Assembly: GCF_000227295.1 (NCBI RefSeq)
Contig: NZ_JH165054.1
Coordinates: 1,486,550 to 1,550,549 of the forward strand
Length of the DNA: 64,000 bases
Origin: Cutibacterium avidum ATCC 25577
GTDB taxonomy: Bacteria > Actinomycetota > Actinomycetes > Propionibacteriales > Propionibacteriaceae
Direction: 5' to 3'
Below, in pieces: positions 1 to 64,000 of this stretch (the first letter of the stretch is position 1; the number at the start of each line of letters is the position of its first letter). The notes below the pieces were generated by a model, which was not told where the DNA came from, made no database searches, and saw only the letters and a program-made list of their open reading frames with translations. The translations under genes were made by a program, and so were the position numbers.

Positions 1-315
1 TTCACTGACGCTGGCCGACGCGCTCTCGAGGAGGCGACATGGCGGGTCAGAGAGGCGAGCGACCGCGTCGGGACGCGACTGGAAGGGCCGTCCCTGGAGC
101 GAGCAGTGACGGGGGAGTTGACGAGTGAGCCGGTGGTGCGAGGAGCGATCCAGGTGCCCACCTCGGGTGTGCCCCTGGTCTTCGGTCCGGATCATCCGAC
201 GACCGGTGGGTACCCAGTTATCGGGGTTGTCGACCCCGACGACGCAGACCGTCTTGCCCAGGCCCGAGCCGGGGTCGTCGTGAGGTTTCGGATGTCATCG
301 CAGCCGTGGCGATGA
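1..315 (+). CDS. pxpC: 5-oxoprolinase subunit C (biotin-dependent carboxyltransferase family), C-terminal fragment
   Basis: Only the last 104 codons are inside the window; the gene begins upstream. Frame 1 is open from base 1 to TGA at 313-315. The visible part has the SDRVGTRLEGP motif near residues 21-31 and the end-of-domain run GAIQVPTSGVPLVFGPD followed by HPTTGGYPVIGVV. Both are typical of the KipA/PxpC/allophanate-hydrolase-subunit-2 carboxyltransferase fold. In characterised members this subunit works with PxpA and PxpB in ATP-dependent opening of 5-oxoproline. The partner genes would lie upstream and cannot be seen, so the exact substrate is inferred from the family. Confidence 0.85.
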   Translation, partial: FTDAGRRALEEATWRVREASDRVGTRLEGPSLERAVTGELTSEPVVRGAIQVPTSGVPLVFGPDHPTTGGYPVIGVVDPDDADRLAQARAGVVVRFRMSSQPWR

Positions 316-386
316 CACGTTCCCGGGATAATCCGCCGGGGTATCATCGGCCCTTGCCCTAACCTCTTCGCCCCCTAGGAGACCTC

Positions 387-1874
387 TTGTCGTCCGAGCA
401 ATCGCCAGTCGTGGACGTCGATCGCCTTGCCCGGGACCGAGATGGAAATGTCGTCACCGAGAAGCAGGCATGGAGCGCTCTGTGGGCCCTCCTCGTTGGC
501 TTCTTCATGATCCTCGTTGACACGTCGATCGTCACGACCGCACTGCCAGCGACCATCCGCGCCCTCAACGCCAATCTCAACCACGGCGTGTGGATCACCA
601 GTGTCTATCTGCTCACCTACGCCGTCCCGCTGCTGATCACCGGACGTATGGGTGACCGGTGGGGCCCGCGTCGCATGTACCTCATTGGCATGATCGTCTT
701 CGGAGTTTCCTCGCTGGCTTGTGGTCTCTCCCCGACGATCGAGGCTCTCATCGCCGCTCGTGCGGTTCAGGGAATCGGTGCTGCCCTCATGACCCCGCAG
801 TCCCTGTCGATGATCACCCGACTCTTCCCACCGGAGAAGCGCGGCGCCGCCATGGGCCTGTGGGGAGCCACGGCAGGTGTGGCCAGCTTCGTCGGCCCGG
901 TCCTCGGCGGCATTCTCGTCGACACCCTGGGCTGGGAGTGGATCTTCTTCGTCAACGTTCCGATCACCATCATCGGGCTGTGGCTGGCCATCCGAAACGT
1001 CCCTGCCCTGGAGACTCATGGTCACGCCTTTGACTGGTTGGGCGTCATCCTGTCGGGTATCGGCATGACCTTGCTCGTCTTCGGTATTCAGGAGGGCGAG
1101 CAGTACAACTGGGGGACGATCACCGGCATCATTTCCGTACCCCTGCTCGTCATCCTCGGCGTGGTTTTCATGGTGCTCTTCGTGGTCTCCCAGACCGAAT
1201 GGGCGCAGGACCATCTGCACGCTCACGCCAGCGACTTCGAACCACTGGTTCCGCTGCGTCTGTTCACCAAGCGCAACTTCACCCTCGCCAATATCGCGAT
1301 CTTCCTGGTCGGCATGCTCGTGACTGCCTACTTCATGCCGACCACTGTGTACCTGCAGAACGTGCGTGGCAAGTCCCCGACGATCGCCGCCCTGCTGCTC
1401 ATACCCACCGCCGTCTTCTCTGGTGCGCTGTCTCCGGTGGTTGGACGGGTGCTCCAGCGCCGCTCGTCGGGGCGAATGGCCACCATCGGCGTGGCTCTCT
1501 ACGTGATTGCCTCGATCGGATGGTGGCTGTTCATGGTGCCGTCAACTGGGGTGTGGGTCTTCCTGCTGCTGTCGGTCGTCACCGGTATCGGTTCGGCCAT
1601 GATGTGGAGCCCGATCTCGCTGGTGGGCACTGACAATCTCGGTCAGGCTGACGCCGGAGCCGGTTCAGGAGTCTTCAACGCGACTCGTCAGGTCGGTTCG
1701 GCCCTTGGCTCGGCCCTCATCGCCATGATGATGGATGCTCGAATCATGGCTCGTCATGACCTGGGGCGAGGGCTCGGCGAGTCGATGTTCATCACCATCA
1801 TCGCCGGCACGATCTGCGTCATCGTCTGCGCCTTCTTCGCGAACTTCCAGCGGTCATCTCAGCACAATTCCTGA
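387..1874 (+). CDS. MFS transporter, DHA2 (14-TM drug:H+ antiporter) family
   Basis: A 495-residue integral membrane protein of the EmrB/QacA type. Motif D1 is at about 44-54 (VDTSIVTTALP), motif A at 86-96 (GRMGDRWGPRR), and a motif-C-like GPVLGGILVD occurs near 171-180. The length fits fourteen membrane segments. The start is TTG at 387, supported by AGGAG at 377-381 five bases upstream; no better-placed ATG is nearby. It probably exports hydrophobic drugs or metabolites by proton antiport, but the substrate cannot be read from sequence. No regulator gene is adjacent. Confidence 0.88.
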   Translation: MSSEQSPVVDVDRLARDRDGNVVTEKQAWSALWALLVGFFMILVDTSIVTTALPATIRALNANLNHGVWITSVYLLTYAVPLLITGRMGDRWGPRRMYLIGMIVFGVSSLACGLSPTIEALIAARAVQGIGAALMTPQSLSMITRLFPPEKRGAAMGLWGATAGVASFVGPVLGGILVDTLGWEWIFFVNVPITIIGLWLAIRNVPALETHGHAFDWLGVILSGIGMTLLVFGIQEGEQYNWGTITGIISVPLLVILGVVFMVLFVVSQTEWAQDHLHAHASDFEPLVPLRLFTKRNFTLANIAIFLVGMLVTAYFMPTTVYLQNVRGKSPTIAALLLIPTAVFSGALSPVVGRVLQRRSSGRMATIGVALYVIASIGWWLFMVPSTGVWVFLLLSVVTGIGSAMMWSPISLVGTDNLGQADAGAGSGVFNATRQVGSALGSALIAMMMDARIMARHDLGRGLGESMFITIIAGTICVIVCAFFANFQRSSQHNS

Positions 1875-1941
1875 CGACAATCCTGTGTGAGGCAGGTGTA
1901 CGGCGTCGGGGTGCCTTTCGCTCGCCCCGTAGGATGACCAC

Positions 1942-2841
1942 ATGAAGATTGCCATCGGAGGGTTTGCCGGTCTCATCGGCACAGCGCTGGTTCAGCGGCT
2001 GCGCAAGGAGGGGCATGACGTCGTCACACTGACACGTCATGAAGCCATCCAATCCTCTGACCGCAGGTGGGATCTCGACACCTTGTCCATCGCCCCGCCA
2101 TTCCTCGACGATGTTGACGCCGTGGTGAATCTGGCTGGAGCCCCCATCGCCGGGGGACGCTGGACCGACGAACGCAAGACCCGCATTTTGGCATCTCGTA
2201 TCGACTCGACTCGTCTCATCGTGCGAGCCCTGGCATCCTCGCCACGCTGCCGGATTTTTATCAACGGATCGGCCGTTGGCTATTACGGCCCTGGTGGTGA
2301 TGAATGGCTCGACGAGAATGACCCCGCCGGCGAAGGGTTCCTGGCCGAGGTCTGCCAGCGGTGGGAAGCAGCCGCGTGCGCCGCTCCCGAGGGAGTGCGC
2401 GTGGCAACCCTGCGTACCGGTCACGTCATGAGCTCGTTCGGCGGCATCCTCGGCAAGGAGCGCCCGCTCTTCCGGCTCGGATTGGGCGGCACGATCGGTG
2501 ACGGCAGCCAGTACATGTCGTGGATCAGCCTCCATGACCATGTGTCGGCCATGGTGCGGATCCTCACTGACGATTCCATCAGTGGACCGGTCAACCTCGT
2601 CGGACCGAATCCATGCACCAATGCCGAGTTCACGAAAACCCTGGCCAAGGCGATGCACCGGCCGTCAGCGCTGCCTTTCCCGACCCCGGCGGCGAAGATG
2701 ATCTTCGGGTCCCAGCTCGTCGATGAGGCGCTGTGCTCCGGGCAGAGGGTCAAACCCGCCAAACTCCTTGATCACGGGTTCGAGTTCCGCGACACCTCCA
2801 TCACCGAGTCAATTACCTTAGCACTTGCAGGACGCCGATGA
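1942..2841 (+). CDS. TIGR01777/SDR39U1-type NAD(P)-dependent epimerase
   Basis: A 299-residue extended short-chain dehydrogenase. The N-terminal nucleotide loop reads GGFAGLIG (residues 7-14) where most relatives have GATGFIG or GGTGLIG. The active-site region contains the SAVGYYG segment. The C-terminal 45 residues (PTPAAKMIFGSQLVDEA onward) match the DUF1731-type tail of this subfamily. Family members are cytosolic NAD(P) oxidoreductases or epimerases of uncertain substrate (YfcH, SDR39U1). The gene overlaps the rhomboid start by four bases, which implies coupled translation. Confidence 0.85.
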   Translation: MKIAIGGFAGLIGTALVQRLRKEGHDVVTLTRHEAIQSSDRRWDLDTLSIAPPFLDDVDAVVNLAGAPIAGGRWTDERKTRILASRIDSTRLIVRALASSPRCRIFINGSAVGYYGPGGDEWLDENDPAGEGFLAEVCQRWEAAACAAPEGVRVATLRTGHVMSSFGGILGKERPLFRLGLGGTIGDGSQYMSWISLHDHVSAMVRILTDDSISGPVNLVGPNPCTNAEFTKTLAKAMHRPSALPFPTPAAKMIFGSQLVDEALCSGQRVKPAKLLDHGFEFRDTSITESITLALAGRR

Positions 2842-3740
2842 GCCAGAACAACCAACGTCCCGACAACTTTTCCCGCCCCGACGAGTGGGGTTCATGGGAG
2901 GACGAGCCGAAACATGACGAACCCTCCTGGGCGCCTCCGCAGCCAGACTCCGGGCACGCAGAAAGGACGTCGAGACCAGGGTCCGAGCCATATCGCTCGG
3001 CGGAGGTCGATCCCTCGTGGGAAGCGCCCTCGGCGTCGTACCAGCAGGCAGCTCCCAGGCCTGTTGCCCGCGTGAAGCGACGCAGTGACGTCCCGGCGGT
3101 GACGTGGACCCTCATCGGTATCTGTTTCCTGGTGTGGGCCGGGGAGTGGGTCAGCCCTCAGATCCGCGACGCCGTCGTCCTGGCGCCCTTCCAGGGGTTC
3201 CACGAGCCCTGGCGATTCGTCACATCGATGTTCGGGCACGCGCTGAGCATCCTCCACATCGGCTTCAACATGTACGCCCTGTGGGCCTTGGGGCGGTCGC
3301 TGGAGCCCTTCCTGGGACGAGCCCGGTTTCTCGCCGCCTACCTGATGTCCGGTCTGGGCGGAGGAGTGTTGTTCTGCCTGATGGCCTCCCCACATGGTGA
3401 TGGGAGATTCCTGCCGAACATGAATGACGGCGTCGTCGGCGCATCCGGCGCGATCTTCGGCCTGTTCGGAGTGCTGCTCATCGTGCAGCGCAGGCTCGGG
3501 GCGTCGACCCGCGACCTATGGATCGTGCTGGCCATCAATGCGGCACTGCTCTTCTTCATCTCCGGGATCGCATGGCAGGCCCATCTCGGCGGATTCATCG
3601 TCGGGCTGGCGTGTGGAGTCATCTTCTTCGAAGATCCCAAGCGCGTTCAGGCTGGCAAGTCCCCGCAGACCTGGCCGAGGATGGCAATGTTGCTGGTCGT
3701 TCTCGTGATCTTGGTGCTGCTGAAGTACTACCTGCTCTGA
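2838..3740 (+). CDS. rhomboid family intramembrane serine protease
   Basis: A 300-residue protein with an 85-residue hydrophilic acidic, Pro-rich N-terminal tail, followed by six membrane segments. Rhomboid landmarks are present: HIGFNMYALW at 140-149 (oxyanion His and Asn), GASGAIFG at 201-208 with nucleophile Ser203, and AHLGGFIVG with catalytic His249. It should cleave transmembrane substrates within the bilayer; the substrate is unknown. The long soluble tail may bind partners. The start ATG overlaps the preceding stop (ATGA). Confidence 0.92.
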   Translation: MSQNNQRPDNFSRPDEWGSWEDEPKHDEPSWAPPQPDSGHAERTSRPGSEPYRSAEVDPSWEAPSASYQQAAPRPVARVKRRSDVPAVTWTLIGICFLVWAGEWVSPQIRDAVVLAPFQGFHEPWRFVTSMFGHALSILHIGFNMYALWALGRSLEPFLGRARFLAAYLMSGLGGGVLFCLMASPHGDGRFLPNMNDGVVGASGAIFGLFGVLLIVQRRLGASTRDLWIVLAINAALLFFISGIAWQAHLGGFIVGLACGVIFFEDPKRVQAGKSPQTWPRMAMLLVVLVILVLLKYYLL

Positions 3741-3782
3741 GCTAATCGAGTAGGTCAGTTGGGTGAGCTGGTGGCCAGGGGG

Positions 3783-4376
3783 TCAATCCTCCACACCCAT
3801 CACCTCGCCGTAGAGACGGCTGGTGTGCAGCGCGATGTAGTTGATCTCGGCCTTCGTCAGCTCGTCGCCAACCGCCGTCGAGATACGTTCGGCCACCGTG
3901 AGGGCCGCCGAGGTGGCTGCCGGATAGCGGTCCGACATGAGACCCATGATGTCCAGGTCAATGTGGGAGAGCTGCTTGTTATCCGCGGCCCGAGCGAACA
4001 GATAACGAAGATGCGTGACGAATCGTGAGGCACTCATGGACGACCGGTCGATCTTGACCTGCCAGAGCTCCTCGAGCTCGGTGAAGACCTCCGAGATCGC
4101 CTGAGTCATCGTCACGGTGCGCGACACACCCTTGCCATCCCACTGATGGTTGATGAAATGCAGCGCAAATGCCACCCACTCCTCGGGTTGCAGGTGGATG
4201 CCGAGAGTACCGTCGACGATCTCCCCGCGGTGTCGGCCAAAACCGATACCGCGGGCATTGACGACCATCTCCGTGCCGGAGCGGTCGACGCCGAGAAGGA
4301 CGTTGTTGTTGTAGACCTTCTTGACGACGACCTGCTCGGGGCTGAGCTCGGTTAGGGGATGCTCCGGAGGAAGCAC
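3783..4376 (-). CDS. BglG/LicT-type transcription antiterminator with CAT domain and a single PRD
   Basis: A 197-residue protein. Residues about 15-58 are a CAT RNA-binding domain (KKVYNNNVLLGVDRSG, then EMVVNARGIGFGRHRGE). Family members are about 275-285 residues, with CAT followed by PRD1 and PRD2. Here CAT runs almost directly into EEWVAFALHFINHQ, which aligns with the extreme end of PRD1, and then into a complete PRD2 containing SRFVTHLRYLFAR. About 80 residues of PRD1 are missing without a frameshift. Start is GTG, four bases after the EIIA stop, with AGGA inside the end of EIIA. It is the last gene of the nanE-PTS operon and probably acts on the RAT-like element upstream of nanE. Confidence 0.87.
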   Translation of the reverse strand: MLPPEHPLTELSPEQVVVKKVYNNNVLLGVDRSGTEMVVNARGIGFGRHRGEIVDGTLGIHLQPEEWVAFALHFINHQWDGKGVSRTVTMTQAISEVFTELEELWQVKIDRSSMSASRFVTHLRYLFARAADNKQLSHIDLDIMGLMSDRYPAATSAALTVAERISTAVGDELTKAEINYIALHTSRLYGEVMGVED

Positions 4377-4380
4377 TGCG

Positions 4381-4854
4381 TCATCCTGCGGTGACAGTCA
4401 GCACCGCCGCCGGATCGTCGCTGCACTCGGAGACGGTGAAGTCGGACGCATTCGTGATGACCACGGGAGAGATCATCGACGGCACCCGCGGCGTGACGGC
4501 GTCGAGGTCGACGGTCAGGAGCGGGTCGCCAACGCTGACGGTATCGCCCTCATGGACATGGACGGTGAACCCGTCGCCCTTGAGCTCGACGGTGTCGATG
4601 CCGATGTGCACGAGGATCTCGGCGCCATTGCCAGCCTTGAGACCGACGGCGTGCAGGGTCGGGGCCACCAGGGTGACCTCGCCGTCGATGGGAGAGGTGA
4701 ACTCTCCCGAGGTCGGGTCAACCGCGAACCCGGGGCCCATGTGCTGGCCGGCGAAGACTGGGTCTGGAACGTCCGTGATGTCCAGAATGGTTCCCGAGAC
4801 GGGCACTGCGACCTTCAGGGTTTCGTCCTTGTGGCGTTTGTGGAAGAGGGACAT
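4381..4854 (-). CDS. PTS glucose-type EIIA component
   Basis: A 157-residue soluble phosphocarrier of the Crr/EIIA-Glc fold. The phospho-accepting His83 lies in LVHIGIDTVELKG, and the supporting His68 lies in APTLHAVGL. It passes phosphate from HPr to the EIIB domain encoded by the upstream neighbour. The gene starts 11 bases after the EIICB stop and ends four bases before the antiterminator start, so the three genes are almost certainly one transcript. In related systems EIIA also takes part in regulatory protein contacts; nothing here proves that. Confidence 0.92.
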   Translation of the reverse strand: MSLFHKRHKDETLKVAVPVSGTILDITDVPDPVFAGQHMGPGFAVDPTSGEFTSPIDGEVTLVAPTLHAVGLKAGNGAEILVHIGIDTVELKGDGFTVHVHEGDTVSVGDPLLTVDLDAVTPRVPSMISPVVITNASDFTVSECSDDPAAVLTVTAG

Positions 4855-4865
4855 GTCGATGCCTT

Positions 4866-6404
4866 TCAGTCGTCGATTCCGAGCTGGGCGTTGATGGCGT
4901 TCTTGTAGAGGACGGCCTTCGCACCATAGACGGCTTGGACGCCGCCGCCGACCTCGAAGACCTCGGTCGCTCCCAAGTTCTTGAGCTTGGCCTTGTCGAC
5001 TTGGTCAGCCGTCTTCACCGAGACGCGCAGGCGGGTGATGCATGCATCGACATCCTCGATGTTCTCAGGGCCACCCAGGGCGGCGATGATCTGCGTCGCT
5101 CCCTCCTCAATACCGTCATTTCGTCGTTCGGACTTCTCAGCGGGCTTCTCCTTGGACTTGCCACCGTTCGGCGCGGCCGCAGCCATGGTGTCCTCGAGGT
5201 GCCCCGGGGTTGCGATCTTGAACTTCTTGACGAAGAACATGAACGAGAAGTAGTAGAGGGCGAACCAGATGGCTCCGATCGGCAGGACGTACAACCAGTG
5301 TGTCTTGGACTCACCCTGCAGGACGCCGAACAGCAGGTAGTCGATTGCGCCACCGGAGAAGGTGTTGCCGATGCGGATGTTCATGAGGTCGGCGACGAGG
5401 AAAGAGATGCCATCCAGGACGGAGTGGAACACGTAGAGCAGGGGAGCCACGAAGAGGAACATGTACTCGATCGGCTCGGTGATTCCCGTCAGGAAGGAGG
5501 TGAAGGCCACCGAGGCGAACAGGCCGGTGTACTTGGCGCGACGTCCCTTCGGCACACACTGCCACATCGCCAGACACGCGCCCGGCAGACCGAACATCAT
5601 GGTCGCGAAGCGACCTGCGAAGTACTTGGTCGAATGGGTGAACAGCCCGACGTGGTTCGGGTCAGCAAGCTGAGCGAAGAAGATCTTCTGGGCACCGACG
5701 GCAGTCTGCCCGGCGACGACCTCAGAACCACCCAGAGGGGTGTACCAGAACATCGGGTAAATCATGTGGTGCAGACCAACGGCGCCTGCCAGACGCATCA
5801 GGAAGCCGTAGAAGAAGGTGCCGATGACTCCCCATCCGGCGATCGCGGTGCCGGCCGACACCATTCCGGCCTGGACCGGCGGCCATACCAGGAAGAAAAA
5901 TGCGCCAATGATGATTCCGGCGAAGGCTGTGACGATCGGGACGAAGCGCGAGCCGCCGAAGAAGCCGAGGAAGGCTGGCAGCTCAATGTTGTGGTAACGG
6001 TTGTGGAGCCACACGGCGACGGCACCGATGACGAGTGAACCGATGACGCCGGTGTCAATCGTCCGGTCGGGGTTGCTCGAGAGCGAAACGAGCGCCTTGG
6101 TGGTGGCTGTCATGACGAGGAAGCCGGTGATGCCCGCGAGCGCGGCAGTTCCCTTGTCACGTTTCGCCAGGCCGATACACAGACCGATCGACAGCAGCAG
6201 AGCGAGGTTCTCGAAGATGACACTTCCAGCTGCGCTCATCACCTGGAAGATGTCCTGGAGAATCGGATTGCCGAGAGCGGGGTAGCTCTTGACGGTGGTG
6301 GGGTTGGACAACGCACCACCAATGCCCAGCAACAGGCCAGCCGCTGGGAGGATGGCGATCGGCAGCATGAAGGCCTTGCCGATCTTCTGCAGGGTCTTGA
6401 ACAT
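4866..6404 (-). CDS. PTS transporter EIICB (glucose / N-acetylglucosamine class)
   Basis: A 512-residue membrane permease. The N-terminal EIIC domain begins MFKTLQKIGKAFMLPIAILP and spans to about residue 400. The EIIB domain fills the last 80 residues, with phosphorylated Cys455 in DVDACITRLRV. The start ATG at 6404 lies one base after the nanE stop; an open extension further upstream overlaps nanE and is not used. Sharing an operon with ManNAc-6-P epimerase suggests an amino sugar such as N-acetylmannosamine or GlcNAc rather than glucose. That specificity is inference from context. Confidence 0.9.
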   Translation of the reverse strand: MFKTLQKIGKAFMLPIAILPAAGLLLGIGGALSNPTTVKSYPALGNPILQDIFQVMSAAGSVIFENLALLLSIGLCIGLAKRDKGTAALAGITGFLVMTATTKALVSLSSNPDRTIDTGVIGSLVIGAVAVWLHNRYHNIELPAFLGFFGGSRFVPIVTAFAGIIIGAFFFLVWPPVQAGMVSAGTAIAGWGVIGTFFYGFLMRLAGAVGLHHMIYPMFWYTPLGGSEVVAGQTAVGAQKIFFAQLADPNHVGLFTHSTKYFAGRFATMMFGLPGACLAMWQCVPKGRRAKYTGLFASVAFTSFLTGITEPIEYMFLFVAPLLYVFHSVLDGISFLVADLMNIRIGNTFSGGAIDYLLFGVLQGESKTHWLYVLPIGAIWFALYYFSFMFFVKKFKIATPGHLEDTMAAAAPNGGKSKEKPAEKSERRNDGIEEGATQIIAALGGPENIEDVDACITRLRVSVKTADQVDKAKLKNLGATEVFEVGGGVQAVYGAKAVLYKNAINAQLGIDD

Positions 6405-6405
6405 G

Positions 6406-7122
6406 TCAGTTCTCCGAGGGGGTTTGGGCGGCGCGAGCGCGAATCGCGTCGACGAATCGGGTACAGATCTGGGCAGGACGGGTGATTGCACCCCCGACGA
6501 CGACGGCGTGGGCTCCGCAGTTGAGGGCGTCGACCGCCAGGTCAGGGGTTGAGATGTTGCCCTCCGCGATGACGGGGATGGACAGGTCCGCAGCCAGACG
6601 ACGCACCAGCTCGAGGTTGGGTACTGGTGAGTTCGCAGAGGCGGCGGTGTAACCGGAGAGGGTGGTTCCGACCAGGTCGACTCCGCACTTCGCGGCCGTG
6701 ACTGCTTCGTCATAGGTGGAGATGTCGGCCATCAGGACGGCGGTGGGATGGGCTTTGCGAATCTGAGCGATGAGGTCGGGCGTGGAGACATCATTTGGAT
6801 GGATGCGGTCGGTGGCGTCGAAGGCGATGATGTCGGCTCCGGCGTACAGGACCGCCTCGACGTCGTCAAGGGCCGGGGTGATGTAGGGCTCGTAACCGTC
6901 GTATTCCCTCTTGAGCAGGCCGATCACCGGCAATGGGACGACTGCTCGGATCTCCTTGATGTCGCGAACCGAGTTGGCGCGAATGCCGATGGCCCCGCTC
7001 TGCGCAGCCCCAGTTGCGAACAGAGGCATGACGCCACCGTTCTCGGAATACATGGGTTCGCCAGGTAATGCCTGGCAGGAGACGACGAGTCCCTTTTCCA
7101 AGGACTGCACCAATGGATTCAT
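6406..7122 (-). CDS. nanE: N-acylglucosamine-6-phosphate 2-epimerase
   Basis: A 238-residue TIM-barrel enzyme of the NanE family. It contains GAIGIRANSVRDIKEI near the N terminus, PVIGLLKREYDG, a DIIAFDATDR strand and the phosphate-loop-like VVVGGAITRP close to the C terminus. It converts ManNAc-6-phosphate to GlcNAc-6-phosphate. The chosen ATG at 7122 follows GGAGGTGCTC directly, a good ribosome site; an upstream in-frame start would be 13 codons longer and lacks one. It is the first gene of the PTS operon. No nanA or nagAB genes are in this window. Confidence 0.9.
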   Translation of the reverse strand: MNPLVQSLEKGLVVSCQALPGEPMYSENGGVMPLFATGAAQSGAIGIRANSVRDIKEIRAVVPLPVIGLLKREYDGYEPYITPALDDVEAVLYAGADIIAFDATDRIHPNDVSTPDLIAQIRKAHPTAVLMADISTYDEAVTAAKCGVDLVGTTLSGYTAASANSPVPNLELVRRLAADLSIPVIAEGNISTPDLAVDALNCGAHAVVVGGAITRPAQICTRFVDAIRARAAQTPSEN

Positions 7123-7142
7123 GAGCACCTCCGGCAACGTGG

Positions 7143-7175
7143 AATACCGGGGTGGACGCACTCGTGCCCCCCGGT
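7143..7175 (-). terminator. terminator-like hairpin partly competing with the RAT (attenuator)
   Basis: Directly after the RAT, ACCGGGG (7169-7175) pairs with CCCCGGT (7146-7152) around an inner GCAC-GA-GTGC hairpin. The 3' flank GGTATT can instead pair with AATACC inside the RAT 3' arm (7182-7187), so the two folds compete. The run of U after the stem is poor (ATTCC), which weakens the call as an intrinsic terminator. The nanE start codon lies about 20 bases further on. Confidence 0.4.
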
Positions 7176-7212
7176 GGATCAGGTATTGCCGAAAGTCACA
7201 AGCCTGAGATCC
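7176..7212 (-). promoter_or_regulatory. RAT-like ribonucleic antiterminator stem-loop in the nanE leader
   Basis: In the nanE transcript the leader reads GGATCTCAGGCTTGTGAC, then TTTCGGCAATACCTGATCC. Outer arms GGAT..CAGG (7203-7212, with a CT bulge) pair with CCTGATCC (7176-7183). The interior keeps the asymmetric core seen in sacB/lic RATs as I remember them (GG.TTGTGAC and GGCAA.ACC), but with a shorter apical loop. This is the binding site expected for a CAT-domain antiterminator, and such a protein is encoded three genes downstream. Confidence 0.62.
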
Positions 7213-7270
7213 ATGAAATGTTGCAGGAACCCTAGCACAGCCCTGGTAGAGCGCTGCTAGGCGGGGTGCG

Positions 7271-7807
7271 TCACTGGTTGAGGAGGGTCAGGTCCACCAC
7301 GACGTCAGCGAGGTGCTCAGGGTGGTGACGAACCTGGTGCAGCCTCTCCTGGGCGGCCCACATGGCCCACGAGTCGACGAAGAACTCGTCACGTCCGAGG
7401 GCACGATCGCGGCGTGCGTCGTAGGGGCAGGAACACCACACAGCCATCGAGGCATGCTTGGCATTCGTCGCCGTGAGAACCCCACAACCTTCGATCACAA
7501 GGGGACGATAAGCGTCGAGGCTGACCTCCTCGGCAAAGCGATCCCGGTACCAGTCCCAGCGTTGGTAGCGGTTCCTGATGACGAGCTCGCCCAAGTCCCA
7601 CACTGCTGACAGCCCGGTCCAGCCGGGGTAGAGGTCGTCGCCATGGACGAGCTGGGCATCCGGGCTCAACTCGGCGACGCGGTCGGCAAGGGTCGTCTTC
7701 CCTGACCCCGAACCGCCATCGATGAGAACAACTGGCCGCCCTGACGTGGCGCCGATGTGTCCGGCAATGACCTGGGCAGCGGCAACGCTTCCTGCGATCG
7801 TCTTCAC
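7271..7807 (-). CDS. P-loop uridine-kinase-like NTPase
   Basis: A 178-residue protein with a Walker A loop at about residues 31-39 (GGSGSGKTT), a later LVHGDDLYPGW segment that resembles the Asp-rich substrate site of uridine/pantothenate-type kinases, and VIEGCG at the second strand. It is probably a small-molecule kinase, but the substrate is not identifiable. Start is GTG, overlapping the mutY stop (GTGA). It is the last gene before the nanE attenuator, so some transcription may read into that leader. Confidence 0.72.
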   Translation of the reverse strand: MKTIAGSVAAAQVIAGHIGATSGRPVVLIDGGSGSGKTTLADRVAELSPDAQLVHGDDLYPGWTGLSAVWDLGELVIRNRYQRWDWYRDRFAEEVSLDAYRPLVIEGCGVLTATNAKHASMAVWCSCPYDARRDRALGRDEFFVDSWAMWAAQERLHQVRHHPEHLADVVVDLTLLNQ

Positions 7808-8679
7808 AGCGTCACCAGCTCCCCACGGCGATGCACCAGACCGTCATGAAGCAAGGACTCGAGGCACCTCGATGCCTGATCGGGTTCGGGCCAGGCAGAA
7901 AGAGCCAACTGAACCTCTACTCCGTGCGGGCTGTTGCGCACGACGTCCATGATCACCCCCCGACACTGACGATCCGTGCCTTTCCACGGCTGTCCGCGAC
8001 GGGCCGGGGCGTTGTCGGGTTTGCCGTCAGCCACCCACCGGCACCGGGCACTGATCGGGCAGATCTCGCACTGTGGTGAACGAGCTGTGCACACCAGCGC
8101 TCCCAGCTCCATGGCGGCCACCGCCCATTTTGCGGCCTCGGCCTCTTCCCCGGGAACCAGAGCGTCGGCGACGACTCGCTCGGCCTTCGTCACTGAGGCC
8201 GGACAGTTCGCGATCCCGGACTCCGCCCGTGCGATGACACGACGCACATTGGTGTCCAATACCGTTGCGCGTCCTCCGAAGGCGAAGGACACCACCGCGG
8301 CAGCGGTGTAGTCGCCGATCCCAGGCAGGGCGATGAGCTCGTCGTAGCTGCTGGGCACGATCCCATCGTGCTCGGTGGCGATGGCAACCGCGCAGGCATG
8401 CAGACGCAGGGCACGGCGCGGATATCCCAAACGTCCCCACGTGGCGACGGCGACCCCCGACTCCTCCTCGGCCAGATCGTCCGGCGTCGGCCACCGATTC
8501 ATCCACTCATGCCACGGACCGACGACACGCGTCACCGGGGTCTGCTGGCTCATCACCTCGCTGACGAGCACTCCCCACGGGGAGGTCTCCGGTCGACGCC
8601 ACGGAAGGTCTCGTCCGTGGACGCCAAACCAGTCGCAGACGGCCTCGACGGCCTGCGGGGTCAGCCCGATCTCAGGCAC
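7804..8679 (-). CDS. mutY: A/G-specific adenine glycosylase MutY
   Basis: A 291-residue DNA repair glycosylase that removes adenine mispaired with 8-oxoguanine. The catalytic Glu lies in SEVMSQQT. The helix-hairpin-helix is LPGIGDYTAAAV, with the catalytic Asp in TVLDTNVRRV. The [4Fe-4S] ligands follow C-x6-C-x2-C-x5-C near residues 200-216 (CTARSPQCEICPISARC). The chosen start is GTG at 8679, 14 bases after the hemL stop; a longer open frame runs back into hemL out of its frame and is not coding. The C-terminal 8-oxoG recognition region is short, as in many actinobacteria. Confidence 0.88.
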   Translation of the reverse strand: MPEIGLTPQAVEAVCDWFGVHGRDLPWRRPETSPWGVLVSEVMSQQTPVTRVVGPWHEWMNRWPTPDDLAEEESGVAVATWGRLGYPRRALRLHACAVAIATEHDGIVPSSYDELIALPGIGDYTAAAVVSFAFGGRATVLDTNVRRVIARAESGIANCPASVTKAERVVADALVPGEEAEAAKWAVAAMELGALVCTARSPQCEICPISARCRWVADGKPDNAPARRGQPWKGTDRQCRGVIMDVVRNSPHGVEVQLALSAWPEPDQASRCLESLLHDGLVHRRGELVTL

Positions 8680-8692
8680 TAATCTTCCGATC

Positions 8693-10000
8693 TCAGCCGA
8701 TGATCTTGGCCGCTGCTTCGGCGGCCTTCGGGAGGGCCTTGCGGAAGACCTCGAAGGTCTCGTCGTCATGGGCGTCGGAGAGGAACCAAGCCTCGAAGCA
8801 CGATGGCGGCAGGTTGATCCCAGCCTCCAGCATGGCGTGGAAGAAGGCGGTGTAGGCCTCGGCGGTCTGGGCCTTGGAATCGTCGTAGTTGCGCACCGGC
8901 TCCTCGACCCCGAGGAAGACGCTGAAGAGGTTCCCGGCGTTCTGCAGACGGTATGAGACGCCAGCCGCGTCGAGAGCGGAAGCCAACTCACCTCGCCACT
9001 GTTCGGAGCGGGAGTCGAGACGCTGGTACACACCGGCGTCAGCCAGGTGCAAGGTTTTGACCCCGGCGACGGTGGCCAGCGGGTTACCCGACAGGGTCCC
9101 GGCCTGGTAGACGGGGCCGGTCGGTGCCAGCAGGTCCATGATCTCGGCGCGTCCGCCCAGGGCAGCCAGCGGCATGCCGCCGCCGACGACCTTGCCGAAG
9201 GTGAAGATGTCGGGCGCAAAGTCCTCGCCGGAGCGCTGCTGCAGACCCCAGAAGCCCGATGCGCTGCACCGGAATCCGGTGAGCACCTCGTCGGTGATCA
9301 TGAGGGTACCGTGCTCCTTGGTGAGTCGACGGATCGCGGCATTGAAGCCGGGCTCGGGCGGAACGACGCCCATGTTGGCCGGGCAGGACTCGACGATCAC
9401 TGCGGCGATCTGGTCGCCCCGCTCGGAGAACACTTCCTCCAGGGCCGTGACGTCGTTGTAGTCGACGACGATGGTGTCGGCCGTCGAGGCGGCCGGGACA
9501 CCAGCCGAACCCGGCAGACCAGCAGTGGCCACGCCGGAACCGGCAGCGGCGAGCAGGGCGTCGGAGTGACCGTGGTAATTTCCGGCGAACTTGATGATGA
9601 CGTCGCGTCCGGTGGCGCCACGGGCCAGTCGAACTGCCGTCATCGTCGCCTCAGTGCCGGTAGAGACGAAGCGCACCTTCTCGACCGGGGTCATCCGCTC
9701 GATGATCGCGTCGGCCAGCTCGGTCTCGGTGCGGGTCGGAGCTCCGAAGGACAATCCCTTCGACGCGGCCTCCTGCACGGCAGAGACGACCTCGGGATGG
9801 GCATGCCCCAACAGGGCCGGACCCCAGGTGCACACCAGGTCCACGTATCGGGTGCCTTCGGCGTCCCAGATCCACGGACCCTGGGCCCTCTCGATGAAGC
9901 GGGGAACCCCGCCCACCGATCCGTAGGCCCGCACCGGGGAATCCACCCCGCCGGGAATGACGGCCTGGGCGGCGGAGAACAGTTCGGCGTTGGAGGTCAT
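8693..10000 (-). CDS. hemL: glutamate-1-semialdehyde 2,1-aminomutase
   Basis: A 435-residue PLP enzyme that makes 5-aminolevulinate from glutamate-1-semialdehyde. It has the N-terminal [12 protein letters not shown] motif and the PLP-lysine motif [16 protein letters not shown]. The start ATG at 10000 has AAGGAAG upstream. It is the last of six minus-strand haem genes and lies 47 bases after hemB. Together with divergent hemA it provides the C5 route to ALA. Confidence 0.96.
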
Positions 10001-10047
10001 TTCTTCCTTCCGGTGTTTGGGCTTGTGGCGGGCTTGATCACCAAGGA

Positions 10048-11094
10048 TCAGAAGGCCTCGCGGAACATTTGTGCGGCCTCGATGGCCCAGTAGGTCAGGA
10101 CGAGATCGGCACCCGCGCGCACGATCGAGGTCAGGGATTCGTTGATGCAGCGGCGACGGTCGATCCAACCGTTGGCGGCAGCGGCCTCGAGCATCGCGTA
10201 CTCGCCGGAGACCTGGTAGGCGGCAACCGGCACCTGGGAGATCTCGGCTATGTCGGCCAGGACGTCGAGGTAGTGGGAGGCGGGCTTGACCATGACGAGG
10301 TCGGCCCCCTCGGCCAGGTCGAGCAGGGTCTCGCGCATGCCTTCACGACGGTTCGACGGATCCTGCTGGTAGGACTTGCGGTCACCCTTGAGGGAGCAGT
10401 CCACGGCGTCGCGGAAGGGCCCGAAGAAGGCGGATGCGTACTTGGCCGAGTAGGCCATGATCGACACGTCGGTGAACCCCTCGCGGTCCAGGGCGTCGCG
10501 GATGACGGAGATCTGACCGTCCATCATTCCCGACGGGGACACCATGTGGGCTCCAGCCCGAGCCTGGGAGACCGCCATCGCGGCGTAGAGCGGCAGGGTG
10601 GAGTCGTTGTGGACCCGGCCGTCGGGGGTCAGGGCCCCGCAGTGGCCATGATCGGTGAACTCGTCCAGACAGGTATCGGCGCAGATGACGAGGTCGTCAC
10701 CAACGGCTTCGCGCACCGCGGAGACACTGGCATTGAGGATGCCCTTGGGATCCCAGGCCTGGGATCCGATCTCGTCCTTGTGCTCGGGAATGCCGAACAG
10801 GTCGATGCCACTGATACCGGCCTCGGCTGCCTGGGTGGCGAGTTCCTTGATCGACTCGGTGGAGTGCTGGTACTGGCCGGGCAGGCTGGTGATCTCGACG
10901 GGAGAGTCGATGCCCTCCTTGACGAAGACGGGCAGCATCAACTGGGCCGGGGCGACGCGGGTCTCGGCAACCATCCGCCGCATCGCAGCGGTGGTACGCA
11001 GCCGACGCGGGCGGGAAACCGGGCGAAGGCCCTCGGGCAGCGGCTTGACGCCGGCCATGCGGGGATCGCTGGAATCAGGCAGGTACAGGTTCAT
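10048..11094 (-). CDS. hemB: porphobilinogen synthase (ALA dehydratase)
   Basis: A 348-residue TIM barrel that condenses two ALA molecules. The two active-site lysines lie in [18 protein letters not shown] and [12 protein letters not shown]. The metal-site stretch reads [14 protein letters not shown]. Zinc-type enzymes have three cysteines (C-x-C-x7-C), and here the middle one is Asp, so the site is a mixed type. ATG at 11094 was chosen because AAGGAAG lies six bases upstream; two more ATG/GTG-like options lie 2 and 6 codons further upstream. Confidence 0.95.
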
Positions 11095-11124
11095 GATCAT
11101 CTTCCTTCTCAAACAGGTCGTCGA

Positions 11125-11850
11125 TCAGGCGACCAGGGACTCGATCGCCTCGAGGACGGCCTCCGGGGCAGGGGAGGAGGCCACCGCGTCTGCCGGGTGG
11201 TCGAGCTCCTCAAGTGTCTTTGCGGTGGGGTTGCCCAGTGCGACGAGCTTCTGACGGCGCCATCCCAACGGTTCGACGAGGTCGACCAGAGCACGTCCCA
11301 CCGAGGATGCGGTGACGACGACGAACTCGACCGACGGCCAGGACTGAGCGATCACTTGGGGCAGTTCGTCAACGGCAGCGGTGGTGTACACCTCGAGCCG
11401 ATTGACGGTGCAACCGGCCCTCGTCAGTCCCTCGGGGACGGTGTCGGCGGCCAGTTTCGAGACCGGGAGCAGGACGTTCGCGGCACCACCCGGCCATTCG
11501 GCGACCAGACCGGCCCCACTGTGGTCCTCCGGCACGAAGTCGACGCCAGTACTGCGCTTCTCCAGGGCCCTCGCGGTGGCCGCGCCCACGGCTGCCACCT
11601 TGATGTCAGGGTTCGGCAGTGGATCGGGCAGCAGCCCGACGGTGGTCTTCGAGGTGACGACCAGCCAGTCAGCCTGCCACAGGTCGGCCTCGGAGAGCCT
11701 ATCGGCGTCCGGGAGCTCGACGGTCCGGGTCAGCGCCTTGTGGATGACCCCGTAACCGGCCTGCTTCAAGGTCGTCACGAACTTGTCGTGGGAGTCGTCA
11801 CGGGGGACGAGGACTGGGGGTTTGATGAGATCAGCAGGGTTCGTGGTCAT
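11125..11850 (-). CDS. hemD: uroporphyrinogen-III synthase, stand-alone copy
   Basis: A 241-residue HemD-fold protein. It opens with PPVLVPRDDSHDKFVTTL, has the WLVVTSKTTVGLL strand-loop, and a C-terminal VEFVVVTASSVGRALVDL repeat of the same half-domain, giving the two-lobed fold. It cyclises hydroxymethylbilane with D-ring inversion. Start ATG overlaps the hemC stop by four bases (11847-11850). A second HemD domain is fused to a methyltransferase at 30172-31887, so this cell carries two. Confidence 0.85.
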   Translation of the reverse strand: MTTNPADLIKPPVLVPRDDSHDKFVTTLKQAGYGVIHKALTRTVELPDADRLSEADLWQADWLVVTSKTTVGLLPDPLPNPDIKVAAVGAATARALEKRSTGVDFVPEDHSGAGLVAEWPGGAANVLLPVSKLAADTVPEGLTRAGCTVNRLEVYTTAAVDELPQVIAQSWPSVEFVVVTASSVGRALVDLVEPLGWRRQKLVALGNPTAKTLEELDHPADAVASSPAPEAVLEAIESLVA

Positions 11851-12851
11851 CGAGTGCTTCCTGTGGCCTTGAGGTCTGCAACATCGGCGGCGCCGTCGTC
11901 CAGCAGCTCCTCGGCGGCCGTCACTCCCAGGGTATGCGCCGCGGCCAGTGCCGGCTCGACCTCCTTAGGCAATTCGACGCTCACCTGTTCCCGAATGGTG
12001 CGCGACCCGTTGACCGCAGCCACAACCACGTCCAGGGTCAACACGTCTGGGGACATTCCGGGGGTCGGCGCGAGATGGGCCAACGCGCCGATCGGGGCGG
12101 CGCACCCGGCCTCCAGATGGGACAGCACGGCTCGCTCGGCGGTGGCCGACAGCCGCGTGCCGTAGTCGTCGATCCTGGCGAGGGCCTTGGCGAGCTTGCC
12201 GTGATGCACATCGGCGGTCCGACACTCGACGGCCAGGGCTCCCTGGGCCGGAGCCGGCAGCACGACCGACGGGTCGAGAAGCTCGGTGATGACGTCACTG
12301 TGCCCCAGACGAGCAAGTCCTGAGGCAGCCAGCACGACGGCGTCGAGGTCCTCCTTGCCGCTGTCTTCGGCGTAGTGACCCAGACCCTTGACCCGGCCCA
12401 GACGGGTGTCGACGTTGCCGCGGATGTCGACGATCGTCAGGTCCGGTCGCACCGCCAACAGTTGGGCCACTCGCCGCGGCGAACCGGTTCCGACGCTGGC
12501 CCCCTGCGGCAACTCGTCGAGGGTGAGACCGTCACGAGCCACCAGGGCGTCGCGCGGATCCTCGCGGACAGGGACGGCACCAATCGCCAGTCCGAGCGGG
12601 CGTCCGGTCGGCAGGTCCTTGAAGGAGTGGACGGCGATGTCGGCCGAGCCCTCCAGCAGGGCAGTGCGGATCGCCGAGGCGAACACCCCGATGCCACCCA
12701 TCGACGCCAGGGAGGCCGTCGAGGTGTCACCGTGGGTAGTGATCGTCGCCAGATCGACGTCGAGCCCCTGTGATCTCAGCAGCTCTGCGACCATCTCGGA
12801 TTGAGTGGTTGCCAGGGTGCTGGCACGGGTTCCCAGACGGATTGAAGACAT
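11847..12851 (-). CDS. hemC: hydroxymethylbilane synthase
   Basis: A 334-residue enzyme that polymerises four porphobilinogens. It opens SIRLGTRASTLATTQSEMV and contains the HSFKDLPTG loop. The dipyrromethane cofactor Cys lies in HLEAGCAAPIGALAH. The ATG at 12851 is preceded by GGAGGAC; an ATG three codons upstream overlaps that site and is less likely. Translation is coupled to hemD by an ATGA overlap. Confidence 0.95.
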   Translation of the reverse strand: MSSIRLGTRASTLATTQSEMVAELLRSQGLDVDLATITTHGDTSTASLASMGGIGVFASAIRTALLEGSADIAVHSFKDLPTGRPLGLAIGAVPVREDPRDALVARDGLTLDELPQGASVGTGSPRRVAQLLAVRPDLTIVDIRGNVDTRLGRVKGLGHYAEDSGKEDLDAVVLAASGLARLGHSDVITELLDPSVVLPAPAQGALAVECRTADVHHGKLAKALARIDDYGTRLSATAERAVLSHLEAGCAAPIGALAHLAPTPGMSPDVLTLDVVVAAVNGSRTIREQVSVELPKEVEPALAAAHTLGVTAAEELLDDGAADVADLKATGSTR

Positions 12852-12895
12852 GTCCTCCATTGTGGCACTCGGTTCCGACGCCTTTTCCCTTGCTC

Positions 12896-14326
12896 TCAGA
12901 CCAGTTGACGGGCCGTGTGGCGGGCTTGAGGCACCAGAGCGGCGATGCCGGAACCCGACGCCCATGCCCCGACCAGACCGATGCGGCCTCGTCCGGACCG
13001 GTTCAACTCCTCGAGCTGGCGGTGCAGACCGTCACGCCACGCCCTGGTCTCCGGAGTCGTCGGGGCCAGAGACCCCGTCCAGTGGATGATCTGGGAGTCC
13101 ACCACCTGATTGGACGACAATTCCACACCGAGCAGGATCGAGGCATCCTCCAGCGCCCGCTCGACGCTGAGCTCGACATCCGTCTCCCCGGATCGCCCGT
13201 AGGAGACCCGTAGCAGGTGCAGTCCGTCGGGGCAGGACTGCCCCAGGCTCGGCCACTTGGCAGACATGTGTGTCAGGGCCTTCGCCTTGACGCTCGTCGT
13301 CCCGGGAGCCACCAGCATGCCGTTTCCACGCGGGCTGTCGTCCAGCTCCGGAGCCTGCAGAGCCAGATTGACGTGGCCAATGGGCGCACCGGGAATCATC
13401 TCGGGTCCGGAGACGTCGATGACACTGCTCAGCAGGTCGGTGGCAGGACCGGCAGAACAGGCGACGACGACCCGCGGGGTCAGGAAGGTGCGCACCTCGC
13501 CGTCAGGGACAGGAGGCAAGGACGGATTCGGGTTGCGCGAGGTGTCGGCGGTCTCGACGAGCCACTGGTCACCATGGCAGGTCAGCTTTCGAGCCCCCAC
13601 CCGGGTCATGATCCTCGCACCGGCCTCCTCGGCCTGACGACGCAGCTCGGCCGGCATGGTGAACATGCCGCCAGCCACCGAGGCGACGACCGGCCCTTCC
13701 GGCATCCGGGAACGGCACAGGGCCACGCCGGCAGCCAAGGACCCGGTGGACTGGGCGGCAGCCCGCAGACCGGGGGAGACGACGTCGGCCGAGAGCAGGT
13801 GCGGATCGGCGGCATGGATACCACCGGCGATCGGGGTGACGAGTCGCCTCAGCACCTTCGGTCCCATTCGTGACTCCACCAGGGTTCCCAGATCCCGGGG
13901 GAGTTCGTCGGGCATTGGGGCGCGGTCGAGTGCGGCGGCGCGGGCGGCCTCCTTGGCTCCCAGCGCAATGACGACCGCCGGGTCCGACAGATCGGCAGGA
14001 ATGCCCAGGATGGCATTGCCGGGCATCGCGAAGCAGGCGTCGTCGAAGTACACCCAGGACGGGGCGGTCCTCGGTTTCTCGACGGTCACCCCCAGTTCCT
14101 CGGCCAGCTCGGCGGTGTCGGGAAGACGAATGGCCCACCCCTCGGCGCCGATGTCATAGCTGATCCCCGCCAATGTCGACCCAGCCACCAGGCCCCCGGT
14201 GTACCCGCGGGATTCCACCAGCACGGGGCGTAGCCCTTCCTGGGTGAGCTGCCAGGCCGCAACGAGTCCGGCCATGCCACCGCCGATGACGACGGCGTCC
14301 ACGGTGTGCGGATCAAGGGTGTTCAT
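12896..14326 (-). CDS. cgoX: coproporphyrinogen III oxidase, HemY/CgoX type (FAD)
   Basis: A 476-residue flavoprotein. The dinucleotide fold is VVIGGGMAGLVAAWQL at about residues 12-27. Mid-protein it has the HAADPHLLSADVVSPGL segment typical of HemY, and it ends with a GLVGAWASGSGIAALV FAD-contact motif. In Actinobacteria this family oxidises coproporphyrinogen III to coproporphyrin III, feeding HemH then HemQ; both are divergently encoded nearby. Start ATG at 14326 has only a weak upstream site (GAGGACGTGACG), so it is moderately supported. Confidence 0.9.
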   Translation of the reverse strand: MNTLDPHTVDAVVIGGGMAGLVAAWQLTQEGLRPVLVESRGYTGGLVAGSTLAGISYDIGAEGWAIRLPDTAELAEELGVTVEKPRTAPSWVYFDDACFAMPGNAILGIPADLSDPAVVIALGAKEAARAAALDRAPMPDELPRDLGTLVESRMGPKVLRRLVTPIAGGIHAADPHLLSADVVSPGLRAAAQSTGSLAAGVALCRSRMPEGPVVASVAGGMFTMPAELRRQAEEAGARIMTRVGARKLTCHGDQWLVETADTSRNPNPSLPPVPDGEVRTFLTPRVVVACSAGPATDLLSSVIDVSGPEMIPGAPIGHVNLALQAPELDDSPRGNGMLVAPGTTSVKAKALTHMSAKWPSLGQSCPDGLHLLRVSYGRSGETDVELSVERALEDASILLGVELSSNQVVDSQIIHWTGSLAPTTPETRAWRDGLHRQLEELNRSGRGRIGLVGAWASGSGIAALVPQARHTARQLV

Positions 14327-14349
14327 CGTCACGTCCTCGGAATTGTGGT

Positions 14350-15411
14350 TCACAGTGAGTGCACCAGCTCCACCAGTCGCGTCAGCACGTCGGGGTCGGT
14401 GTCGGCGGGCACACCATGGCCCAGGTTGACGACGTGGCCGGGGGCCTGACGTCCAGCCGCGACGACTTCGCGGGTGGCGGTCTCCAGCGGTTCCCAACCG
14501 GCGAGGAGCAGGGCCGGGTCGATGTTGCCCTGTACCGGCATGTCCATCCCGGAGACCATCAGGGTGGCGCAGGCCTCGTCGAGACTGATGCGGTGGTCGA
14601 CGCCGAGGACCGGGTACCGGGACGCCGTCGCGGCCACCTGGGCCAGCCCGGAGAGCAGATGGCTGGCATTGACGCCGAAGTGCACCACAGGGGTGTTCGG
14701 GTCGAGGTCGGCGAGAGCACGCTGGGAGAAGGGGGCGACGCTGGCGCGGTAGTCGACGGCGCTCAGCGACCCGGCCCAGGAGTCGAAGAGCTGGACGGCA
14801 CGAGCCCCACCGCGCAACTGGGCGGCCAGGAATGCGGCGTCCAGGTCGGCCACCCATTCCATGAGCCTGGCCCAGGCTTGCGGATCCGAGTGCATCATCG
14901 CGCGGGCGGCCAGGTGGTCACGGGAGGGCCCGCCCTCCACCAGGTAGGCGGCAATCGTGAACGGGGCGCCGGCGAAACCAATCAGTGGCGTGGTGTCACC
15001 GAGTTCTTCCGCCACCAGGCGGGCAGCCTCTTCGATGGCAGAGGCATCACCGGGCTCGCGCTGGGTTATCCGGTCGACGTCGTCCGCGGTGCGAACAGGC
15101 TCGTCGAGAACCGGTCCGACTCCCGGCTCGATCCGCACCCCGATCTTAGCCAGGGCCAACGGCACCATGATGTCGGAGTAGAGGACGGCCCCATCGACAT
15201 GGTGACGTCGCACGGGCTGGCAGGTGATCTCAGCTGCCAGCTGCGGGTTGAGGCAGGAGTCGAGCATCGTCGTGCCCTCGCGGGCCTTGCGGTACTCCGG
15301 GAGTGAACGGCCCGCCTGACGCATGAACCAAACCGGGGTGACGGCAGGGTGATGCCCGGTCATGGCCTGCAGAAGCGGTGAATCGGCTGTGGAGGTGGTG
15401 GTTTCAGTCAT
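14350..15411 (-). CDS. hemE: uroporphyrinogen decarboxylase
   Basis: A 353-residue TIM barrel that decarboxylates uroporphyrinogen III to coproporphyrinogen III. The signature PVWFMRQAGRSLPEYR is at about 27-42. The catalytic Asp stretch AVLYSDIMVPL follows. It is the first gene of the minus-strand haem operon, and divergent from hemA with about 111 bases between. The start is ATG 15411 or the adjacent upstream GTG; a GAGG sits very close to both, so the exact start is uncertain. Confidence 0.95.
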   Translation of the reverse strand: MTETTTSTADSPLLQAMTGHHPAVTPVWFMRQAGRSLPEYRKAREGTTMLDSCLNPQLAAEITCQPVRRHHVDGAVLYSDIMVPLALAKIGVRIEPGVGPVLDEPVRTADDVDRITQREPGDASAIEEAARLVAEELGDTTPLIGFAGAPFTIAAYLVEGGPSRDHLAARAMMHSDPQAWARLMEWVADLDAAFLAAQLRGGARAVQLFDSWAGSLSAVDYRASVAPFSQRALADLDPNTPVVHFGVNASHLLSGLAQVAATASRYPVLGVDHRISLDEACATLMVSGMDMPVQGNIDPALLLAGWEPLETATREVVAAGRQAPGHVVNLGHGVPADTDPDVLTRLVELVHSL

Positions 15412-15525
15412 CACCTCGATTGTGCCTCACTTCGTCGAGAGGCCGTTCATGGGGCAGTTGTCGAGTGCGACGAAAGGTTCGCGGCTACTGGGGTTCGTCG
15501 GAACCGCATGGTTCAATAGCGTTTC

Positions 15526-16875
15526 GTGGGATTGTGTGTCTTGACCGTGGATCATGCCGAGCAAGGACTCGGCGTCGTTTCCGAGGCTGCCGCGCAGGTC
15601 GATGGGCTCGGCCTGGCACTGACTGACCATCCCCAGATCCGTGGCGCTCTCGTGTTGTCAACGTGCAACCGAGTGTGCCTGATCGTGGAGACTTCTCCCG
15701 ACTCTGCCGCTCAAGGATTCGACGAGACCGCGCTGCGCGCCTGTCTCGCCGACCAGGGGGCGACGGTGTTGGCTGACTCGGCCCAGATCTTCTGTGAGAA
15801 CGACGCCGTCTGGCGGGTGTTCCGGGTGGCTGCTGGCCTGGAGTCGATGGTTGTCGGTGAGCGCGAGGTCGCCGGACAGATGAAGCGTGCTTTGAATGAG
15901 GCGCGCAAGGAACAGACGGTTTCGTACATCATCGGCCACGTCGTCGAGGAGGCGCTCAAGACCTCCCGCCATGTCGCCACTGAGACGGCACTGGCTGCCG
16001 AGGGGCGCACCGTGGTGGCCGTTGGCCTGGACCTCGTCTCCCAGCAGATGGACCTCGACGGGGCTTGCGTCCTCGTCATGGGAACCGGTTCCTACGCCGG
16101 AGCATCGTGCGCCCAGCTGAACTCCCGCGGCGTGACTGAGATCCAGGTCCATTCGGCCTCCGGCCGTGCCGCCGGATTCGCTCGCCGGCACCGTGTGACC
16201 GAGGCCGTCGATCTGGATGCCGCGTTGGCACAGGCTGACCTCGTCGTCACCTGCCGTGGCTCGGGCGTGCCCGCCCTCTCCGCACCGGCCGCCCGACGTG
16301 CAGTGGATGCTCGCGCCGGACGAGACCTGCTGGTCCTTGATCTGGCCGTCAGCGGTGACGTCGAGGATCCGATACCCGCTGGGGTTGAGGTCATCGACCT
16401 GGAGACCATTCGTCATGCCGTTCCCGCCTCTGCTGAGGCCGAACGCGCCGCCGCCGAGCACATCGTCGCTGTCGGGGTCCGGCACCTTGCCATCGACCTC
16501 GAGCGTCGTCGGATGGCTCCGGCCGTTGTCGCCCTGCGCGATGTCATCTCAGATCTCGTCACCGCCGAGCTTGAGCGCCTGCCTCAAGAGGGATCGGTGG
16601 CGGTCGACGAGGTGGCAGCTTCTTTGCGTCGGCTTGCCGCGTCCATGGCGCATATCCCCTCGGCACGAGCCAGGATGGCCTCTGAGAAGGGTCTGGGGGA
16701 TCGCTGGCTCAACTCGTTGTCGGACGTGTTGGGGATCGACGTCGAGATCGCCGCACCCGTCATCGACATGTCAACCTTCACGAACGCTGACTGCATGGCC
16801 TGCCCGGTGACCGGCCTGCGGGTTGAGGACCTTGCCGCGGATGCGGCGCCCCGAGGTGAGGAGAAGAATTCGTGA
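15526..16875 (+). CDS. hemA: glutamyl-tRNA reductase
   Basis: A 449-residue NADPH enzyme that begins the C5 pathway. The nucleophilic Cys is in [12 protein letters not shown]; most homologues read STCNRTEIY here, so the flank is divergent while the Cys is kept. The [14 protein letters not shown] motif matches GEsQILGQVK. The start is GTG at 15526; no Shine-Dalgarno is visible and an AT-rich TTCAATAG lies about seven bases upstream, so the message may be leaderless. The stop overlaps the hemH start (GTGA). Confidence 0.92.
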
Positions 16876-18977
16876 CCGTCAACCCGTATGCAGCCCCCAA
16901 GGATCCGTTGGCTCCTTACGACGCGGTGCTCGTCGCATCTTTCGGTGGGCCGCGGTCCCCCAAGGAGGTCATGCCCTTCCTGAGGAGGGTTTCCAACGGT
17001 CGCATTCCGGATGAGCGATTGGCCGAGGTCGCTCACCACTATGACCGGTTCGGTGGGGTGAGCCCCATCAACGCGGCGACGGACGCCTTCGTCAATGCCT
17101 TGAAGAATGAGCTTCACCAGCATGGAGTCCGGATCCCGATCCTGCTGGGGAACCGCAACGGCTCGCCGTTCCTTGATGACGTCCTGCCCGAGATGCACCA
17201 GCATGGTGTGCGTCGAGTGCTTGCCGTCGTCACCTCCGCATATGCCTGCTACTCCGGTTGCCGTCAGTACCGCGAGGAGATTGCTGCGGCCCTCGACAAG
17301 ACCGATATCACGGACATGCAGATCGACAAGGTGCCTCCCTTCAACGAGGCCCCCGGTTTCATTCGCGCCAATGCGGAAGCCCTCATGCAGTCCTTCATGC
17401 GCATCCCGCCGACCCCGCTCGAGGCCACCCGAGTCGTGTTCGTCACCCACTCCATCCCCGACCCCATGCAGGAGGCGTCGGGGGCTGGGCGGCCAGGGAC
17501 TGATTACATCTCCCAGCACAAGGCGGTGTGCGAGAAGATTGCTGATCAGGTGCGTCATGCCTTCGGCAACATGCCGCAGTGGGATCTGGCATATTGCTCG
17601 CGGTCGGGGCGCCCTACTGACCCCTGGCTGGAGCCGGACATCAATGACCACCTGCGCACCCTTCCGGAGCAGGGGATCAAGTCCGTCGTGGTTGCGCCGA
17701 TCGGTTTCGTCGCTGATCACATGGAGGTCGTCAATGACCTCGATCACGAGGCAGCTGAGACGGCGGCTGACATCGGGCTGGCCTTTGCTCGTGCTGCGAC
17801 CGCTGGCGCTCATCCGGCCCTCGTCGCCGACGTGGTGGGCCTGATCATGACCCAGGCAGCGGCTGCCCGAGGAGAGGGCGGAAATCCGACCTCCTGGCCC
17901 ACCCCCTGTGCCCCCGGATGCTGCCGACGCTGCGTGGATGCCAAGGACATTCCGGCCATCTCCGGAAGTGATGTCGTTGCGCCTGACGAGACGCAGGCTT
18001 CCGAGCCGGTGGTCGCAGCCGTGGCATCGACTGGCACGGCAACGGCAGCGGAGGCCGCGCACCCAGAACCTGAGGTCCTGTCCGATCCCAGACCTGCTAC
18101 CGTTCCTGGATCTGACGCCACCCCTGAGGCCGTCGGACCGGAGCCAGAAGCTCCTTCCCCCTACGACCTTCTGACCAAGGAGATCCCCATGACTGACCAT
18201 TCGAGCAGCAACTCAGTGATTGAGGGACCTCGCGACGACGAGGCCCCCGCCGGTTCCTACACCGCACCGACAGATCCGCGTGATTACGCCGTCGTCCCGG
18301 AGGAGGTCAATGCCTCCAGCAAGTGGGCGATGTACTCGGTATTCAGCGTTGCCACCCCGCTTCCCGCTGACGATGTGGAGCGCCGTCAGCTCATCGAGGG
18401 CTCCGACGAGTGGGTCGGACAGTCCGGCGTCGAGACCCGTGGCTGGTATGACCTGTCGGGTCTGCGCGCGGACGCCGACCTGCTGGTGTGGTGGTTGAGC
18501 GACAATCCGACGTCCCTGCAGGACGCCTACCATCGGTTCCGCGGATCCGGTCTGGGACGCCATCTCGATCCGGTGTGGTCGAATGTGGGCGTTCACCGTC
18601 CGGCAGAGTTCAACAAATCTCACCTGCCCTCCTGCTTCGCCGGAGTCGCCCCGCGGCGCTGGGCTGCCTTCTATCCCTTCATCCGTTCCAAGGGGTGGTA
18701 CCTGCTTCCGGCTGCTGACCGTTCCCGCATGCTGCGCGAGCACGGCATGGTCGGCGCCGCCAACTCCGACGTCAAGGCGTCCACCTTGGCCGCCTTCGCC
18801 CTGGGGGACTATGAGTGGATTCTCGCCCTGGAGGGTGACGACCTCGCTCGCGTCGTCGACGTCATGAAGGACCTGCGCTACGTCGAGGCTCGTCGTCACG
18901 TTGACGTTGACACCCCCTTCTTCACTGGCGAGCGCGTCTCCCCGGTGACCTGGGCCGACCGTCAGATGAGAGCTTGA
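16872..18977 (+). CDS. hemH/hemQ: HemH-HemQ fusion: coproporphyrin ferrochelatase joined to coprohaem decarboxylase
   Basis: A 701-residue fusion. Residues 1-345 are a ferrochelatase that inserts iron into coproporphyrin III. A Cys in YSGCRQYRE plus a C-terminal CAPGCCRRC suggest a [2Fe-2S] cluster, as known in some actinobacterial enzymes. Residues 345-440 are an Ala/Pro/Glu-rich linker. Residues about 450-701 are a chlorite-dismutase-fold HemQ, with [20 protein letters not shown], then GWYLLP carrying the catalytic Tyr, and REHG. HemQ removes two carboxylates to give haem b. An in-frame ATG at codon 440 has a perfect AAGGAG six bases upstream, so free HemQ may also be made. I recall this fusion from propionibacteria. 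Confidence 0.93.
18177..18191 (+). promoter_or_regulatory. internal ribosome binding site and ATG inside hemH-hemQ
   Basis: AAGGAG at 18177-18182 is followed six bases later by ATG at 18189-18191, in frame with both halves of the fusion. The residues after it ([12 protein letters not shown]) mark the end of the flexible linker. This is a better ribosome site than the GTG start of the whole fusion, which suggests separate production of the HemQ half (262 residues). Confidence 0.6.
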
Positions 18978-19693
18978 TGGCGCCCTTGCGTGGCCTGACC
19001 GACCCGGTGGGACCGGAATCGCCGCAGACCTACTGGGTGCGGCGTCTGGTCCTGCTCATCGCAGTGGTGATTGTCGTTGCCTTGGTGGTCACGGGTGTTT
19101 CCAAGCTCATGAGCGGTTCGAAGAAGTCGGCGGCGCCGGCGGCGTCGTCCTTCACCCCGAACCCGTCATGGACTGACACCGCCTGGGGCCCGGAGACTCC
19201 GACTCCCTCGGGTTCGGCCAGTTCCGGCAAGTCCGCTTCCTCCTCGAAATCTCCGCCGGCGACGTCGTCCGCATCAGCGTCGTCATCTCCATCCGCATCG
19301 CCCGCTGGCGAACTCTGCGAAGGGTCCCAGCTGACGGTCAAGGTCACGGGAGACAGCAAGAAGCCCAAGGTGGGTGACACCGAGACCTTCACCGTGGAGG
19401 TGAAGAGCTCGTCTGACTGCCGCTGGGACACCCAGAAGGTGAAGCAGACCCTCACCGTCACCTCCGGATCGGACCGCATCTGGTCGACCGAGGACTGCGG
19501 CTCCTGGGGGCCAAAGGGCATCCGTGAGATCAGGTCCAAGGATCCTTGGACCTATAAGGTCTCCTGGCCGACCAAACGGTCCACCGACAAGTGCAAGCTG
19601 TCGAAGGAAAACCTGGGGAGTGGCTACTACATCGCCACCGTCGACATTGATGGCGGTTCGAGCGATCGGTTCATCATGCAGATGAGTGAGTGA
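18977..19693 (+). CDS. single-pass membrane protein with Ser-rich stalk and extracellular domain
   Basis: I do not recognise this family. The protein has a 20-residue cytoplasmic start, one membrane segment at about 22-43 (WVRRLVLLIAVVIVVALVV), a Ser/Ala/Pro stalk to about residue 110, and a C-terminal beta-rich domain of about 125 residues with four cysteines that could form two disulfides. The start ATG overlaps the hemH-hemQ stop by one base, so it is co-transcribed with haem genes. A surface role is likely; any link to haem is only positional. Confidence 0.7.
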   Translation: MAPLRGLTDPVGPESPQTYWVRRLVLLIAVVIVVALVVTGVSKLMSGSKKSAAPAASSFTPNPSWTDTAWGPETPTPSGSASSGKSASSSKSPPATSSASASSSPSASPAGELCEGSQLTVKVTGDSKKPKVGDTETFTVEVKSSSDCRWDTQKVKQTLTVTSGSDRIWSTEDCGSWGPKGIREIRSKDPWTYKVSWPTKRSTDKCKLSKENLGSGYYIATVDIDGGSSDRFIMQMSE

Positions 19694-19729
19694 CCCTCCA
19701 GCACACACCCTTATGCCCCCATGACATGT

Positions 19730-19761
19730 TTCGGCTCCCAGCTCGCGAGCTGGGAGCCGAA
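19730..19761. terminator. perfect 32-nt palindrome, bidirectional terminator
   Basis: TTCGGCTCCCAGCTCG (19730-19745) is the exact reverse complement of 19746-19761. It lies between the convergent 18977 gene and disA, so it can end both transcripts. No long U tract follows on either side. Confidence 0.75.
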
Positions 19762-19768
19762 GTCGTTG

Positions 19769-20872
19769 TCAGTGGAAGTGATGGATGCGCTGGTCGTTCT
19801 CGAAGATTGACTCCAGACCCTGCCGGATCTCGCGGGCCCGCTTCAGCCCCACTCCCCTGACGTCGCCAAGTTCTGACGTGGAGGCCGACACCAGGGTCTG
19901 CAGGTTCGAGAAGTGATCGATGATCGCTTGAATCGCCCGGGACGACAAATCGGTGATCGATGCCAGCTGACGGTGTCCGCGTGGCTGCATGGGAGCGTCG
20001 AGGGGGTACTCGACAGGATCGAGATCGATGGCCCCAGCCACCTTGGCGACGTCAAGAAGGTCCTCCCAGGGAAGCTTCTGCAGACCGGACAGGGAGAACT
20101 CGCCCGGGGCGACGGAGTCCGGCCGGTAATCCTCGGTGAGCAGACGTCCCAGGTCCTCCACCCCGAGGGACAGCTCGTTGCGCTGCAACTGGACTAGGCG
20201 ACCCTCGACACCGAGCGCGGAGACATAACCGCGGACCTCGGCGTCGATCCGACGCCACATCTCGACGCGCTGGGCGACGGCTGCGACGTCACGGACTTGG
20301 ACCTGGTCGCGGACCTCCAACATAGTGAGGTTGTCAGCTTCCTCAACCAGACGAGCACGGTAACTCGACAGGGTCGCCAGTGCCTGGTTGGCGCGAGCCA
20401 GTAGCTGCTCCGGCCTCTCAATCGGGTAACGGCGGCCATTGAGGAACAGGGACATCACCGACATCGACGCCGAGACGACGACCACCGGTGTGCCAGTTTG
20501 TTGGGAGAGGCGGTCAGCGGTGCGGTGACGGGTACCGGTCTCCATCGTCGGCAGGTTGCCATTCGGGACGAAGTGGACCGCAGCCGCGGTGATTCGCTCG
20601 TGGTCGCTCGAGACGACCAGCCCGCCGTCCATCTTCGACAGCTCGCGAAGGGCCTGCGGAGTGAGCCGGACGTCGAGCGGAAAACCGCCGGAACACACCT
20701 CATCGATCTCCGGACCATTACCGAGCACGATGAGGCCACCGGTACGTCCATTGATGATCCGGTTGAGTCCCTCCCGAATAGGTGTGCCGGGGGCGAGCAG
20801 GGCCATCAGGTGACGGACCCGTGCGGCCTCCGTCTCCCGGTCGTTCTCGGGGGTTGGCTGGGCGTCGGTCAT
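19769..20872 (-). CDS. disA: DNA integrity scanning protein DisA, diadenylate cyclase
   Basis: A 367-residue c-di-AMP synthase. The N-terminal DAC domain carries the RHR motif (GTRHRTADR), and the DGA motif appears as MDGGLVVSSD, with Gly in place of the usual Ala. The middle is helical, and the C terminus is a helix-hairpin-helix DNA-binding domain ending DVRGVGLKRAREIRQGL. It lies 49 bases downstream of radA in the same direction, the usual actinobacterial and bacillus pairing of a branch-migration factor with its c-di-AMP partner. Confidence 0.93.
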   Translation of the reverse strand: MTDAQPTPENDRETEAARVRHLMALLAPGTPIREGLNRIINGRTGGLIVLGNGPEIDEVCSGGFPLDVRLTPQALRELSKMDGGLVVSSDHERITAAAVHFVPNGNLPTMETGTRHRTADRLSQQTGTPVVVVSASMSVMSLFLNGRRYPIERPEQLLARANQALATLSSYRARLVEEADNLTMLEVRDQVQVRDVAAVAQRVEMWRRIDAEVRGYVSALGVEGRLVQLQRNELSLGVEDLGRLLTEDYRPDSVAPGEFSLSGLQKLPWEDLLDVAKVAGAIDLDPVEYPLDAPMQPRGHRQLASITDLSSRAIQAIIDHFSNLQTLVSASTSELGDVRGVGLKRAREIRQGLESIFENDQRIHHFH

Positions 20873-20921
20873 GAGACGACTTTAGTTCTACCCACCGAAG
20901 TTCTCACCTCGGATGTGCTCG

Positions 20922-22322
20922 TCATGACTGGCCCGCCTTGCGCTGCCGACGCAGGTTGAGCACCGACAGTGCCTCGGCCACACTGCCGACCTCGATGACA
21001 TGGAGTCCGTGCATGGTCGGAACCTTGGTGTGCGCCTCGCGGGAGTTGCGTGGCACGACGGCGAGATCGAAGCCCAGGCGTGCTGCCTCTCCCACGCGTC
21101 TTTCCAAGCCAGGGACACGTCGCAGATCACCGGCGAGTCCGACCTCTCCCAGGGCCACGACTCGCGTCGGGAAGTTGGCGTCGAGAACAGCCGAGGCCGC
21201 TGCCACCGCGATCGCCAGATCGGCCGACGGGTCCGACACCCTGGCCCCACCCACCGTCGAGACGTAGACGTCCCGGTTGCTTAGTGGCATGCCTGCCTTG
21301 CGTTCCAGGACGGCCAGAATCATGGCGACCCTGCTGCCCTCGACCCCATGGGTGGTGCGCCGCGGGTACTTCTCGGATGCCGATGGGGCCACCAGCGCCT
21401 GCACCTCCGAGAGCAGGGGACGGCGACCCTCCATCGTCACCGTCACGCAGGTGCCCGGTTGGGGATCGGCATTGTCCGAGGTGAACAGTCCCGACGGATC
21501 GGGTACCTCCATGATTCCGCTGTCGGTCATCTCGAAGCAGCCCACCTCGTCGGCCGGGCCGTAACGGTTCTTGGCGGCTCGAACCATGCGGAATCCGGAG
21601 TGACGGTCACCCTCGAAGTTGAGGACGACGTCGACCAGGTGCTCCATGGTTCGTGGACCGGCGATCGATCCCTCCTTGGTGACGTGACCGACGATGATGA
21701 CGGCCATGCCACGCCGCTTGGCCACCCGTACCAGCGCACCGGTGACCTCCCTCACCTGGGAGACCCCGCCGGGGGAGCCGTCAGCCTGACTCGTCCCCAC
21801 CGTCTGAACCGAGTCCAGCACCATGAGGGAGGGCTCGGTCTGCTCGATGTGTCCCAGTACCGTCCCCAGGTCGGTCTCGGAGGCCAGATAGAGTTCGTCA
21901 GCAAGTGAATTCGTACGACCCGCCCGCAGTCTCACCTGTGCCGCCGACTCCTCACCTGTGACGTAGAGGGTGCGTCGTCCGGCCTTGGCCCATTTGGCAG
22001 CGACGTCGAGGAGCAGGGTCGATTTTCCAACTCCTGGTTCTCCGGCGAGCAGCACGACGGCTCCGGGCACCAGACCACCTCCGAGTACCCGGTCCAACTC
22101 GCTGATCCCGGTGAGGTGACGGTTGGCGGCCTGCTCGCTCACCTCGCCGATGGGCACGGCCTTGGAGGTGGGTGTCGACGAGGCAACCGCAGTGAGCTTC
22201 GGTGCTCCCCTCTCGACCACCGAACCCCAGGTCTGGCACTCCCCGCAGCGACCGACCCACTTGGACGTCGTCCAGCCGCACTCGGTGCACACCCATGTCG
22301 GAGCCTGCGTCTTCTTCGCCAT
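20922..22322 (-). CDS. radA: DNA repair protein RadA
   Basis: A 466-residue RecA-like branch-migration ATPase. It has an N-terminal four-Cys zinc finger (CTECG and CGEC), Walker A GEPGVGKSTLLL, the RadA-specific KNRYG motif, and a C-terminal Lon-like P domain. It acts on recombination intermediates. Three 11-bp direct repeats lie just upstream (22364-22396), and disA follows downstream. Confidence 0.95.
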   Translation of the reverse strand: MAKKTQAPTWVCTECGWTTSKWVGRCGECQTWGSVVERGAPKLTAVASSTPTSKAVPIGEVSEQAANRHLTGISELDRVLGGGLVPGAVVLLAGEPGVGKSTLLLDVAAKWAKAGRRTLYVTGEESAAQVRLRAGRTNSLADELYLASETDLGTVLGHIEQTEPSLMVLDSVQTVGTSQADGSPGGVSQVREVTGALVRVAKRRGMAVIIVGHVTKEGSIAGPRTMEHLVDVVLNFEGDRHSGFRMVRAAKNRYGPADEVGCFEMTDSGIMEVPDPSGLFTSDNADPQPGTCVTVTMEGRRPLLSEVQALVAPSASEKYPRRTTHGVEGSRVAMILAVLERKAGMPLSNRDVYVSTVGGARVSDPSADLAIAVAAASAVLDANFPTRVVALGEVGLAGDLRRVPGLERRVGEAARLGFDLAVVPRNSREAHTKVPTMHGLHVIEVGSVAEALSVLNLRRQRKAGQS

Positions 22323-22363
22323 GGCTCATACCCTGTCAGCAGGGGCCGACAGGTTCGACGATG

Positions 22364-22395
22364 GTGGTGTTCCGGTGGTGTTCCGGTGGTGTTCT
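22364..22395. repeat. three tandem 11-bp direct repeats upstream of radA
   Basis: GTGGTGTTCCG occurs at 22364-22374 and 22375-22385, and a third copy diverges only at its end (22386-22395, GTGGTGTTCT). The block sits between the malic enzyme stop and the radA start. An 11-bp period places each copy on the same helix face, as in operators for cooperative activators. The function is unknown. Confidence 0.7.
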
Positions 22396-22397
22396 CC

Positions 22398-24044
22398 TCA
22401 GGCCACCGGCGGGTAGTGCGGCCACCACATGGCGTCCTGAACTGCCTGCACGACGTTGTCGGGATGTTTCGTGGCGATTCCCTCCTCGATCGCGGCCTGG
22501 ACGACCGCCACTGCGACCGTCGCCGAGGAAGCCCGCAGATTCTCCACGGCGGGGAGAAGGGATGCTCCCGCCGGACGCGGGTCCACCTGGGAGGCGACGG
22601 CCTCGGCCGCGGCGAGGATCATGCCGGCGCTCACTCGCTCGGCTCCCGAGACGATGACCCCCAGTCCCAGGCCCGGGTAGAGGAGGGCATTGTTGCCCTG
22701 TCCGATCTCATAGCGCACACCGCCGTATTCGAAGGGTTCAATCGGGATGCCGGTGGAGACCAGGGCCTTTCCCCCCGACCATGAGATGACGTCTGCCGGC
22801 ACCGCCTCGATCTTCTCGGTGGGGTTCGACAACGGCAGGATGATGGGACGCTCGACCCCCTTGCACATCTCCTCGACGACCTGCTGGGTGAAGGCGTCGT
22901 GGTCGGTGGAGGTGCCGATGAGGATCGTCGGGTGAACCTGCCGGACCGTCTCCATCAGACCGATACGCCCGTTTGAATGAGCCCAACGACGCGTCTTATC
23001 GGCTGGCTTGGCGTAAGGCTCCTGGTAATCGGGCAGATTCTCCATGTCGTCGGTGACCAGTCCATTGCGGTCGATGAGCCAGATTCGATCGATCGCCTCC
23101 TGCTGACCTAGGCCGTCACTGACCATGGCCTCCCGGATCTGGTCGGCAATTCCGGTACCGGCGGTACCTGCCCCGTACACCAGCAGACGTTGACTGGCGA
23201 AGGTCTGTCGGGTGACCTTGAGACCGGAGATCACGGCTGCCAGGACGATGGCTGCCGTACCCTGCATGTCGTCATTGAAGATGCGATGGCTCCCGGCATT
23301 CTGCACCAGAATCCGACGGGCGTTGGAGGCCCCGAAGTCCTCGAAGTGCAGCAGGGCGTGCGGGTACAGCTCGCTGGCGACCTCGAGGTACTCGTGGATG
23401 AGTTTGTCATAGCGCTCCCCGCGCACTCGGGCATGACGATTGCCGAGGTACGACGGGTCGTTGAGCAGGTATGCGTTGTCGGTGCCGACGTCGAGGTTGA
23501 CGGCGATGGTGCGCTCCGGACGGATGCCCGCGGCTGCCGTGTAGAGAGCGAGCTTGCCTATCGAGATGTCGGTCCCGTTGACTCCCCAGTCCCCAATTCC
23601 GAGTATCTGCTCGGAGTCGGAGACAACGAGGAGGTCGACGTCGTCAGGTCCCAACTCGAGGGTCTCGAAGGAGGGGCGGACATCCTCGATGTGGTCGACG
23701 GACAGGTAGACCGCGCGGGAGCGTCGGTAGGCGTGACTCCACTTCTTGATGGCCTCGCCGACGGTGGGGTCGTAGATCACCGGCAGCAACTCGACGAGGT
23801 GATCGACCAGCAGCTTGTAGTAAAGGGTCTCGTTACGGTTCTGGAGTTCTTCCAGGAAGGCGTAACGGTCAATGTTGCGGTCGAATCCCTGGAGCTGGCG
23901 GTAGCAGCGCTGGGCCTGCTGCTCGAGAGTCTCGACGGCTGCCGGAAGCCGTCCGATCATCCCGTGCTCCAGCCGTTCGGCGCGGGTGAAAGCCGTTCCC
24001 CGATTCGTGATCGGGTTCGTCATGGGTTCGGGTTTCCTGGACAC
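22398..24044 (-). CDS. NAD-dependent malic enzyme (oxaloacetate-decarboxylating)
   Basis: A 548-residue enzyme converting malate to pyruvate and CO2. It contains ETLYYKLLVDHLVELLPVIY in the N-terminal domain, the signature FNDDMQGTAAIVLA, and the NAD loop VYGAGTAGTGIADQI. The length fits the large single-subunit MaeA class. The start GTG at 24044 has GGGAGG five bases upstream. That site is locked in the 3' arm of a 10-bp hairpin, so translation may be controlled. Confidence 0.92.
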   Translation of the reverse strand: MSRKPEPMTNPITNRGTAFTRAERLEHGMIGRLPAAVETLEQQAQRCYRQLQGFDRNIDRYAFLEELQNRNETLYYKLLVDHLVELLPVIYDPTVGEAIKKWSHAYRRSRAVYLSVDHIEDVRPSFETLELGPDDVDLLVVSDSEQILGIGDWGVNGTDISIGKLALYTAAAGIRPERTIAVNLDVGTDNAYLLNDPSYLGNRHARVRGERYDKLIHEYLEVASELYPHALLHFEDFGASNARRILVQNAGSHRIFNDDMQGTAAIVLAAVISGLKVTRQTFASQRLLVYGAGTAGTGIADQIREAMVSDGLGQQEAIDRIWLIDRNGLVTDDMENLPDYQEPYAKPADKTRRWAHSNGRIGLMETVRQVHPTILIGTSTDHDAFTQQVVEEMCKGVERPIILPLSNPTEKIEAVPADVISWSGGKALVSTGIPIEPFEYGGVRYEIGQGNNALLYPGLGLGVIVSGAERVSAGMILAAAEAVASQVDPRPAGASLLPAVENLRASSATVAVAVVQAAIEEGIATKHPDNVVQAVQDAMWWPHYPPVA

Positions 24045-24050
24045 GACAAC

Positions 24051-24087
24051 CTCCCGGTAGTGACTTCGTCTCTTACGCTACCGGGAG
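24051..24087 (-). promoter_or_regulatory. 10-bp leader hairpin covering the malic enzyme ribosome site
   Basis: CTCCCGGTAG (24051-24060) and CTACCGGGAG (24078-24087) are exact reverse complements around a 17-nt loop. In the malic enzyme mRNA the 3' arm contains GGGAGG, the Shine-Dalgarno of the GTG start. It is not followed by U residues in that direction. Read on the plus strand a T-run follows about ten bases later, but no plus-strand gene ends there. Confidence 0.6.
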
Positions 24088-24107
24088 GGTCTGTCAGTTT
24101 TTTGACG

Positions 24108-24746
24108 TCAGATGCGAACTCGTCCGTGGGACGGGGTGTCGAAGGTCACGGCGTCGATGCCGGGGTGGCCATTCGGGCTGGTGAAGTCGAAGGTGATGCC
24201 CTCGACCTCGTCGGGAATGGTCTCTCCCAGCCAGTTCTCGACGCGCTGGCGTGATCCGGACACCTCGACCGAGGCGAGGGTGACGTTGCCGCTCAGACTG
24301 GAGGGCAGCAGTTCGGCTGGGGAGGTCCACTTGATGAAGAAGGGAAGCTGCGGGTCAGCCATCAGGCCCTTGATGCCGATCTGGCGCCATTCGAGGTGGC
24401 GACCATCGGGGAAGGTGCGGTTGCCGGGCACTGACTCACGCTCGAGGCGCTTCTCGTAGGGGGCGAGATCGTCGACGGAGACGGCCCACCCCATCCATCC
24501 GCCGCCCTGTTCCTGACGTGCGCGCACGGCCTGACCGAAGACGGCCTTCTCGGCTGCGGGGTGGTCCAGCACCTCCACAACCTCGATGTAACGCGGCCCG
24601 ACCAGCGGCAGAATGCGGTTGCGGGTTCCAAAGCTCGGATGGACTCCGCCGTTGATGAATGAGGCCCCCAGGATTTCGCCGAGGCGAGCGGCATCCTCAT
24701 CGAGACCTGCAGGGCCAGCGGCGAACATGAGATGGTCGACGTGCAT
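24108..24746 (-). CDS. VOC-family protein (glyoxalase-like domain)
   Basis: A 212-residue protein starting MHVDHLMFAAGPAGLDEDAARL, which is the first half of a vicinal-oxygen-chelate fold of the glyoxalase_3 type; a second beta-alpha module begins near residue 130. The ATG at 24746 was chosen because homology-like sequence begins right there; an open extension of 47 codons upstream looks non-coding. Metal ligands are not clear enough to name a reaction. Confidence 0.75.
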   Translation of the reverse strand: MHVDHLMFAAGPAGLDEDAARLGEILGASFINGGVHPSFGTRNRILPLVGPRYIEVVEVLDHPAAEKAVFGQAVRARQEQGGGWMGWAVSVDDLAPYEKRLERESVPGNRTFPDGRHLEWRQIGIKGLMADPQLPFFIKWTSPAELLPSSLSGNVTLASVEVSGSRQRVENWLGETIPDEVEGITFDFTSPNGHPGIDAVTFDTPSHGRVRI

Positions 24747-24901
24747 GGCAGTATTGTCCCCTTTGTCCTTCCCATGATGAAATCCGACCCCTGGTTGGCT
24801 GCAATGAAGCGGGTCCAAACGAGGCTTTGAGGGGATGTAGACAGGGTGCGCATTCTTTGGCTCGTGACACGCCGTCGACCCCGACAAGGTAGGTTGAGCA
24901 T

Positions 24902-25792
24902 GTGCCTGACAGTGCCGGACCTGACAAACCCTCGACCATGGTTGCTTCCAGTGCTCCTCGGGTGACGTTGTCGACGACCTCGGTCTATCCCGAGTCGACG
25001 GCCGATGCCTTCGCCCGCGCCAAGGCCATTGGTTATGACGGCGTGGAACTCATGGTCGGCATCGACCCGGTTGCCGCTGATGTCGACCGAATCGTCGAGT
25101 TGTCGGCAGAACACGACGTCAAGGTGTGGTCGATTCACGCGCCATGCCTGCTCGTCACCCCGAATGTGTGGGGCGGCGACTCCTGGGGCAAGCTGGACAA
25201 GGCCGCCGAGGCTGCAGGACGACTTGACTCCAAGCTCATCGTCGTCCATCCGCCCTTCCGCTGGCAGCGCGACTATGCGAGCCGGTTCGAGGAAGGCATC
25301 GCCGAGCTCAACGAGAAATACGCCCCACTGGTTTTTGCCGTGGAGAACATGTACCCGTGGCGTACCCCAGCGGGTCGTTTCGCCGCATACCTGCCGGGAT
25401 TCGACCCCACCAAACTCAGCTACGACCACCTCGTCCTGGACCTTTCCCACGCCGCCACGGCCCAGATGGACTCGCGAAAGCTCGTGGACCTGTGGGGGCC
25501 GCGACTGCGTCACATCCACCTCACCGACGGTTCGGGCACCTTCAAGGACGAGCATCTTCTGCCCGGCCGGGGGAATCAGCATGCCTGGGAGGTCGTCGAG
25601 CGTGCCGTGGCTGGCGGGTTCAACGGTGACATCGTCCTCGAGGTCAACACCCGTAAGCTCTCCGGCCAGGGGGCTGGGCAAGGTGCCCGGTTCGAGGCAC
25701 TCTCCGAAGTCCTGATGCAGACCCGTATGGCCGTTGACCGTGGCATCTTCGCGCGTCGTGACACCGAGGCGCGGCAGGAGGCCCATCAGTGA
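24902..25792 (+). CDS. sugar phosphate isomerase/epimerase family TIM barrel
   Basis: A 296-residue xylose-isomerase-like TIM barrel. Expected strands are visible: GYDGVELMVG, VWSIHAPC, KLIVVHPPF, FAVENMYPW, LVLDLSHA, RHIHLTDG and DIVLEVNTRK, which supply the Glu/Asp/His metal ligands typical of the AP_endonuc_2 fold. Substrate unknown. The start GTG at 24902 is tentative; an ATG 12 codons later lies closer to the conserved fold. The end overlaps the next start (GTGA). Confidence 0.78.
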   Translation: MPDSAGPDKPSTMVASSAPRVTLSTTSVYPESTADAFARAKAIGYDGVELMVGIDPVAADVDRIVELSAEHDVKVWSIHAPCLLVTPNVWGGDSWGKLDKAAEAAGRLDSKLIVVHPPFRWQRDYASRFEEGIAELNEKYAPLVFAVENMYPWRTPAGRFAAYLPGFDPTKLSYDHLVLDLSHAATAQMDSRKLVDLWGPRLRHIHLTDGSGTFKDEHLLPGRGNQHAWEVVERAVAGGFNGDIVLEVNTRKLSGQGAGQGARFEALSEVLMQTRMAVDRGIFARRDTEARQEAHQ

Positions 25793-26748
25793 CCGAGAAT
25801 CGACACGATTTCCGTGGCGGGGCCCTGCTTGCATCGGGTCGACGTCTCGCGATGCAACTGGCGATGGATCCGACCATTGCCGACGAGGTTTCCCAGTCAC
25901 GGCTGGCCCGTGAGATCGCCGCGACCTATGTCGCTGGTGAGGACGTCGGGACAGCCATCGAGAAGGCTGCCGACCAGGTGTTCAAGGGTCTGGACGTCAG
26001 CCTGCATCCCCTCGACCCCGCCGCCGTCGACGTCGCCCAGGCTCGCCGGGCGACGGTCGGGCTGTGCGAAGTGATCGAGAGGCTCGGTGCCGATCCGGCG
26101 TTTGGTGGCCACAGCGAGGTCTCCATCAGCCTCGCGGCTCTTGGACTGCGAGTTGACGACGAGCTCGCCCGGGAAAACGCCAGGCAGATCTGCGATATCG
26201 CTCGCGACAACCACGTCGCCGTGACGGTGGACGACGAGGGCCCGGACATCCATGATCGTTCCCACCGCATCGGCATGGACCTGCTGGAGGACTACGAGAA
26301 CACCGGCATCGTCATTCAGGCGGCCCGCCACGATTCCCTCACCCAGGTGAGGGAACTGGCCGCTCCGGGGAGGCGCATCAGGCTGTGCAAGGGTTCCTAC
26401 ACCGGCCCTCGTTCGGTCACCCTGATCCATCCCCATGACGTCGATCTGAGGATGGCGGCATGCCTGCGTGCCCTCATGACCGGCCCCTCGACGGTGATGC
26501 TGGCCAGCCATGATCCGGTCTTCGTCGCCCTGGGCGAGCAGCTCATGGCGAGTCTGGATCGGTCCCTGGAATTTCAGATGCTGCAAGGAATTCGTCCTCT
26601 CGAGCAGCGCAGGCTGGTGGACATTGGCCACCGGGTGAGGGTTTATCTGCCCTATGGCCGTGATTGGTACCGGTACTGCACTCGACGGATCGTCGAGAGA
26701 CCGGGCAATATTTGGCTGTTCGGAAGGTCGCTGGTGGAGAGGCGTTGA
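25789..26748 (+). CDS. proline dehydrogenase, mono-functional
   Basis: A 319-residue FAD TIM barrel. The diagnostic C-terminal segment VYLPYGRDWYRYCTRRIVERP matches the substrate-binding helix of PRODH, and GRRIRLCKGSY is the flavin-contact strand. It oxidises proline to pyrroline-5-carboxylate. There is no fused P5C dehydrogenase domain and none nearby. The opposite enzyme, ProC, lies about 2 kb downstream. It is translated with overlap from the isomerase gene. Confidence 0.9.
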   Translation: MTENRHDFRGGALLASGRRLAMQLAMDPTIADEVSQSRLAREIAATYVAGEDVGTAIEKAADQVFKGLDVSLHPLDPAAVDVAQARRATVGLCEVIERLGADPAFGGHSEVSISLAALGLRVDDELARENARQICDIARDNHVAVTVDDEGPDIHDRSHRIGMDLLEDYENTGIVIQAARHDSLTQVRELAAPGRRIRLCKGSYTGPRSVTLIHPHDVDLRMAACLRALMTGPSTVMLASHDPVFVALGEQLMASLDRSLEFQMLQGIRPLEQRRLVDIGHRVRVYLPYGRDWYRYCTRRIVERPGNIWLFGRSLVERR

Positions 26749-26750
26749 CG

Positions 26751-27584
26751 ATGTGGAATGGCAGGGGCACCGTCCCCCCTCGCCGGTGCCTGGACGAGAC
26801 CCCTCGCCGGGGAATCATGGGGGACCACTTGGCGGATCGGCGCCTGCTGTGGGAGACGATCTTCCTCCTGGCCGTCAGCCTGGGGCAGTCCGCGTGGTAC
26901 TCGATTCTGCGAATGATCGAGAGACTCACCCGCGGTGTGCCGATGGATCAACAGGCCTCGAAGCTCAACTCCTCGGTGACCCCCGGGCGTCCCTGGCTTG
27001 ATCTGCTCTACCAGTTGTCTGACATCGTCTTCGGTGTCGCACCGGCCCTGCTGGCTCTGCTCCTGCTCGCCCAGGTCAAGCCCCCTCGCAAGGGTGTTCG
27101 TCACGCCCTCGGTCTGCAAGGGCCGGGGTGGGGACAGGATGTCGGCGCCGGAGCGATCCTGGCCGTCATCATTGGCATTCCCGGGCTTGGTTTCTACCTC
27201 GCCGCTCGCGCACTGGGGCTGAACACGACGGTTCAGGCTTCCCAACTGCAGCATGTGTGGTGGATGGTTCCGGTACTCATTGGTCTGGCCCTCATGAATG
27301 CGGTCCTGGAGGAGACCGTCATGGTCGGCTACCTGTTCACGCGGTGGCGTCAGATCGGGTGGTCGACGACGATGGTCATCGTCGTCTCAGCCATCATTCG
27401 CGGCACCTACCACCTGTACCAGGGCTGGGGTGGTTTCCTCGGCAACATCATCATGGGTCTTTTCCTGGGATGGGTCTTCTCCAAGAGACGTCGACTTCTG
27501 CCCCTCATCGTGGCCCACGTCTTCCTCGACACCGTCTCCTTCATCGGATACGCCTATCTGGTCGGTCACGTCAGTTGGTTGTGA
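26751..27584 (+). CDS. CPBP family intramembrane metalloprotease
   Basis: A 277-residue protein with about seven membrane segments. The ABI/CPBP core is recognisable in NAVLEETVMVGYLFTRW (glutamate pair), SAIIRGTYHLYQGWGG and LIVAHVFLDTV. Most members have EExxxR in the first motif; here Val-Gly replaces that Arg, a form common in actinobacteria. GGAGAGG at 26736-26742 supports ATG 26751. Proteolytic activity is not assured. Confidence 0.82.
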   Translation: MWNGRGTVPPRRCLDETPRRGIMGDHLADRRLLWETIFLLAVSLGQSAWYSILRMIERLTRGVPMDQQASKLNSSVTPGRPWLDLLYQLSDIVFGVAPALLALLLLAQVKPPRKGVRHALGLQGPGWGQDVGAGAILAVIIGIPGLGFYLAARALGLNTTVQASQLQHVWWMVPVLIGLALMNAVLEETVMVGYLFTRWRQIGWSTTMVIVVSAIIRGTYHLYQGWGGFLGNIIMGLFLGWVFSKRRRLLPLIVAHVFLDTVSFIGYAYLVGHVSWL

Positions 27585-27616
27585 GTCCATTCGGACACTG
27601 CGCGGACCTGTCGTGA

Positions 27617-29448
<1,832 letters not shown>

Positions 29449-29466
29449 CGGGTCAGCGCGGCGTTT

Positions 29467-29496
29467 TTGGCTCGATTGCAGATCACAGCGTAAAGT
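29467..29496 (+). promoter_or_regulatory. putative promoter of the bS22 gene
   Basis: TTGGCT (29467-29472) and TAAAGT (29491-29496) are separated by 18 bases. They lie about 88 bases upstream of the bS22 GTG, in the 135-base gap after proC. The match to actinobacterial housekeeping -35/-10 elements is fair. Confidence 0.4.
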
Positions 29497-29583
29497 AATC
29501 CTTTGTCCGCCTTGTCGGTGGGCCGAGAACTTCGCACCCACCCGGGTGCACCAAACTTCCAGTTCCAACGAAAGAGGTTGACC

Positions 29584-29685
29584 GTGGGATCCGTGATCAA
29601 GAAGCGTCGCAAGCGCATGGCGAAGAAGAAGCACCGCAAGCTGCTCAAGAAGACGCGTATTCAGCGTCGTCGCGCCGGCAAGTGA
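29584..29685 (+). CDS. 30S ribosomal protein bS22 (AURKAIP1/COX24-domain peptide)
   Basis: A 33-residue, extremely basic peptide beginning [18 protein letters not shown]. It is nearly identical to the conserved actinobacterial small-subunit peptide found in mycobacterial ribosomes. The start is GTG, with AAAGAGG nine bases upstream. It is a single-copy housekeeping peptide, and its length matches the family exactly. Confidence 0.9.
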
Positions 29686-29703
29686 CGCTTCGGGCGGTTG
29701 TGC

Positions 29704-30048
29704 ATGTGGCGACGACATCGGCATGACACGACTGCCCCTCGCAGCGGTGAATCACGGCCCCTCGACCCGCCGGTCGAGGGGCGCGTCGTTGTTGTCACCC
29801 GCCAGGGGTGTCATCTGTGCGATGAGGTCATCGAACTCGTTGCACAGATGAGAAAGGATCACTGCGATCTCGTGCCTGAGCCGACGATCGTCGACGTCGA
29901 CACCGATGAGGACCTGCGCTCCCGCTGGGGCGACCACGTCCCGGTCACCTTCGTCGACGGCACCCTCATTGCCTACTGGACCCTTGACGCCGACACCTTC
30001 ATGTCGGCCTTGTGTGATGGCCCCGCTCTTCCGGCGGTGCTGCCCTGA
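29704..30048 (+). CDS. glutaredoxin-like (DUF836) thiol protein
   Basis: A thioredoxin-fold protein of about 114 residues. The redox motif is TRQGCHLCDEV, and the cis-Pro strand is DHVPVTFVDGTL. It probably reduces protein or mycothiol mixed disulfides. The start is uncertain: TTG 29698 or ATG 29704. No start codon exists between a perfect hairpin at 29757-29782 and the fold, so the first 25 residues are encoded by that hairpin region. Confidence 0.78.
   Translation: MWRRHRHDTTAPRSGESRPLDPPVEGRVVVVTRQGCHLCDEVIELVAQMRKDHCDLVPEPTIVDVDTDEDLRSRWGDHVPVTFVDGTLIAYWTLDADTFMSALCDGPALPAVLP
29757..29782. repeat. perfect 11-bp hairpin in the 5' end of the glutaredoxin ORF
   Basis: GCCCCTCGACC (29757-29767) and GGTCGAGGGGC (29772-29782) flank a CGCC tetraloop. 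It is 70-100 bases after the bS22 stop, so it may end or stabilise the bS22 transcript while lying inside the next coding region. Confidence 0.6.
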
Positions 30049-30171
30049 CAGTCGGAACGTCCAGCGGGCGGGCAGGTTTGCACGTTGCCCCGCAGACCAG
30101 CACTATTGACCTCAATGCCCAATGTTGGAGCACACCGCCCGGCATGGCGGCAGACACCGGAAGGACTCCAG

Positions 30172-31887
30172 ATGACTGACGAGGCTCTCCAGCCGACGCC
30201 ACAGTCGGCCGGTGATCTGGGCACCGCGTCGGCCCAGGCCAGGGTGCAGTTCGTGGGTACTGGCCCAGGAGATCCGAATTTGTTGACCCTGGGGGCCGTT
30301 GACGCCATCAATCGCGCTCAGGTCATCGTCATTTCGTGCCCAGGACACCGCATTCTGCTCGGCAGCGACTTCCTGGAGCTCCACTCCGACGTCAGGATCG
30401 TCTCGGCTGGTAGCCCCGACGAAGAGGCAGCCGTCCTGCCCAGCCAGCCCGGAACGGGCGCACCCACCCCGGTCAAGGTCGCGGAACACTGCGCCGACGT
30501 CACCGCCACGATCATTGATGCGGCCTCCCAGGGACTTGAGGTCGTCCGTCTCGTTAGCGGGGACCCCTTCCTCGATGGCGACATCGGTGCCGAGGCCGCT
30601 GCCGTGGCCCGCGCCGACCACGACGTCGACGTCGTTCCCGGTGTCACCGGGATGACGGCAGTTCCGGAGTACGCCGGTCTGGCCCTCCATGGCCATGACG
30701 TCCAGCTCATCGGTGACGCCGCCTGTCAGCGAGACATCGCGGGCAGGGGATCGACCTGGTCGGCCAACGGACTCGTCGTCGTCAACACTTCGGCTGGCCG
30801 GGTTAAGGAGGTCGTCAAGCATGCGGTTGCCTCTGGCCGCAACGAGGATGAGCCGGCAGCCCTCATCTGCCACGGCGCAACGACCCAGCAGACCACCCAC
30901 ACCACCACCCTCGGTGAGCTGCCGCAGACCGCCAAGTCCGCTCGGCTGGCCGACGCCGAGCTGATTCACATTGCCATCGGCAAGGTCGTCGAGGCTCCGG
31001 AGCGCGAACAGCTTGACTGGTACGAGTCCAAGCCGCTGTTCGGCTGGAGGATCCTCATCCCGCGCACCCGCGACCACTCCGCGACCCTGCCCTCGCGTCT
31101 GCAGAGCTACGGCGCTCACTCCCTCGACGTCCCGACGATCTCGATGGAACCTCCGCGTACCCCGCAGCAAATGGACAAGGCCATTCGCGGTCTCGTCGAG
31201 GGACGCTACGAGTGGGTTGTCTTCACCTCCGCTAATGCCGTGCGGGCCGTCTCCGAGAAGCTGGAGCAGATCGGTTTGGACGCCCGCGCTTACTCGGGTC
31301 TGCGCATCGCAGCCATCTTCGAGTCGACGATCAACGCTCTGGCCGAGTGGGGAGTGCGACCTGACCTGGTGCCGTCCGGGGAGCAGTCCACCCGCGCCCT
31401 GGCCGCAGTGTTCCCGGCCTTCGACGAGGCCCTTGACCCCATCAACCGAGTCTTCGTGCCGCGTGCCGACATTGCCACCGAGTCCCTGTCGGCCGACCTG
31501 TCCGAACTGGGCTGGGAGGTCGAGGATGTCGTCGGATACCGCACCGTTCGTGCCGCTCCGCCGCCAGCCGAGACCCGCGAGGCCATCAAGACCGGCAAGT
31601 TCGACGCCGTCGTCTTCACCTCCTCGACGACTGTGCGCAACCTCGTCGGTATCGCCGGCAAGCCGCACAAGCACACCGTCGTCGCTGCCGTGGGCATGCG
31701 CACTGCCGAGACCTGCCGGGAGCACGGTCTGACGGTCGACGTCATCGCCCCGGAGCCGACTGCGTTGAGCCTTGCTGACGCCCTCGCCGATTTCGCCGCG
31801 AAGCGTCGTGACGACATGGTCGCCAAGGGCCTGCCGGTCGTTCGGCCTTCCCAGCGCAAGCGTCGGGGCCGTCACCCATCACGCTGA
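30172..31887 (+). CDS. cobA/hemD: uroporphyrin-III C-methyltransferase / uroporphyrinogen-III synthase fusion (CobA-HemD)
   Basis: A 571-residue fusion. Residues about 22-270 form a SUMT-like methyltransferase with VQFVGTGPGDPNLLTLGA, LVSGDPFLDGDIGAE in place of the usual KGGDPFxFGRGGEE, and VVPGVTGMTAVPEYAGL. Residues about 290-550 form a HemD domain starting WRILIPRTRDHSATLP. Activity of both would divert hydroxymethylbilane to precorrin-2 for sirohaem and cobalamin. The divergent SAM loop means methylation is less certain than the synthase. ATG 30172 follows GGAAGG. A separate hemD lies in the haem operon. Confidence 0.85.
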   Translation: MTDEALQPTPQSAGDLGTASAQARVQFVGTGPGDPNLLTLGAVDAINRAQVIVISCPGHRILLGSDFLELHSDVRIVSAGSPDEEAAVLPSQPGTGAPTPVKVAEHCADVTATIIDAASQGLEVVRLVSGDPFLDGDIGAEAAAVARADHDVDVVPGVTGMTAVPEYAGLALHGHDVQLIGDAACQRDIAGRGSTWSANGLVVVNTSAGRVKEVVKHAVASGRNEDEPAALICHGATTQQTTHTTTLGELPQTAKSARLADAELIHIAIGKVVEAPEREQLDWYESKPLFGWRILIPRTRDHSATLPSRLQSYGAHSLDVPTISMEPPRTPQQMDKAIRGLVEGRYEWVVFTSANAVRAVSEKLEQIGLDARAYSGLRIAAIFESTINALAEWGVRPDLVPSGEQSTRALAAVFPAFDEALDPINRVFVPRADIATESLSADLSELGWEVEDVVGYRTVRAAPPPAETREAIKTGKFDAVVFTSSTTVRNLVGIAGKPHKHTVVAAVGMRTAETCREHGLTVDVIAPEPTALSLADALADFAAKRRDDMVAKGLPVVRPSQRKRRGRHPSR

Positions 31888-31964
31888 CGCTGACACAGCC
31901 CTATGACGTAGGGTCATGGGCAGAGGCGGGCTCTGCGGTCCGCGAGGTATCGGAAGGGGAGACG

Positions 31965-32633
31965 ATGGGTGCCACGACGACCGTCCACCTGCTGCGTCAT
32001 GGTGAGGTCGACAACCCGACCGGGGTCTTGTACGGGTGTATGCCTGGATACCACCTGTCACCACTGGGACGACGAATGGCCGCTCGTGCTGCCGAGCATT
32101 TCGCTGGTGTTGAGTTGTCCGCCCTGGTGAGCTCCCCGCTGGAGCGCGCCCGGGAGACGATGGCCCCCATCGCCGCTGTGCACCCGGAGCTCGAGGTGCG
32201 TGTCGATTCCGACGTCATCGAGGCGGCCAATGTCTTCGAGGGGCAGGTCTTCGGCAAGGGCAACAAGGCTTTGCGCAATCCTCGTAACTGGCGTCATCTG
32301 TCGAACCCGTTCACCCCGAGCTGGGGAGAGCCCTACGTCGAGATCGCCGAGCGAATGACCCGGGCGATCATGCGTGCCGCCGAGGAGATTCCTGAGGGCG
32401 GACAGGCCCTCGTCGTCTCCCATCAGCTGCCGATCTGGATTGCCCGTTGCGCAGCTGAGGGGCGACATCTTCCCCACGATCCGCGTTCCCGTCAGTGCAC
32501 CCTCGCCTCCGTGACGAGTTTCGGTGTGCTCGACGGTCGCATCGTGCGCGTCGATTACTGCGAACCGGCCCGCGACCTCATCCCGGCCAAGGACCGTCGG
32601 GCCAACATCTCCGCAGGTGGTGCACGGGAGTGA
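31965..32633 (+). CDS. histidine phosphatase family protein
   Basis: A 222-residue phosphoglycerate-mutase-like phosphatase. The phospho-His motif is HLLRHGEVDN at about 8-17, the second catalytic His is in LVVSHQLPIW, and the Arg in SSPLERARET. The substrate is unknown. It starts at ATG 31965 with GAAGGGGAG upstream, and overlaps the thioredoxin gene (GTGA), making it the first gene of the cytochrome c maturation run. Confidence 0.88.
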   Translation: MGATTTVHLLRHGEVDNPTGVLYGCMPGYHLSPLGRRMAARAAEHFAGVELSALVSSPLERARETMAPIAAVHPELEVRVDSDVIEAANVFEGQVFGKGNKALRNPRNWRHLSNPFTPSWGEPYVEIAERMTRAIMRAAEEIPEGGQALVVSHQLPIWIARCAAEGRHLPHDPRSRQCTLASVTSFGVLDGRIVRVDYCEPARDLIPAKDRRANISAGGARE

Positions 32634-33199
32634 GGACTCGGCTCATCACCGTCCTCGCGGTGACAACCCTCATGGTGACCGGGGTCTCGGCGTGCTCGTC
32701 GACCTCAGCCAGTGACGACAAGGGATTTGCGGCCGGTGACGGATCCTGGTCGAGGGTTCCGGCCGACAAACGTGAGCCTGCCCCCGTCCTCACCGGCAAG
32801 AACCTGGACGGCAAGGAGATCAGCACCGCTGACGCCAAGGGCAAGGTCATCGTCCTCAACGTGTGGGGATCATGGTGCGCCCCTTGCCGTCACGAGGCCC
32901 CAGCCCTGGTGAAGGCTACCGGTCGCACCAAGGATGTCGCCGTCTTCTACGGCATCAACACCCGAGACCTGGATCCAGGTCCGGCTCAGGCCTTCTCCCG
33001 AGCTTTCGACATCACGTACCCGAGCTTCTACGACCCGGACGGGGCGATGCTTCTCAAGTTCAGCGAGCTGCCTCCCAAAGCCATCCCGTCCACCCTCGTC
33101 ATCGACCGCAAGGGCCGTGCAGCCGCTCGATTCCTGGGAGAGGTGAGCACCGCCACCCTCGTTCAGGCGATCAATGACGTTGCCAAGGAGAGCCAGTGA
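32630..33199 (+). CDS. TlpA/ResA-like thioredoxin lipoprotein
   Basis: A 189-residue exported lipoprotein. The lipobox is TGVSAC at about residues 16-21. The redox motif is WGSWCAPCRHEAPAL, and the cis-Pro is in AIPSTLVIDRKG. In System II cytochrome c maturation such proteins reduce the apocytochrome CxxCH cysteines outside the membrane. It overlaps ccdA by four bases; CcdA would supply its electrons. Confidence 0.92.
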   Translation: MRTRLITVLAVTTLMVTGVSACSSTSASDDKGFAAGDGSWSRVPADKREPAPVLTGKNLDGKEISTADAKGKVIVLNVWGSWCAPCRHEAPALVKATGRTKDVAVFYGINTRDLDPGPAQAFSRAFDITYPSFYDPDGAMLLKFSELPPKAIPSTLVIDRKGRAAARFLGEVSTATLVQAINDVAKESQ

Positions 33200-33957
33200 C
33201 GCCCCTTGACCTGGGGTCCTGGGCCGCTGAGGCACTGACGGGATCGATGGCCGGAGCGATCCCGGTGGCGGTCTTCGCTGGTGTGTTGTCCTTCTTCTCA
33301 CCGTGCGTCCTGCCCCTCGTCCCCGGCTACCTCAGCTATGTGACGGGTTTGGGCGCGGCCGACGTCATCGAGGGCCGACGTCGGGCCCGCACCGTGGCGG
33401 GCACGATTCTCTTCGTCATCGGTTTCACGGTTGTCTTCGTCGCGACCGGCACGGTCATCGGTACCCTCGGCCGGGCACTCATGGGTCATCGGCGAACCAT
33501 TGAGATCATCGTCGGAGCTTTGACGATCCTGCTTGGCGCCATGTTCGCCGGCCTTGTACCGCTGGGACGACGCGAACTGCGAATCCATCGCCTTCCCCGA
33601 GCGGGACTGGCTGCTGCGCCGATCCTGGGAGTCGTCTTCGGGCTGGGCTGGACCCCGTGCATCGGACCGGCCCTCTCGGTGGTCTACGGACTGTCATTGA
33701 CCCAAGGATCCGCTGTTCGTGGGGCAGTACTGGCCACCTGTTATTCGTTGGGGCTGGGTATCCCGTTCATCGCTGCCGCTGCGGCTCTGGTGTGGATCGG
33801 TCGCACGGTCGACGCGGTACGTGCCCACCAACACGTCGTGCAGCGTGTCGGAGGAGTGCTCATGATGGCCATAGGCGTGCTGTTGGTCACCGGGTGGTGG
33901 GAGTCGATAATGGCGATGCTGAGAACCTGGGCGGCCAAGTTCGGGGCGGTGATCTGA
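33196..33957 (+). CDS. ccdA: cytochrome c biogenesis protein CcdA
   Basis: A 253-residue six-helix membrane protein that moves electrons from cytosolic thioredoxin to the outer-face thiol protein. The paired redox cysteines are in FFSPCVLPLVPGY near residue 36 and GWTPCIGP near residue 155. The start overlaps the upstream thioredoxin gene and the stop overlaps resB. Confidence 0.95.
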   Translation: MTPLDLGSWAAEALTGSMAGAIPVAVFAGVLSFFSPCVLPLVPGYLSYVTGLGAADVIEGRRRARTVAGTILFVIGFTVVFVATGTVIGTLGRALMGHRRTIEIIVGALTILLGAMFAGLVPLGRRELRIHRLPRAGLAAAPILGVVFGLGWTPCIGPALSVVYGLSLTQGSAVRGAVLATCYSLGLGIPFIAAAAALVWIGRTVDAVRAHQHVVQRVGGVLMMAIGVLLVTGWWESIMAMLRTWAAKFGAVI

Positions 33958-35558
33958 TGGGTGATTCCGTGAAGGACGCGAAAGTGACGGATCCGAGGAG
34001 CTCGACCTCGGCTCGTGGGAGCGGCGGACTCGGTTTCGGCGCATCCATGCGGTGGTTGTGGGGTCAGCTGACGAGCATGAGGACGGCCCTCATCCTGCTG
34101 TTCCTGCTGGCCCTGGCAGCCATCCCGGGGTCGATGGTGCCGCAGACCGCAAACAGCGCGATCAAGGTCTCCGACTTTGCCGCCAACCACCCCACCCTGG
34201 ATCGCATCTACCGGCCGCTGGGGATGTACCACGTCTACACCTCGGTGTGGTTCTCGGCGATCTACCTGCTGCTGTTCATCAGCCTCATCGGCTGCATCAT
34301 TCCGCGCATCATCAGTCACGTGAAGGCCTTGCGCCGGCAGCCTCCTCGCGTGCCCGCCAGGCTGGACCGGTTGGCAGCCCATGCCTCGACGACCATCTCT
34401 GACTCGGCCGAGGAGGTCGACAAGCGAGCCCGGGAGTGGTTGAAAGTCCGACGGTACCGGTTCGTCGTTGACGACGATGGCTCCATTCGTGCCGAGGCCG
34501 GACGCCACCGCGAGACGGGCAACCTGATCTTCCACGTCTTTCTGGTTTTCCTGCTCGTTGGTGTCGGTTGGAACACCCTGTGGGGATTCAAGGGAACCTC
34601 GGTTGTCGTCGAGGGTCAGGGATTCTCCAACAACATCACCCAGTACGACGAGTTCAAGGCAGGGTCGATGGTCGACACCGACGATCTGGCCCCGTTCTCC
34701 ATGAAGCTGCGCAAGTTCACAGCCTCCTTCGAGACCGGCACGGTTCAGCGTGGTGCTGCTCGCAGCTTCGACGCCACCGTCGACCTCACCGTGGACGGCA
34801 CGACCGAGACTCGAGACTTGCAGGTCAATCACCCGCTGCGGATCGGCTCGACCAAGGTCCATCTGCTGGGCCATGGCTACGCCGCAGACGTTCTCGTCCG
34901 CGACGGAAATGGCAAGGTCGCCTATTCGGGTCCTGTGGTCTTCCTGCCTCAGGACGGCAACTTCAAGTCAGTCGGTGTCATCAAGGCCCCCGACGCCCGC
35001 CCGGATCGTCTGGCCTTCCAGGGATTCTTCCTACCGACCGGCACGATCACGGCTGGTGGCCCGACCTCCCTCTTCCCAGATGCCCTCAACCCGCAGCTGT
35101 ACCTGACCGCCTGGTACGGCAAACCGGCCGGCGAGACGGGTGTTCCGTCGAACATCTACACCCTTGACACGACCGGCATGACCCAGGTGACGAACGGCAA
35201 GGAGAAGTCCCGATTCGTGCTGTCGCCGGGGCAGGGATACAAGCTGCCCGACGGCAGAGGATCGATCCAGTTCAACGGCTGGCAGCGCTGGGCCAAGATC
35301 CAGGTGTCCCAGACCCCTGGTCTACCGCTGACCTTCCTGTCCGTGCTGCTCTCAGTGGCCGGTCTGTGCTTAAGTCTGTTCTCACGGTCGCGACGGGTGT
35401 GGATGAGAATGACGCCCATCGAGGAGGGCTTGAAGGTGGAGATCGGTGGCCTGGACCGCAGTGACTCCCGATCCGGTGCGGTGGACGATGTAAACTCTCT
35501 GCTGGCTGCGGTACACGGAGATAGCATGTCAGGCGACATCAAGGAGGCCCAGTCGTGA
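33957..35558 (+). CDS. resB: cytochrome c biogenesis protein ResB
   Basis: A 533-residue membrane protein of the System II haem ligase. Two membrane helices near residues 37-57 and about 100 follow a short soluble start (SMRTALILLFLLALAAIPG, then SAIYLLLFISLIGC). A third lies near 185, then a large extracellular domain, then a last helix near 465 (LTFLSVLLSVAGLCLSLF). It partners CcsA/ResC to carry and ligate haem. Its ATG overlaps the ccdA stop by one base. Confidence 0.92.
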   Translation: MGDSVKDAKVTDPRSSTSARGSGGLGFGASMRWLWGQLTSMRTALILLFLLALAAIPGSMVPQTANSAIKVSDFAANHPTLDRIYRPLGMYHVYTSVWFSAIYLLLFISLIGCIIPRIISHVKALRRQPPRVPARLDRLAAHASTTISDSAEEVDKRAREWLKVRRYRFVVDDDGSIRAEAGRHRETGNLIFHVFLVFLLVGVGWNTLWGFKGTSVVVEGQGFSNNITQYDEFKAGSMVDTDDLAPFSMKLRKFTASFETGTVQRGAARSFDATVDLTVDGTTETRDLQVNHPLRIGSTKVHLLGHGYAADVLVRDGNGKVAYSGPVVFLPQDGNFKSVGVIKAPDARPDRLAFQGFFLPTGTITAGGPTSLFPDALNPQLYLTAWYGKPAGETGVPSNIYTLDTTGMTQVTNGKEKSRFVLSPGQGYKLPDGRGSIQFNGWQRWAKIQVSQTPGLPLTFLSVLLSVAGLCLSLFSRSRRVWMRMTPIEEGLKVEIGGLDRSDSRSGAVDDVNSLLAAVHGDSMSGDIKEAQS

Positions 35559-36448
35559 GTGTGGAGAATCTGTCGGCCGTCGGTATCGTCACCGCGGCGG
35601 TGCTCTACATGCTTGCCTTCCTGACTCACGTCGTGGAATGGGCCAGTGTTCGCGGGGTCGAGCACCCCAGCCACAAGGCGCGGCTGAGATCCGAGACGTG
35701 GGGGAGGATGGGCCTCAACCTCACCGTCCTGGGTGCCATCTGCGCGACCATCGGCGTCGTCTGCCGTGGTATCGCGGCACATCGGCTGCCCTGGGGCAAC
35801 ATGTACGAGTTCGTCACCTCGGCGCTGCTCTTCGTCGTCATCGCGTACCTCGTCCTCGTCGCCGTCCGCCAGGTCAGGTGGATGGGCATTGCCGTCACCC
35901 TGTTGCTGGCCGTTGGTAATGGCCTGGCAGCCACCGTGTTCTACGTGGCCGTCGCGCCGCTGGTCCCGGCCCTGCACTCGGTGTGGTTCGTCATCCACAT
36001 TGTCGCGGCTTGTATTGCTGCTGCTGCGCTCAACGTCGGTGCCATTGCCTCGATCATGTATCTCATCTCGATGAACGCCCGGGCGAAGGCTGAGCGGACT
36101 GGAATTCCCGTCAGGGGATTGCTCGCCAAGCTTCCTCCCCCGGAGTCCATGGACACCCTGGCCTACCGTGCACATGCCATCGGCTTTCCGATCTGGACCT
36201 TCACCATCGCGGCCGGCTCAATCTGGGCTGACTACGCATGGGGTCGGTTCTGGGGATGGGACCCCAAGGAGACCTGGTCCCTGGTGACCTGGGTGGTCTA
36301 CGCGGCCTACCTGCACGCCCGCTCCACAGCCGGATGGCGCGGACGCCCGGCTGCCATCATCGCGATCATCGGTGTGGCCTGTTTCTGGTTCAACTTCATC
36401 GGCGTCAACCTGATCTTCAACGGCTTGCATTCGTATGCCGGCATCTGA
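35555..36448 (+). CDS. ccsA: cytochrome c assembly protein CcsA/ResC
   Basis: A 297-residue multi-helix protein with the haem-handling Trp-rich loop WGRFWGWDPKETWSLVTW at about 229-246 and flanking membrane helices; conserved His residues lie near HIVAA and AYLHARS. With ResB it exports haem and joins it to apocytochrome c. It overlaps resB by four bases and ends one base before the next gene. Confidence 0.94.
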   Translation: MSVENLSAVGIVTAAVLYMLAFLTHVVEWASVRGVEHPSHKARLRSETWGRMGLNLTVLGAICATIGVVCRGIAAHRLPWGNMYEFVTSALLFVVIAYLVLVAVRQVRWMGIAVTLLLAVGNGLAATVFYVAVAPLVPALHSVWFVIHIVAACIAAAALNVGAIASIMYLISMNARAKAERTGIPVRGLLAKLPPPESMDTLAYRAHAIGFPIWTFTIAAGSIWADYAWGRFWGWDPKETWSLVTWVVYAAYLHARSTAGWRGRPAAIIAIIGVACFWFNFIGVNLIFNGLHSYAGI

Positions 36449-36449
36449 C

Positions 36450-37898
36450 ATGAAGGGTTCCTTCTCCGAATCCCATGATGATTGGCTTCCCCAGCTCTAC
36501 CAAGAGGAGTGGGACGCCTTCGTCAGGTTGGCCACCCTGTTGCTGGCAGACCAGCGGGTGGCCGAGGCTGCCGTCATCGCAGCCTTTGTCACCAGTTACC
36601 GGCGCGATCCGCGGTTGCATTCCCATCAGCATGCCGTGTCGTATCTGCGCACCGCCGTCGTGAACAAGGCCAGGGGCCGACAACCGGCAGAACGAGACAC
36701 AACTCCTCCCCAAGCCCCCGACGAGTTGGCGTACTGGTGTCTGCGGGGGCTGCCGGCCCGACAGCGTGAGGTGCTGGTCCTCAAATTCGCGACAGCAGAT
36801 CTGTCAGACGACGAGATCGCCGAGACCTTGGGCATGAGCGTCAATGGCGTTCACAACAACGAGACGAAGGGTCTGACTGCCATCGGTGAGACGTTGCGTC
36901 CTGATTCCCACACGAATCCCGGCCACGCCGATCCCAGGGTCGAGGCGGTCGTGCGCTCAGCCCTGGAAACCATCATGGAGTCGATCCGTCCGAACTCCGG
37001 CTATGACGCCATCACCTCTCAGATTTCCCGGAAACCGCGTCGTGGCCTTCCCGCCAACTGGATCGTCGCCCTGGCCTGTCTGGTGGCACTGGGGCTTGGC
37101 ATTCTGTCCCCCCTGCTGGGCTCGAATCACAGTTCGACGACGAGCGATTCGGAAGCGGCACCTGCTGCCCGAACTCCGCAGGCCAGCGACCAGTCCCTGC
37201 CGACCGTTCAGACTGGGTTGGATGTCTTCTACCTGGGTCGTGACGACGGGCTCATCCACCGTGAGCTGCGTGACCTGCCGACCCTCGGCGACCTGTTGGG
37301 AACGGCAGTTGGGGCGGTTCTCAACGTCGCGCCCCTCGACCCGAATTACACATCCGGGTGGGCAGCTGGCCAGGTGAACCGGGCATCGGTCAAGGGAAAA
37401 CGCATCACCATCGACCTGTCGGCGTCCGCCTTCAGCCAGTTCAAGAATGGTGAACAGGTGCAAAGGGCCATCCAGCAGCTCGTCGTGACCGCCACGGCGG
37501 CCGTCGGTGACCGCACCGGTGACAAATCGGTGCGAATCCTCGTTGATGGTTCGCCGAACCTACCGATCATTGGCAAGCCCGCCACGGATTTCGTCGACGA
37601 AGGTCTTGCTCAGTGCGCCCGGGTGTGGGTTGACACGCCACAGGCCGGTGCTGATGTGCCGTCCGGCAAGATCACCATCAGCGGTCTCGCCCAGCCGACG
37701 GTTTCCGTCATGACGTACGAAGTGAGGTCCCCCCAGGGCAATCAGATGGTCACCAGCGGGCAGATCAACATCTCGGCCACTGACGGTGACAGGTGGCGCC
37801 CGTGGAGCGCCACCGTCACCATACCCAAGGGGGAGTATGACGTGGTGATCCGGGAAGGAAACCGCATCGCTGACGAGAAGGTTGTGACGGCGAAGTAG
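36450..37898 (+). CDS. membrane-spanning fusion: sigma-70-like domains, one TM helix, GerMN and Gmad2 domains
   Basis: A 482-residue protein with an unusual order. Residues 18-80 resemble ECF sigma region 2 (EWDAFVRLATLLLADQRVAE), but the core-binding DxxQE stretch is replaced by AAVIAAF. Residues 95-150 are a good region-4 helix-turn-helix (LPARQREVLVLKFATADLSD, then EIAETLGMSVNGVH). A single membrane helix is at 203-224. Residues about 250-385 look like GerMN, and 390-482 like a Gmad2 immunoglobulin-type domain. The topology puts DNA binding inside and the sensor-like domains outside. Start is ATG 36450, or ATG 36435 inside ccsA. It is probably co-transcribed with the cytochrome c genes. 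Confidence 0.8.
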   Translation: MKGSFSESHDDWLPQLYQEEWDAFVRLATLLLADQRVAEAAVIAAFVTSYRRDPRLHSHQHAVSYLRTAVVNKARGRQPAERDTTPPQAPDELAYWCLRGLPARQREVLVLKFATADLSDDEIAETLGMSVNGVHNNETKGLTAIGETLRPDSHTNPGHADPRVEAVVRSALETIMESIRPNSGYDAITSQISRKPRRGLPANWIVALACLVALGLGILSPLLGSNHSSTTSDSEAAPAARTPQASDQSLPTVQTGLDVFYLGRDDGLIHRELRDLPTLGDLLGTAVGAVLNVAPLDPNYTSGWAAGQVNRASVKGKRITIDLSASAFSQFKNGEQVQRAIQQLVVTATAAVGDRTGDKSVRILVDGSPNLPIIGKPATDFVDEGLAQCARVWVDTPQAGADVPSGKITISGLAQPTVSVMTYEVRSPQGNQMVTSGQINISATDGDRWRPWSATVTIPKGEYDVVIREGNRIADEKVVTAK

Positions 37899-37901
37899 TC
37901 G

Positions 37902-38696
37902 TCAGATCTTGAGGTATTTCTCCGCCTCAGTCATCACCAGACGCGGTGGCAGGTGTGGAGCCAACCGTGCGACGGCGCGGTTGATGAATCCGTCGATGGC
38001 GTAGGGACGATGACGGGCCAGAGCGTCGAAGGCAGTACGCACCACATCGTCGGGCTGACGACGCGTTCCAGCTCCCATCCTCGGCACACCGGCGACGTCG
38101 AAGAATCCGGTCTCCGTCGGGCCAGGACAGACCGCCGTGACCCGCACCCCGGTGCCATTGGTCTCGGCCCACAGCGCCTTCGTGAAGGACAGCACGAAGG
38201 ACTTCGACGCCGCATAGGTGGCGAACTGGGGGATGGGCTGGAAGGCAGCGGTGGAGGCGACATTGATGATCGACCCCTGCTTGGCCGCGATCATGCCCGG
38301 CAGCAGCAGACCGCACAGGTGGACGACGGCCTCACAGTTGACCTCTACCTGGGAGGTCTGACGAACCGGGTCGGTCTCGGCGATCCGGCCAGCTGCACCG
38401 AACCCAGCGTTGTTGACGAGGGTGTCGATGATGATGCCGCGCCCGGCGATGTCCTCCACCAGGGTCAACCGCTCGGATGCCGAGGCGATGTCGCAGGGAC
38501 GGACGATGGTGCGGATCCCGTATCGGGTGGTGAGTTTGGTGGCAAGGTCGTCGAGGACGTCTTGACGGCGTCCGGTCAGGACGAGATTGGCTCCGCAGCT
38601 GGCCAGGTGACGGCTGAATGCCTGCCCCAGGCCACCACTGGCCCCGCTCACCAGTGCCCACGGGCGTTCGTCGCGAGTCGCATCCTTCTCAGTCAT
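37902..38696 (-). CDS. SDR family oxidoreductase
   Basis: A 264-residue classical short-chain dehydrogenase. The cofactor loop is SGASGGLGQAFSRHL at about 17-31, NNAG is in VNNAGFGAAG, and the catalytic Tyr-x3-Lys is in ATYAASKSFVLSF. Substrate unknown. It lies 23 bases downstream of ilvA in the same direction, and its stop is only three bases from the convergent sigma-like gene, leaving no room for a separate terminator. Confidence 0.87.
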   Translation of the reverse strand: MTEKDATRDERPWALVSGASGGLGQAFSRHLASCGANLVLTGRRQDVLDDLATKLTTRYGIRTIVRPCDIASASERLTLVEDIAGRGIIIDTLVNNAGFGAAGRIAETDPVRQTSQVEVNCEAVVHLCGLLLPGMIAAKQGSIINVASTAAFQPIPQFATYAASKSFVLSFTKALWAETNGTGVRVTAVCPGPTETGFFDVAGVPRMGAGTRRQPDDVVRTAFDALARHRPYAIDGFINRAVARLAPHLPPRLVMTEAEKYLKI

Positions 38697-38719
38697 GTCA
38701 CAAGTCTTCCACGTAGCTC

Positions 38720-40243
38720 TCAACGCTCCCGGAGGAACATCTGATACGAGGGGGAGTCCGAGACGTCATTCCACGGGTACCCGATGTCGTCGAGGTGAGT
38801 CGGCAGGTCCGGGTCGTCAGCCGCACCCTCGAACCCGGCCAGCACCCGACCGGTGTCCATTGCGAAGGAACGGTAGTGGAACAGGGAGATGTTCCACCGG
38901 GTGCCCAGGGTGGTGAGGAAGTGGGTCAGCGCTCCCGGCGACTCGGGGAAGACGAAGGAGACGACCTTCTCCCCGACGGAACGTGACGGGTGCCCACCGA
39001 CCATGTAACGGACATGGGTCTTGGCCGCCTCGTCGTCGGACAGATCGACGACGAGGTGCCCGGCACTGCTCAAGATCTCGACGATCTCGGAGCGTTCGTC
39101 GCGATGGGCCAACTGCACGCCGACGAAGATGGCAGCGGAGTCGTCGTCAGCAAGTCGATAATTGAACTCGGTGACCATGCGGTCACCCAACAGTCGGCAG
39201 AAGTCCAGGAAGGCTCCCGGACGCTCGTCGATGATGACTCCGAACATCCCCTCGCGACGACCACCGATCTCGGCGCGTTCTGCGATGTGACGCAGCGACC
39301 CGAAGTTGAGGTTCGCCCCGCTGAGGACGGCGGCGAGCTGCTCTCCGTGGACGTCGTGGGCGCGGACGTACTTCTTGAGCCCGGCCAGCGCGACGGCACC
39401 GGCCGGCTCGGCGACGGCACGCACGTCGTCGAAGAGGTCCTTGACGGCAGCACTGATTTCGTCGGAGTCGACGGTGACGACGTCGTCGAGATGGTTCTTG
39501 AGGATGCGGAAGGTCTCGTCACCGATCCGGGCAACGGCGACCCCCTCGGCGAACAGCGAGACCCGATCCAGGGTGACGGGTTCACCGGCCTCCATTGCGG
39601 CTGCCAGACAAGCCGACTCAGCCGGCTCCACGCCGATGATCTTGACCTGGGGCATGAGCTGCTTGACGAGGACGGTGATCCCCGCGGCAAGACCACCACC
39701 ACCGACCGGTACGAAGATCCGGTTGACGTCCGCCGCCTCCTGGATGAGCTCCAGGCCGATGGTTCCCTGGCCAGCGATGACCATCGGGTCGTCGAAGGGG
39801 GCGACGTAGGTCAGTCCCTCGTTCTCGGCCAGTTCGAGGGCGTGGGCCTTGGCCTCGTCGAAGGAATCCCCGGCCAGGACCACCTCGCCGCCGAGCTGGC
39901 GCACCGCGTCAACCTTGATCGTCGGAGTGGGTCTCGGCATGACGATCTTGGCCTTGACCGCGAGCCGGGCACCCGAGAGGGCGACGCCCTGGGCGTGGTT
40001 GCCGGCCGAAGCCGTCACCACCCCGGCGTGACGCTCCCCCTCGGTGAGGTTGCGCATCCGGTTGTAGGCGCCGCGGATCTTGAAGGAGTGGACTGCCTGA
40101 CGGTCCTCCCTCTTCACCAGCACGGTGTTGTCGAGGCGTTTGGAAACGTTGGGCATCGGTTCGAGCGGGGTCTTCTCGGCCACCTCGTAGACCGGTGCTC
40201 GCAGGACGGCTCGCAGGTATTCCTGGTCACTCCTGACGGACAT
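38720..40243 (-). CDS. ilvA: threonine ammonia-lyase, biosynthetic, with two ACT-like domains
   Basis: A 507-residue PLP enzyme making 2-oxobutyrate for isoleucine. The PLP lysine is in VHSFKIRGAYNRM, the phosphate-binding Gly loop is VPVGGGGLAAG, and ASAGNHAQGVA is typical. The C-terminal 180 residues carry two ACT-like modules (GMFGVIIDERPGAFLDF and VVSFVFPESPGALTHF), as in allosteric isoleucine-inhibited IlvA. It begins 11 bases after ilvD and is likely co-transcribed. Confidence 0.95.
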   Translation of the reverse strand: MSVRSDQEYLRAVLRAPVYEVAEKTPLEPMPNVSKRLDNTVLVKREDRQAVHSFKIRGAYNRMRNLTEGERHAGVVTASAGNHAQGVALSGARLAVKAKIVMPRPTPTIKVDAVRQLGGEVVLAGDSFDEAKAHALELAENEGLTYVAPFDDPMVIAGQGTIGLELIQEAADVNRIFVPVGGGGLAAGITVLVKQLMPQVKIIGVEPAESACLAAAMEAGEPVTLDRVSLFAEGVAVARIGDETFRILKNHLDDVVTVDSDEISAAVKDLFDDVRAVAEPAGAVALAGLKKYVRAHDVHGEQLAAVLSGANLNFGSLRHIAERAEIGGRREGMFGVIIDERPGAFLDFCRLLGDRMVTEFNYRLADDDSAAIFVGVQLAHRDERSEIVEILSSAGHLVVDLSDDEAAKTHVRYMVGGHPSRSVGEKVVSFVFPESPGALTHFLTTLGTRWNISLFHYRSFAMDTGRVLAGFEGAADDPDLPTHLDDIGYPWNDVSDSPSYQMFLRER

Positions 40244-40254
40244 TGGCGATCCCC

Positions 40255-42132
40255 TCAGTCAGCCACCGGACGGACCTGGGACAGGTCGCGTACTCCACCG
40301 CGATCGGCGGAGGAGGCGAGCATCCCGTAGGCGCTCAGGGCGGTGGAAACGTGACGCGAACGGGTAGCGTGTGGCGTCCAGGCGTCGATTCCGCGGGCTT
40401 CCTCCTCCTCGCGACGACGGGCCAGCTCGGAGTCATCGACGTCAAGGCTGATGGTGCGGTTGGGGATGTCGATGCTGATGGTGTCCCCGTCGCGGGCCAG
40501 GCCGATGAGACCACCGGAGGCGGCCTCGGGGGAGACGTGACCGATCGACAGGCCCGACGTGCCACCGGAGAACCGGCCGTCGGTGAGCAGGGCGCACTCC
40601 CTGCCCAGGTGCATCGACTTCAGGTAGCTCGTCGGGTACAACATCTCCTGCATACCGGGGCCGCCCTTGGGGCCCTCGTGGCGGATGATGACGACGTCCC
40701 CGGCCTTGACCTCCTTGCCCAGGATGCCGGTGACGGCGTCGTCCTGGGACTCGTAGACGACGGCAGGCCCGGAGAAGGTGAGGATTGACTCGTCGACGCC
40801 GGCGGTCTTGACGATGCAGCCGCGCTCGGCGATGTTGCCGAACAGCACTGCCAGGCCGCCGTCGGCGGAGTAGGCGTGCTCGATGTCGCGGATGCAGCCG
40901 TTCGTACGGTCGGTGTCGAGGCTCTCCCAGCGCGAGGACTGGGAGAACATCTCGGTGGTGCGCACCCCACCCGGGGCGGCCGCGTAGAGCGTGCGGACGT
41001 CCTCGCCGGGGTCGGACATGAGGTCGTGACTGGCAATCTCGACGGCCATCGTCGTCGGGTTGCCGTCGGGGGACCACACCGTCGAGGTGGCGGTGTCGAG
41101 CAGGCCGCCACGATCCAGCTCGGCGAGAATGCTGAGCACACCGCCGGCGCGGTGGACGTCCTCCACGTGGAACACGGTGGTCGACGGCGCCACCTTGCAC
41201 AGGTGGGGAACCTTGCGCGACAGGGAGTCGATGTCAGCCATGGTGAAGTCGACCTCGCCTTCTTGGGCGGCCGCCAGCAGGTGCAGGACGGTGTTCGTCG
41301 AACCTCCCATCGCGATGTCAAGGCTCATGGCGTTGTGGAACGCCGCCTTGGTGGCGATGGAACGTGGGAGGACGGAGGCGTCGTCCTCGTCGTACCAGCA
41401 CTTGGCCAGGGAGACGACGGTGCGTCCGGCCGTCTCGAAGAGTTTGCGACGATCCGAGTGGGTGGCCAGCAGGGAACCGTTGCCGGGCAGGGAGAGGCCG
41501 AGGGCCTCCGTCAGGCAGTTCATCGAGTTGGCAGTGAACATGCCTGAACACGACCCGCAGGTCGGGCAGGCATTGGTCTCCATGATCTCGACGTCGGAGT
41601 CGGCCGCGGTCTCGTCACCGGCGGCGATCATGGCGTCGATGAGGTCGAGCTTGTGCTCCCCGTCGGTCAATGTGGCCTTCCCAGCCTCCATCGGGCCACC
41701 GGAGACGAAGATGGTCGGGATGTTGAGGCGCATGGCGGCCATCAACATGCCGGGGGTGATCTTGTCGCAGTTGGAGATGCACACGAGGGCGTCGGCACAG
41801 TGAGCGTTGACCATGTACTCCACGGAGTCGGCGATGAGCTCACGGCTGGGCAGGGAGTAGAGCATGCCGTCGTGGCCCATGGCGATGCCGTCATCGACGG
41901 CAATGGTATTGAACTCCTTGGGGACGCCACCGGCGGCGCGGACCTGCTCGGCGACGATCTTGCCGACGTCACGCAGTCCGACGTGTCCGGGGACGAACTG
42001 GGTGAAGGAGTTCGCGATCGCCACGATGGGATGTCCGAATTCATCGTCCTTGGTACCGGTGGCACGCCAGAGAGCACGGGCTCCGGCCATGGCGCGTCCG
42101 GTGGTGCTGGTGGCAGATCTCAGCGTGGGCAT
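40255..42132 (-). CDS. ilvD: dihydroxy-acid dehydratase
   Basis: A 625-residue Fe-S dehydratase of valine, leucine and isoleucine synthesis. Cluster ligand regions are [14 protein letters not shown] and [19 protein letters not shown]. The C-terminal half has the [15 protein letters not shown] motif. ATG at 42132 has GGGGGGA upstream. A leader ORF and a strong hairpin lie in the 191-base space before it. Confidence 0.96.
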
Positions 42133-42168
42133 CGTATTCCCCCCTCGGCAATTGCGTACACATGACGA

Positions 42169-42198
42169 CGCCCTCCATCCGGAAGTGGAAGGAGGGCG
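42169..42198 (-). terminator. 12-bp hairpin in the ilvD leader (candidate attenuator)
   Basis: CGCCCTCCATCC (42169-42180) pairs with GGAAGGAGGGCG (42187-42198), with one mismatch and a 6-nt loop. A run GGCGCGC inside the leader ORF can pair with GCGCGCC, which overlaps the hairpin's 5' arm in the transcript, giving a mutually exclusive fold. No U tract follows, so it would be a U-less terminator or a translational switch. Confidence 0.5.
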
Positions 42199-42221
42199 CG
42201 CTGTTGGATTCCGGTGCGTGG

Positions 42222-42308
42222 TCAGACCGCGCGCCGGGTAATGAGACTCCAACCGTTCATCATGGGTGTGACGCTAGCAATGATCAGAAAGATGAAACGC
42301 CGGCCCAT
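42222..42308 (-). CDS. candidate 28-residue leader peptide upstream of ilvD
   Basis: The reading frame [15 protein letters not shown], continuing [13 protein letters not shown], is rich in Ile, Leu, Val and Thr (ten of 28), the amino acids whose synthesis ilvD and ilvA serve. The ribosome site is weak (AGGA close to ATG 42308). A shorter version starting at ATG 42263 (13 residues) would fit a promoter inside the longer ORF. It is followed by a strong hairpin. It is called by context, not homology. Confidence 0.35.
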
Positions 42309-42323
42309 ATCCTGAGACGCTGC

Positions 42324-43070
42324 TCAGGGGTGCAGATGCTCCATGAACGGCATGATCGGTGTGAGCAGACCGGTGCTCATCCAGAACATACCGAAGGCCA
42401 TCGCGAAATCACCCAGGCCGGAGAGGCGAATCGCCAGTGGTTCGGTGGCCACCACATGGCAGGTGGGAACCTTGCGTGGGTTCTCGGCCTCGCCGCTGAT
42501 GGCTCGCCACAGGCCGGCAATGGCCAGGGCCAGCAGGGCGACCATGAGAGGGATCCCGACGACGGCGAAGTCATGCATCGCGGCATTCATGGTCGTCTGC
42601 ATTCCATGGTCCATGCCGCCGTTCATACCGTGACCCATACCGCCATGGTTCATGCCGTGGTCCATTCCGCCGTGATTCATGGTTCCCATGCCGGAGTGCT
42701 TGGACGCCGTCATGAGGGAGGACATCTTGCGCATCGCGGCGAGGTGCCAGACCATCGCGGCGAACATGGCGGCATGACCCCATGACGACCACGAGGATCG
42801 CCAGGCGGCCATGAAGACCATCCAGGCCGTACAGATGGCGAAGACGACGACCGGAGTGGTTGGTCCGCCAATGGCGGAGACGAGAGGTTTCCACCATGAC
42901 TTGGGCACCATGAGGATCATGGTGACCGCCATCACGACGTGGACCCATGTGGAGATCTTCGTGACGACGGTGGGCGCCTTGATGGCGTCCCGCACCGACC
43001 ACACGAGTGACCATGCAAAGAGGATGAGGAGCCCGACGAAGGTGACGGGCGTTGAGGTGAGGGTGAACAT
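42324..43070 (-). CDS. polytopic membrane protein with Met/His/Gly repeat (DUF5134-like)
   Basis: A 248-residue protein with about six membrane helices. Between the fourth and fifth lies a repeat built from NHGGMDHGM, NHGGMGHGM and NGGMDHGM (about residues 131-157), giving dense Met and His of a kind that often binds copper. The rest resembles DUF5134 membrane proteins of actinobacteria (SWGHAAMFAAMVWHLA), but I am not certain of that family. Transport or metal storage is inference. It is upstream of ilvD on the same strand. Confidence 0.7.
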   Translation of the reverse strand: MFTLTSTPVTFVGLLILFAWSLVWSVRDAIKAPTVVTKISTWVHVVMAVTMILMVPKSWWKPLVSAIGGPTTPVVVFAICTAWMVFMAAWRSSWSSWGHAAMFAAMVWHLAAMRKMSSLMTASKHSGMGTMNHGGMDHGMNHGGMGHGMNGGMDHGMQTTMNAAMHDFAVVGIPLMVALLALAIAGLWRAISGEAENPRKVPTCHVVATEPLAIRLSGLGDFAMAFGMFWMSTGLLTPIMPFMEHLHP

Positions 43071-43345
43071 TCCGCTCCTGGGTTGGGATCCGGCATCGTG
43101 CCGAATCGCGGCATGTCACCGGACCCACAGGGGAGTCAGTGGGCAGCCCTGGGGTGGGTTCTACGAACATGTCCCCGAGGGGACGGGACCGCGGGGGATG
43201 GTCCGGTGAATCCGGCGGATCCTGGGTGCGGTCTGGCGATCACCATACATGCCAGATGCGAGAATCAGGGATCCGTGAGGCTGTCATGCGACGCCGGCGG
43301 CGGGTTGGGGCGATTTGTCATAGCTCGGGATGACAGACTAGGCTC

Positions 43346-44746
43346 ATGGAGCACTACGACATCGTCGTCATTGGTTCGGGCTCGGGAAACACGATCCTGG
43401 ACGAGGAATTTGCCGACCGACGCGCCGCCATCATCGACTCGGGCACCTTCGGGGGCACCTGCCTCAATGTCGGCTGCATACCGACGAAAATGTTCGTGCT
43501 CCCGGCGGACCTTGCGACCTCGCCGTCCGAGGCAGCCAAGCTGGGGGTCAATCTGCAGTTCTGCGGGGCATCCTTCACCTCCATCCGTGACCGAATCTTC
43601 GGACGCATTGATCCCATTTCTCGAGGTGGGCTCGAGTACCGCCAGGGGCTGGAGAACATCGACGTCTACACCGACGAGGCGAAGTTCGTCGATCCCCACA
43701 CCATCGAGGTCGGGGACACTCGCATCACTGCTGACCAGATCGTCCTGGCGGCAGGGTCGCGCCCGCGTGTCCCTGATGTCCTCGGTCTCGACGACCCGAG
43801 CCTGGCGGGGTCGATCCACACCTCCGACACCATCATGAGGTTGGAGGAGTTGCCCCACCGTCTGGTGATTCTCGGTGGTGGATTCATTGCCGCTGAGTTC
43901 GCCCACATCTTCTCCGCGCTGGGATCCAGCGTCACCGTTATCAATCGGTCCGGGAGGATGCTGCGTCATGAGGACCAGGAGATTTCGCAGCGGTTCACCG
44001 ACCAGATTGGTCACCGCGTGAGGCTGCGGATGTCCGAGGGACTGGTGGGCATCGATCGTGATCCGGGTGGTCACCTCGTGGTCCTGACGGTTGACGGTGA
44101 CGGGGTCGACTACGACTATCCGGCCGACGTCGTCCTCAATGCCATGGGTCGGGTGCCCAACGGTGACCGTCTCAACCTTCCGGCTGCCGGGGTTGACGTC
44201 GATGATGATGGATTCGTGGTCGTCGATGAGCACCAGCGAACCAATGTTGAACACATCTGGGCCCTCGGCGACGTCTGCTCGCACTGGGAGCTCAAGCACG
44301 TCGCCAACCACGAGGCCCGAGTGGTGCGCCACAATCTGCTACACCCTGACGACCTGGCCAGTTCTGATCATCGATTCGTGCCTCATGCGGTGTTCTCGAA
44401 TCCGCAGGTCGCCTCGGTGGGTGCGAGCGAACAGAGTTTGTTGCAGTCCGAGATACCGTACACCAAGTACGTTCAGGAGTACGCGGACGTCGCCTATGGC
44501 TGGGCGATGGAGGACGAGGGGCACTGTGTCAAGCTGTTGGGTGACCCGGGGACGAGGACGCTGCTGGGCGCCCACATCATCGGTCCGCAGGCGTCGACCC
44601 TCATCCAGACCTGCATTCAGGGGATGAGCGCCGGCCAGACGGTCGACGAGATGGCGCGCGGCCAGTATTGGATTCATCCTGCTCTGCCCGAGGTTGTCGA
44701 AAACGCCCTGCTGGGCCTTGACAAGGAGTTTGACCGACTCGGGTGA
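43346..44746 (+). CDS. mtr: mycothione reductase
   Basis: A 466-residue flavoprotein disulfide reductase keeping mycothiol reduced. The FAD loop is VVIGSGSGNTI at the N terminus, the redox pair is in GGTCLNVGCIPTKM at about 36-49, the NADPH loop is VILGGGFIAAEFAHIF, and the His-Glu couple ends the protein (HPALPEVVENAL). It marks the host as an actinobacterium. The 275 bases upstream hold no gene and no clear promoter. Confidence 0.92.
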   Translation: MEHYDIVVIGSGSGNTILDEEFADRRAAIIDSGTFGGTCLNVGCIPTKMFVLPADLATSPSEAAKLGVNLQFCGASFTSIRDRIFGRIDPISRGGLEYRQGLENIDVYTDEAKFVDPHTIEVGDTRITADQIVLAAGSRPRVPDVLGLDDPSLAGSIHTSDTIMRLEELPHRLVILGGGFIAAEFAHIFSALGSSVTVINRSGRMLRHEDQEISQRFTDQIGHRVRLRMSEGLVGIDRDPGGHLVVLTVDGDGVDYDYPADVVLNAMGRVPNGDRLNLPAAGVDVDDDGFVVVDEHQRTNVEHIWALGDVCSHWELKHVANHEARVVRHNLLHPDDLASSDHRFVPHAVFSNPQVASVGASEQSLLQSEIPYTKYVQEYADVAYGWAMEDEGHCVKLLGDPGTRTLLGAHIIGPQASTLIQTCIQGMSAGQTVDEMARGQYWIHPALPEVVENALLGLDKEFDRLG

Positions 44747-45040
44747 CGCTGAGGGTGACATTGGGGGCGGTTCTTGGTCAGCCCCTGGGATGGGAGCGGG
44801 GCGACAGTAACCCTTGACCAGAGCCGATGCCCCAGCCTGCTGCCGAGCTTGGCGTTCCTACCAGAACTTGGCCGGGCAGCCCGATGTCCTTGTGGGCCCG
44901 GGCCAATTTGAATGTCTATCGGACAACCCGTTCAGTCCCCTATCACGTCGGCGCATACTGTTCCTTTGCCACCAGGAACGAGATGAAGCTGGACCGGCGC
45001 GTCATCGTCAAGCACCACACCGATTGATCCTGAGCAGAAC
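44747..45040. other. intergenic stretch without a recognisable gene
   Basis: Together with the palindrome that follows, this is a 327-base gap between mtr and the convergent methyltransferase gene. It holds only a 66-codon open frame (44827-45027) of unfamiliar composition without a ribosome site. The second half is visibly less GC-rich than its surroundings. I see no RNA gene or decayed gene in it that I can name. Confidence 0.5.
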
Positions 45041-45066
45041 GGTGGGCGGGGGTACCCCCGCCCACC
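45041..45066. terminator. perfect 26-nt palindrome ending the B12 transporter operon
   Basis: GGTGGGCGGGGGT (45041-45053) is the exact reverse complement of 45054-45066. It lies seven bases past the methyltransferase stop and faces mtr from the other side, so it can serve both transcripts. No U tract follows. Confidence 0.7.
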
Positions 45067-45073
45067 TCCAGCG

Positions 45074-45844
45074 TCACATCGGCATCCGCCCCATCAGGAT
45101 CCGGTCGTCGAACCACTGCCAGACCTGAGCAGTCTCGGTGAATCCGGCCGCGCGCATCGAGGCGAGATGGAACTCGGCGCTGACCTTCCGAGAGATGTCC
45201 TTGTCCGCCCAACGGCGTCGGAACTCCTCGGCCTCGGACTCCCATCCAGGCATGGCCAAGGCTGCGTCCCACCATTCCTGCCAGGACATTGACCCGTCGT
45301 GTCGCATTTGAGCCTCGGTGCGGTCTCGTTCTGCCGGGGCCAATTCAGCCAGGAAAGGCTCAGTGGCCTTGTCGAAGAAGAGATGATCGGCATTGAGCAG
45401 GATCCCGCCAGGGGCCAGCACTGAGGCGATGTCCTGGTGCACCCTCGTCAACTCATCGGGTTCGAACCAGTGCAGGGCCGTCGCGCTGACAGCGGCATCA
45501 AAGGGTTCCTCAGCCCACCGGGCCGCCCATCCGGGCTCCCGTAGGTCGACATCGACGATCTCAATTCGATCCGGGTGTGGCGTCGTCTCGCGGAACAACC
45601 GCATGAGCACCGGGTCGCGATCGATCCCCACGCAGCTGGCGTCACCAAATCTCTGTGTGACGGCGTTCGACAAGGATCCAGGTCCACAGCACACGTCGAG
45701 GACGCGCAATGGGTGGTCGAGTTTCTTGGCCAGCCCGGCCAGGATGTCCATCATGCAGCGGGTGCGATTCTCGCGGAACTCGATGTACATCTTCTGCTGG
45801 GCGTCCCATGCCTGTAGAAGTTGTCGTGGTGTCAGTGAGGTCAC
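45074..45844 (-). CDS. SAM-dependent class I methyltransferase in the B12-uptake operon
   Basis: A 256-residue protein with motif I RVLDVCCGPGSLSNAV near residue 50, an acidic loop (GIDRD) and the post-motif strand FDAAVSATALHWF, similar to trans-aconitate and other small-molecule methyltransferases. Substrate unknown. The start GTG overlaps the stop of the binding-protein gene (GTGA), so it is translated with the transporter and probably controlled by the same riboswitch. Confidence 0.82.
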   Translation of the reverse strand: MTSLTPRQLLQAWDAQQKMYIEFRENRTRCMMDILAGLAKKLDHPLRVLDVCCGPGSLSNAVTQRFGDASCVGIDRDPVLMRLFRETTPHPDRIEIVDVDLREPGWAARWAEEPFDAAVSATALHWFEPDELTRVHQDIASVLAPGGILLNADHLFFDKATEPFLAELAPAERDRTEAQMRHDGSMSWQEWWDAALAMPGWESEAEEFRRRWADKDISRKVSAEFHLASMRAAGFTETAQVWQWFDDRILMGRMPM

Positions 45845-46860
45845 TTTTCCTCCATGAGCTCGTGCAGCTTCTCGACGCCCGTGATGGACGACGGGGACGG
45901 TGGATCAATCAGAGAGAACGGCAGCACGACAACGTGACCATTCTTGACGGCGTCGAGTTCCTTGGCTCCCTTGAAGCCGAGGAATGTTGACTCAACCTTC
46001 GAGGCATCTCCGGTACCGGCAAGTAGCACTATCCATTTCGGGTTCTTGTGCAACACGTCCTCCATGGAGGCGTCGAAGACGCGTTTGGAGTTGTTGCCGT
46101 AGAGGTTCTTCAATCCGTTCGCGTCCAGAATGGGCTGAACCATGCTGGACGATCCGTAGGTGTAGAACTCGGTGCTACCAGGAGTGATGTACAGGGCAGC
46201 CGCACCGTCCTTGGTACCCGATCCTGCCTGGGACTCGATCTTCTTGATCTTGCCCTCGAGGTTTTTGTTGACCTCCTTGGCCTTGTCCGCGACGTTGAAG
46301 ATGTTTCCGATTTTCGTCACCTCCTGGGTGACGAGGGAGAAGGTGGCCGGTGATGCGGGAGCCTTGTCAGGACACATGGCGTCAGGGCTGTACGTCTTGA
46401 CTCCGGCCTTGCGCAGAGCTGCGCGGTCGACGCCGGTGTCGTAGCCGATGACCAGATCCGCATGCTGGTTGAGGATGGTCTCGGTGGACACCTTCGCGCC
46501 GCCGGTGTCGAGCTCCTGGGAGGCGATCTGCGGAATGGCCTTGATCTTGGCAAGCGTGCCGGCGTCAAAGGCGTCTTCCTTGATCTGTCCGGCGCGACCA
46601 ATGACGTGGTCAAGCACGCCGAGGGCAGCCATGGTCGAGGCATCGATGTCTCCCAGCATGATGACCCGCTTGGGGGAATCGGTGAAGCTGAGCTTCTCGG
46701 TGCAGCTCAAGACCGTCCTGGGCGGTGCCGAGGACGCCGAGGCCGACGGAGAGGACTTATCGGTTGAGGAACCAGCGCAGGCGCTCATGGACAGGGCGCA
46801 CAGTCCCGCGAGGGTTGCCGCCGCTGCGCAAGTCGTGCGGCGGGTGCGGAGGGCTGACAT
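45841..46860 (-). CDS. btuF: ABC transporter substrate-binding lipoprotein, likely cobalamin
   Basis: A 339-residue BtuF/FecB-type binding protein. It has an export signal with lipobox ALSMSAC near residue 28, then a Ser/Ala spacer, KRVIMLGDIDASTMAALGV and QHADLVIGYDTG. ATG 46860 has AAGGAG six bases upstream. The fold alone cannot separate cobalamin from siderophore or haem; the upstream cobalamin riboswitch argues for B12 or a precursor. Confidence 0.83.
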   Translation of the reverse strand: MSALRTRRTTCAAAATLAGLCALSMSACAGSSTDKSSPSASASSAPPRTVLSCTEKLSFTDSPKRVIMLGDIDASTMAALGVLDHVIGRAGQIKEDAFDAGTLAKIKAIPQIASQELDTGGAKVSTETILNQHADLVIGYDTGVDRAALRKAGVKTYSPDAMCPDKAPASPATFSLVTQEVTKIGNIFNVADKAKEVNKNLEGKIKKIESQAGSGTKDGAAALYITPGSTEFYTYGSSSMVQPILDANGLKNLYGNNSKRVFDASMEDVLHKNPKWIVLLAGTGDASKVESTFLGFKGAKELDAVKNGHVVVLPFSLIDPPSPSSITGVEKLHELMEEK

Positions 46861-46871
46861 GGTGTTCTCCT

Positions 46872-47630
46872 TCATCGTGGTGGGTTGAACAGAAGATGGA
46901 TGTGTCCGTTGTGGGAAATGCGGTCCACGTCGACCCGGTAGATTCGCGACAGCAGATCGGGTTGCAGGACCTCCTCACAAGGGCCGGACGCGACGAGGCG
47001 GCCTTGATCAAGCAACACCAGTCGGTCGCATGCTCGAGCTGCCAGGTTGAGGTCATGGAGCACGATCACGGTGGTGGCGTCAATGGTTTTGACGAGGTCG
47101 AGCAGGGCGAACTGATGGCCGATGTCGAGGTGATTGGTGGGCTCGTCGAGCAGCAGATGGCCGGCCTGCTGGGCGATGGCTCGGGCGACGAGAACCCTCT
47201 GACGTTCCCCGCCGGACAACTGGGTGACGAGTCGATCCGCGAGACCTGTCAGGTCCGTTCTCGTCAGGGCATTGTCGACGATGTCACGATCGGTCGCATC
47301 CCCGTATCCCATGAGGGATCGGTGGGGGAGTCGTCCCAGGGAGACGGTGTCGCGAACCGTCAGCGGCAGGGCTTGATCGGGAATCTGAGAGACGACGGCG
47401 ACCTCGCGCGCAATCTCGCGGCGATTCATGGCTGAGAGATCATGGTCGCTGACGGTGACTCGTCCGGAGGCAATCGCGACGTTGCGGTACAGCGCAGACA
47501 ACAAGGTTGACTTTCCTGCGCCATTGGGGCCGACGACCCCGATGGTCACGCCCTGATCCGCTGAAAGATCGACGCCGTCGAGGACAACCCGCTGTCCTCG
47601 GTGAATGACTAAGTCGGAAGCGGTGATCAT
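46872..47630 (-). CDS. btuD: ABC transporter ATP-binding protein, likely cobalamin
   Basis: A 252-residue ATPase. Walker A GPNGAGKSTLLSALY, signature LSGGERQRVLVARAI, Walker B LLLDEPTNHLD, and the H-loop VLHDLNLAAR are complete. It pairs with the FecCD-type permease it overlaps by four bases, and lies just upstream of the binding protein. Confidence 0.87.
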   Translation of the reverse strand: MITASDLVIHRGQRVVLDGVDLSADQGVTIGVVGPNGAGKSTLLSALYRNVAIASGRVTVSDHDLSAMNRREIAREVAVVSQIPDQALPLTVRDTVSLGRLPHRSLMGYGDATDRDIVDNALTRTDLTGLADRLVTQLSGGERQRVLVARAIAQQAGHLLLDEPTNHLDIGHQFALLDLVKTIDATTVIVLHDLNLAARACDRLVLLDQGRLVASGPCEEVLQPDLLSRIYRVDVDRISHNGHIHLLFNPPR

Positions 47631-48652
47631 GCCATCGCCTCCCGTCGCACCAACACGAGGAGGAACGGCGCGCCGAGCAGACCCGTGATGACTCCGATGG
47701 GCAGTTCGGCTGGGCTGAACACGGTGCGTGAGAAGGTGTCGGCCCACATCAGGAAGATGGCTCCGGCCATCGCTGAGGAGACCACCAACCGACGGTGGCC
47801 ATGACCGATGAAGGATCGCATGAGGTGGGGGATGACCAGTCCGACGAAACCGATGCCGCCGGAGATAGCCACCGCCGTGGCCACCCCAGCCGATACGGGG
47901 ACGAGAAGCAGCACACGGATGACGGTCGGGTCGATCCCGACCGCGGTGGCCGTGGAATCCCCAGACGCCAACGCGTCGAGCCATGGGGCACATGCCCACA
48001 GCAGTACAGTCAGAACGATCGCGACGACAACGTTCGTCCATCCCTGCCCCCAGCTGGCTCGAGACAGGTCACCGAGGGTCCAGAACATCACCGCGCGTGC
48101 AGTCTCGGCCGAGTCGGAGGAGAAGATGATGAAATTGGTGACGGCTTGAAAGATGAATCCCACCGCGAGACCGGCGAGGACGAGACGCAGCGTCGACGAG
48201 TTCCGGCCGCCGCCCATGAACAGCACGATGGCGGTCGACAGCAGCGCTCCCAGGAAGGCCATGCCGGCTACTGCGAATGACGAGGTGACGCCGACGATGA
48301 TGATCGCCGCGGCAGCTCCCGAGGAGGCTCCCGCGCTCACACCAAGTACGTAGGGCTCAGCGAGGGGGTTGCGAACCACGGCTTGGAGGGCGACTCCGGC
48401 GACACCGAGGGTCGCGCCGACGCCGAGCCCGGTGACGATGCGAGGCATGCGGTTCTGCCAGACGATCGCGTCGGTAATGGAGTCCCAGGTCACGTGAATG
48501 GGAATGCCACAATGGTCGGCGAGTACCCCCAAGACCTGACCGATGGGTACCGGTGCGGCACCAAAGGCAATCGAGAGTACCGGCGTGAGCACGAGGAGAG
48601 TCACGAGTAGGAAGAAGTGAGCCGGGGTACGGCGGTGAAGGAGTCGAGCCAA
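47627..48652 (-). CDS. btuC: FecCD/BtuC-type ABC permease, likely cobalamin
   Basis: A 341-residue permease with about ten helices and the conserved RMPRIVTGLGVGATLGVAG, ALQAVVRNPLAEPYVLGVSA and GFVGLVIPHLMR motifs that form the pore and the ATPase contact. The predicted start is TTG at 48652 with GAGGA about twelve bases upstream, a weak site. It is the first gene after the cobalamin riboswitch. Confidence 0.86.
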   Translation of the reverse strand: MARLLHRRTPAHFFLLVTLLVLTPVLSIAFGAAPVPIGQVLGVLADHCGIPIHVTWDSITDAIVWQNRMPRIVTGLGVGATLGVAGVALQAVVRNPLAEPYVLGVSAGASSGAAAAIIIVGVTSSFAVAGMAFLGALLSTAIVLFMGGGRNSSTLRLVLAGLAVGFIFQAVTNFIIFSSDSAETARAVMFWTLGDLSRASWGQGWTNVVVAIVLTVLLWACAPWLDALASGDSTATAVGIDPTVIRVLLLVPVSAGVATAVAISGGIGFVGLVIPHLMRSFIGHGHRRLVVSSAMAGAIFLMWADTFSRTVFSPAELPIGVITGLLGAPFLLVLVRREAMA

Positions 48653-48734
48653 GGGAAAGCCGTCCTCGTCAGGGCCGAATCGCGCGGCCGTCGGTCAGAT
48701 ACGGTCCAGGAGGTTTTCGGACTTGGCCTCAACC

Positions 48735-48840
48735 GAACGGGCGCCTTCCCGGTTTCCCAGTGGCTTGTCTGCCCGTTCGTCCGCCTTACCGCTGCGCGTC
48801 AGCCCCCGATTCACACGGGGTTCCCTACGCCGGACGCGGT
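48735..48840 (-). promoter_or_regulatory. cobalamin (adenosylcobalamin-class) riboswitch
   Basis: In the btuC leader the conserved order is present: GTAGGGAACCCCGTGTGAAT, then GGGGGCTGACGCGCAGCGGT, and the B12 box AGCCACTGGGAAACC followed by GGGAAGGCGC (48741-48770). It matches the class consensus closely. A GC-rich stem (CGGCCG/CGGCC, 48673-48690) between it and the start could be the expression platform. A TAAGAT at about 48842-48847 just upstream may be its -10. Confidence 0.9.
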
Positions 48841-48845
48841 CATCT

Positions 48846-49053
48846 TAGCAGTGCCTCACAACTGGAATTCGGTCACCCTCACATCATCCCCGCGTTCCCC
48901 TGTCTCCAGTACCCCATGAAGGCGATGTGTCGTCGGTCGACACCGTGGTCATTGACGAGATTGCGACGCGGGACAAATCCACTTTTAGGTCGGTCAAACG
49001 CAGGGATACCGCGACGTCAGGTGCACAACCCCGTGCCAACGGAAGAAGACGAC
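48846..49053. other. space between pstB and the B12 riboswitch
   Basis: About 208 bases upstream of the riboswitch, part of the 452-base gap between pstB and btuC. Apart from the possible -10 already named I see no gene, repeat or strong hairpin. The promoter of the B12 transporter transcript must lie here. Confidence 0.5.
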
Positions 49054-49084
49054 GCGGCCCCGGGGACGTCCACCCCGGGGCCGC
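49054..49084 (-). terminator. 12-bp hairpin ending the pst operon
   Basis: GCGGCCCCGGGG (49054-49065) pairs perfectly with CCCCGGGGCCGC (49073-49084) around a 7-nt loop, 20 bases after the pstB stop. It is very GC-rich, with no U tract, as often in actinobacteria. Confidence 0.8.
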
Positions 49085-49104
49085 ACGATGACGTGTGGGT
49101 CGAC

Positions 49105-49881
49105 TCAGCCAAAACGACCGGAGATGTAATCCTCGGTGGCCTTCTCCTTTGGGTTGGAGAAGATCCTGTCGGTGCGGTCGATCTCGACGAGGCGGCCGGG
49201 CTCACCCTGGGCCTTGAGGTTGAAGAAGGCGGTCTGGTCGGAGACACGAGCGGCCTGCTGCATGTTGTGGGTCACGATGACCACGGTGAAGCGCTCCTTG
49301 AGCTCTCCGACGAGGTCCTCGATGGCCAGGGTCGAGATCGGGTCCAGGGCCGAGCAGGGCTCGTCCATGAGGAGGACCTCCGGCTCGACGGCGATGGCGC
49401 GGGCGATGCACAGACGCTGCTGCTGACCACCAGACAGGGAGGCACCGGAGCGCTCCAGGCGATCCTTGACCTCGTCCCACAGGTTGGCGCCGCGCAGTGA
49501 CTTCTCGCAGGCCTCGTCGAGCAGCTTGTTGTCGCGTACGCCATTGAGCTTCAGACCGGCCACGACGTTGTCGCGAATCGACATCGCCGGGAACGGGTTC
49601 GCTCGCTGGAAAACCATGCCGATATTGCGTCGCACGGCCACCGGGTCGACGCCCTTGCCGTAGAGATCGACGCCGTCGAGCTCCACCTTGCCGGTGCAGT
49701 AGGCACCGGGGATGACCTCGTGCATGCGGTTGAGGGTCCGCAGCACCGTCGACTTGCCACAGCCGGACGGGCCGATGAAGGCCGTCACGGTACGGGGCTC
49801 GACGGTCAGGTTCACCGACTCAACGGCGTGGAAGGAGCCGTAGTAGATGTTGAGGTCCTTGACCTCGATCCGCTTTGCCAT
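49105..49881 (-). CDS. pstB: phosphate ABC transporter ATP-binding protein
   Basis: A 258-residue ATPase of high-affinity phosphate uptake. Walker A is [19 protein letters not shown], typical of PstB; the signature is [15 protein letters not shown] and Walker [16 protein letters not shown]. It is the last gene of pstSCAB and lies 18 bases after pstA. Confidence 0.97.
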
Positions 49882-49899
49882 ATTCAGCTCTCTTTCGTG

Positions 49900-50832
49900 T
49901 CACTTGCCCATGCGACGCATGTATCGGCGGGAGATGCCACGGGCAATGAGGTTGAGTCCCATGACGAGGATGATCAGGGTGATCGCAGCGCCCCAGACGA
50001 CCGGGGTGTCCACGCCGCCCTGGGTGTAGGCGTTCGTGATGACGGTTGGCAGGGTTGCGAAGTTCGGGGTCGACGGGTTGAAGGTCAACTCAGTGTTGAA
50101 CTGCAGCAACACGATGAGCGGTGCCGTCTCTCCCATGACTCGGGCCAGGCCGAGCACGACGCCGGTGAGAATGCCGGTCATCGAGGTCGGCAGAACGACC
50201 TTCATGATCGTCTTCCACTTGGAGACGCCCAGGGCGAAGGAGGCCTCGCGCAACGAGTCCGGCACCAGCTTGAGCATCTCCTCGGTGGATCGCAGCACCG
50301 TCGGCACCATGAGAATCATGAGGGCCAGGGAGGATGCCCAGGCCGACTGAGTACCGCCGAGGGTGGTGACGACCATGGCGAAGATGAACAGGGCCGCGAC
50401 GATGGACGGTACACCGGTCAGGACGTCGACGGCGAAGCTGACGACCTTGGCGATCTTGGTGCCCCGCGCGTACTCCACCAGGAAGATGGCGGTCAGCAGA
50501 GCGATCGGCACGGAGATGATCGAGGTGATGAGACCGATCTCGATGGTTCCGACGAGGGCGTGGATGGCCCCCTGCTCGACGAGGTCCCAGGCCGGGTCCA
50601 TCGAGTGGGTCCACCAGGAGGCATGGAAGAGGGAGCCGATACCGCGTCGGATGGCCGCGAACAACAACCAGACCAGCGGGATGACGGCAAGCAGGGTGGC
50701 GACGATCATGAAGACCGAGGCGCAACCGCTCTTCGTGGTCCGCTTGCCGGACGGACGGGAGAGGTCCAGCTTGCCGACCTTGGGCGCCCCTTCGGAGTGT
50801 GCGGGGATGTGATCAGGGGTGGTGGCGCTCAT
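49900..50832 (-). CDS. pstA: phosphate ABC transporter permease PstA
   Basis: A 310-residue permease with six helices and an extended hydrophilic start (about 45 residues). Recognisable segments are GVPSIVAALFIFAMVVT and GIITSIISVPIAL-like helices; the EAA-type loop is REASFALGVSKWKTIMKVVL. Its ATG overlaps the pstC stop by four bases. Confidence 0.94.
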   Translation of the reverse strand: MSATTPDHIPAHSEGAPKVGKLDLSRPSGKRTTKSGCASVFMIVATLLAVIPLVWLLFAAIRRGIGSLFHASWWTHSMDPAWDLVEQGAIHALVGTIEIGLITSIISVPIALLTAIFLVEYARGTKIAKVVSFAVDVLTGVPSIVAALFIFAMVVTTLGGTQSAWASSLALMILMVPTVLRSTEEMLKLVPDSLREASFALGVSKWKTIMKVVLPTSMTGILTGVVLGLARVMGETAPLIVLLQFNTELTFNPSTPNFATLPTVITNAYTQGGVDTPVVWGAAITLIILVMGLNLIARGISRRYMRRMGK

Positions 50833-51833
50833 CGCTTGACTCCCTTCGCCGCGATCAGGCGGGCAGCCGCGTTGACCACGAAGGTGATGACGAACAGGGC
50901 CAGGGCCGACGCCACCAGGGCACCCAACGAGGTGGGGTCGCTGATGGCCTCGGAGAAGTTACCGGCGATCTTCGAGGCGAAGGTCTCGCCGCCGACGAAG
51001 ATCGACAGGTTGAGCTTCTGCTTGAGGGCCATGGGGCTGATCGTCTGCAGGATCAGGGTGACGGCCAGCGTCTCGCCGAGGGCACGTCCCAGACCGAGCA
51101 TGGCTCCAGAGATGATTCCGGAGCGGGAGTGAGGGAGCACTGCGAGCTTGATGACTTCCCAGCGCGTCGACCCCAGGGCCAGCGCAGCCTCGATCTGATC
51201 GTGCGGGGTCTGGGCCATGACGTCGCGGCTGACGGCGGTGATGATCGGCAGGATCATGATGGCCAGCACCAGGCTGGCGAGGTAGACCGTGCCGGTGGCG
51301 GAGGACCAGGCCGGGTCCTCCGAGAAGATCGGGATCCAGCCGAGTACCGCGATGATGACGTGACGCAGACCATTGACGATGCCCGACGACCCGAAGACGA
51401 TGCCGCCCCACAGGCCGAAGACGATCGAGGGCACAGCGGCCAGCAGATCGACGACGAAGGCGACGGGGCTGGCGAGTTTCTTGGGCGCCAGTTGGGTGAT
51501 GAACAGGGCGATGCCTACCGAGAGGGGAACTGCGATGAGCAGTGCGAGCAGGGACGAGATGACCGTCGTCCACAGCAAGGCCTGAATACCAAAGGCCGGC
51601 GGATTCTGGTCGGTCGTCCAGGCACGAGAGGTGAAGAAGTTGTCGGTGTTGGCCGACAGGGTCGGTGCCGCCGTCTTGATGAGGAAGATGAACATCAGGA
51701 TGACGATGATGGCCAGCGCAATGGCGATGACCGACGAGGCGCCGGCGAAAATCCTGTCCCCGACCCTGGACACCGGCTTCATGCGAGACGCGGCTGTTGG
51801 CTTCCGCTGCGCCGTCGATGTGGTTTCAGCCAT
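50829..51833 (-). CDS. pstC: phosphate ABC transporter permease PstC
   Basis: A 334-residue permease with six helices. It includes DLLAAVPSIVFGLWGGIVF and the cytoplasmic EAA loop IEAALALGSTRWEVIKLAVLP, which docks PstB. It is separated from pstS by 107 bases that hold a 14-bp hairpin. Confidence 0.94.
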   Translation of the reverse strand: MAETTSTAQRKPTAASRMKPVSRVGDRIFAGASSVIAIALAIIVILMFIFLIKTAAPTLSANTDNFFTSRAWTTDQNPPAFGIQALLWTTVISSLLALLIAVPLSVGIALFITQLAPKKLASPVAFVVDLLAAVPSIVFGLWGGIVFGSSGIVNGLRHVIIAVLGWIPIFSEDPAWSSATGTVYLASLVLAIMILPIITAVSRDVMAQTPHDQIEAALALGSTRWEVIKLAVLPHSRSGIISGAMLGLGRALGETLAVTLILQTISPMALKQKLNLSIFVGGETFASKIAGNFSEAISDPTSLGALVASALALFVITFVVNAAARLIAAKGVKR

Positions 51834-51872
51834 GGGCTTCCTTCGTCGCGTTCATGGTTGTTTTCGTGGGTT

Positions 51873-51905
51873 GGGGCGGGAGGACGTCGTGCGTCCTCCC
51901 GCCCC
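51873..51905 (-). terminator. 14-bp hairpin between pstS and pstC
   Basis: GGGGCGGGAGGACG (51873-51886) and CGTCCTCCCGCCCC (51892-51905) pair perfectly with a 5-nt loop, 35 bases after the pstS stop. In pst operons such a structure usually gives more binding protein than permease, by partial termination or mRNA protection. Confidence 0.75.
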
Positions 51906-51940
51906 AGAGCACCGGGACCAAATTACCCGGGCGAAGTCAA

Positions 51941-53092
51941 TCAGGAGAGAGCCTGAGCGGCGGTCAGAACCTTCGAGGCAACATCGGAAGGCAGCGGAGC
52001 GTAACCGAGGTCCTGGATCTTCTTCTGCTCCTGCTCGGAGGCGTAGAAGGAGAGGAAGTCCTTCAGGAGGGCGGTCTTGCCGGCATCCTGGCCCTTGGAG
52101 CAAGCGATCTCGTAGGTCACCAGAACGGCGGGGTACACGCCAGCCGGGGTGTCCTTGTACTGGAGCTCGAGCTGCAGGTCGTTGCCCTGGCCGGCGACCT
52201 TGGCGGCCGAGATGGCCTTACCAGCGGACTCACCGGTCAACTTGACCGGGCCGTTGCCGTTGTCGATGGCAGCCATGTCGAGCTTGTTCTTGGTGGCGTA
52301 GGACCACTCGTCGTAGGAGATCGAGTTCTTGGTCTCCTTGACAGCTTGAGCGATGCCGGCCGACTTGTCGGCACCCTTGCCAGCGCCCTTCCAGGTCTTG
52401 GAGTGCTTCTCGGTCCAGATGTCACCAGCGGCCTTGTTGAGGAACTTGGTGAAGTTGTCAGTGGTGCCCGACTCGTCCTTACGGTAGAAGACCTCGATTT
52501 GGGCGGAGGGCAGCTTGGCGGAGGGATTCTCCTTCTTGATGGCCGGGTCGTCCCACTTCTTGATGGCGCCGGAGAAGATCTTGGCGAGGGTCGGGGTCGA
52601 GAGGGTCAGATCCTTGACCCCGTCAACGTTGTAGACCACGGCAATCGGGCCGGCAGCCATCGGGAGGTGCCACGGATCGGCGTTGCAGCGCTGCTTGGCC
52701 TTGTCAGGCTCGCCCTTGTCCTTGTTGAGGACGGAGTCGGAGCCGGCCCAGTCGGTCTGCTTGCCGATGAAGGACTTCACACCGGCGCCGGAGCCGGTGG
52801 GGGAGTAGTTGATGGTGGCCGAGGAGCAAGCGGCCTTGTAGTCAGAGATGACCTGGTTGATGGCGTTCAGCTGAGCCGAGGAGCCAGCGCCGGAGATGTT
52901 GCCACCGGGGCAGGCCGGCTTGAACGAGGCGGCGTCAGCGTTGTTCGCCGAGCTGGCGGCGGAAGCAGCAGCCGAAGTGGCCTCGGATGACGAGGCGGAG
53001 CTGGAGCCCTTGTCGCCGTTGGCGCCACAAGCGGTGAGGGAGATGGCGCTAATAGCAGCCAGGGCAGTGATCTTGGCGAGACGGTTCGTCAC
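51941..53092 (-). CDS. pstS: phosphate-binding lipoprotein PstS
   Basis: A 383-residue exported lipoprotein. The signal peptide ends at lipobox ISLTAC, followed by a 30-residue Ser/Ala linker. Phosphate-site segments are ISGAGSSAQ, YSPTGSGAGVKSFIG and DESGTTDNFTKFL. The start GTG at 53092 has AAAGGATG upstream. PHO-box-like repeats lie about 95-115 bases upstream, implying induction by phosphate starvation. Confidence 0.95.
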   Translation of the reverse strand: MTNRLAKITALAAISAISLTACGANGDKGSSSASSSEATSAAASAASSANNADAASFKPACPGGNISGAGSSAQLNAINQVISDYKAACSSATINYSPTGSGAGVKSFIGKQTDWAGSDSVLNKDKGEPDKAKQRCNADPWHLPMAAGPIAVVYNVDGVKDLTLSTPTLAKIFSGAIKKWDDPAIKKENPSAKLPSAQIEVFYRKDESGTTDNFTKFLNKAAGDIWTEKHSKTWKGAGKGADKSAGIAQAVKETKNSISYDEWSYATKNKLDMAAIDNGNGPVKLTGESAGKAISAAKVAGQGNDLQLELQYKDTPAGVYPAVLVTYEIACSKGQDAGKTALLKDFLSFYASEQEQKKIQDLGYAPLPSDVASKVLTAAQALS

Positions 53093-53185
53093 GGCACATC
53101 CTTTTCGAGTGATCTCCTGGAGCCGCCGTTGCGGTCCTTGGTACAGGGATGACGCTACGGTTTGAAAATGTCGCAACAACCGCGT

Positions 53186-53207
53186 CAAGGTGAACGCAAG
53201 ATGAATA
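53186..53207 (-). promoter_or_regulatory. tandem 11-bp PHO-box-like repeats upstream of pstS
   Basis: On the minus strand TATTCATCTTG (53197-53207) is followed directly by CGTTCACCTTG (53186-53196); 8 of 11 positions agree, and GTTCACC is the core of actinobacterial PhoP boxes as I know them. They lie just upstream of a possible -35/-10 pair ending in TAGCGT (53152-53157). Confidence 0.5.
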
Positions 53208-53269
53208 CCGGCGGCATCCTGATTGAAGGAAGTCACTCAGGGCCCCGAAGGTGACCTCCTGTGTCAGTA

Positions 53270-54211
53270 CTATGAGGAGTACCATTCCTGGCCGATCGTG
53301 TGGCCCGCCTCATCCAGGTGAACGATCAGGCATTCTGCGGTTGACATGGGGCGATTCGCCCCACCGAGGGTGTCCTGCATGGTCGGTAGGACGGGCCGGT
53401 GGCCGCACACCGCGATTGGACGTGAGGGGTCGGAGAGAGCACGACCAGCGATTTTTCTCATGGCGGACACGGTCTTGGCTGGATCGGCCTCGTGAGCCTC
53501 CTCGCTCAGCGCGTCGATCGCGACGATATCGGCCCCAATGTTCTCGGCGTACGGCTTGAGGGTTTGCATGCATCGAGTGGACGACGAGCTGGCAAGGTGA
53601 GACACCCCAAAGGCGCCGAGCAGGTCAATCAACGCTCTGGCCTGACGACGGCCACGCCTTTCCAGCGGACGCTTGGCGTCCGTGGCCGTCTTCTTGCGAG
53701 AACTCCATTCCTTGCGCGACACGGCCTTGCCATGGCGCACCAGGATGATCGTCGAGGTCGACGGTAGCTCGAGGGCCTCCTCGAGGACTTGGACGTCAGT
53801 GGGATAACTGAGTTGCTCCAGAGCTTGGTCCGTGGGCATCCAAAAAGCACCGTCAATCTCTTCCGGGCTGGCGGTTGCCTCCTCGATTGATCCGCCGACG
53901 GCAACCCCGAGCCACCATGACACCACCTTTGCGCGTCTCTTCGGCTTGCCGCTGGCGGTGGAGTACTTGACGGTGTACTCGGTGGGTTGCAGGGGCATCG
54001 ACAACCGAATGTCGATTCCGGTTTCCTCGGCCACCTCGCGGACGGCGGTGAGGGGGAGGTCCTCTCCCCGCTCGACCTTTCCCTTGGGTAGGGAGAGGTC
54101 GTCATAGTCGGGACGATGGACGACGAGTACCTCGCGGGCGCCCTCGGTGCCGTCGATGTCACGAAACACGACGGCACCAGCGGCCTGGATGGGCCCCTTG
54201 TGTCCTCCCAT
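53270..54211 (-). CDS. MutT1-like Nudix hydrolase fused to histidine phosphatase
   Basis: A 313-residue two-domain protein. The N-terminal Nudix box GKVERGEDLPLTAVREVAEE continues TGI. The C-terminal histidine phosphatase has LVRHGKAVS and AVCGHRPVL. Mycobacterial MutT1 of this build hydrolyses 8-oxo-(d)GTP and diadenosine polyphosphates. It ends a run with ppk, starting six bases after the ppk stop, a pairing known in actinobacteria. Confidence 0.9.
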   Translation of the reverse strand: MGGHKGPIQAAGAVVFRDIDGTEGAREVLVVHRPDYDDLSLPKGKVERGEDLPLTAVREVAEETGIDIRLSMPLQPTEYTVKYSTASGKPKRRAKVVSWWLGVAVGGSIEEATASPEEIDGAFWMPTDQALEQLSYPTDVQVLEEALELPSTSTIILVRHGKAVSRKEWSSRKKTATDAKRPLERRGRRQARALIDLLGAFGVSHLASSSSTRCMQTLKPYAENIGADIVAIDALSEEAHEADPAKTVSAMRKIAGRALSDPSRPIAVCGHRPVLPTMQDTLGGANRPMSTAECLIVHLDEAGHTIGQEWYSS

Positions 54212-54217
54212 CTCGGC

Positions 54218-56323
54218 TCATCGCCTCCTGTCGCGGGTTCGTCGGATGAGTTCTTCCTGAAGGTCGGCCAGCATCGTGCCGTCGGGCCCGCGGGAGACCT
54301 CGGTCCAGGTGCGGTCCTGCAGGTGCCAGGACACCGTCCCCGGGTCGAAGGCCCTCTCGAACAACTCTTCGACCTCTGCCACGTGTTGCTTGTTCGACAA
54401 CCCGACGAGGGCTTCCACGCGGCGGTCGAGGTTGCGGTGCATGAGATCGGCCGACCCAATGGCGACCATTGGACGACCACCGTTGGCGAACCAGAAGACA
54501 CGAGAGTGTTCGAGGAACCGCCCCAACACCGAGACGACGCGAATGTTCTCGCTCAAACCGGGCACCCCAGGACGGATGGCGCAGATGCCGCGTACCCACA
54601 GGTCCACCGGTACCCCGGCGCGAGAGGCCCGGTAGAGGGCATCAATGACGCGCTCGTCGACGATCGAGTTGACCTTGATCTTCACACCGGCCGGCAGACC
54701 AGCCTTCTTGTTCTCGATTTCGTGCTCGATGGCGTCGACGATGCCGCTGCGAATGCTCTCGGGGGCCACCAGCAGTCGGCGGTAACGCTTCTCGGCGGTC
54801 ATCCCGGACAGGTGGTTGAAGAGCCTCGCGACGTCCTCGGTGATGATCGGATTGGACGTCAGCAGTCCCAGGTCCTCGTACTGACGAGCGGTCTTGGGGT
54901 TGTAGTTGCCAGTGCCGATGTGGGCGTAACGACGCAGTCCCTCACCCTCGTCACGGATGGCCATAGCCAGCTTGCAATGGGTCTTGAGGCCGACCATGCC
55001 GTAGACGACGTGGACTCCGGCACGTTCCAGTACCCGCGCCCAGGTGATGTTGGCCTGCTCGTCGAATCTGGCCTTGATCTCCACGACGGCCAACACCTGC
55101 TTGCCGGCCTCAGCGGCGTCAACGAGGGCGTCGATGATGGGGGAGTCGCCAGAGGTGCGGTACAGGGTCTGCTTGATGGCCAGGACCTGGGGATCGTGGG
55201 CGGCCTGCTCGATGAACCGCTGCACGCTGGTGGCGAAGGAGTCGTACGGGTGGTGCACCAGGACGTCACGACGACGAATGGCCGCAAACATGTCTGCCGG
55301 GCGAGCCGTCTCGACCTCGGCCAGGTGCGGATGGGTGATGGGCAGGAAGTTCGGGTAGGACAGGTCGTCACGGTCGACGTCAGCCAGGGAGAACAGGCCG
55401 GTGAGGTCAAGTGGGGAAGGAAGCCGGAAGACCTCCTTGTCCTTGATATCGAGCTCACGGGTGAGCAGGGTGAGCATCTCGTCGGTGATGTCGTCCTGCA
55501 CCTCGAGGCGTACCGGGGGACGTCCCACCTTGCGGCGCAGCAGCTCCTTCTCGAGGGCGAAGAGCAGGTTCTCGGCGTCGTCCTCCTCGACCTCGAGGTC
55601 CTCGTTGCGGGTGACGCGGAAGGTGGTGTGCTGCAGCACATGCATGCCGGTGAACAGCTGGTCCAGGTGACGGCTGATGATCTCCTCGAGGGGGAGGAAT
55701 CGTCCTTCACCCAGGTTGACCAGACGAGGTAGCACCGACGGCACCTTGACCCGGGCGAACTGCTCGGCCCCGGTGATGGGGTTGGCCAGCATGACGGCCA
55801 GGTTGATCGACAGGCCGCGGATGTAGGGGAAGGGGTGCGACGGATCGACGGCCAGCGGGGTGAGGATCGGGAAGATCCGCTCCGAGAAGAGGGTGCGCAT
55901 CCGGCCCTTCTCGTTGTCGGTCAGCTCCGACCAGCGCAGAATCTCGATGCCCTCGGCGGCCAGGCCCGGACGGACCTCCTCAGCGAAGACGCGGGATTGC
56001 TCAGCGACGAGGTCGTGGGTCCGAGCGAGGATCGCGTCATGGAGCTCGCGCGGCAGCAGACCGGCAACTGATGGGACGGCGACTCCGGCGTCGATACGGC
56101 GTTTGAGGCCAGCGACGCGCACCATGAAGAACTCGTCAAGATTGGACGAGAAGATGGCCAGGAACTTCGCCCGTTCCAACAGTGGAATGCGCTCGGCATC
56201 TCGGGCAAGATCCAGCACCCGCTCGTTGAAGGCGAGCCATGACAGCTCGCGATCGCTGTAGCGATCCTCCGGCAGCTCGTCGGTGGGAGTCGGGGACACT
56301 CCGGGGTTGGACTTCTTGGCCAT
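54218..56323 (-). CDS. ppk: polyphosphate kinase 1
   Basis: A 701-residue enzyme that reversibly polymerises ATP phosphate. The early segment [17 protein letters not shown] is typical. The phosphorylated His is in [16 protein letters not shown], and the second active His in [15 protein letters not shown] 56323 has AAGGAG seven bases upstream. The region before it contains two tandem 18-bp palindromic units that may be operators. Confidence 0.96.
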
Positions 56324-56380
56324 GGACACACTCCTTGGAGACCTGTCCGCCCGCGACGTGGTGGGCGTAGCAGGACACAA

Positions 56381-56416
56381 TCTATCTGACGATAGCTGTC
56401 TATCTGACGATAGCTG
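56381..56416. repeat. two exact 18-bp tandem repeats, each with an inner palindrome
   Basis: TCTATCTGACGATAGCTG occurs at 56381-56398 and again at 56399-56416. Each copy contains CTATC-TGAC-GATAG, a 5-bp inverted repeat. They lie between ppk and the GlnR-like gene, about 58-93 bases upstream of the ppk start, and are AT-rich for this genome, so they are strong candidates for protein binding sites at the ppk promoter. Confidence 0.85.
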
Positions 56417-56465
56417 TCCACGGCGGATGCAACCCGACGTCCGCTCCGAGAACATGCGAATGAAC

Positions 56466-57110
56466 TCAGCGTTCAGCCTGGAATCGGTACCCGACAGATC
56501 GCACCGTCTGGATGTGTCCCTCATACTCCGGGCCGACCTTGGCTCGCAGACGACGGATGTGTACGTCAACGGTTCGGGTGCCGCCGTAATAGTCGTATCC
56601 CCACACGTCCGACAGCAAGATGTCGCGAGTGAGCACTCTCCCGGGGTGACCGACGAGGTATTTCAAGAGCTCGAACTCGGTATAGGTGAGGTCGAGATCC
56701 TTGCCTCCGACGGTGGCGGTGTAACCGTCCTCGTCAACGGTGAACGGTCCCGCGACAAGCTGGTTGGTCACCTGGACGGTGAACAGGCAGCGCAGTCGGG
56801 TCTCTGCCTCGAGTGGGGTGGCCGAGTCACAGAGGAAATCGTCCATCCCCCAGTCGGGACTGATGACAGACAGGGTGTCCGGGCCAGCCAGCAAGAGGAT
56901 CGGGACTCGTCTCTCATGACATGACAGCCGCAGGCACGCCTCCCGGGCCTTGGCAGGTTCGTCATGGCAGTCGACCAGGACGATGTCGACTCCCTCCAGG
57001 TGGGACAGACATTCCCGTATGTCGTCGTAGCGGGTGATGCTGTGTGGAAGCAGTTCCAGGGCCTGGGGAAGCGGGGCGTCCAGGGGACCCAGCAGGGACA
57101 GTCGTGCCAT
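56466..57110 (-). CDS. glnR: GlnR-like orphan winged-helix response regulator
   Basis: A 214-residue OmpR-type protein. The receiver domain is atypical: it has [11 protein letters not shown] and the PDWGMDDFL segment seen in GlnR, but lacks the full acidic pocket and the conserved Lys. The C-terminal winged helix is strong ([40 protein letters not shown]). No sensor kinase is nearby. In actinomycetes GlnR controls nitrogen genes and is linked to phosphate control. ATG 57110 follows GGAGGG. Confidence 0.82.
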
Positions 57111-57202
57111 CCGGATGCCCTCCATGTCGTCTAAGAGCCAGAGCCGTGATGCACCCCATCATCCCACGGCCATCTAGGCCGTCTCATGATGTCAGCACTA
57201 CC

Positions 57203-58105
57203 ATGGCTGGAGTGACGAGGATGCCTGACGAGTGGTTCCGTCCGGACGAGGAGGAGTCCGGACCGGATGAGCCTCGCCGTGCGGACGAGTCCGAACTGGC
57301 GTCCGAGTCGTCAGATTCAGCTCCTCGGCACGCTGACACAGGGGACAGTTCTGTCAGCACGACGACAAGTGGGTCGGTTCGTGTCATCAACGATGACACT
57401 GGACCAAGCGTCGTCGTCGGTCACGCCCGCGTCACCGGAGCGGCCGCAGCTGTACGGCGGCATCGGTTCCCCGTCTGGACATTGATGGTCGCGGCAGCCC
57501 TCGTCGTCGGTTTGGTGTTGGGCACCTTCATCACCCAGTCCCGCGACGGTACCGGCGCGGTCAAGGTGGCGCCGACCCAAGCCTCGCCTGCGGCGACGAT
57601 CTCGGCAGCGATGCCCTACCAAGGTCCGGGCAGGCCCATTCGTGGTCTCAAGGCGACGGCCTCGTGCGTGTCCGATCCGGCCGTCGATTCCGAACATCAC
57701 CTGGTGAGGTACGACTCCGAGTACGTGGTCGACGACAAACCGCAGACGGCCTGGCGATGCAATGGATCCGGCGAAGGTCAACAGATCACCCTGACCATGC
57801 CGCGGCCGTCCCGGATCGTGGGGGTCGGATTGATCAACGGCTATGCCAAGGTCTATGGCGACGTCAACCTGTATCCGCAGTACCGGCGGGTGCGGACGGT
57901 GCGCTGGACGCTGCCGGACGGCACGTGGTTCGACCAGGACTTCACCGATGACGACGAGTCGATCCAGAAGGTCATGATCTCCCCACACGCCGTCAAGGGG
58001 GACATCACTCTGACCATCATTGCCACGACCGAGCCGGGGCTGCTCGGGGAGCCAACTCGCGATTCCGTCCTCATCTCCTCAGTCCAGGTTTACGAGGAGG
58101 GCTGA
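57203..58105 (+). CDS. membrane-anchored NADase-type glycan-binding (discoidin-like) protein
   Basis: A protein of about 300 residues with an acidic, disordered cytoplasmic start of about 95 residues, one membrane helix near 95-117 (VWTLMVAAALVVGLVLG), and an extracellular beta-sandwich of about 150 residues. The domain contains DDKPQTAWRCNGSGEGQQIT and VGVGLINGYAKVYGDVNLYP, matching what is annotated as an NADase-type glycan-binding domain. No enzyme domain is attached. Start is ATG 57203 or 57221; GGAG before the latter is a good site. Confidence 0.75.
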   Translation: MAGVTRMPDEWFRPDEEESGPDEPRRADESELASESSDSAPRHADTGDSSVSTTTSGSVRVINDDTGPSVVVGHARVTGAAAAVRRHRFPVWTLMVAAALVVGLVLGTFITQSRDGTGAVKVAPTQASPAATISAAMPYQGPGRPIRGLKATASCVSDPAVDSEHHLVRYDSEYVVDDKPQTAWRCNGSGEGQQITLTMPRPSRIVGVGLINGYAKVYGDVNLYPQYRRVRTVRWTLPDGTWFDQDFTDDDESIQKVMISPHAVKGDITLTIIATTEPGLLGEPTRDSVLISSVQVYEEG

Positions 58106-58114
58106 CAGGCAGGT

Positions 58115-58552
58115 TCAGCGCCAGTCGTCGGTGTCGATGAGGATCGTCATCGGGCCGTCGTTGACCAGGCTGACCTTCATGTCGGCGCCGAAAACACCGG
58201 TCTCGACATGCGCACCCAGCCCGCGCAGGTGGGAAACGAAGTGGTCGATCAGAGGCTCCGAGACGGGGCCGGGTGCGGCTGCGTTCCACGATGGCCGACG
58301 CCCCTTCCGCGTGCTTGCATAGAGGGTGAACTGGCTGACGACAAGGACCGGAGCATCGATGTCGCTGGCTGACTTCTCGTCATCAAGGATGCGCAGACCC
58401 CAGATCTTCTCGGCGAGTTTCTCGGCGTCGGCAGTGGTGTCGGTGCCGGTCACTCCCACCAGCACGACGAGTCCGGGACTGGGCAGGGCTCCGACCGCTT
58501 GACCCTCGACGGTGACCTCTGCACTGTTTGCTCTCTGAATGACGACTCGCAC
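58115..58552 (-). CDS. dtd: D-aminoacyl-tRNA deacylase
   Basis: A 145-residue proofreading enzyme that removes D-amino acids from tRNA. The SQFTLYAST active-site motif and the second motif [13 protein letters not shown] are both present. Start is GTG at 58552. It converges on the preceding gene with nine bases between stops. Confidence 0.93.
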
Positions 58553-58591
58553 GGAATCGAGTCTACGGAGCGAACCTCGTAGAATCAGTGT

Positions 58592-58696
58592 GTGGCTGTA
58601 GCTGATCTCGTGGTTCTGGTGACTGTCGCCGTGATAGGTGCCGTGTTGCCGCTCGTTGCTGTGACGCGAGTTCTCGTTGCAGCCTGGCGCGGCTGA
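58592..58696 (+). CDS. possible leaderless 34-residue hydrophobic peptide
   Basis: The frame from GTG 58592 encodes [20 protein letters not shown], then [14 protein letters not shown], a single membrane-helix peptide with a basic C terminus. A good -10 (TAGAAT, 58580-58585) is seven bases before the GTG, the spacing of leaderless actinobacterial mRNAs. No homologue is recalled, so it remains a candidate. Confidence 0.35.
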
Positions 58697-58745
58697 ATCC
58701 GCAGCTCTCAGTACCTGACGAAACTCCTACCCGACACGAGGACTC

Positions 58746-59246
58746 ATGCCCTTCCAGATTCCTGACGACCTGAATCGTGATCTCATGCCCTTGGCCTGGA
58801 TGATCGGCCACTGGGAAGGTGAAGGACACGGTAGCACCCCCGAGAACGGTGAGTTCAGCTTCGGGTGTCAGGTCGACTTCACCGAGAACGGCGGGGATTA
58901 CCTGCACTACATCTGCCAGACCTTCACCACGAACCCCGACGGCACCCCGGCTGCTCCGCTGCGTATGGAGACCGGTTTCTGGCGTCCCAACGTCGACACC
59001 CGCAAGATTGACGTCCTGATGGTCGCCCCGGAGGGCTGGGCCGAGGTCTGGACCGGGAACATTGACGGAGCCAAGATTGAGCTCGTCACCGACGCCGTCG
59101 CCCGCACCGAGGACGCCCTGGTGCCCTATACCGGTGGTCAGCGTCTCTACGGCCAGGTCGAGGGAGACCTGCTGTGGACCTTCGATCGTGCGACCACGGA
59201 AGCTCCGCTGCAGCCTTACATGTGGGCTCGCCTCAAGAGGGCCTGA
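58746..59246 (+). CDS. FABP/nitrobindin-like family protein
   Basis: A 166-residue beta-barrel protein. It opens DLMPLAWMIGHWEGEGHGST, the actinobacterial FABP/nitrobindin signature, and ends PYMWARLKRA. Nitrobindins bind haem through a His near the C terminus; that His is not obvious here, so ligand binding may differ, as in Rv0813c-like proteins. ATG 58746 has GAGGA upstream. It is transcribed toward the YgfZ-like gene one base away. Confidence 0.85.
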   Translation: MPFQIPDDLNRDLMPLAWMIGHWEGEGHGSTPENGEFSFGCQVDFTENGGDYLHYICQTFTTNPDGTPAAPLRMETGFWRPNVDTRKIDVLMVAPEGWAEVWTGNIDGAKIELVTDAVARTEDALVPYTGGQRLYGQVEGDLLWTFDRATTEAPLQPYMWARLKRA

Positions 59247-59247
59247 G

Positions 59248-60192
59248 ATGGCTGCCCCCGTGCTGCTGACCGACGGACCCGACGCCGGTCTGGTCTCTCA
59301 CGTTGCCAATCCAGTCGCCGAGCAGCGGTTGATGACTGACGGTGGCGGATGGTTGGAGCTGTCCAACCGTGAGGTATTCACGGTCACCGGAGCTGACCGA
59401 CTGGGATGGTTGCACTCGTTGACCTCCCAATACCTCGACGGTCTGGAGCCTGGGCTCACGACGACGAGTCTGGTGCTGTCACCGACCGGTCACGTCGAGC
59501 ATGTCATGCACGGTGTCGACGACGGCGAAACCTTCTGGGGTTGGACCGAGCCTGGACGGGGAGCCGACCTGGTCGCCTGGCTGGACTCGATGCGTTTCAT
59601 GATGCGCGTCGAGGTGGCTCTGCGCCCGGACATGACCGTTCGCTGGTTCGCCTCGAGGGTTACGACGCCGACGGATGCCGTCATCCTTGATTCCGAGGTG
59701 GCCGGTGGACACGAAGCCATCCTCCCGTCCGGTACTCCCGCCGCCGACGAGCTCGAGCAGGTCGGTGTGCTGGCATGGGAGGCGCTGCGCATCGCCGCTG
59801 GGATTCCTCGTATCGGCATCGACACGGACGAGCGCACTATCCCCAACGAGATCGGCCTGTACGGCACCCATCTCGACAAGGGGTGTTACCGCGGTCAGGA
59901 GACCGTCGCCCGGGTGTACAACCTGGGGCGTCCGCCGCGGCGGCTGACCTTGCTGCAGCTTGACGGTTCCCGCGCCGAGCTCCCGGCGATCGGCTCTGAG
60001 GTCCACGCCGGTGGGCGTCGTGTCGGCGTCATGGGATCGTCTGCAACTCATCATGTTGACGGCCCCATTGGCCTTGCCCTAGTGCGTCGCGGAGTCGACG
60101 TGAGCCTGGATATGGAGATTGATGGGATCGCTGCTGGTCAGGAACCACTTGTCGACCCGGAGGTCGGCTTGCATGTTTGCCCGGTAGTGTGA
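59248..60192 (+). CDS. YgfZ/GcvT-like folate-binding protein
   Basis: A 314-residue protein of the IscA/YgfZ iron-sulfur repair family. The hallmark KGCYRGQETVARVYNLG (usually KGCYTGQE) is at about 211-227; the preceding half has the GcvT-like fold (GADRLGWLHSLTSQYLDGL). It helps Fe-S cluster repair or assembly in a folate-dependent manner. ATG 59248 begins right after the upstream stop. Confidence 0.9.
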   Translation: MAAPVLLTDGPDAGLVSHVANPVAEQRLMTDGGGWLELSNREVFTVTGADRLGWLHSLTSQYLDGLEPGLTTTSLVLSPTGHVEHVMHGVDDGETFWGWTEPGRGADLVAWLDSMRFMMRVEVALRPDMTVRWFASRVTTPTDAVILDSEVAGGHEAILPSGTPAADELEQVGVLAWEALRIAAGIPRIGIDTDERTIPNEIGLYGTHLDKGCYRGQETVARVYNLGRPPRRLTLLQLDGSRAELPAIGSEVHAGGRRVGVMGSSATHHVDGPIGLALVRRGVDVSLDMEIDGIAAGQEPLVDPEVGLHVCPVV

Positions 60193-60232
60193 GCCCGTGC
60201 CCCTGTGATCAGCAGGGTCGAGGAGGAAATAC

Positions 60233-61618
60233 GTGAAGACGGATTATTTCAACCGCACGCAGAAATTGGTGACGGTCCTTGTTGACGTCATCGTCTTCGT
60301 GGCTGGAATTTTCCTGTCGTTCTGGATGCGTTTCGGGATGGTTATTCCGCAGCGTAATCTGGACGACGGAAAAGCTGCGCTTATGGCGTCGGTGATTGCA
60401 TTCCTCATTGTCAACGTTCTGTCTGGCGTTTATGTTCTGTACAACAAGACGCTCCTTGACATCGGGATCATCACTGTCGTGGACCAGGTCATGGTGACGA
60501 TCATCATCATGGCGCTGACCTTCTTCGGGCGCTGGTTCGCCTTCCCGCGCTCGGTCCTCCTCATCAACCTGCTGGTCGGGATAGTTCTGCTGTTCCTGTG
60601 GCGCAGCATCGAGTTTGTTGCCTATCGCCGCTTGCGAGGGGCTAAACGAGTGATGCTGCTCGGTCCGCCGGAGATGCTTAATCGGGCCGTCATGAACTAC
60701 ATGGCCAACAAGGCGACCCGTCATCGCCTCACCCATGTGGTGCGTGGTCACTACCTGGGGCAGATTCGGACTCATATTGATGAATTCGACACCGCCCATG
60801 TCTCCGATGACATTCCTGCTTCCGAACGAGTTGCCATTTACGACTTGCTGCTGAGCGAGGACAAAGAGATCTTCATGTCGACCTCGTTCGAGCACATGAT
60901 GCTCATCAATCCGACGATCATGTCGATCGAGGACGAGACGATTATTGCTGCCAGCCCGTTCAAGATTCCGGCAGAAATGGATATCGTCAAGCGGTTCTTC
61001 GACATCGTGCTGTCACTGATCGCCCTGGTGATCCTCTCTCCCCTCATGCTCATCACGGCGATCCTGGTGAAGGCCAGCTCTCCCGGCCCGGTGTTCTACC
61101 GTCAGACCCGTATCACCAAGGACGGCAGGGAATTCAAGATCCTCAAGTTCCGCTCCATGGGAGTGACGGCCGAGAAGGAGTCCGGCCCGATGCTGGCCAC
61201 CTCCGATGACCCACGCGTCACCCCGGTCGGCAAGTACCTGCGCAGCCTGCGTATCGACGAGATCCCGCAGCTCATCAACGTGCTCATTGGCGACATGTCT
61301 ATCGTCGGACCGCGCCCGGAGCGCCCTTTCTTCGTCGATCAGTTCCAGGAGCAGAACGCCCACTACAAGTTGCGCCACAACGTGCGTGCCGGCATCACGG
61401 GGTACGCGCAGGTCTACGGCAAGTACGCCTCGGACTTCGCCGCCAAGCTCAACTTCGATCTCATCTACATCAAGCAGTACTCACTCCTCCTTGACGTCAA
61501 GATCATGATCCAGACGATCAAGATCCTCTTCGACAAGGTGTCCTCGCGAGGCGTTGACGAGACGGCCGAGCCGGACGAGAACATTCACCTGCCCGCCGAG
61601 GTTCAGCAGCTCGACTGA
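60233..61618 (+). CDS. polyprenyl-phosphate sugar transferase (exopolysaccharide initiating enzyme)
   Basis: A 461-residue WcaJ/CpsE-type membrane transferase. There are four or five helices at the N terminus, then the catalytic bacterial sugar transferase domain after about residue 245: KRFFDIVLSLIALVILSPLM, KASSPGPVFYRQTR, KILKFRSM, LRIDEIPQLINVLIGDMSIV, GPRPERPFF. It moves a sugar-1-phosphate to undecaprenyl phosphate. Start GTG 60233 follows AGGAGGAAAT. No other polysaccharide genes are adjacent, and its first third is less GC-rich than its neighbours. Confidence 0.9.
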   Translation: MKTDYFNRTQKLVTVLVDVIVFVAGIFLSFWMRFGMVIPQRNLDDGKAALMASVIAFLIVNVLSGVYVLYNKTLLDIGIITVVDQVMVTIIIMALTFFGRWFAFPRSVLLINLLVGIVLLFLWRSIEFVAYRRLRGAKRVMLLGPPEMLNRAVMNYMANKATRHRLTHVVRGHYLGQIRTHIDEFDTAHVSDDIPASERVAIYDLLLSEDKEIFMSTSFEHMMLINPTIMSIEDETIIAASPFKIPAEMDIVKRFFDIVLSLIALVILSPLMLITAILVKASSPGPVFYRQTRITKDGREFKILKFRSMGVTAEKESGPMLATSDDPRVTPVGKYLRSLRIDEIPQLINVLIGDMSIVGPRPERPFFVDQFQEQNAHYKLRHNVRAGITGYAQVYGKYASDFAAKLNFDLIYIKQYSLLLDVKIMIQTIKILFDKVSSRGVDETAEPDENIHLPAEVQQLD

Positions 61619-61650
61619 CGGGCAGGGAACGCTTTCTCTCTCCCCCCGAA

Positions 61651-62388
61651 TCAGGACTTGCGGGCAACCTTGTACTGGGCAGCCTGAGCGCGAGGTCGGA
61701 CGATCATGCGGTCGATGTTGACGTGGCTGGGAAGCCCGGAAATCCACCGCACGCACTCGGCAATGTCCTCGGCCCTCAGGGGACAGTCGACGCCTTGGTA
61801 GACCTTGTCGGCCATGGCCTGATCGCCGTGGAAACGGACGAGGGAGAATTCCTCGGTGTGCACCATGCCTGGGCTCACCTCACAGACCCGCACCGGGTGG
61901 CCACACAGCTCCAGCCGTAGTGCCTCGACGACGGCGCGCTCACCGGACTTCGCTGCACAGTATCCGGCGCCACCCTCGTAGCCCCATTCGGCAGCGGTGG
62001 AGGTAATCGTGACGATGGTTCCCTCAGCGACCTCAAGAGCCGGTAGAAGAGCCTTGGTGACCCGTCCCATGCCCAGCACATTGGTTTGATACATCGTCAT
62101 CCAGGCGTCGAGGTCAGCCTCGGTGACCGGCTCCTGACCGACGGCACCGCCAGCATTGTTGACGAGGAGGTCGAGCTTGCCGCCAGTGGTCTCGACGAGA
62201 TTGGCGACCGACTCGTCGCTGGTGACATCGCAGACCACTGCCTTTCCGCCGATCTCGGCGGCGAGGGGCTCGATGCGCTCGACGCGGCGAGCCGCACAGA
62301 TGACATGCCAGCCATCCTTGGCCAGGGCGCGTGCCGTGGCTGCGCCGATTCCCGAACTTGTTCCTGTGACCACTGCAGTCTTTGTCAT
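61651..62388 (-). CDS. SDR family NAD(P)-dependent oxidoreductase
   Basis: A 245-residue classical short-chain dehydrogenase of the YdfG-like group. Cofactor loop TGTSSGIGAATARAL at about 8-22, NNAG in LVNNAGGAV, Ser in TITSTAAE and catalytic Tyr-x3-Lys in AGYCAAKSGERAV. YdfG-like enzymes oxidise 3-hydroxy acids such as L-allo-threonine; that is only a suggestion here. It converges on the sugar transferase. Confidence 0.9.
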   Translation of the reverse strand: MTKTAVVTGTSSGIGAATARALAKDGWHVICAARRVERIEPLAAEIGGKAVVCDVTSDESVANLVETTGGKLDLLVNNAGGAVGQEPVTEADLDAWMTMYQTNVLGMGRVTKALLPALEVAEGTIVTITSTAAEWGYEGGAGYCAAKSGERAVVEALRLELCGHPVRVCEVSPGMVHTEEFSLVRFHGDQAMADKVYQGVDCPLRAEDIAECVRWISGLPSHVNIDRMIVRPRAQAAQYKVARKS

Positions 62389-62419
62389 GGCCCCATTGTC
62401 CCTGCCGGCAAGGGCATGC

Positions 62420-62511
62420 GAAAGCCCCTGTCCACCGTGAACTGTTCGTCAGCAGAAGGAATTGACTCCTCAGCCAACTTCTGGGGGCAAGTTCAACGGG
62501 ACAGGGGTTTC
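62420..62511. repeat. 92-nt imperfect long hairpin between ptsI and the SDR gene
   Basis: Nested arms pair over almost the whole element: GAAA/TTTC ends, CCCCTGTCC (62425-62433) with GGACAGGGG (62499-62507), ACCGTGAAC (62434-62442) with GTTCAACGG (62491-62499, one bulge), CAGAAG with CTTCTG near the centre, and a wobble-paired core. It starts 16 bases past the ptsI stop. It may be a terminator or a palindromic repeat element. Confidence 0.65.
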
Positions 62512-62527
62512 ACGACAACAGGCAGCG

Positions 62528-64000
62528 TCAGCTGACGAGGACCTCGACGCTCGGGTCTGCCAGCTCCAGAGCAGCCTTGCGGGCCTCCTCGGGGCTGGAC
62601 GCAGCCAGCGCGGCCTCGGCGATCTGGCGGCACTGATCCAGGCTGTGGCGTGACAGGGTGGCCTTGACAGCGGTGATCTTGCCGGCGGCCATCGACAATG
62701 AACGCACGCCAACGCCGACGAGAACCAGAGCCAACAGGGGGTCGCCGGCAGCCTCGCCACACACTCCGATGAGACGCTCGCCCGCTCCATCACAAGTGGC
62801 CTTGACCAACTGGATGACGGCAGGCTGCCACGGCGTCAGGAGCTCGGCCAACTCGCCCTGCAGGCGGTCAGCCGCCATGGCGTACTGGGTGAGGTCATTG
62901 GTGCCGATGGACGCGAAGTCCACCGTCTCCAGCACCTGGGCCGAGCGCAGGGCCGTCGAGGGTACCTCGACCATGATGCCGACCGTCTTGATCCCAGCGG
63001 CGTGGGCACGCGAGGAGAACCACTCGGCCTCAGCCCTCGTGGCGACCATCGGAGCCATGACATAGGGGTCACGACCAGTCTGCTCAGCAGCCTTGGCGAG
63101 AGCCTCGAGCTGGGCGTCGATGAGGTCGGTGCGCACCTGGGACAGGCGTAGACCACGGCGTCCCAAGGCCGGGTTCTCCTCCGGGCCGAGGTCGGCGAAG
63201 GCCAGCGGCTTGTCGGCACCAGCGTCGAGGGTGCGGAAGACAACCTTGGCTCCCTCGTCGAAGGTCTTGAGCACGGTGGCGTAGGCCTCCGTCTGTTCGT
63301 TGACGGTCGGAGCATCTTGACGATCGAGGAAGAGGAACTCGGTGCGGAACAGACCAACTCCCTCGGCGCCCTTCTTCTTCGCCGTGGGGGCGTCGGACGG
63401 GCTGCCGATGTTGGCCAGGACCAGGACGCGCTCACCGTCTGACAGCGTGGCGTCGCCCTCGGGGGCGGACGCCAGCACCTCGGCGCGACGGTTCGCGCGT
63501 GAGGTCAGCTCGGCGACGGCGGCCTCATCGGGCTCGACGAGAACGGTTCCGGTGACGCCGTCGAGGGCCAGGGGGGTGCCGTCCTCGATCTCGCGAGCCT
63601 CGCTGCATCGGACCACGGCCGGGATACCGATCTGGGAGGCCAGGATTGCGGTGTGGCTCGTCGGTCCGCCAGCAGCGGTGATGAGGCCGCGGACCAGATC
63701 AGGATTGAGGGTCGCGGTGTCGGCCGGGGCGAGGTCCTCGGCGACGAGGATCACGGGCGAGTCAAACGACGGGACGCCGGGCTCAGGCAGGCCTTGCATG
63801 ACCGCGACGGCGCGGTCACGGACGTTGCGCAGGTCGGTGACGCGCTCGGCGAGATAGCCGCCGGCAGCACCCAGTTGGGCGCAGAAGTCGTCGAAGGCGG
63901 CCCAGAGAGCGTGGGCAGGTCCATGTCCGTCAGTCAGGTGGGACTTGATGCTGGTGAGCAGTCCCGGGTCGCGGGCCATCATCGCGGTGGCCTGCAGGAC
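62528..64000 (-). CDS. ptsI: PTS enzyme I (phosphoenolpyruvate-protein phosphotransferase), 5' end cut by window
   Basis: The last 490 residues of EI are present; the start lies beyond base 64000. The phosphorylated His is in GGPTSHTAILA. PEP-site segments are VGLFRTEFLFL, FRTLDAGADKPL, and TNDLTQYAMA, and the C-terminal Cys is in IGVCGEAAGDP. It takes phosphate from PEP to HPr, the source for the EIIA-EIICB system at 4381-6404. About 80 residues are missing relative to a full EI. Confidence 0.96.
   Translation of the reverse strand, partial: VLQATAMMARDPGLLTSIKSHLTDGHGPAHALWAAFDDFCAQLGAAGGYLAERVTDLRNVRDRAVAVMQGLPEPGVPSFDSPVILVAEDLAPADTATLNPDLVRGLITAAGGPTSHTAILASQIGIPAVVRCSEAREIEDGTPLALDGVTGTVLVEPDEAAVAELTSRANRRAEVLASAPEGDATLSDGERVLVLANIGSPSDAPTAKKKGAEGVGLFRTEFLFLDRQDAPTVNEQTEAYATVLKTFDEGAKVVFRTLDAGADKPLAFADLGPEENPALGRRGLRLSQVRTDLIDAQLEALAKAAEQTGRDPYVMAPMVATRAEAEWFSSRAHAAGIKTVGIMVEVPSTALRSAQVLETVDFASIGTNDLTQYAMAADRLQGELAELLTPWQPAVIQLVKATCDGAGERLIGVCGEAAGDPLLALVLVGVGVRSLSMAAGKITAVKATLSRHSLDQCRQIAEAALAASSPEEARKAALELADPSVEVLVS

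Follow-up and report, generated by a model that had tools for sequence, protein, structure and literature searches.

One gene in the 64,000-nucleotide stretch of Cutibacterium avidum ATCC 25577 analyzed here (the window) encodes a single chain in which an ECF sigma module derived from the SigE family (residues 13 to 149) is followed by a membrane helix, a GerMN domain, and a Gmad2 domain. Sequence comparison with relatives indicates that this gene is a SigE-family ECF sigma gene fused to a downstream gene for a GerMN-Gmad2 membrane protein, that the region 2 contacts with core polymerase were lost after the fusion, and that the sigma module has nevertheless been held under purifying selection. 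The reading that we prefer, with an even chance of being right, is a membrane-tethered ex-sigma docking module linked to a sensor that GerMN and Gmad2 form on the outside; the module has probably ceased to be a promoter-selecting sigma factor. The features of the locus, in window coordinates, are as follows:

36450..37898, + strand: fused open reading frame of 482 residues with no internal stop
36471..36707, + strand: sigma region 2-like module, residues 8 to 86, recognized by TIGR02983 (over residues 13 to 149) and by alignment with separate sigmas; Pfam region 2 match absent
36567..36581, + strand: altered region 2.2 core-contact motif, A40-A-V-I43-A44, identified by alignment; D/E-x-x-Q-D/N in separate relatives
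36738..36899, + strand: sigma region 4-like helix-turn-helix, residues 97 to 150 (Pfam Sigma70_r4 over 97 to 144, E = 1.4e-6; AF2 model and structural matches)
36900..37055, + strand: cytoplasmic juxtamembrane segment, residues 151 to 202, aligned to the N-terminal part of split partners, with a predicted helix at 162 to 179
37056..37121, + strand: single membrane helix, residues 203 to 224 (hydropathy peak at 205 to 223)
37122..37205, + strand: extracytoplasmic variable linker rich in Ser/Thr/Pro/Ala, residues 225 to 252, with the highest pN/pS in the chain
37287..37559, + strand: GerMN domain (Pfam Germane), residues 280 to 370, the most constrained part in Cutibacterium
37623..37856, + strand: Gmad2 Ig-like domain (Pfam Gmad2), residues 392 to 469
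35555..36448, + strand: ccsA (Pfam Cytochrom_C_asm), the upstream neighbor, given for context; lost or moved in several relatives

The start at 36450 lies one base past the ccsA stop; an alternative in-frame ATG at 36435 would yield 487 residues and overlap that stop, which ends at 36448. The one-chain architecture of sigma-like segments, helix, GerMN, and Gmad2 was proposed in the original prediction, and Pfam and NCBIfam profiles uphold it. Sigma70_r4, Germane, and Gmad2 all exceed their curated Pfam cut-offs in the window protein, the latter two identifying it as a GerMN/Gmad2 protein, and the Pfam scan returned zero matches to sigma region 2. The NCBIfam SigE-fam_strep profile (TIGR02983) recognizes the ECF sigma module with an alignment to residues 13 to 149 (E = 3e-21). 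Like SigE-family sigmas, the protein has a homologous N-terminal 150 residues and a region 4 helix-turn-helix, and its separate relatives adjoin a GerMN partner; unlike them, it scores 75.8 bits against a curated cut-off of 141.55, lacks the D/E-x-x-Q-D/E motif of region 2.2, and is fused to a membrane protein. The net charge flanking the membrane helix is +3 on the N side and -2 on the C side, which would place the sigma module within the cell. We infer that the sigma module and juxtamembrane segment face the cytoplasm and that GerMN-Gmad2 lies outside, in support of the topology first suggested.

An AF2 model of residues 1 to 207, built from a four-sequence alignment (pLDDT 66.8, pTM 0.65), finds its best structural matches over residues 10 to 154 among ECF sigma factors, namely SigG1 (Z 9.7, 141 residues, rmsd 5.5) and SigW (Z 9.2). 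The same model gave zero Foldseek matches at E <= 0.001, and because these E-values are weak, the structural support for a sigma fold is modest. The prediction was to have failed if profiles and structure models showed no sigma-like fold in residues 18 to 150, but such a fold is present. A full-length AF2 model (three sequences, pLDDT 47.7) was left out of the fold claims, and the alignments behind both models are shallow. A search of solved structures with a sequence profile of the g33 modules (g33 is one of the groups carrying the fusion) yielded nothing convincing.

The origin of the chain can be read from relatives in which its halves are separate. Other genera within the family have the sigma gene first and the gene for the GerMN membrane partner next, the two frequently overlapping. 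They overlap stop to start at this locus in four genomes (G011, G057, G061, and G062) and lie adjacent to each other at other places in three (G010, G030, and G103). An adjacent sigma/GerMN pair is also common in a second family, f3, among the matches listed, and no fusion occurs among those matches. Because the halves are neighboring genes in relatives, the protein is best explained as the product of a fusion between a sigma gene and the gene for the membrane partner encoded beside it. At this locus, three g11/g25 species carry a GerMN protein without a sigma module. At L035 (G018), L093 (G122), and L094 (G121), a lone GerMN membrane protein follows ccsA and no sigma module was found.

The GerMN part was recovered by search in 78 of 198 genomes of the family, and all nine Cutibacterium (g1) genomes have the gene. 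Overlap by a few bases in relatives means that a single indel could join the two genes, and a sequencing or assembly error of this kind had been named as a way in which the prediction might fail. However, the joined frame is intact in independent assemblies of 8/9 Cutibacterium and 3/5 g4 genomes and in 25 g33 genomes (those parsed; additional g33 genomes have open frames of similar length), and we reject this explanation as having a negligible probability. In the ninth Cutibacterium genome, that of C. namnetense (G007; L033/L046), a frameshift within GerMN at about position 5115 cuts the fused gene into frames of 314 and 169 residues, reflecting either an assembly error or a broken gene, and the fusion of one g33 genome (G067) is likewise broken by frameshifts.

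In a tree built on the GerMN part, the fusions fall into three distinct clades (g1, part of g4, and g33), and relatives that are split or lack a sigma lie between them. AU tests rejected a common clade both for the g1 and g4 fusions together (p = 0.014) and for all fusions (p = 0.001), p-values that are somewhat generous because the groups were chosen once the tree was known. At least three independent fusions at this locus within one family seems the simplest reading, and a return by fission to a gene pair with a canonical sigma seems less probable.

The residues of region 2.2 contact the beta-prime clamp helices of polymerase, as established for sigma-70. The window protein reads A40-A-V-I43-A44-A-F46 at this position, and its replacement of the usual motif had led to the guess that it may no longer act as a true sigma factor, a guess that gains support from the loss of region 2 and region 2.2 marks across the fusions. 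Pfam recognizes region 2 in 21/23 split sigmas, 2/11 g1 and g4 fusions, and 0/25 g33 fusions, and region 4 in 23/23, 11/11, and 2/25, respectively; Germane is found in all 36 fusions scanned. The region 2.2 glutamine is kept in 14/17 split sigmas and in 1/37 fusions (1/9 in g1, 0/3 in g4, and 0/25 in g33), and the acidic residue persists in 17/17 split sigmas, 6/9 g1, 0/3 g4, and about 4/25 g33 fusions. As the species counted share ancestry, the Fisher tests on these split-versus-fused comparisons are descriptive only. Split sigmas also replace the glutamine, with R in G011 and G057 and S in G062, so its loss alone is no proof of lost core binding.

The main rival to the docking reading is a working ECF sigma with a built-in regulator, in which outer sensing would lead to regulated intramembrane proteolysis near the helix and release of the sigma to polymerase. 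Fusions with that mechanism exist (PMC8999054, PMC5411451). IutY of Pseudomonas putida (ECF243) is described as an active sigma/anti-sigma fusion in iron-starvation cell-surface signaling that is released by proteolysis (PMC8999054), and it resembles the window protein in having an N-terminal sigma, a membrane helix, and an extracytoplasmic regulatory part in one chain. In contrast to IutY, the window protein carries GerMN and Gmad2 outside, belongs to an actinobacterial host, and has lost its core contacts. The actinobacterial groups ECF48, ECF52, and ECF53 are also fusions of a sigma with a membrane regulator that has a domain beyond the membrane; they are described with a zinc-finger anti-sigma domain and proposed proteolytic activation, and SCO4117 with a carbohydrate-binding domain (PMC8999054). 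The window protein shares their one-chain arrangement, but it has GerMN and Gmad2 in place of the zinc finger, for which the Pfam scan returned no match at E up to 1. The genome encodes one site-2 protease (PF02163), though such proteases occur in 14/14 control genomes and are near-universal, making this weak evidence. A released sigma would fit the intact region 4 and the purifying selection on the module, but the core-contact residues are gone in most fusions and none of the 25 g33 proteins of the same architecture retains a Pfam region 2. We consider release unlikely overall, though possible in Cutibacterium, and most plausible for species that keep the QD motif, such as the Cutibacterium species G008, which retains 'QDAF' in region 2.2. 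Residual promoter activity is possible in Cutibacterium, as region 4 scores above the Pfam cut-off and the region 2.4-like stretch (VSYLRTAVVNKARGRQ) is similar to its counterpart in separate relatives.

The g33 modules remain clearly homologous to the split sigmas by hhalign (probability 98.7, E = 3e-16, 150 columns). On a fixed topology, the ratio of sigma to GerMN branch length is 5.7 on the g33 fusion stem and 3.2 for fused g4, compared with 0.97 to 1.05 in split g4, g32, and g23; stem ratios of split lineages also vary, from 0.4 in g7 to 2.2 in g12. Within g33 the ratio is 0.92, near 1. The sigma-to-GerMN comparison gives 1.13 versus 0.48 on the six-species Cutibacterium stem, and the g1 stem taken whole has a ratio of 0.64. 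These values suggest a burst of change in the sigma module at fusion, followed by renewed constraint. Net charge compared across modules followed no clear pattern. Two histidines, H70 and H114 (alignment A5), are invariant in 25/25 g33 modules, at positions occupied mostly by N and R in separate sigmas; these histidines are absent in Cutibacterium and could possibly form a new ligand or partner site.

Selection on the module bears on a further alternative, in which GerMN-Gmad2 does its work in the envelope and the fused sigma part is only a passenger, anchor, or stabilizer. Across the Cutibacterium pairs computed, dN/dS values are about 0.09 to 0.11 for region 2, 0.06 to 0.16 for region 4, and 0.02 to 0.08 for GerMN, which makes GerMN the most constrained part there, as a passenger sigma would predict. 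Also in line with it are the sigma-less GerMN proteins found at this locus in the three g11/g25 species and the existence of lipoprotein versions without a sigma gene. Yet the sigma module is not decaying: dN/dS is about 0.1 in Cutibacterium, and in g33 the module ranks among the most constrained parts (region 2, 0.04 to 0.27; region 4, 0.03 to 0.18; GerMN, 0.12 to 0.34; Gmad2, 0.22 to 0.40), being more constrained than GerMN/Gmad2 in most g33 pairs. These are pairwise NG86 estimates, and in some pairs dS approaches saturation. Drift or deletion would be expected of a passenger, but the module is whole in all 36 intact fusions parsed, and we regard this alternative as quite improbable. In most species dN/dS lies far below 1, which rules out a pseudogene; the exception is C. 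namnetense (G007/L033) with its GerMN frameshift. As the marks of a sigma factor are lost and strong selection is kept, the sigma module has probably gained a new job.

The juxtamembrane segment offers a view of what the membrane half did before fusion. It is present in 17/19 unfused GerMN partners encoded beside a sigma gene and in 1/16 without one, and the 16 include two misassigned rows (the G007 fragment and G133, whose best-scoring piece is C-terminal) whose correction would strengthen the association. Many GerMN proteins without an adjacent sigma gene resemble lipoproteins. This distribution fits the segment being the likely sigma-contact part, retained in the fusion. The segment contains no cysteine (residues 151 to 202), and in a search of anti-sigma families the window protein matched NF052375 at only 20.3 bits (cut-off 100); a profile search of five split or sigma-less partners found no match named anti-sigma. 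The protein had been pictured as a device that dispenses with an anti-sigma factor, which is probably wrong in spirit, as the membrane half is the sigma's former separate partner and keeps the juxtamembrane segment.

The ccsA linkage had also prompted the suggestion that the protein is a sensor of haem or cytochrome c status. The order resA-ccdA-resB-ccsA-fusion is kept by the majority of genomes in Cutibacterium, g4, and g33, the tight spacing between ccsA and the fusion suggests co-transcription, and split or sigma-less partners occupy the ccs locus in g4, g32, g11, and g25. However, two genomes that retain the fusion (G002 and G083) have no ccsA-family gene by profile search, which makes the link weak. 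In seven g33 species, ccsA is missing from the locus, and in 6/7 it is found elsewhere in the genome; the two-gene form of G010 and G030 has no adjoining ccs genes in the stretches read. An old, conserved locus order is no demonstration of a functional tie to ccs. The haem link is weakly supported, and we judge a sensor of this kind highly improbable; the original interpretation as a whole is partly supported. Two g33 genomes (G084 and G101) have two ccsA-family genes each, of which only one lies at this locus. The window also encodes, upstream of the ccs genes, a fusion of a tetrapyrrole methylase with uroporphyrinogen-III synthase (HemD) (30085-31887, + strand). At 42324-43070 (- strand), it encodes a membrane protein near DUF5134 (27.4 bits, cut-off 29) with a His/Met/Gly-rich repeat (HGGMDHGMNHGGM...) that perhaps binds metal.

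Under the docking reading, the outer GerMN-Gmad2 domains would sense or bind a component of the envelope. The tethered ex-sigma module, having presumably lost polymerase binding, would no longer initiate transcription as a normal sigma subunit and may instead serve as a membrane-held dock to which a partner in the cytoplasm binds, perhaps DNA or a protein of anti-sigma-like character. A parallel for such a mode of action is PhyR of alphaproteobacteria, described as a response-regulator domain joined to a sigma-like domain and acting as an anti-sigma factor antagonist (PMC5830050). Both proteins use a sigma-derived fold, which in PhyR binds the anti-sigma factor, and the PhyR sigma-like domain matches the AF2 model with Z 8.2 over 116 residues, behind the ECF sigmas. 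The window protein differs in having no receiver domain by Pfam and in the membrane tether of its module; the comparison concerns mode of action alone, and the module may work like the PhyR domain without membership in that class. Literature searches combining ECF sigma with GerMN, and Gmad2 with sigma factor, found no paper.

The repeated fusions may together define a new, conserved class of tethered ex-sigma signaling proteins, formed by at least three joinings of an ECF sigma to its membrane partner in one family with polymerase binding lost each time, a proposal that we hold tentatively at slightly short of an even chance. Sigma-to-regulator fusions are already known. If this one did form repeatedly and then shed its sigma marks while its sigma domain stayed under selection, the family would hold a clear natural series from a sigma factor to something else, through split genes, a fresh fusion, and a remodeled module, and this series would make it possible to test directly which functions a sigma fold can take on when freed from polymerase service. 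The protein is moreover a conserved and uncharacterized membrane protein in bacteria that are common on human skin.
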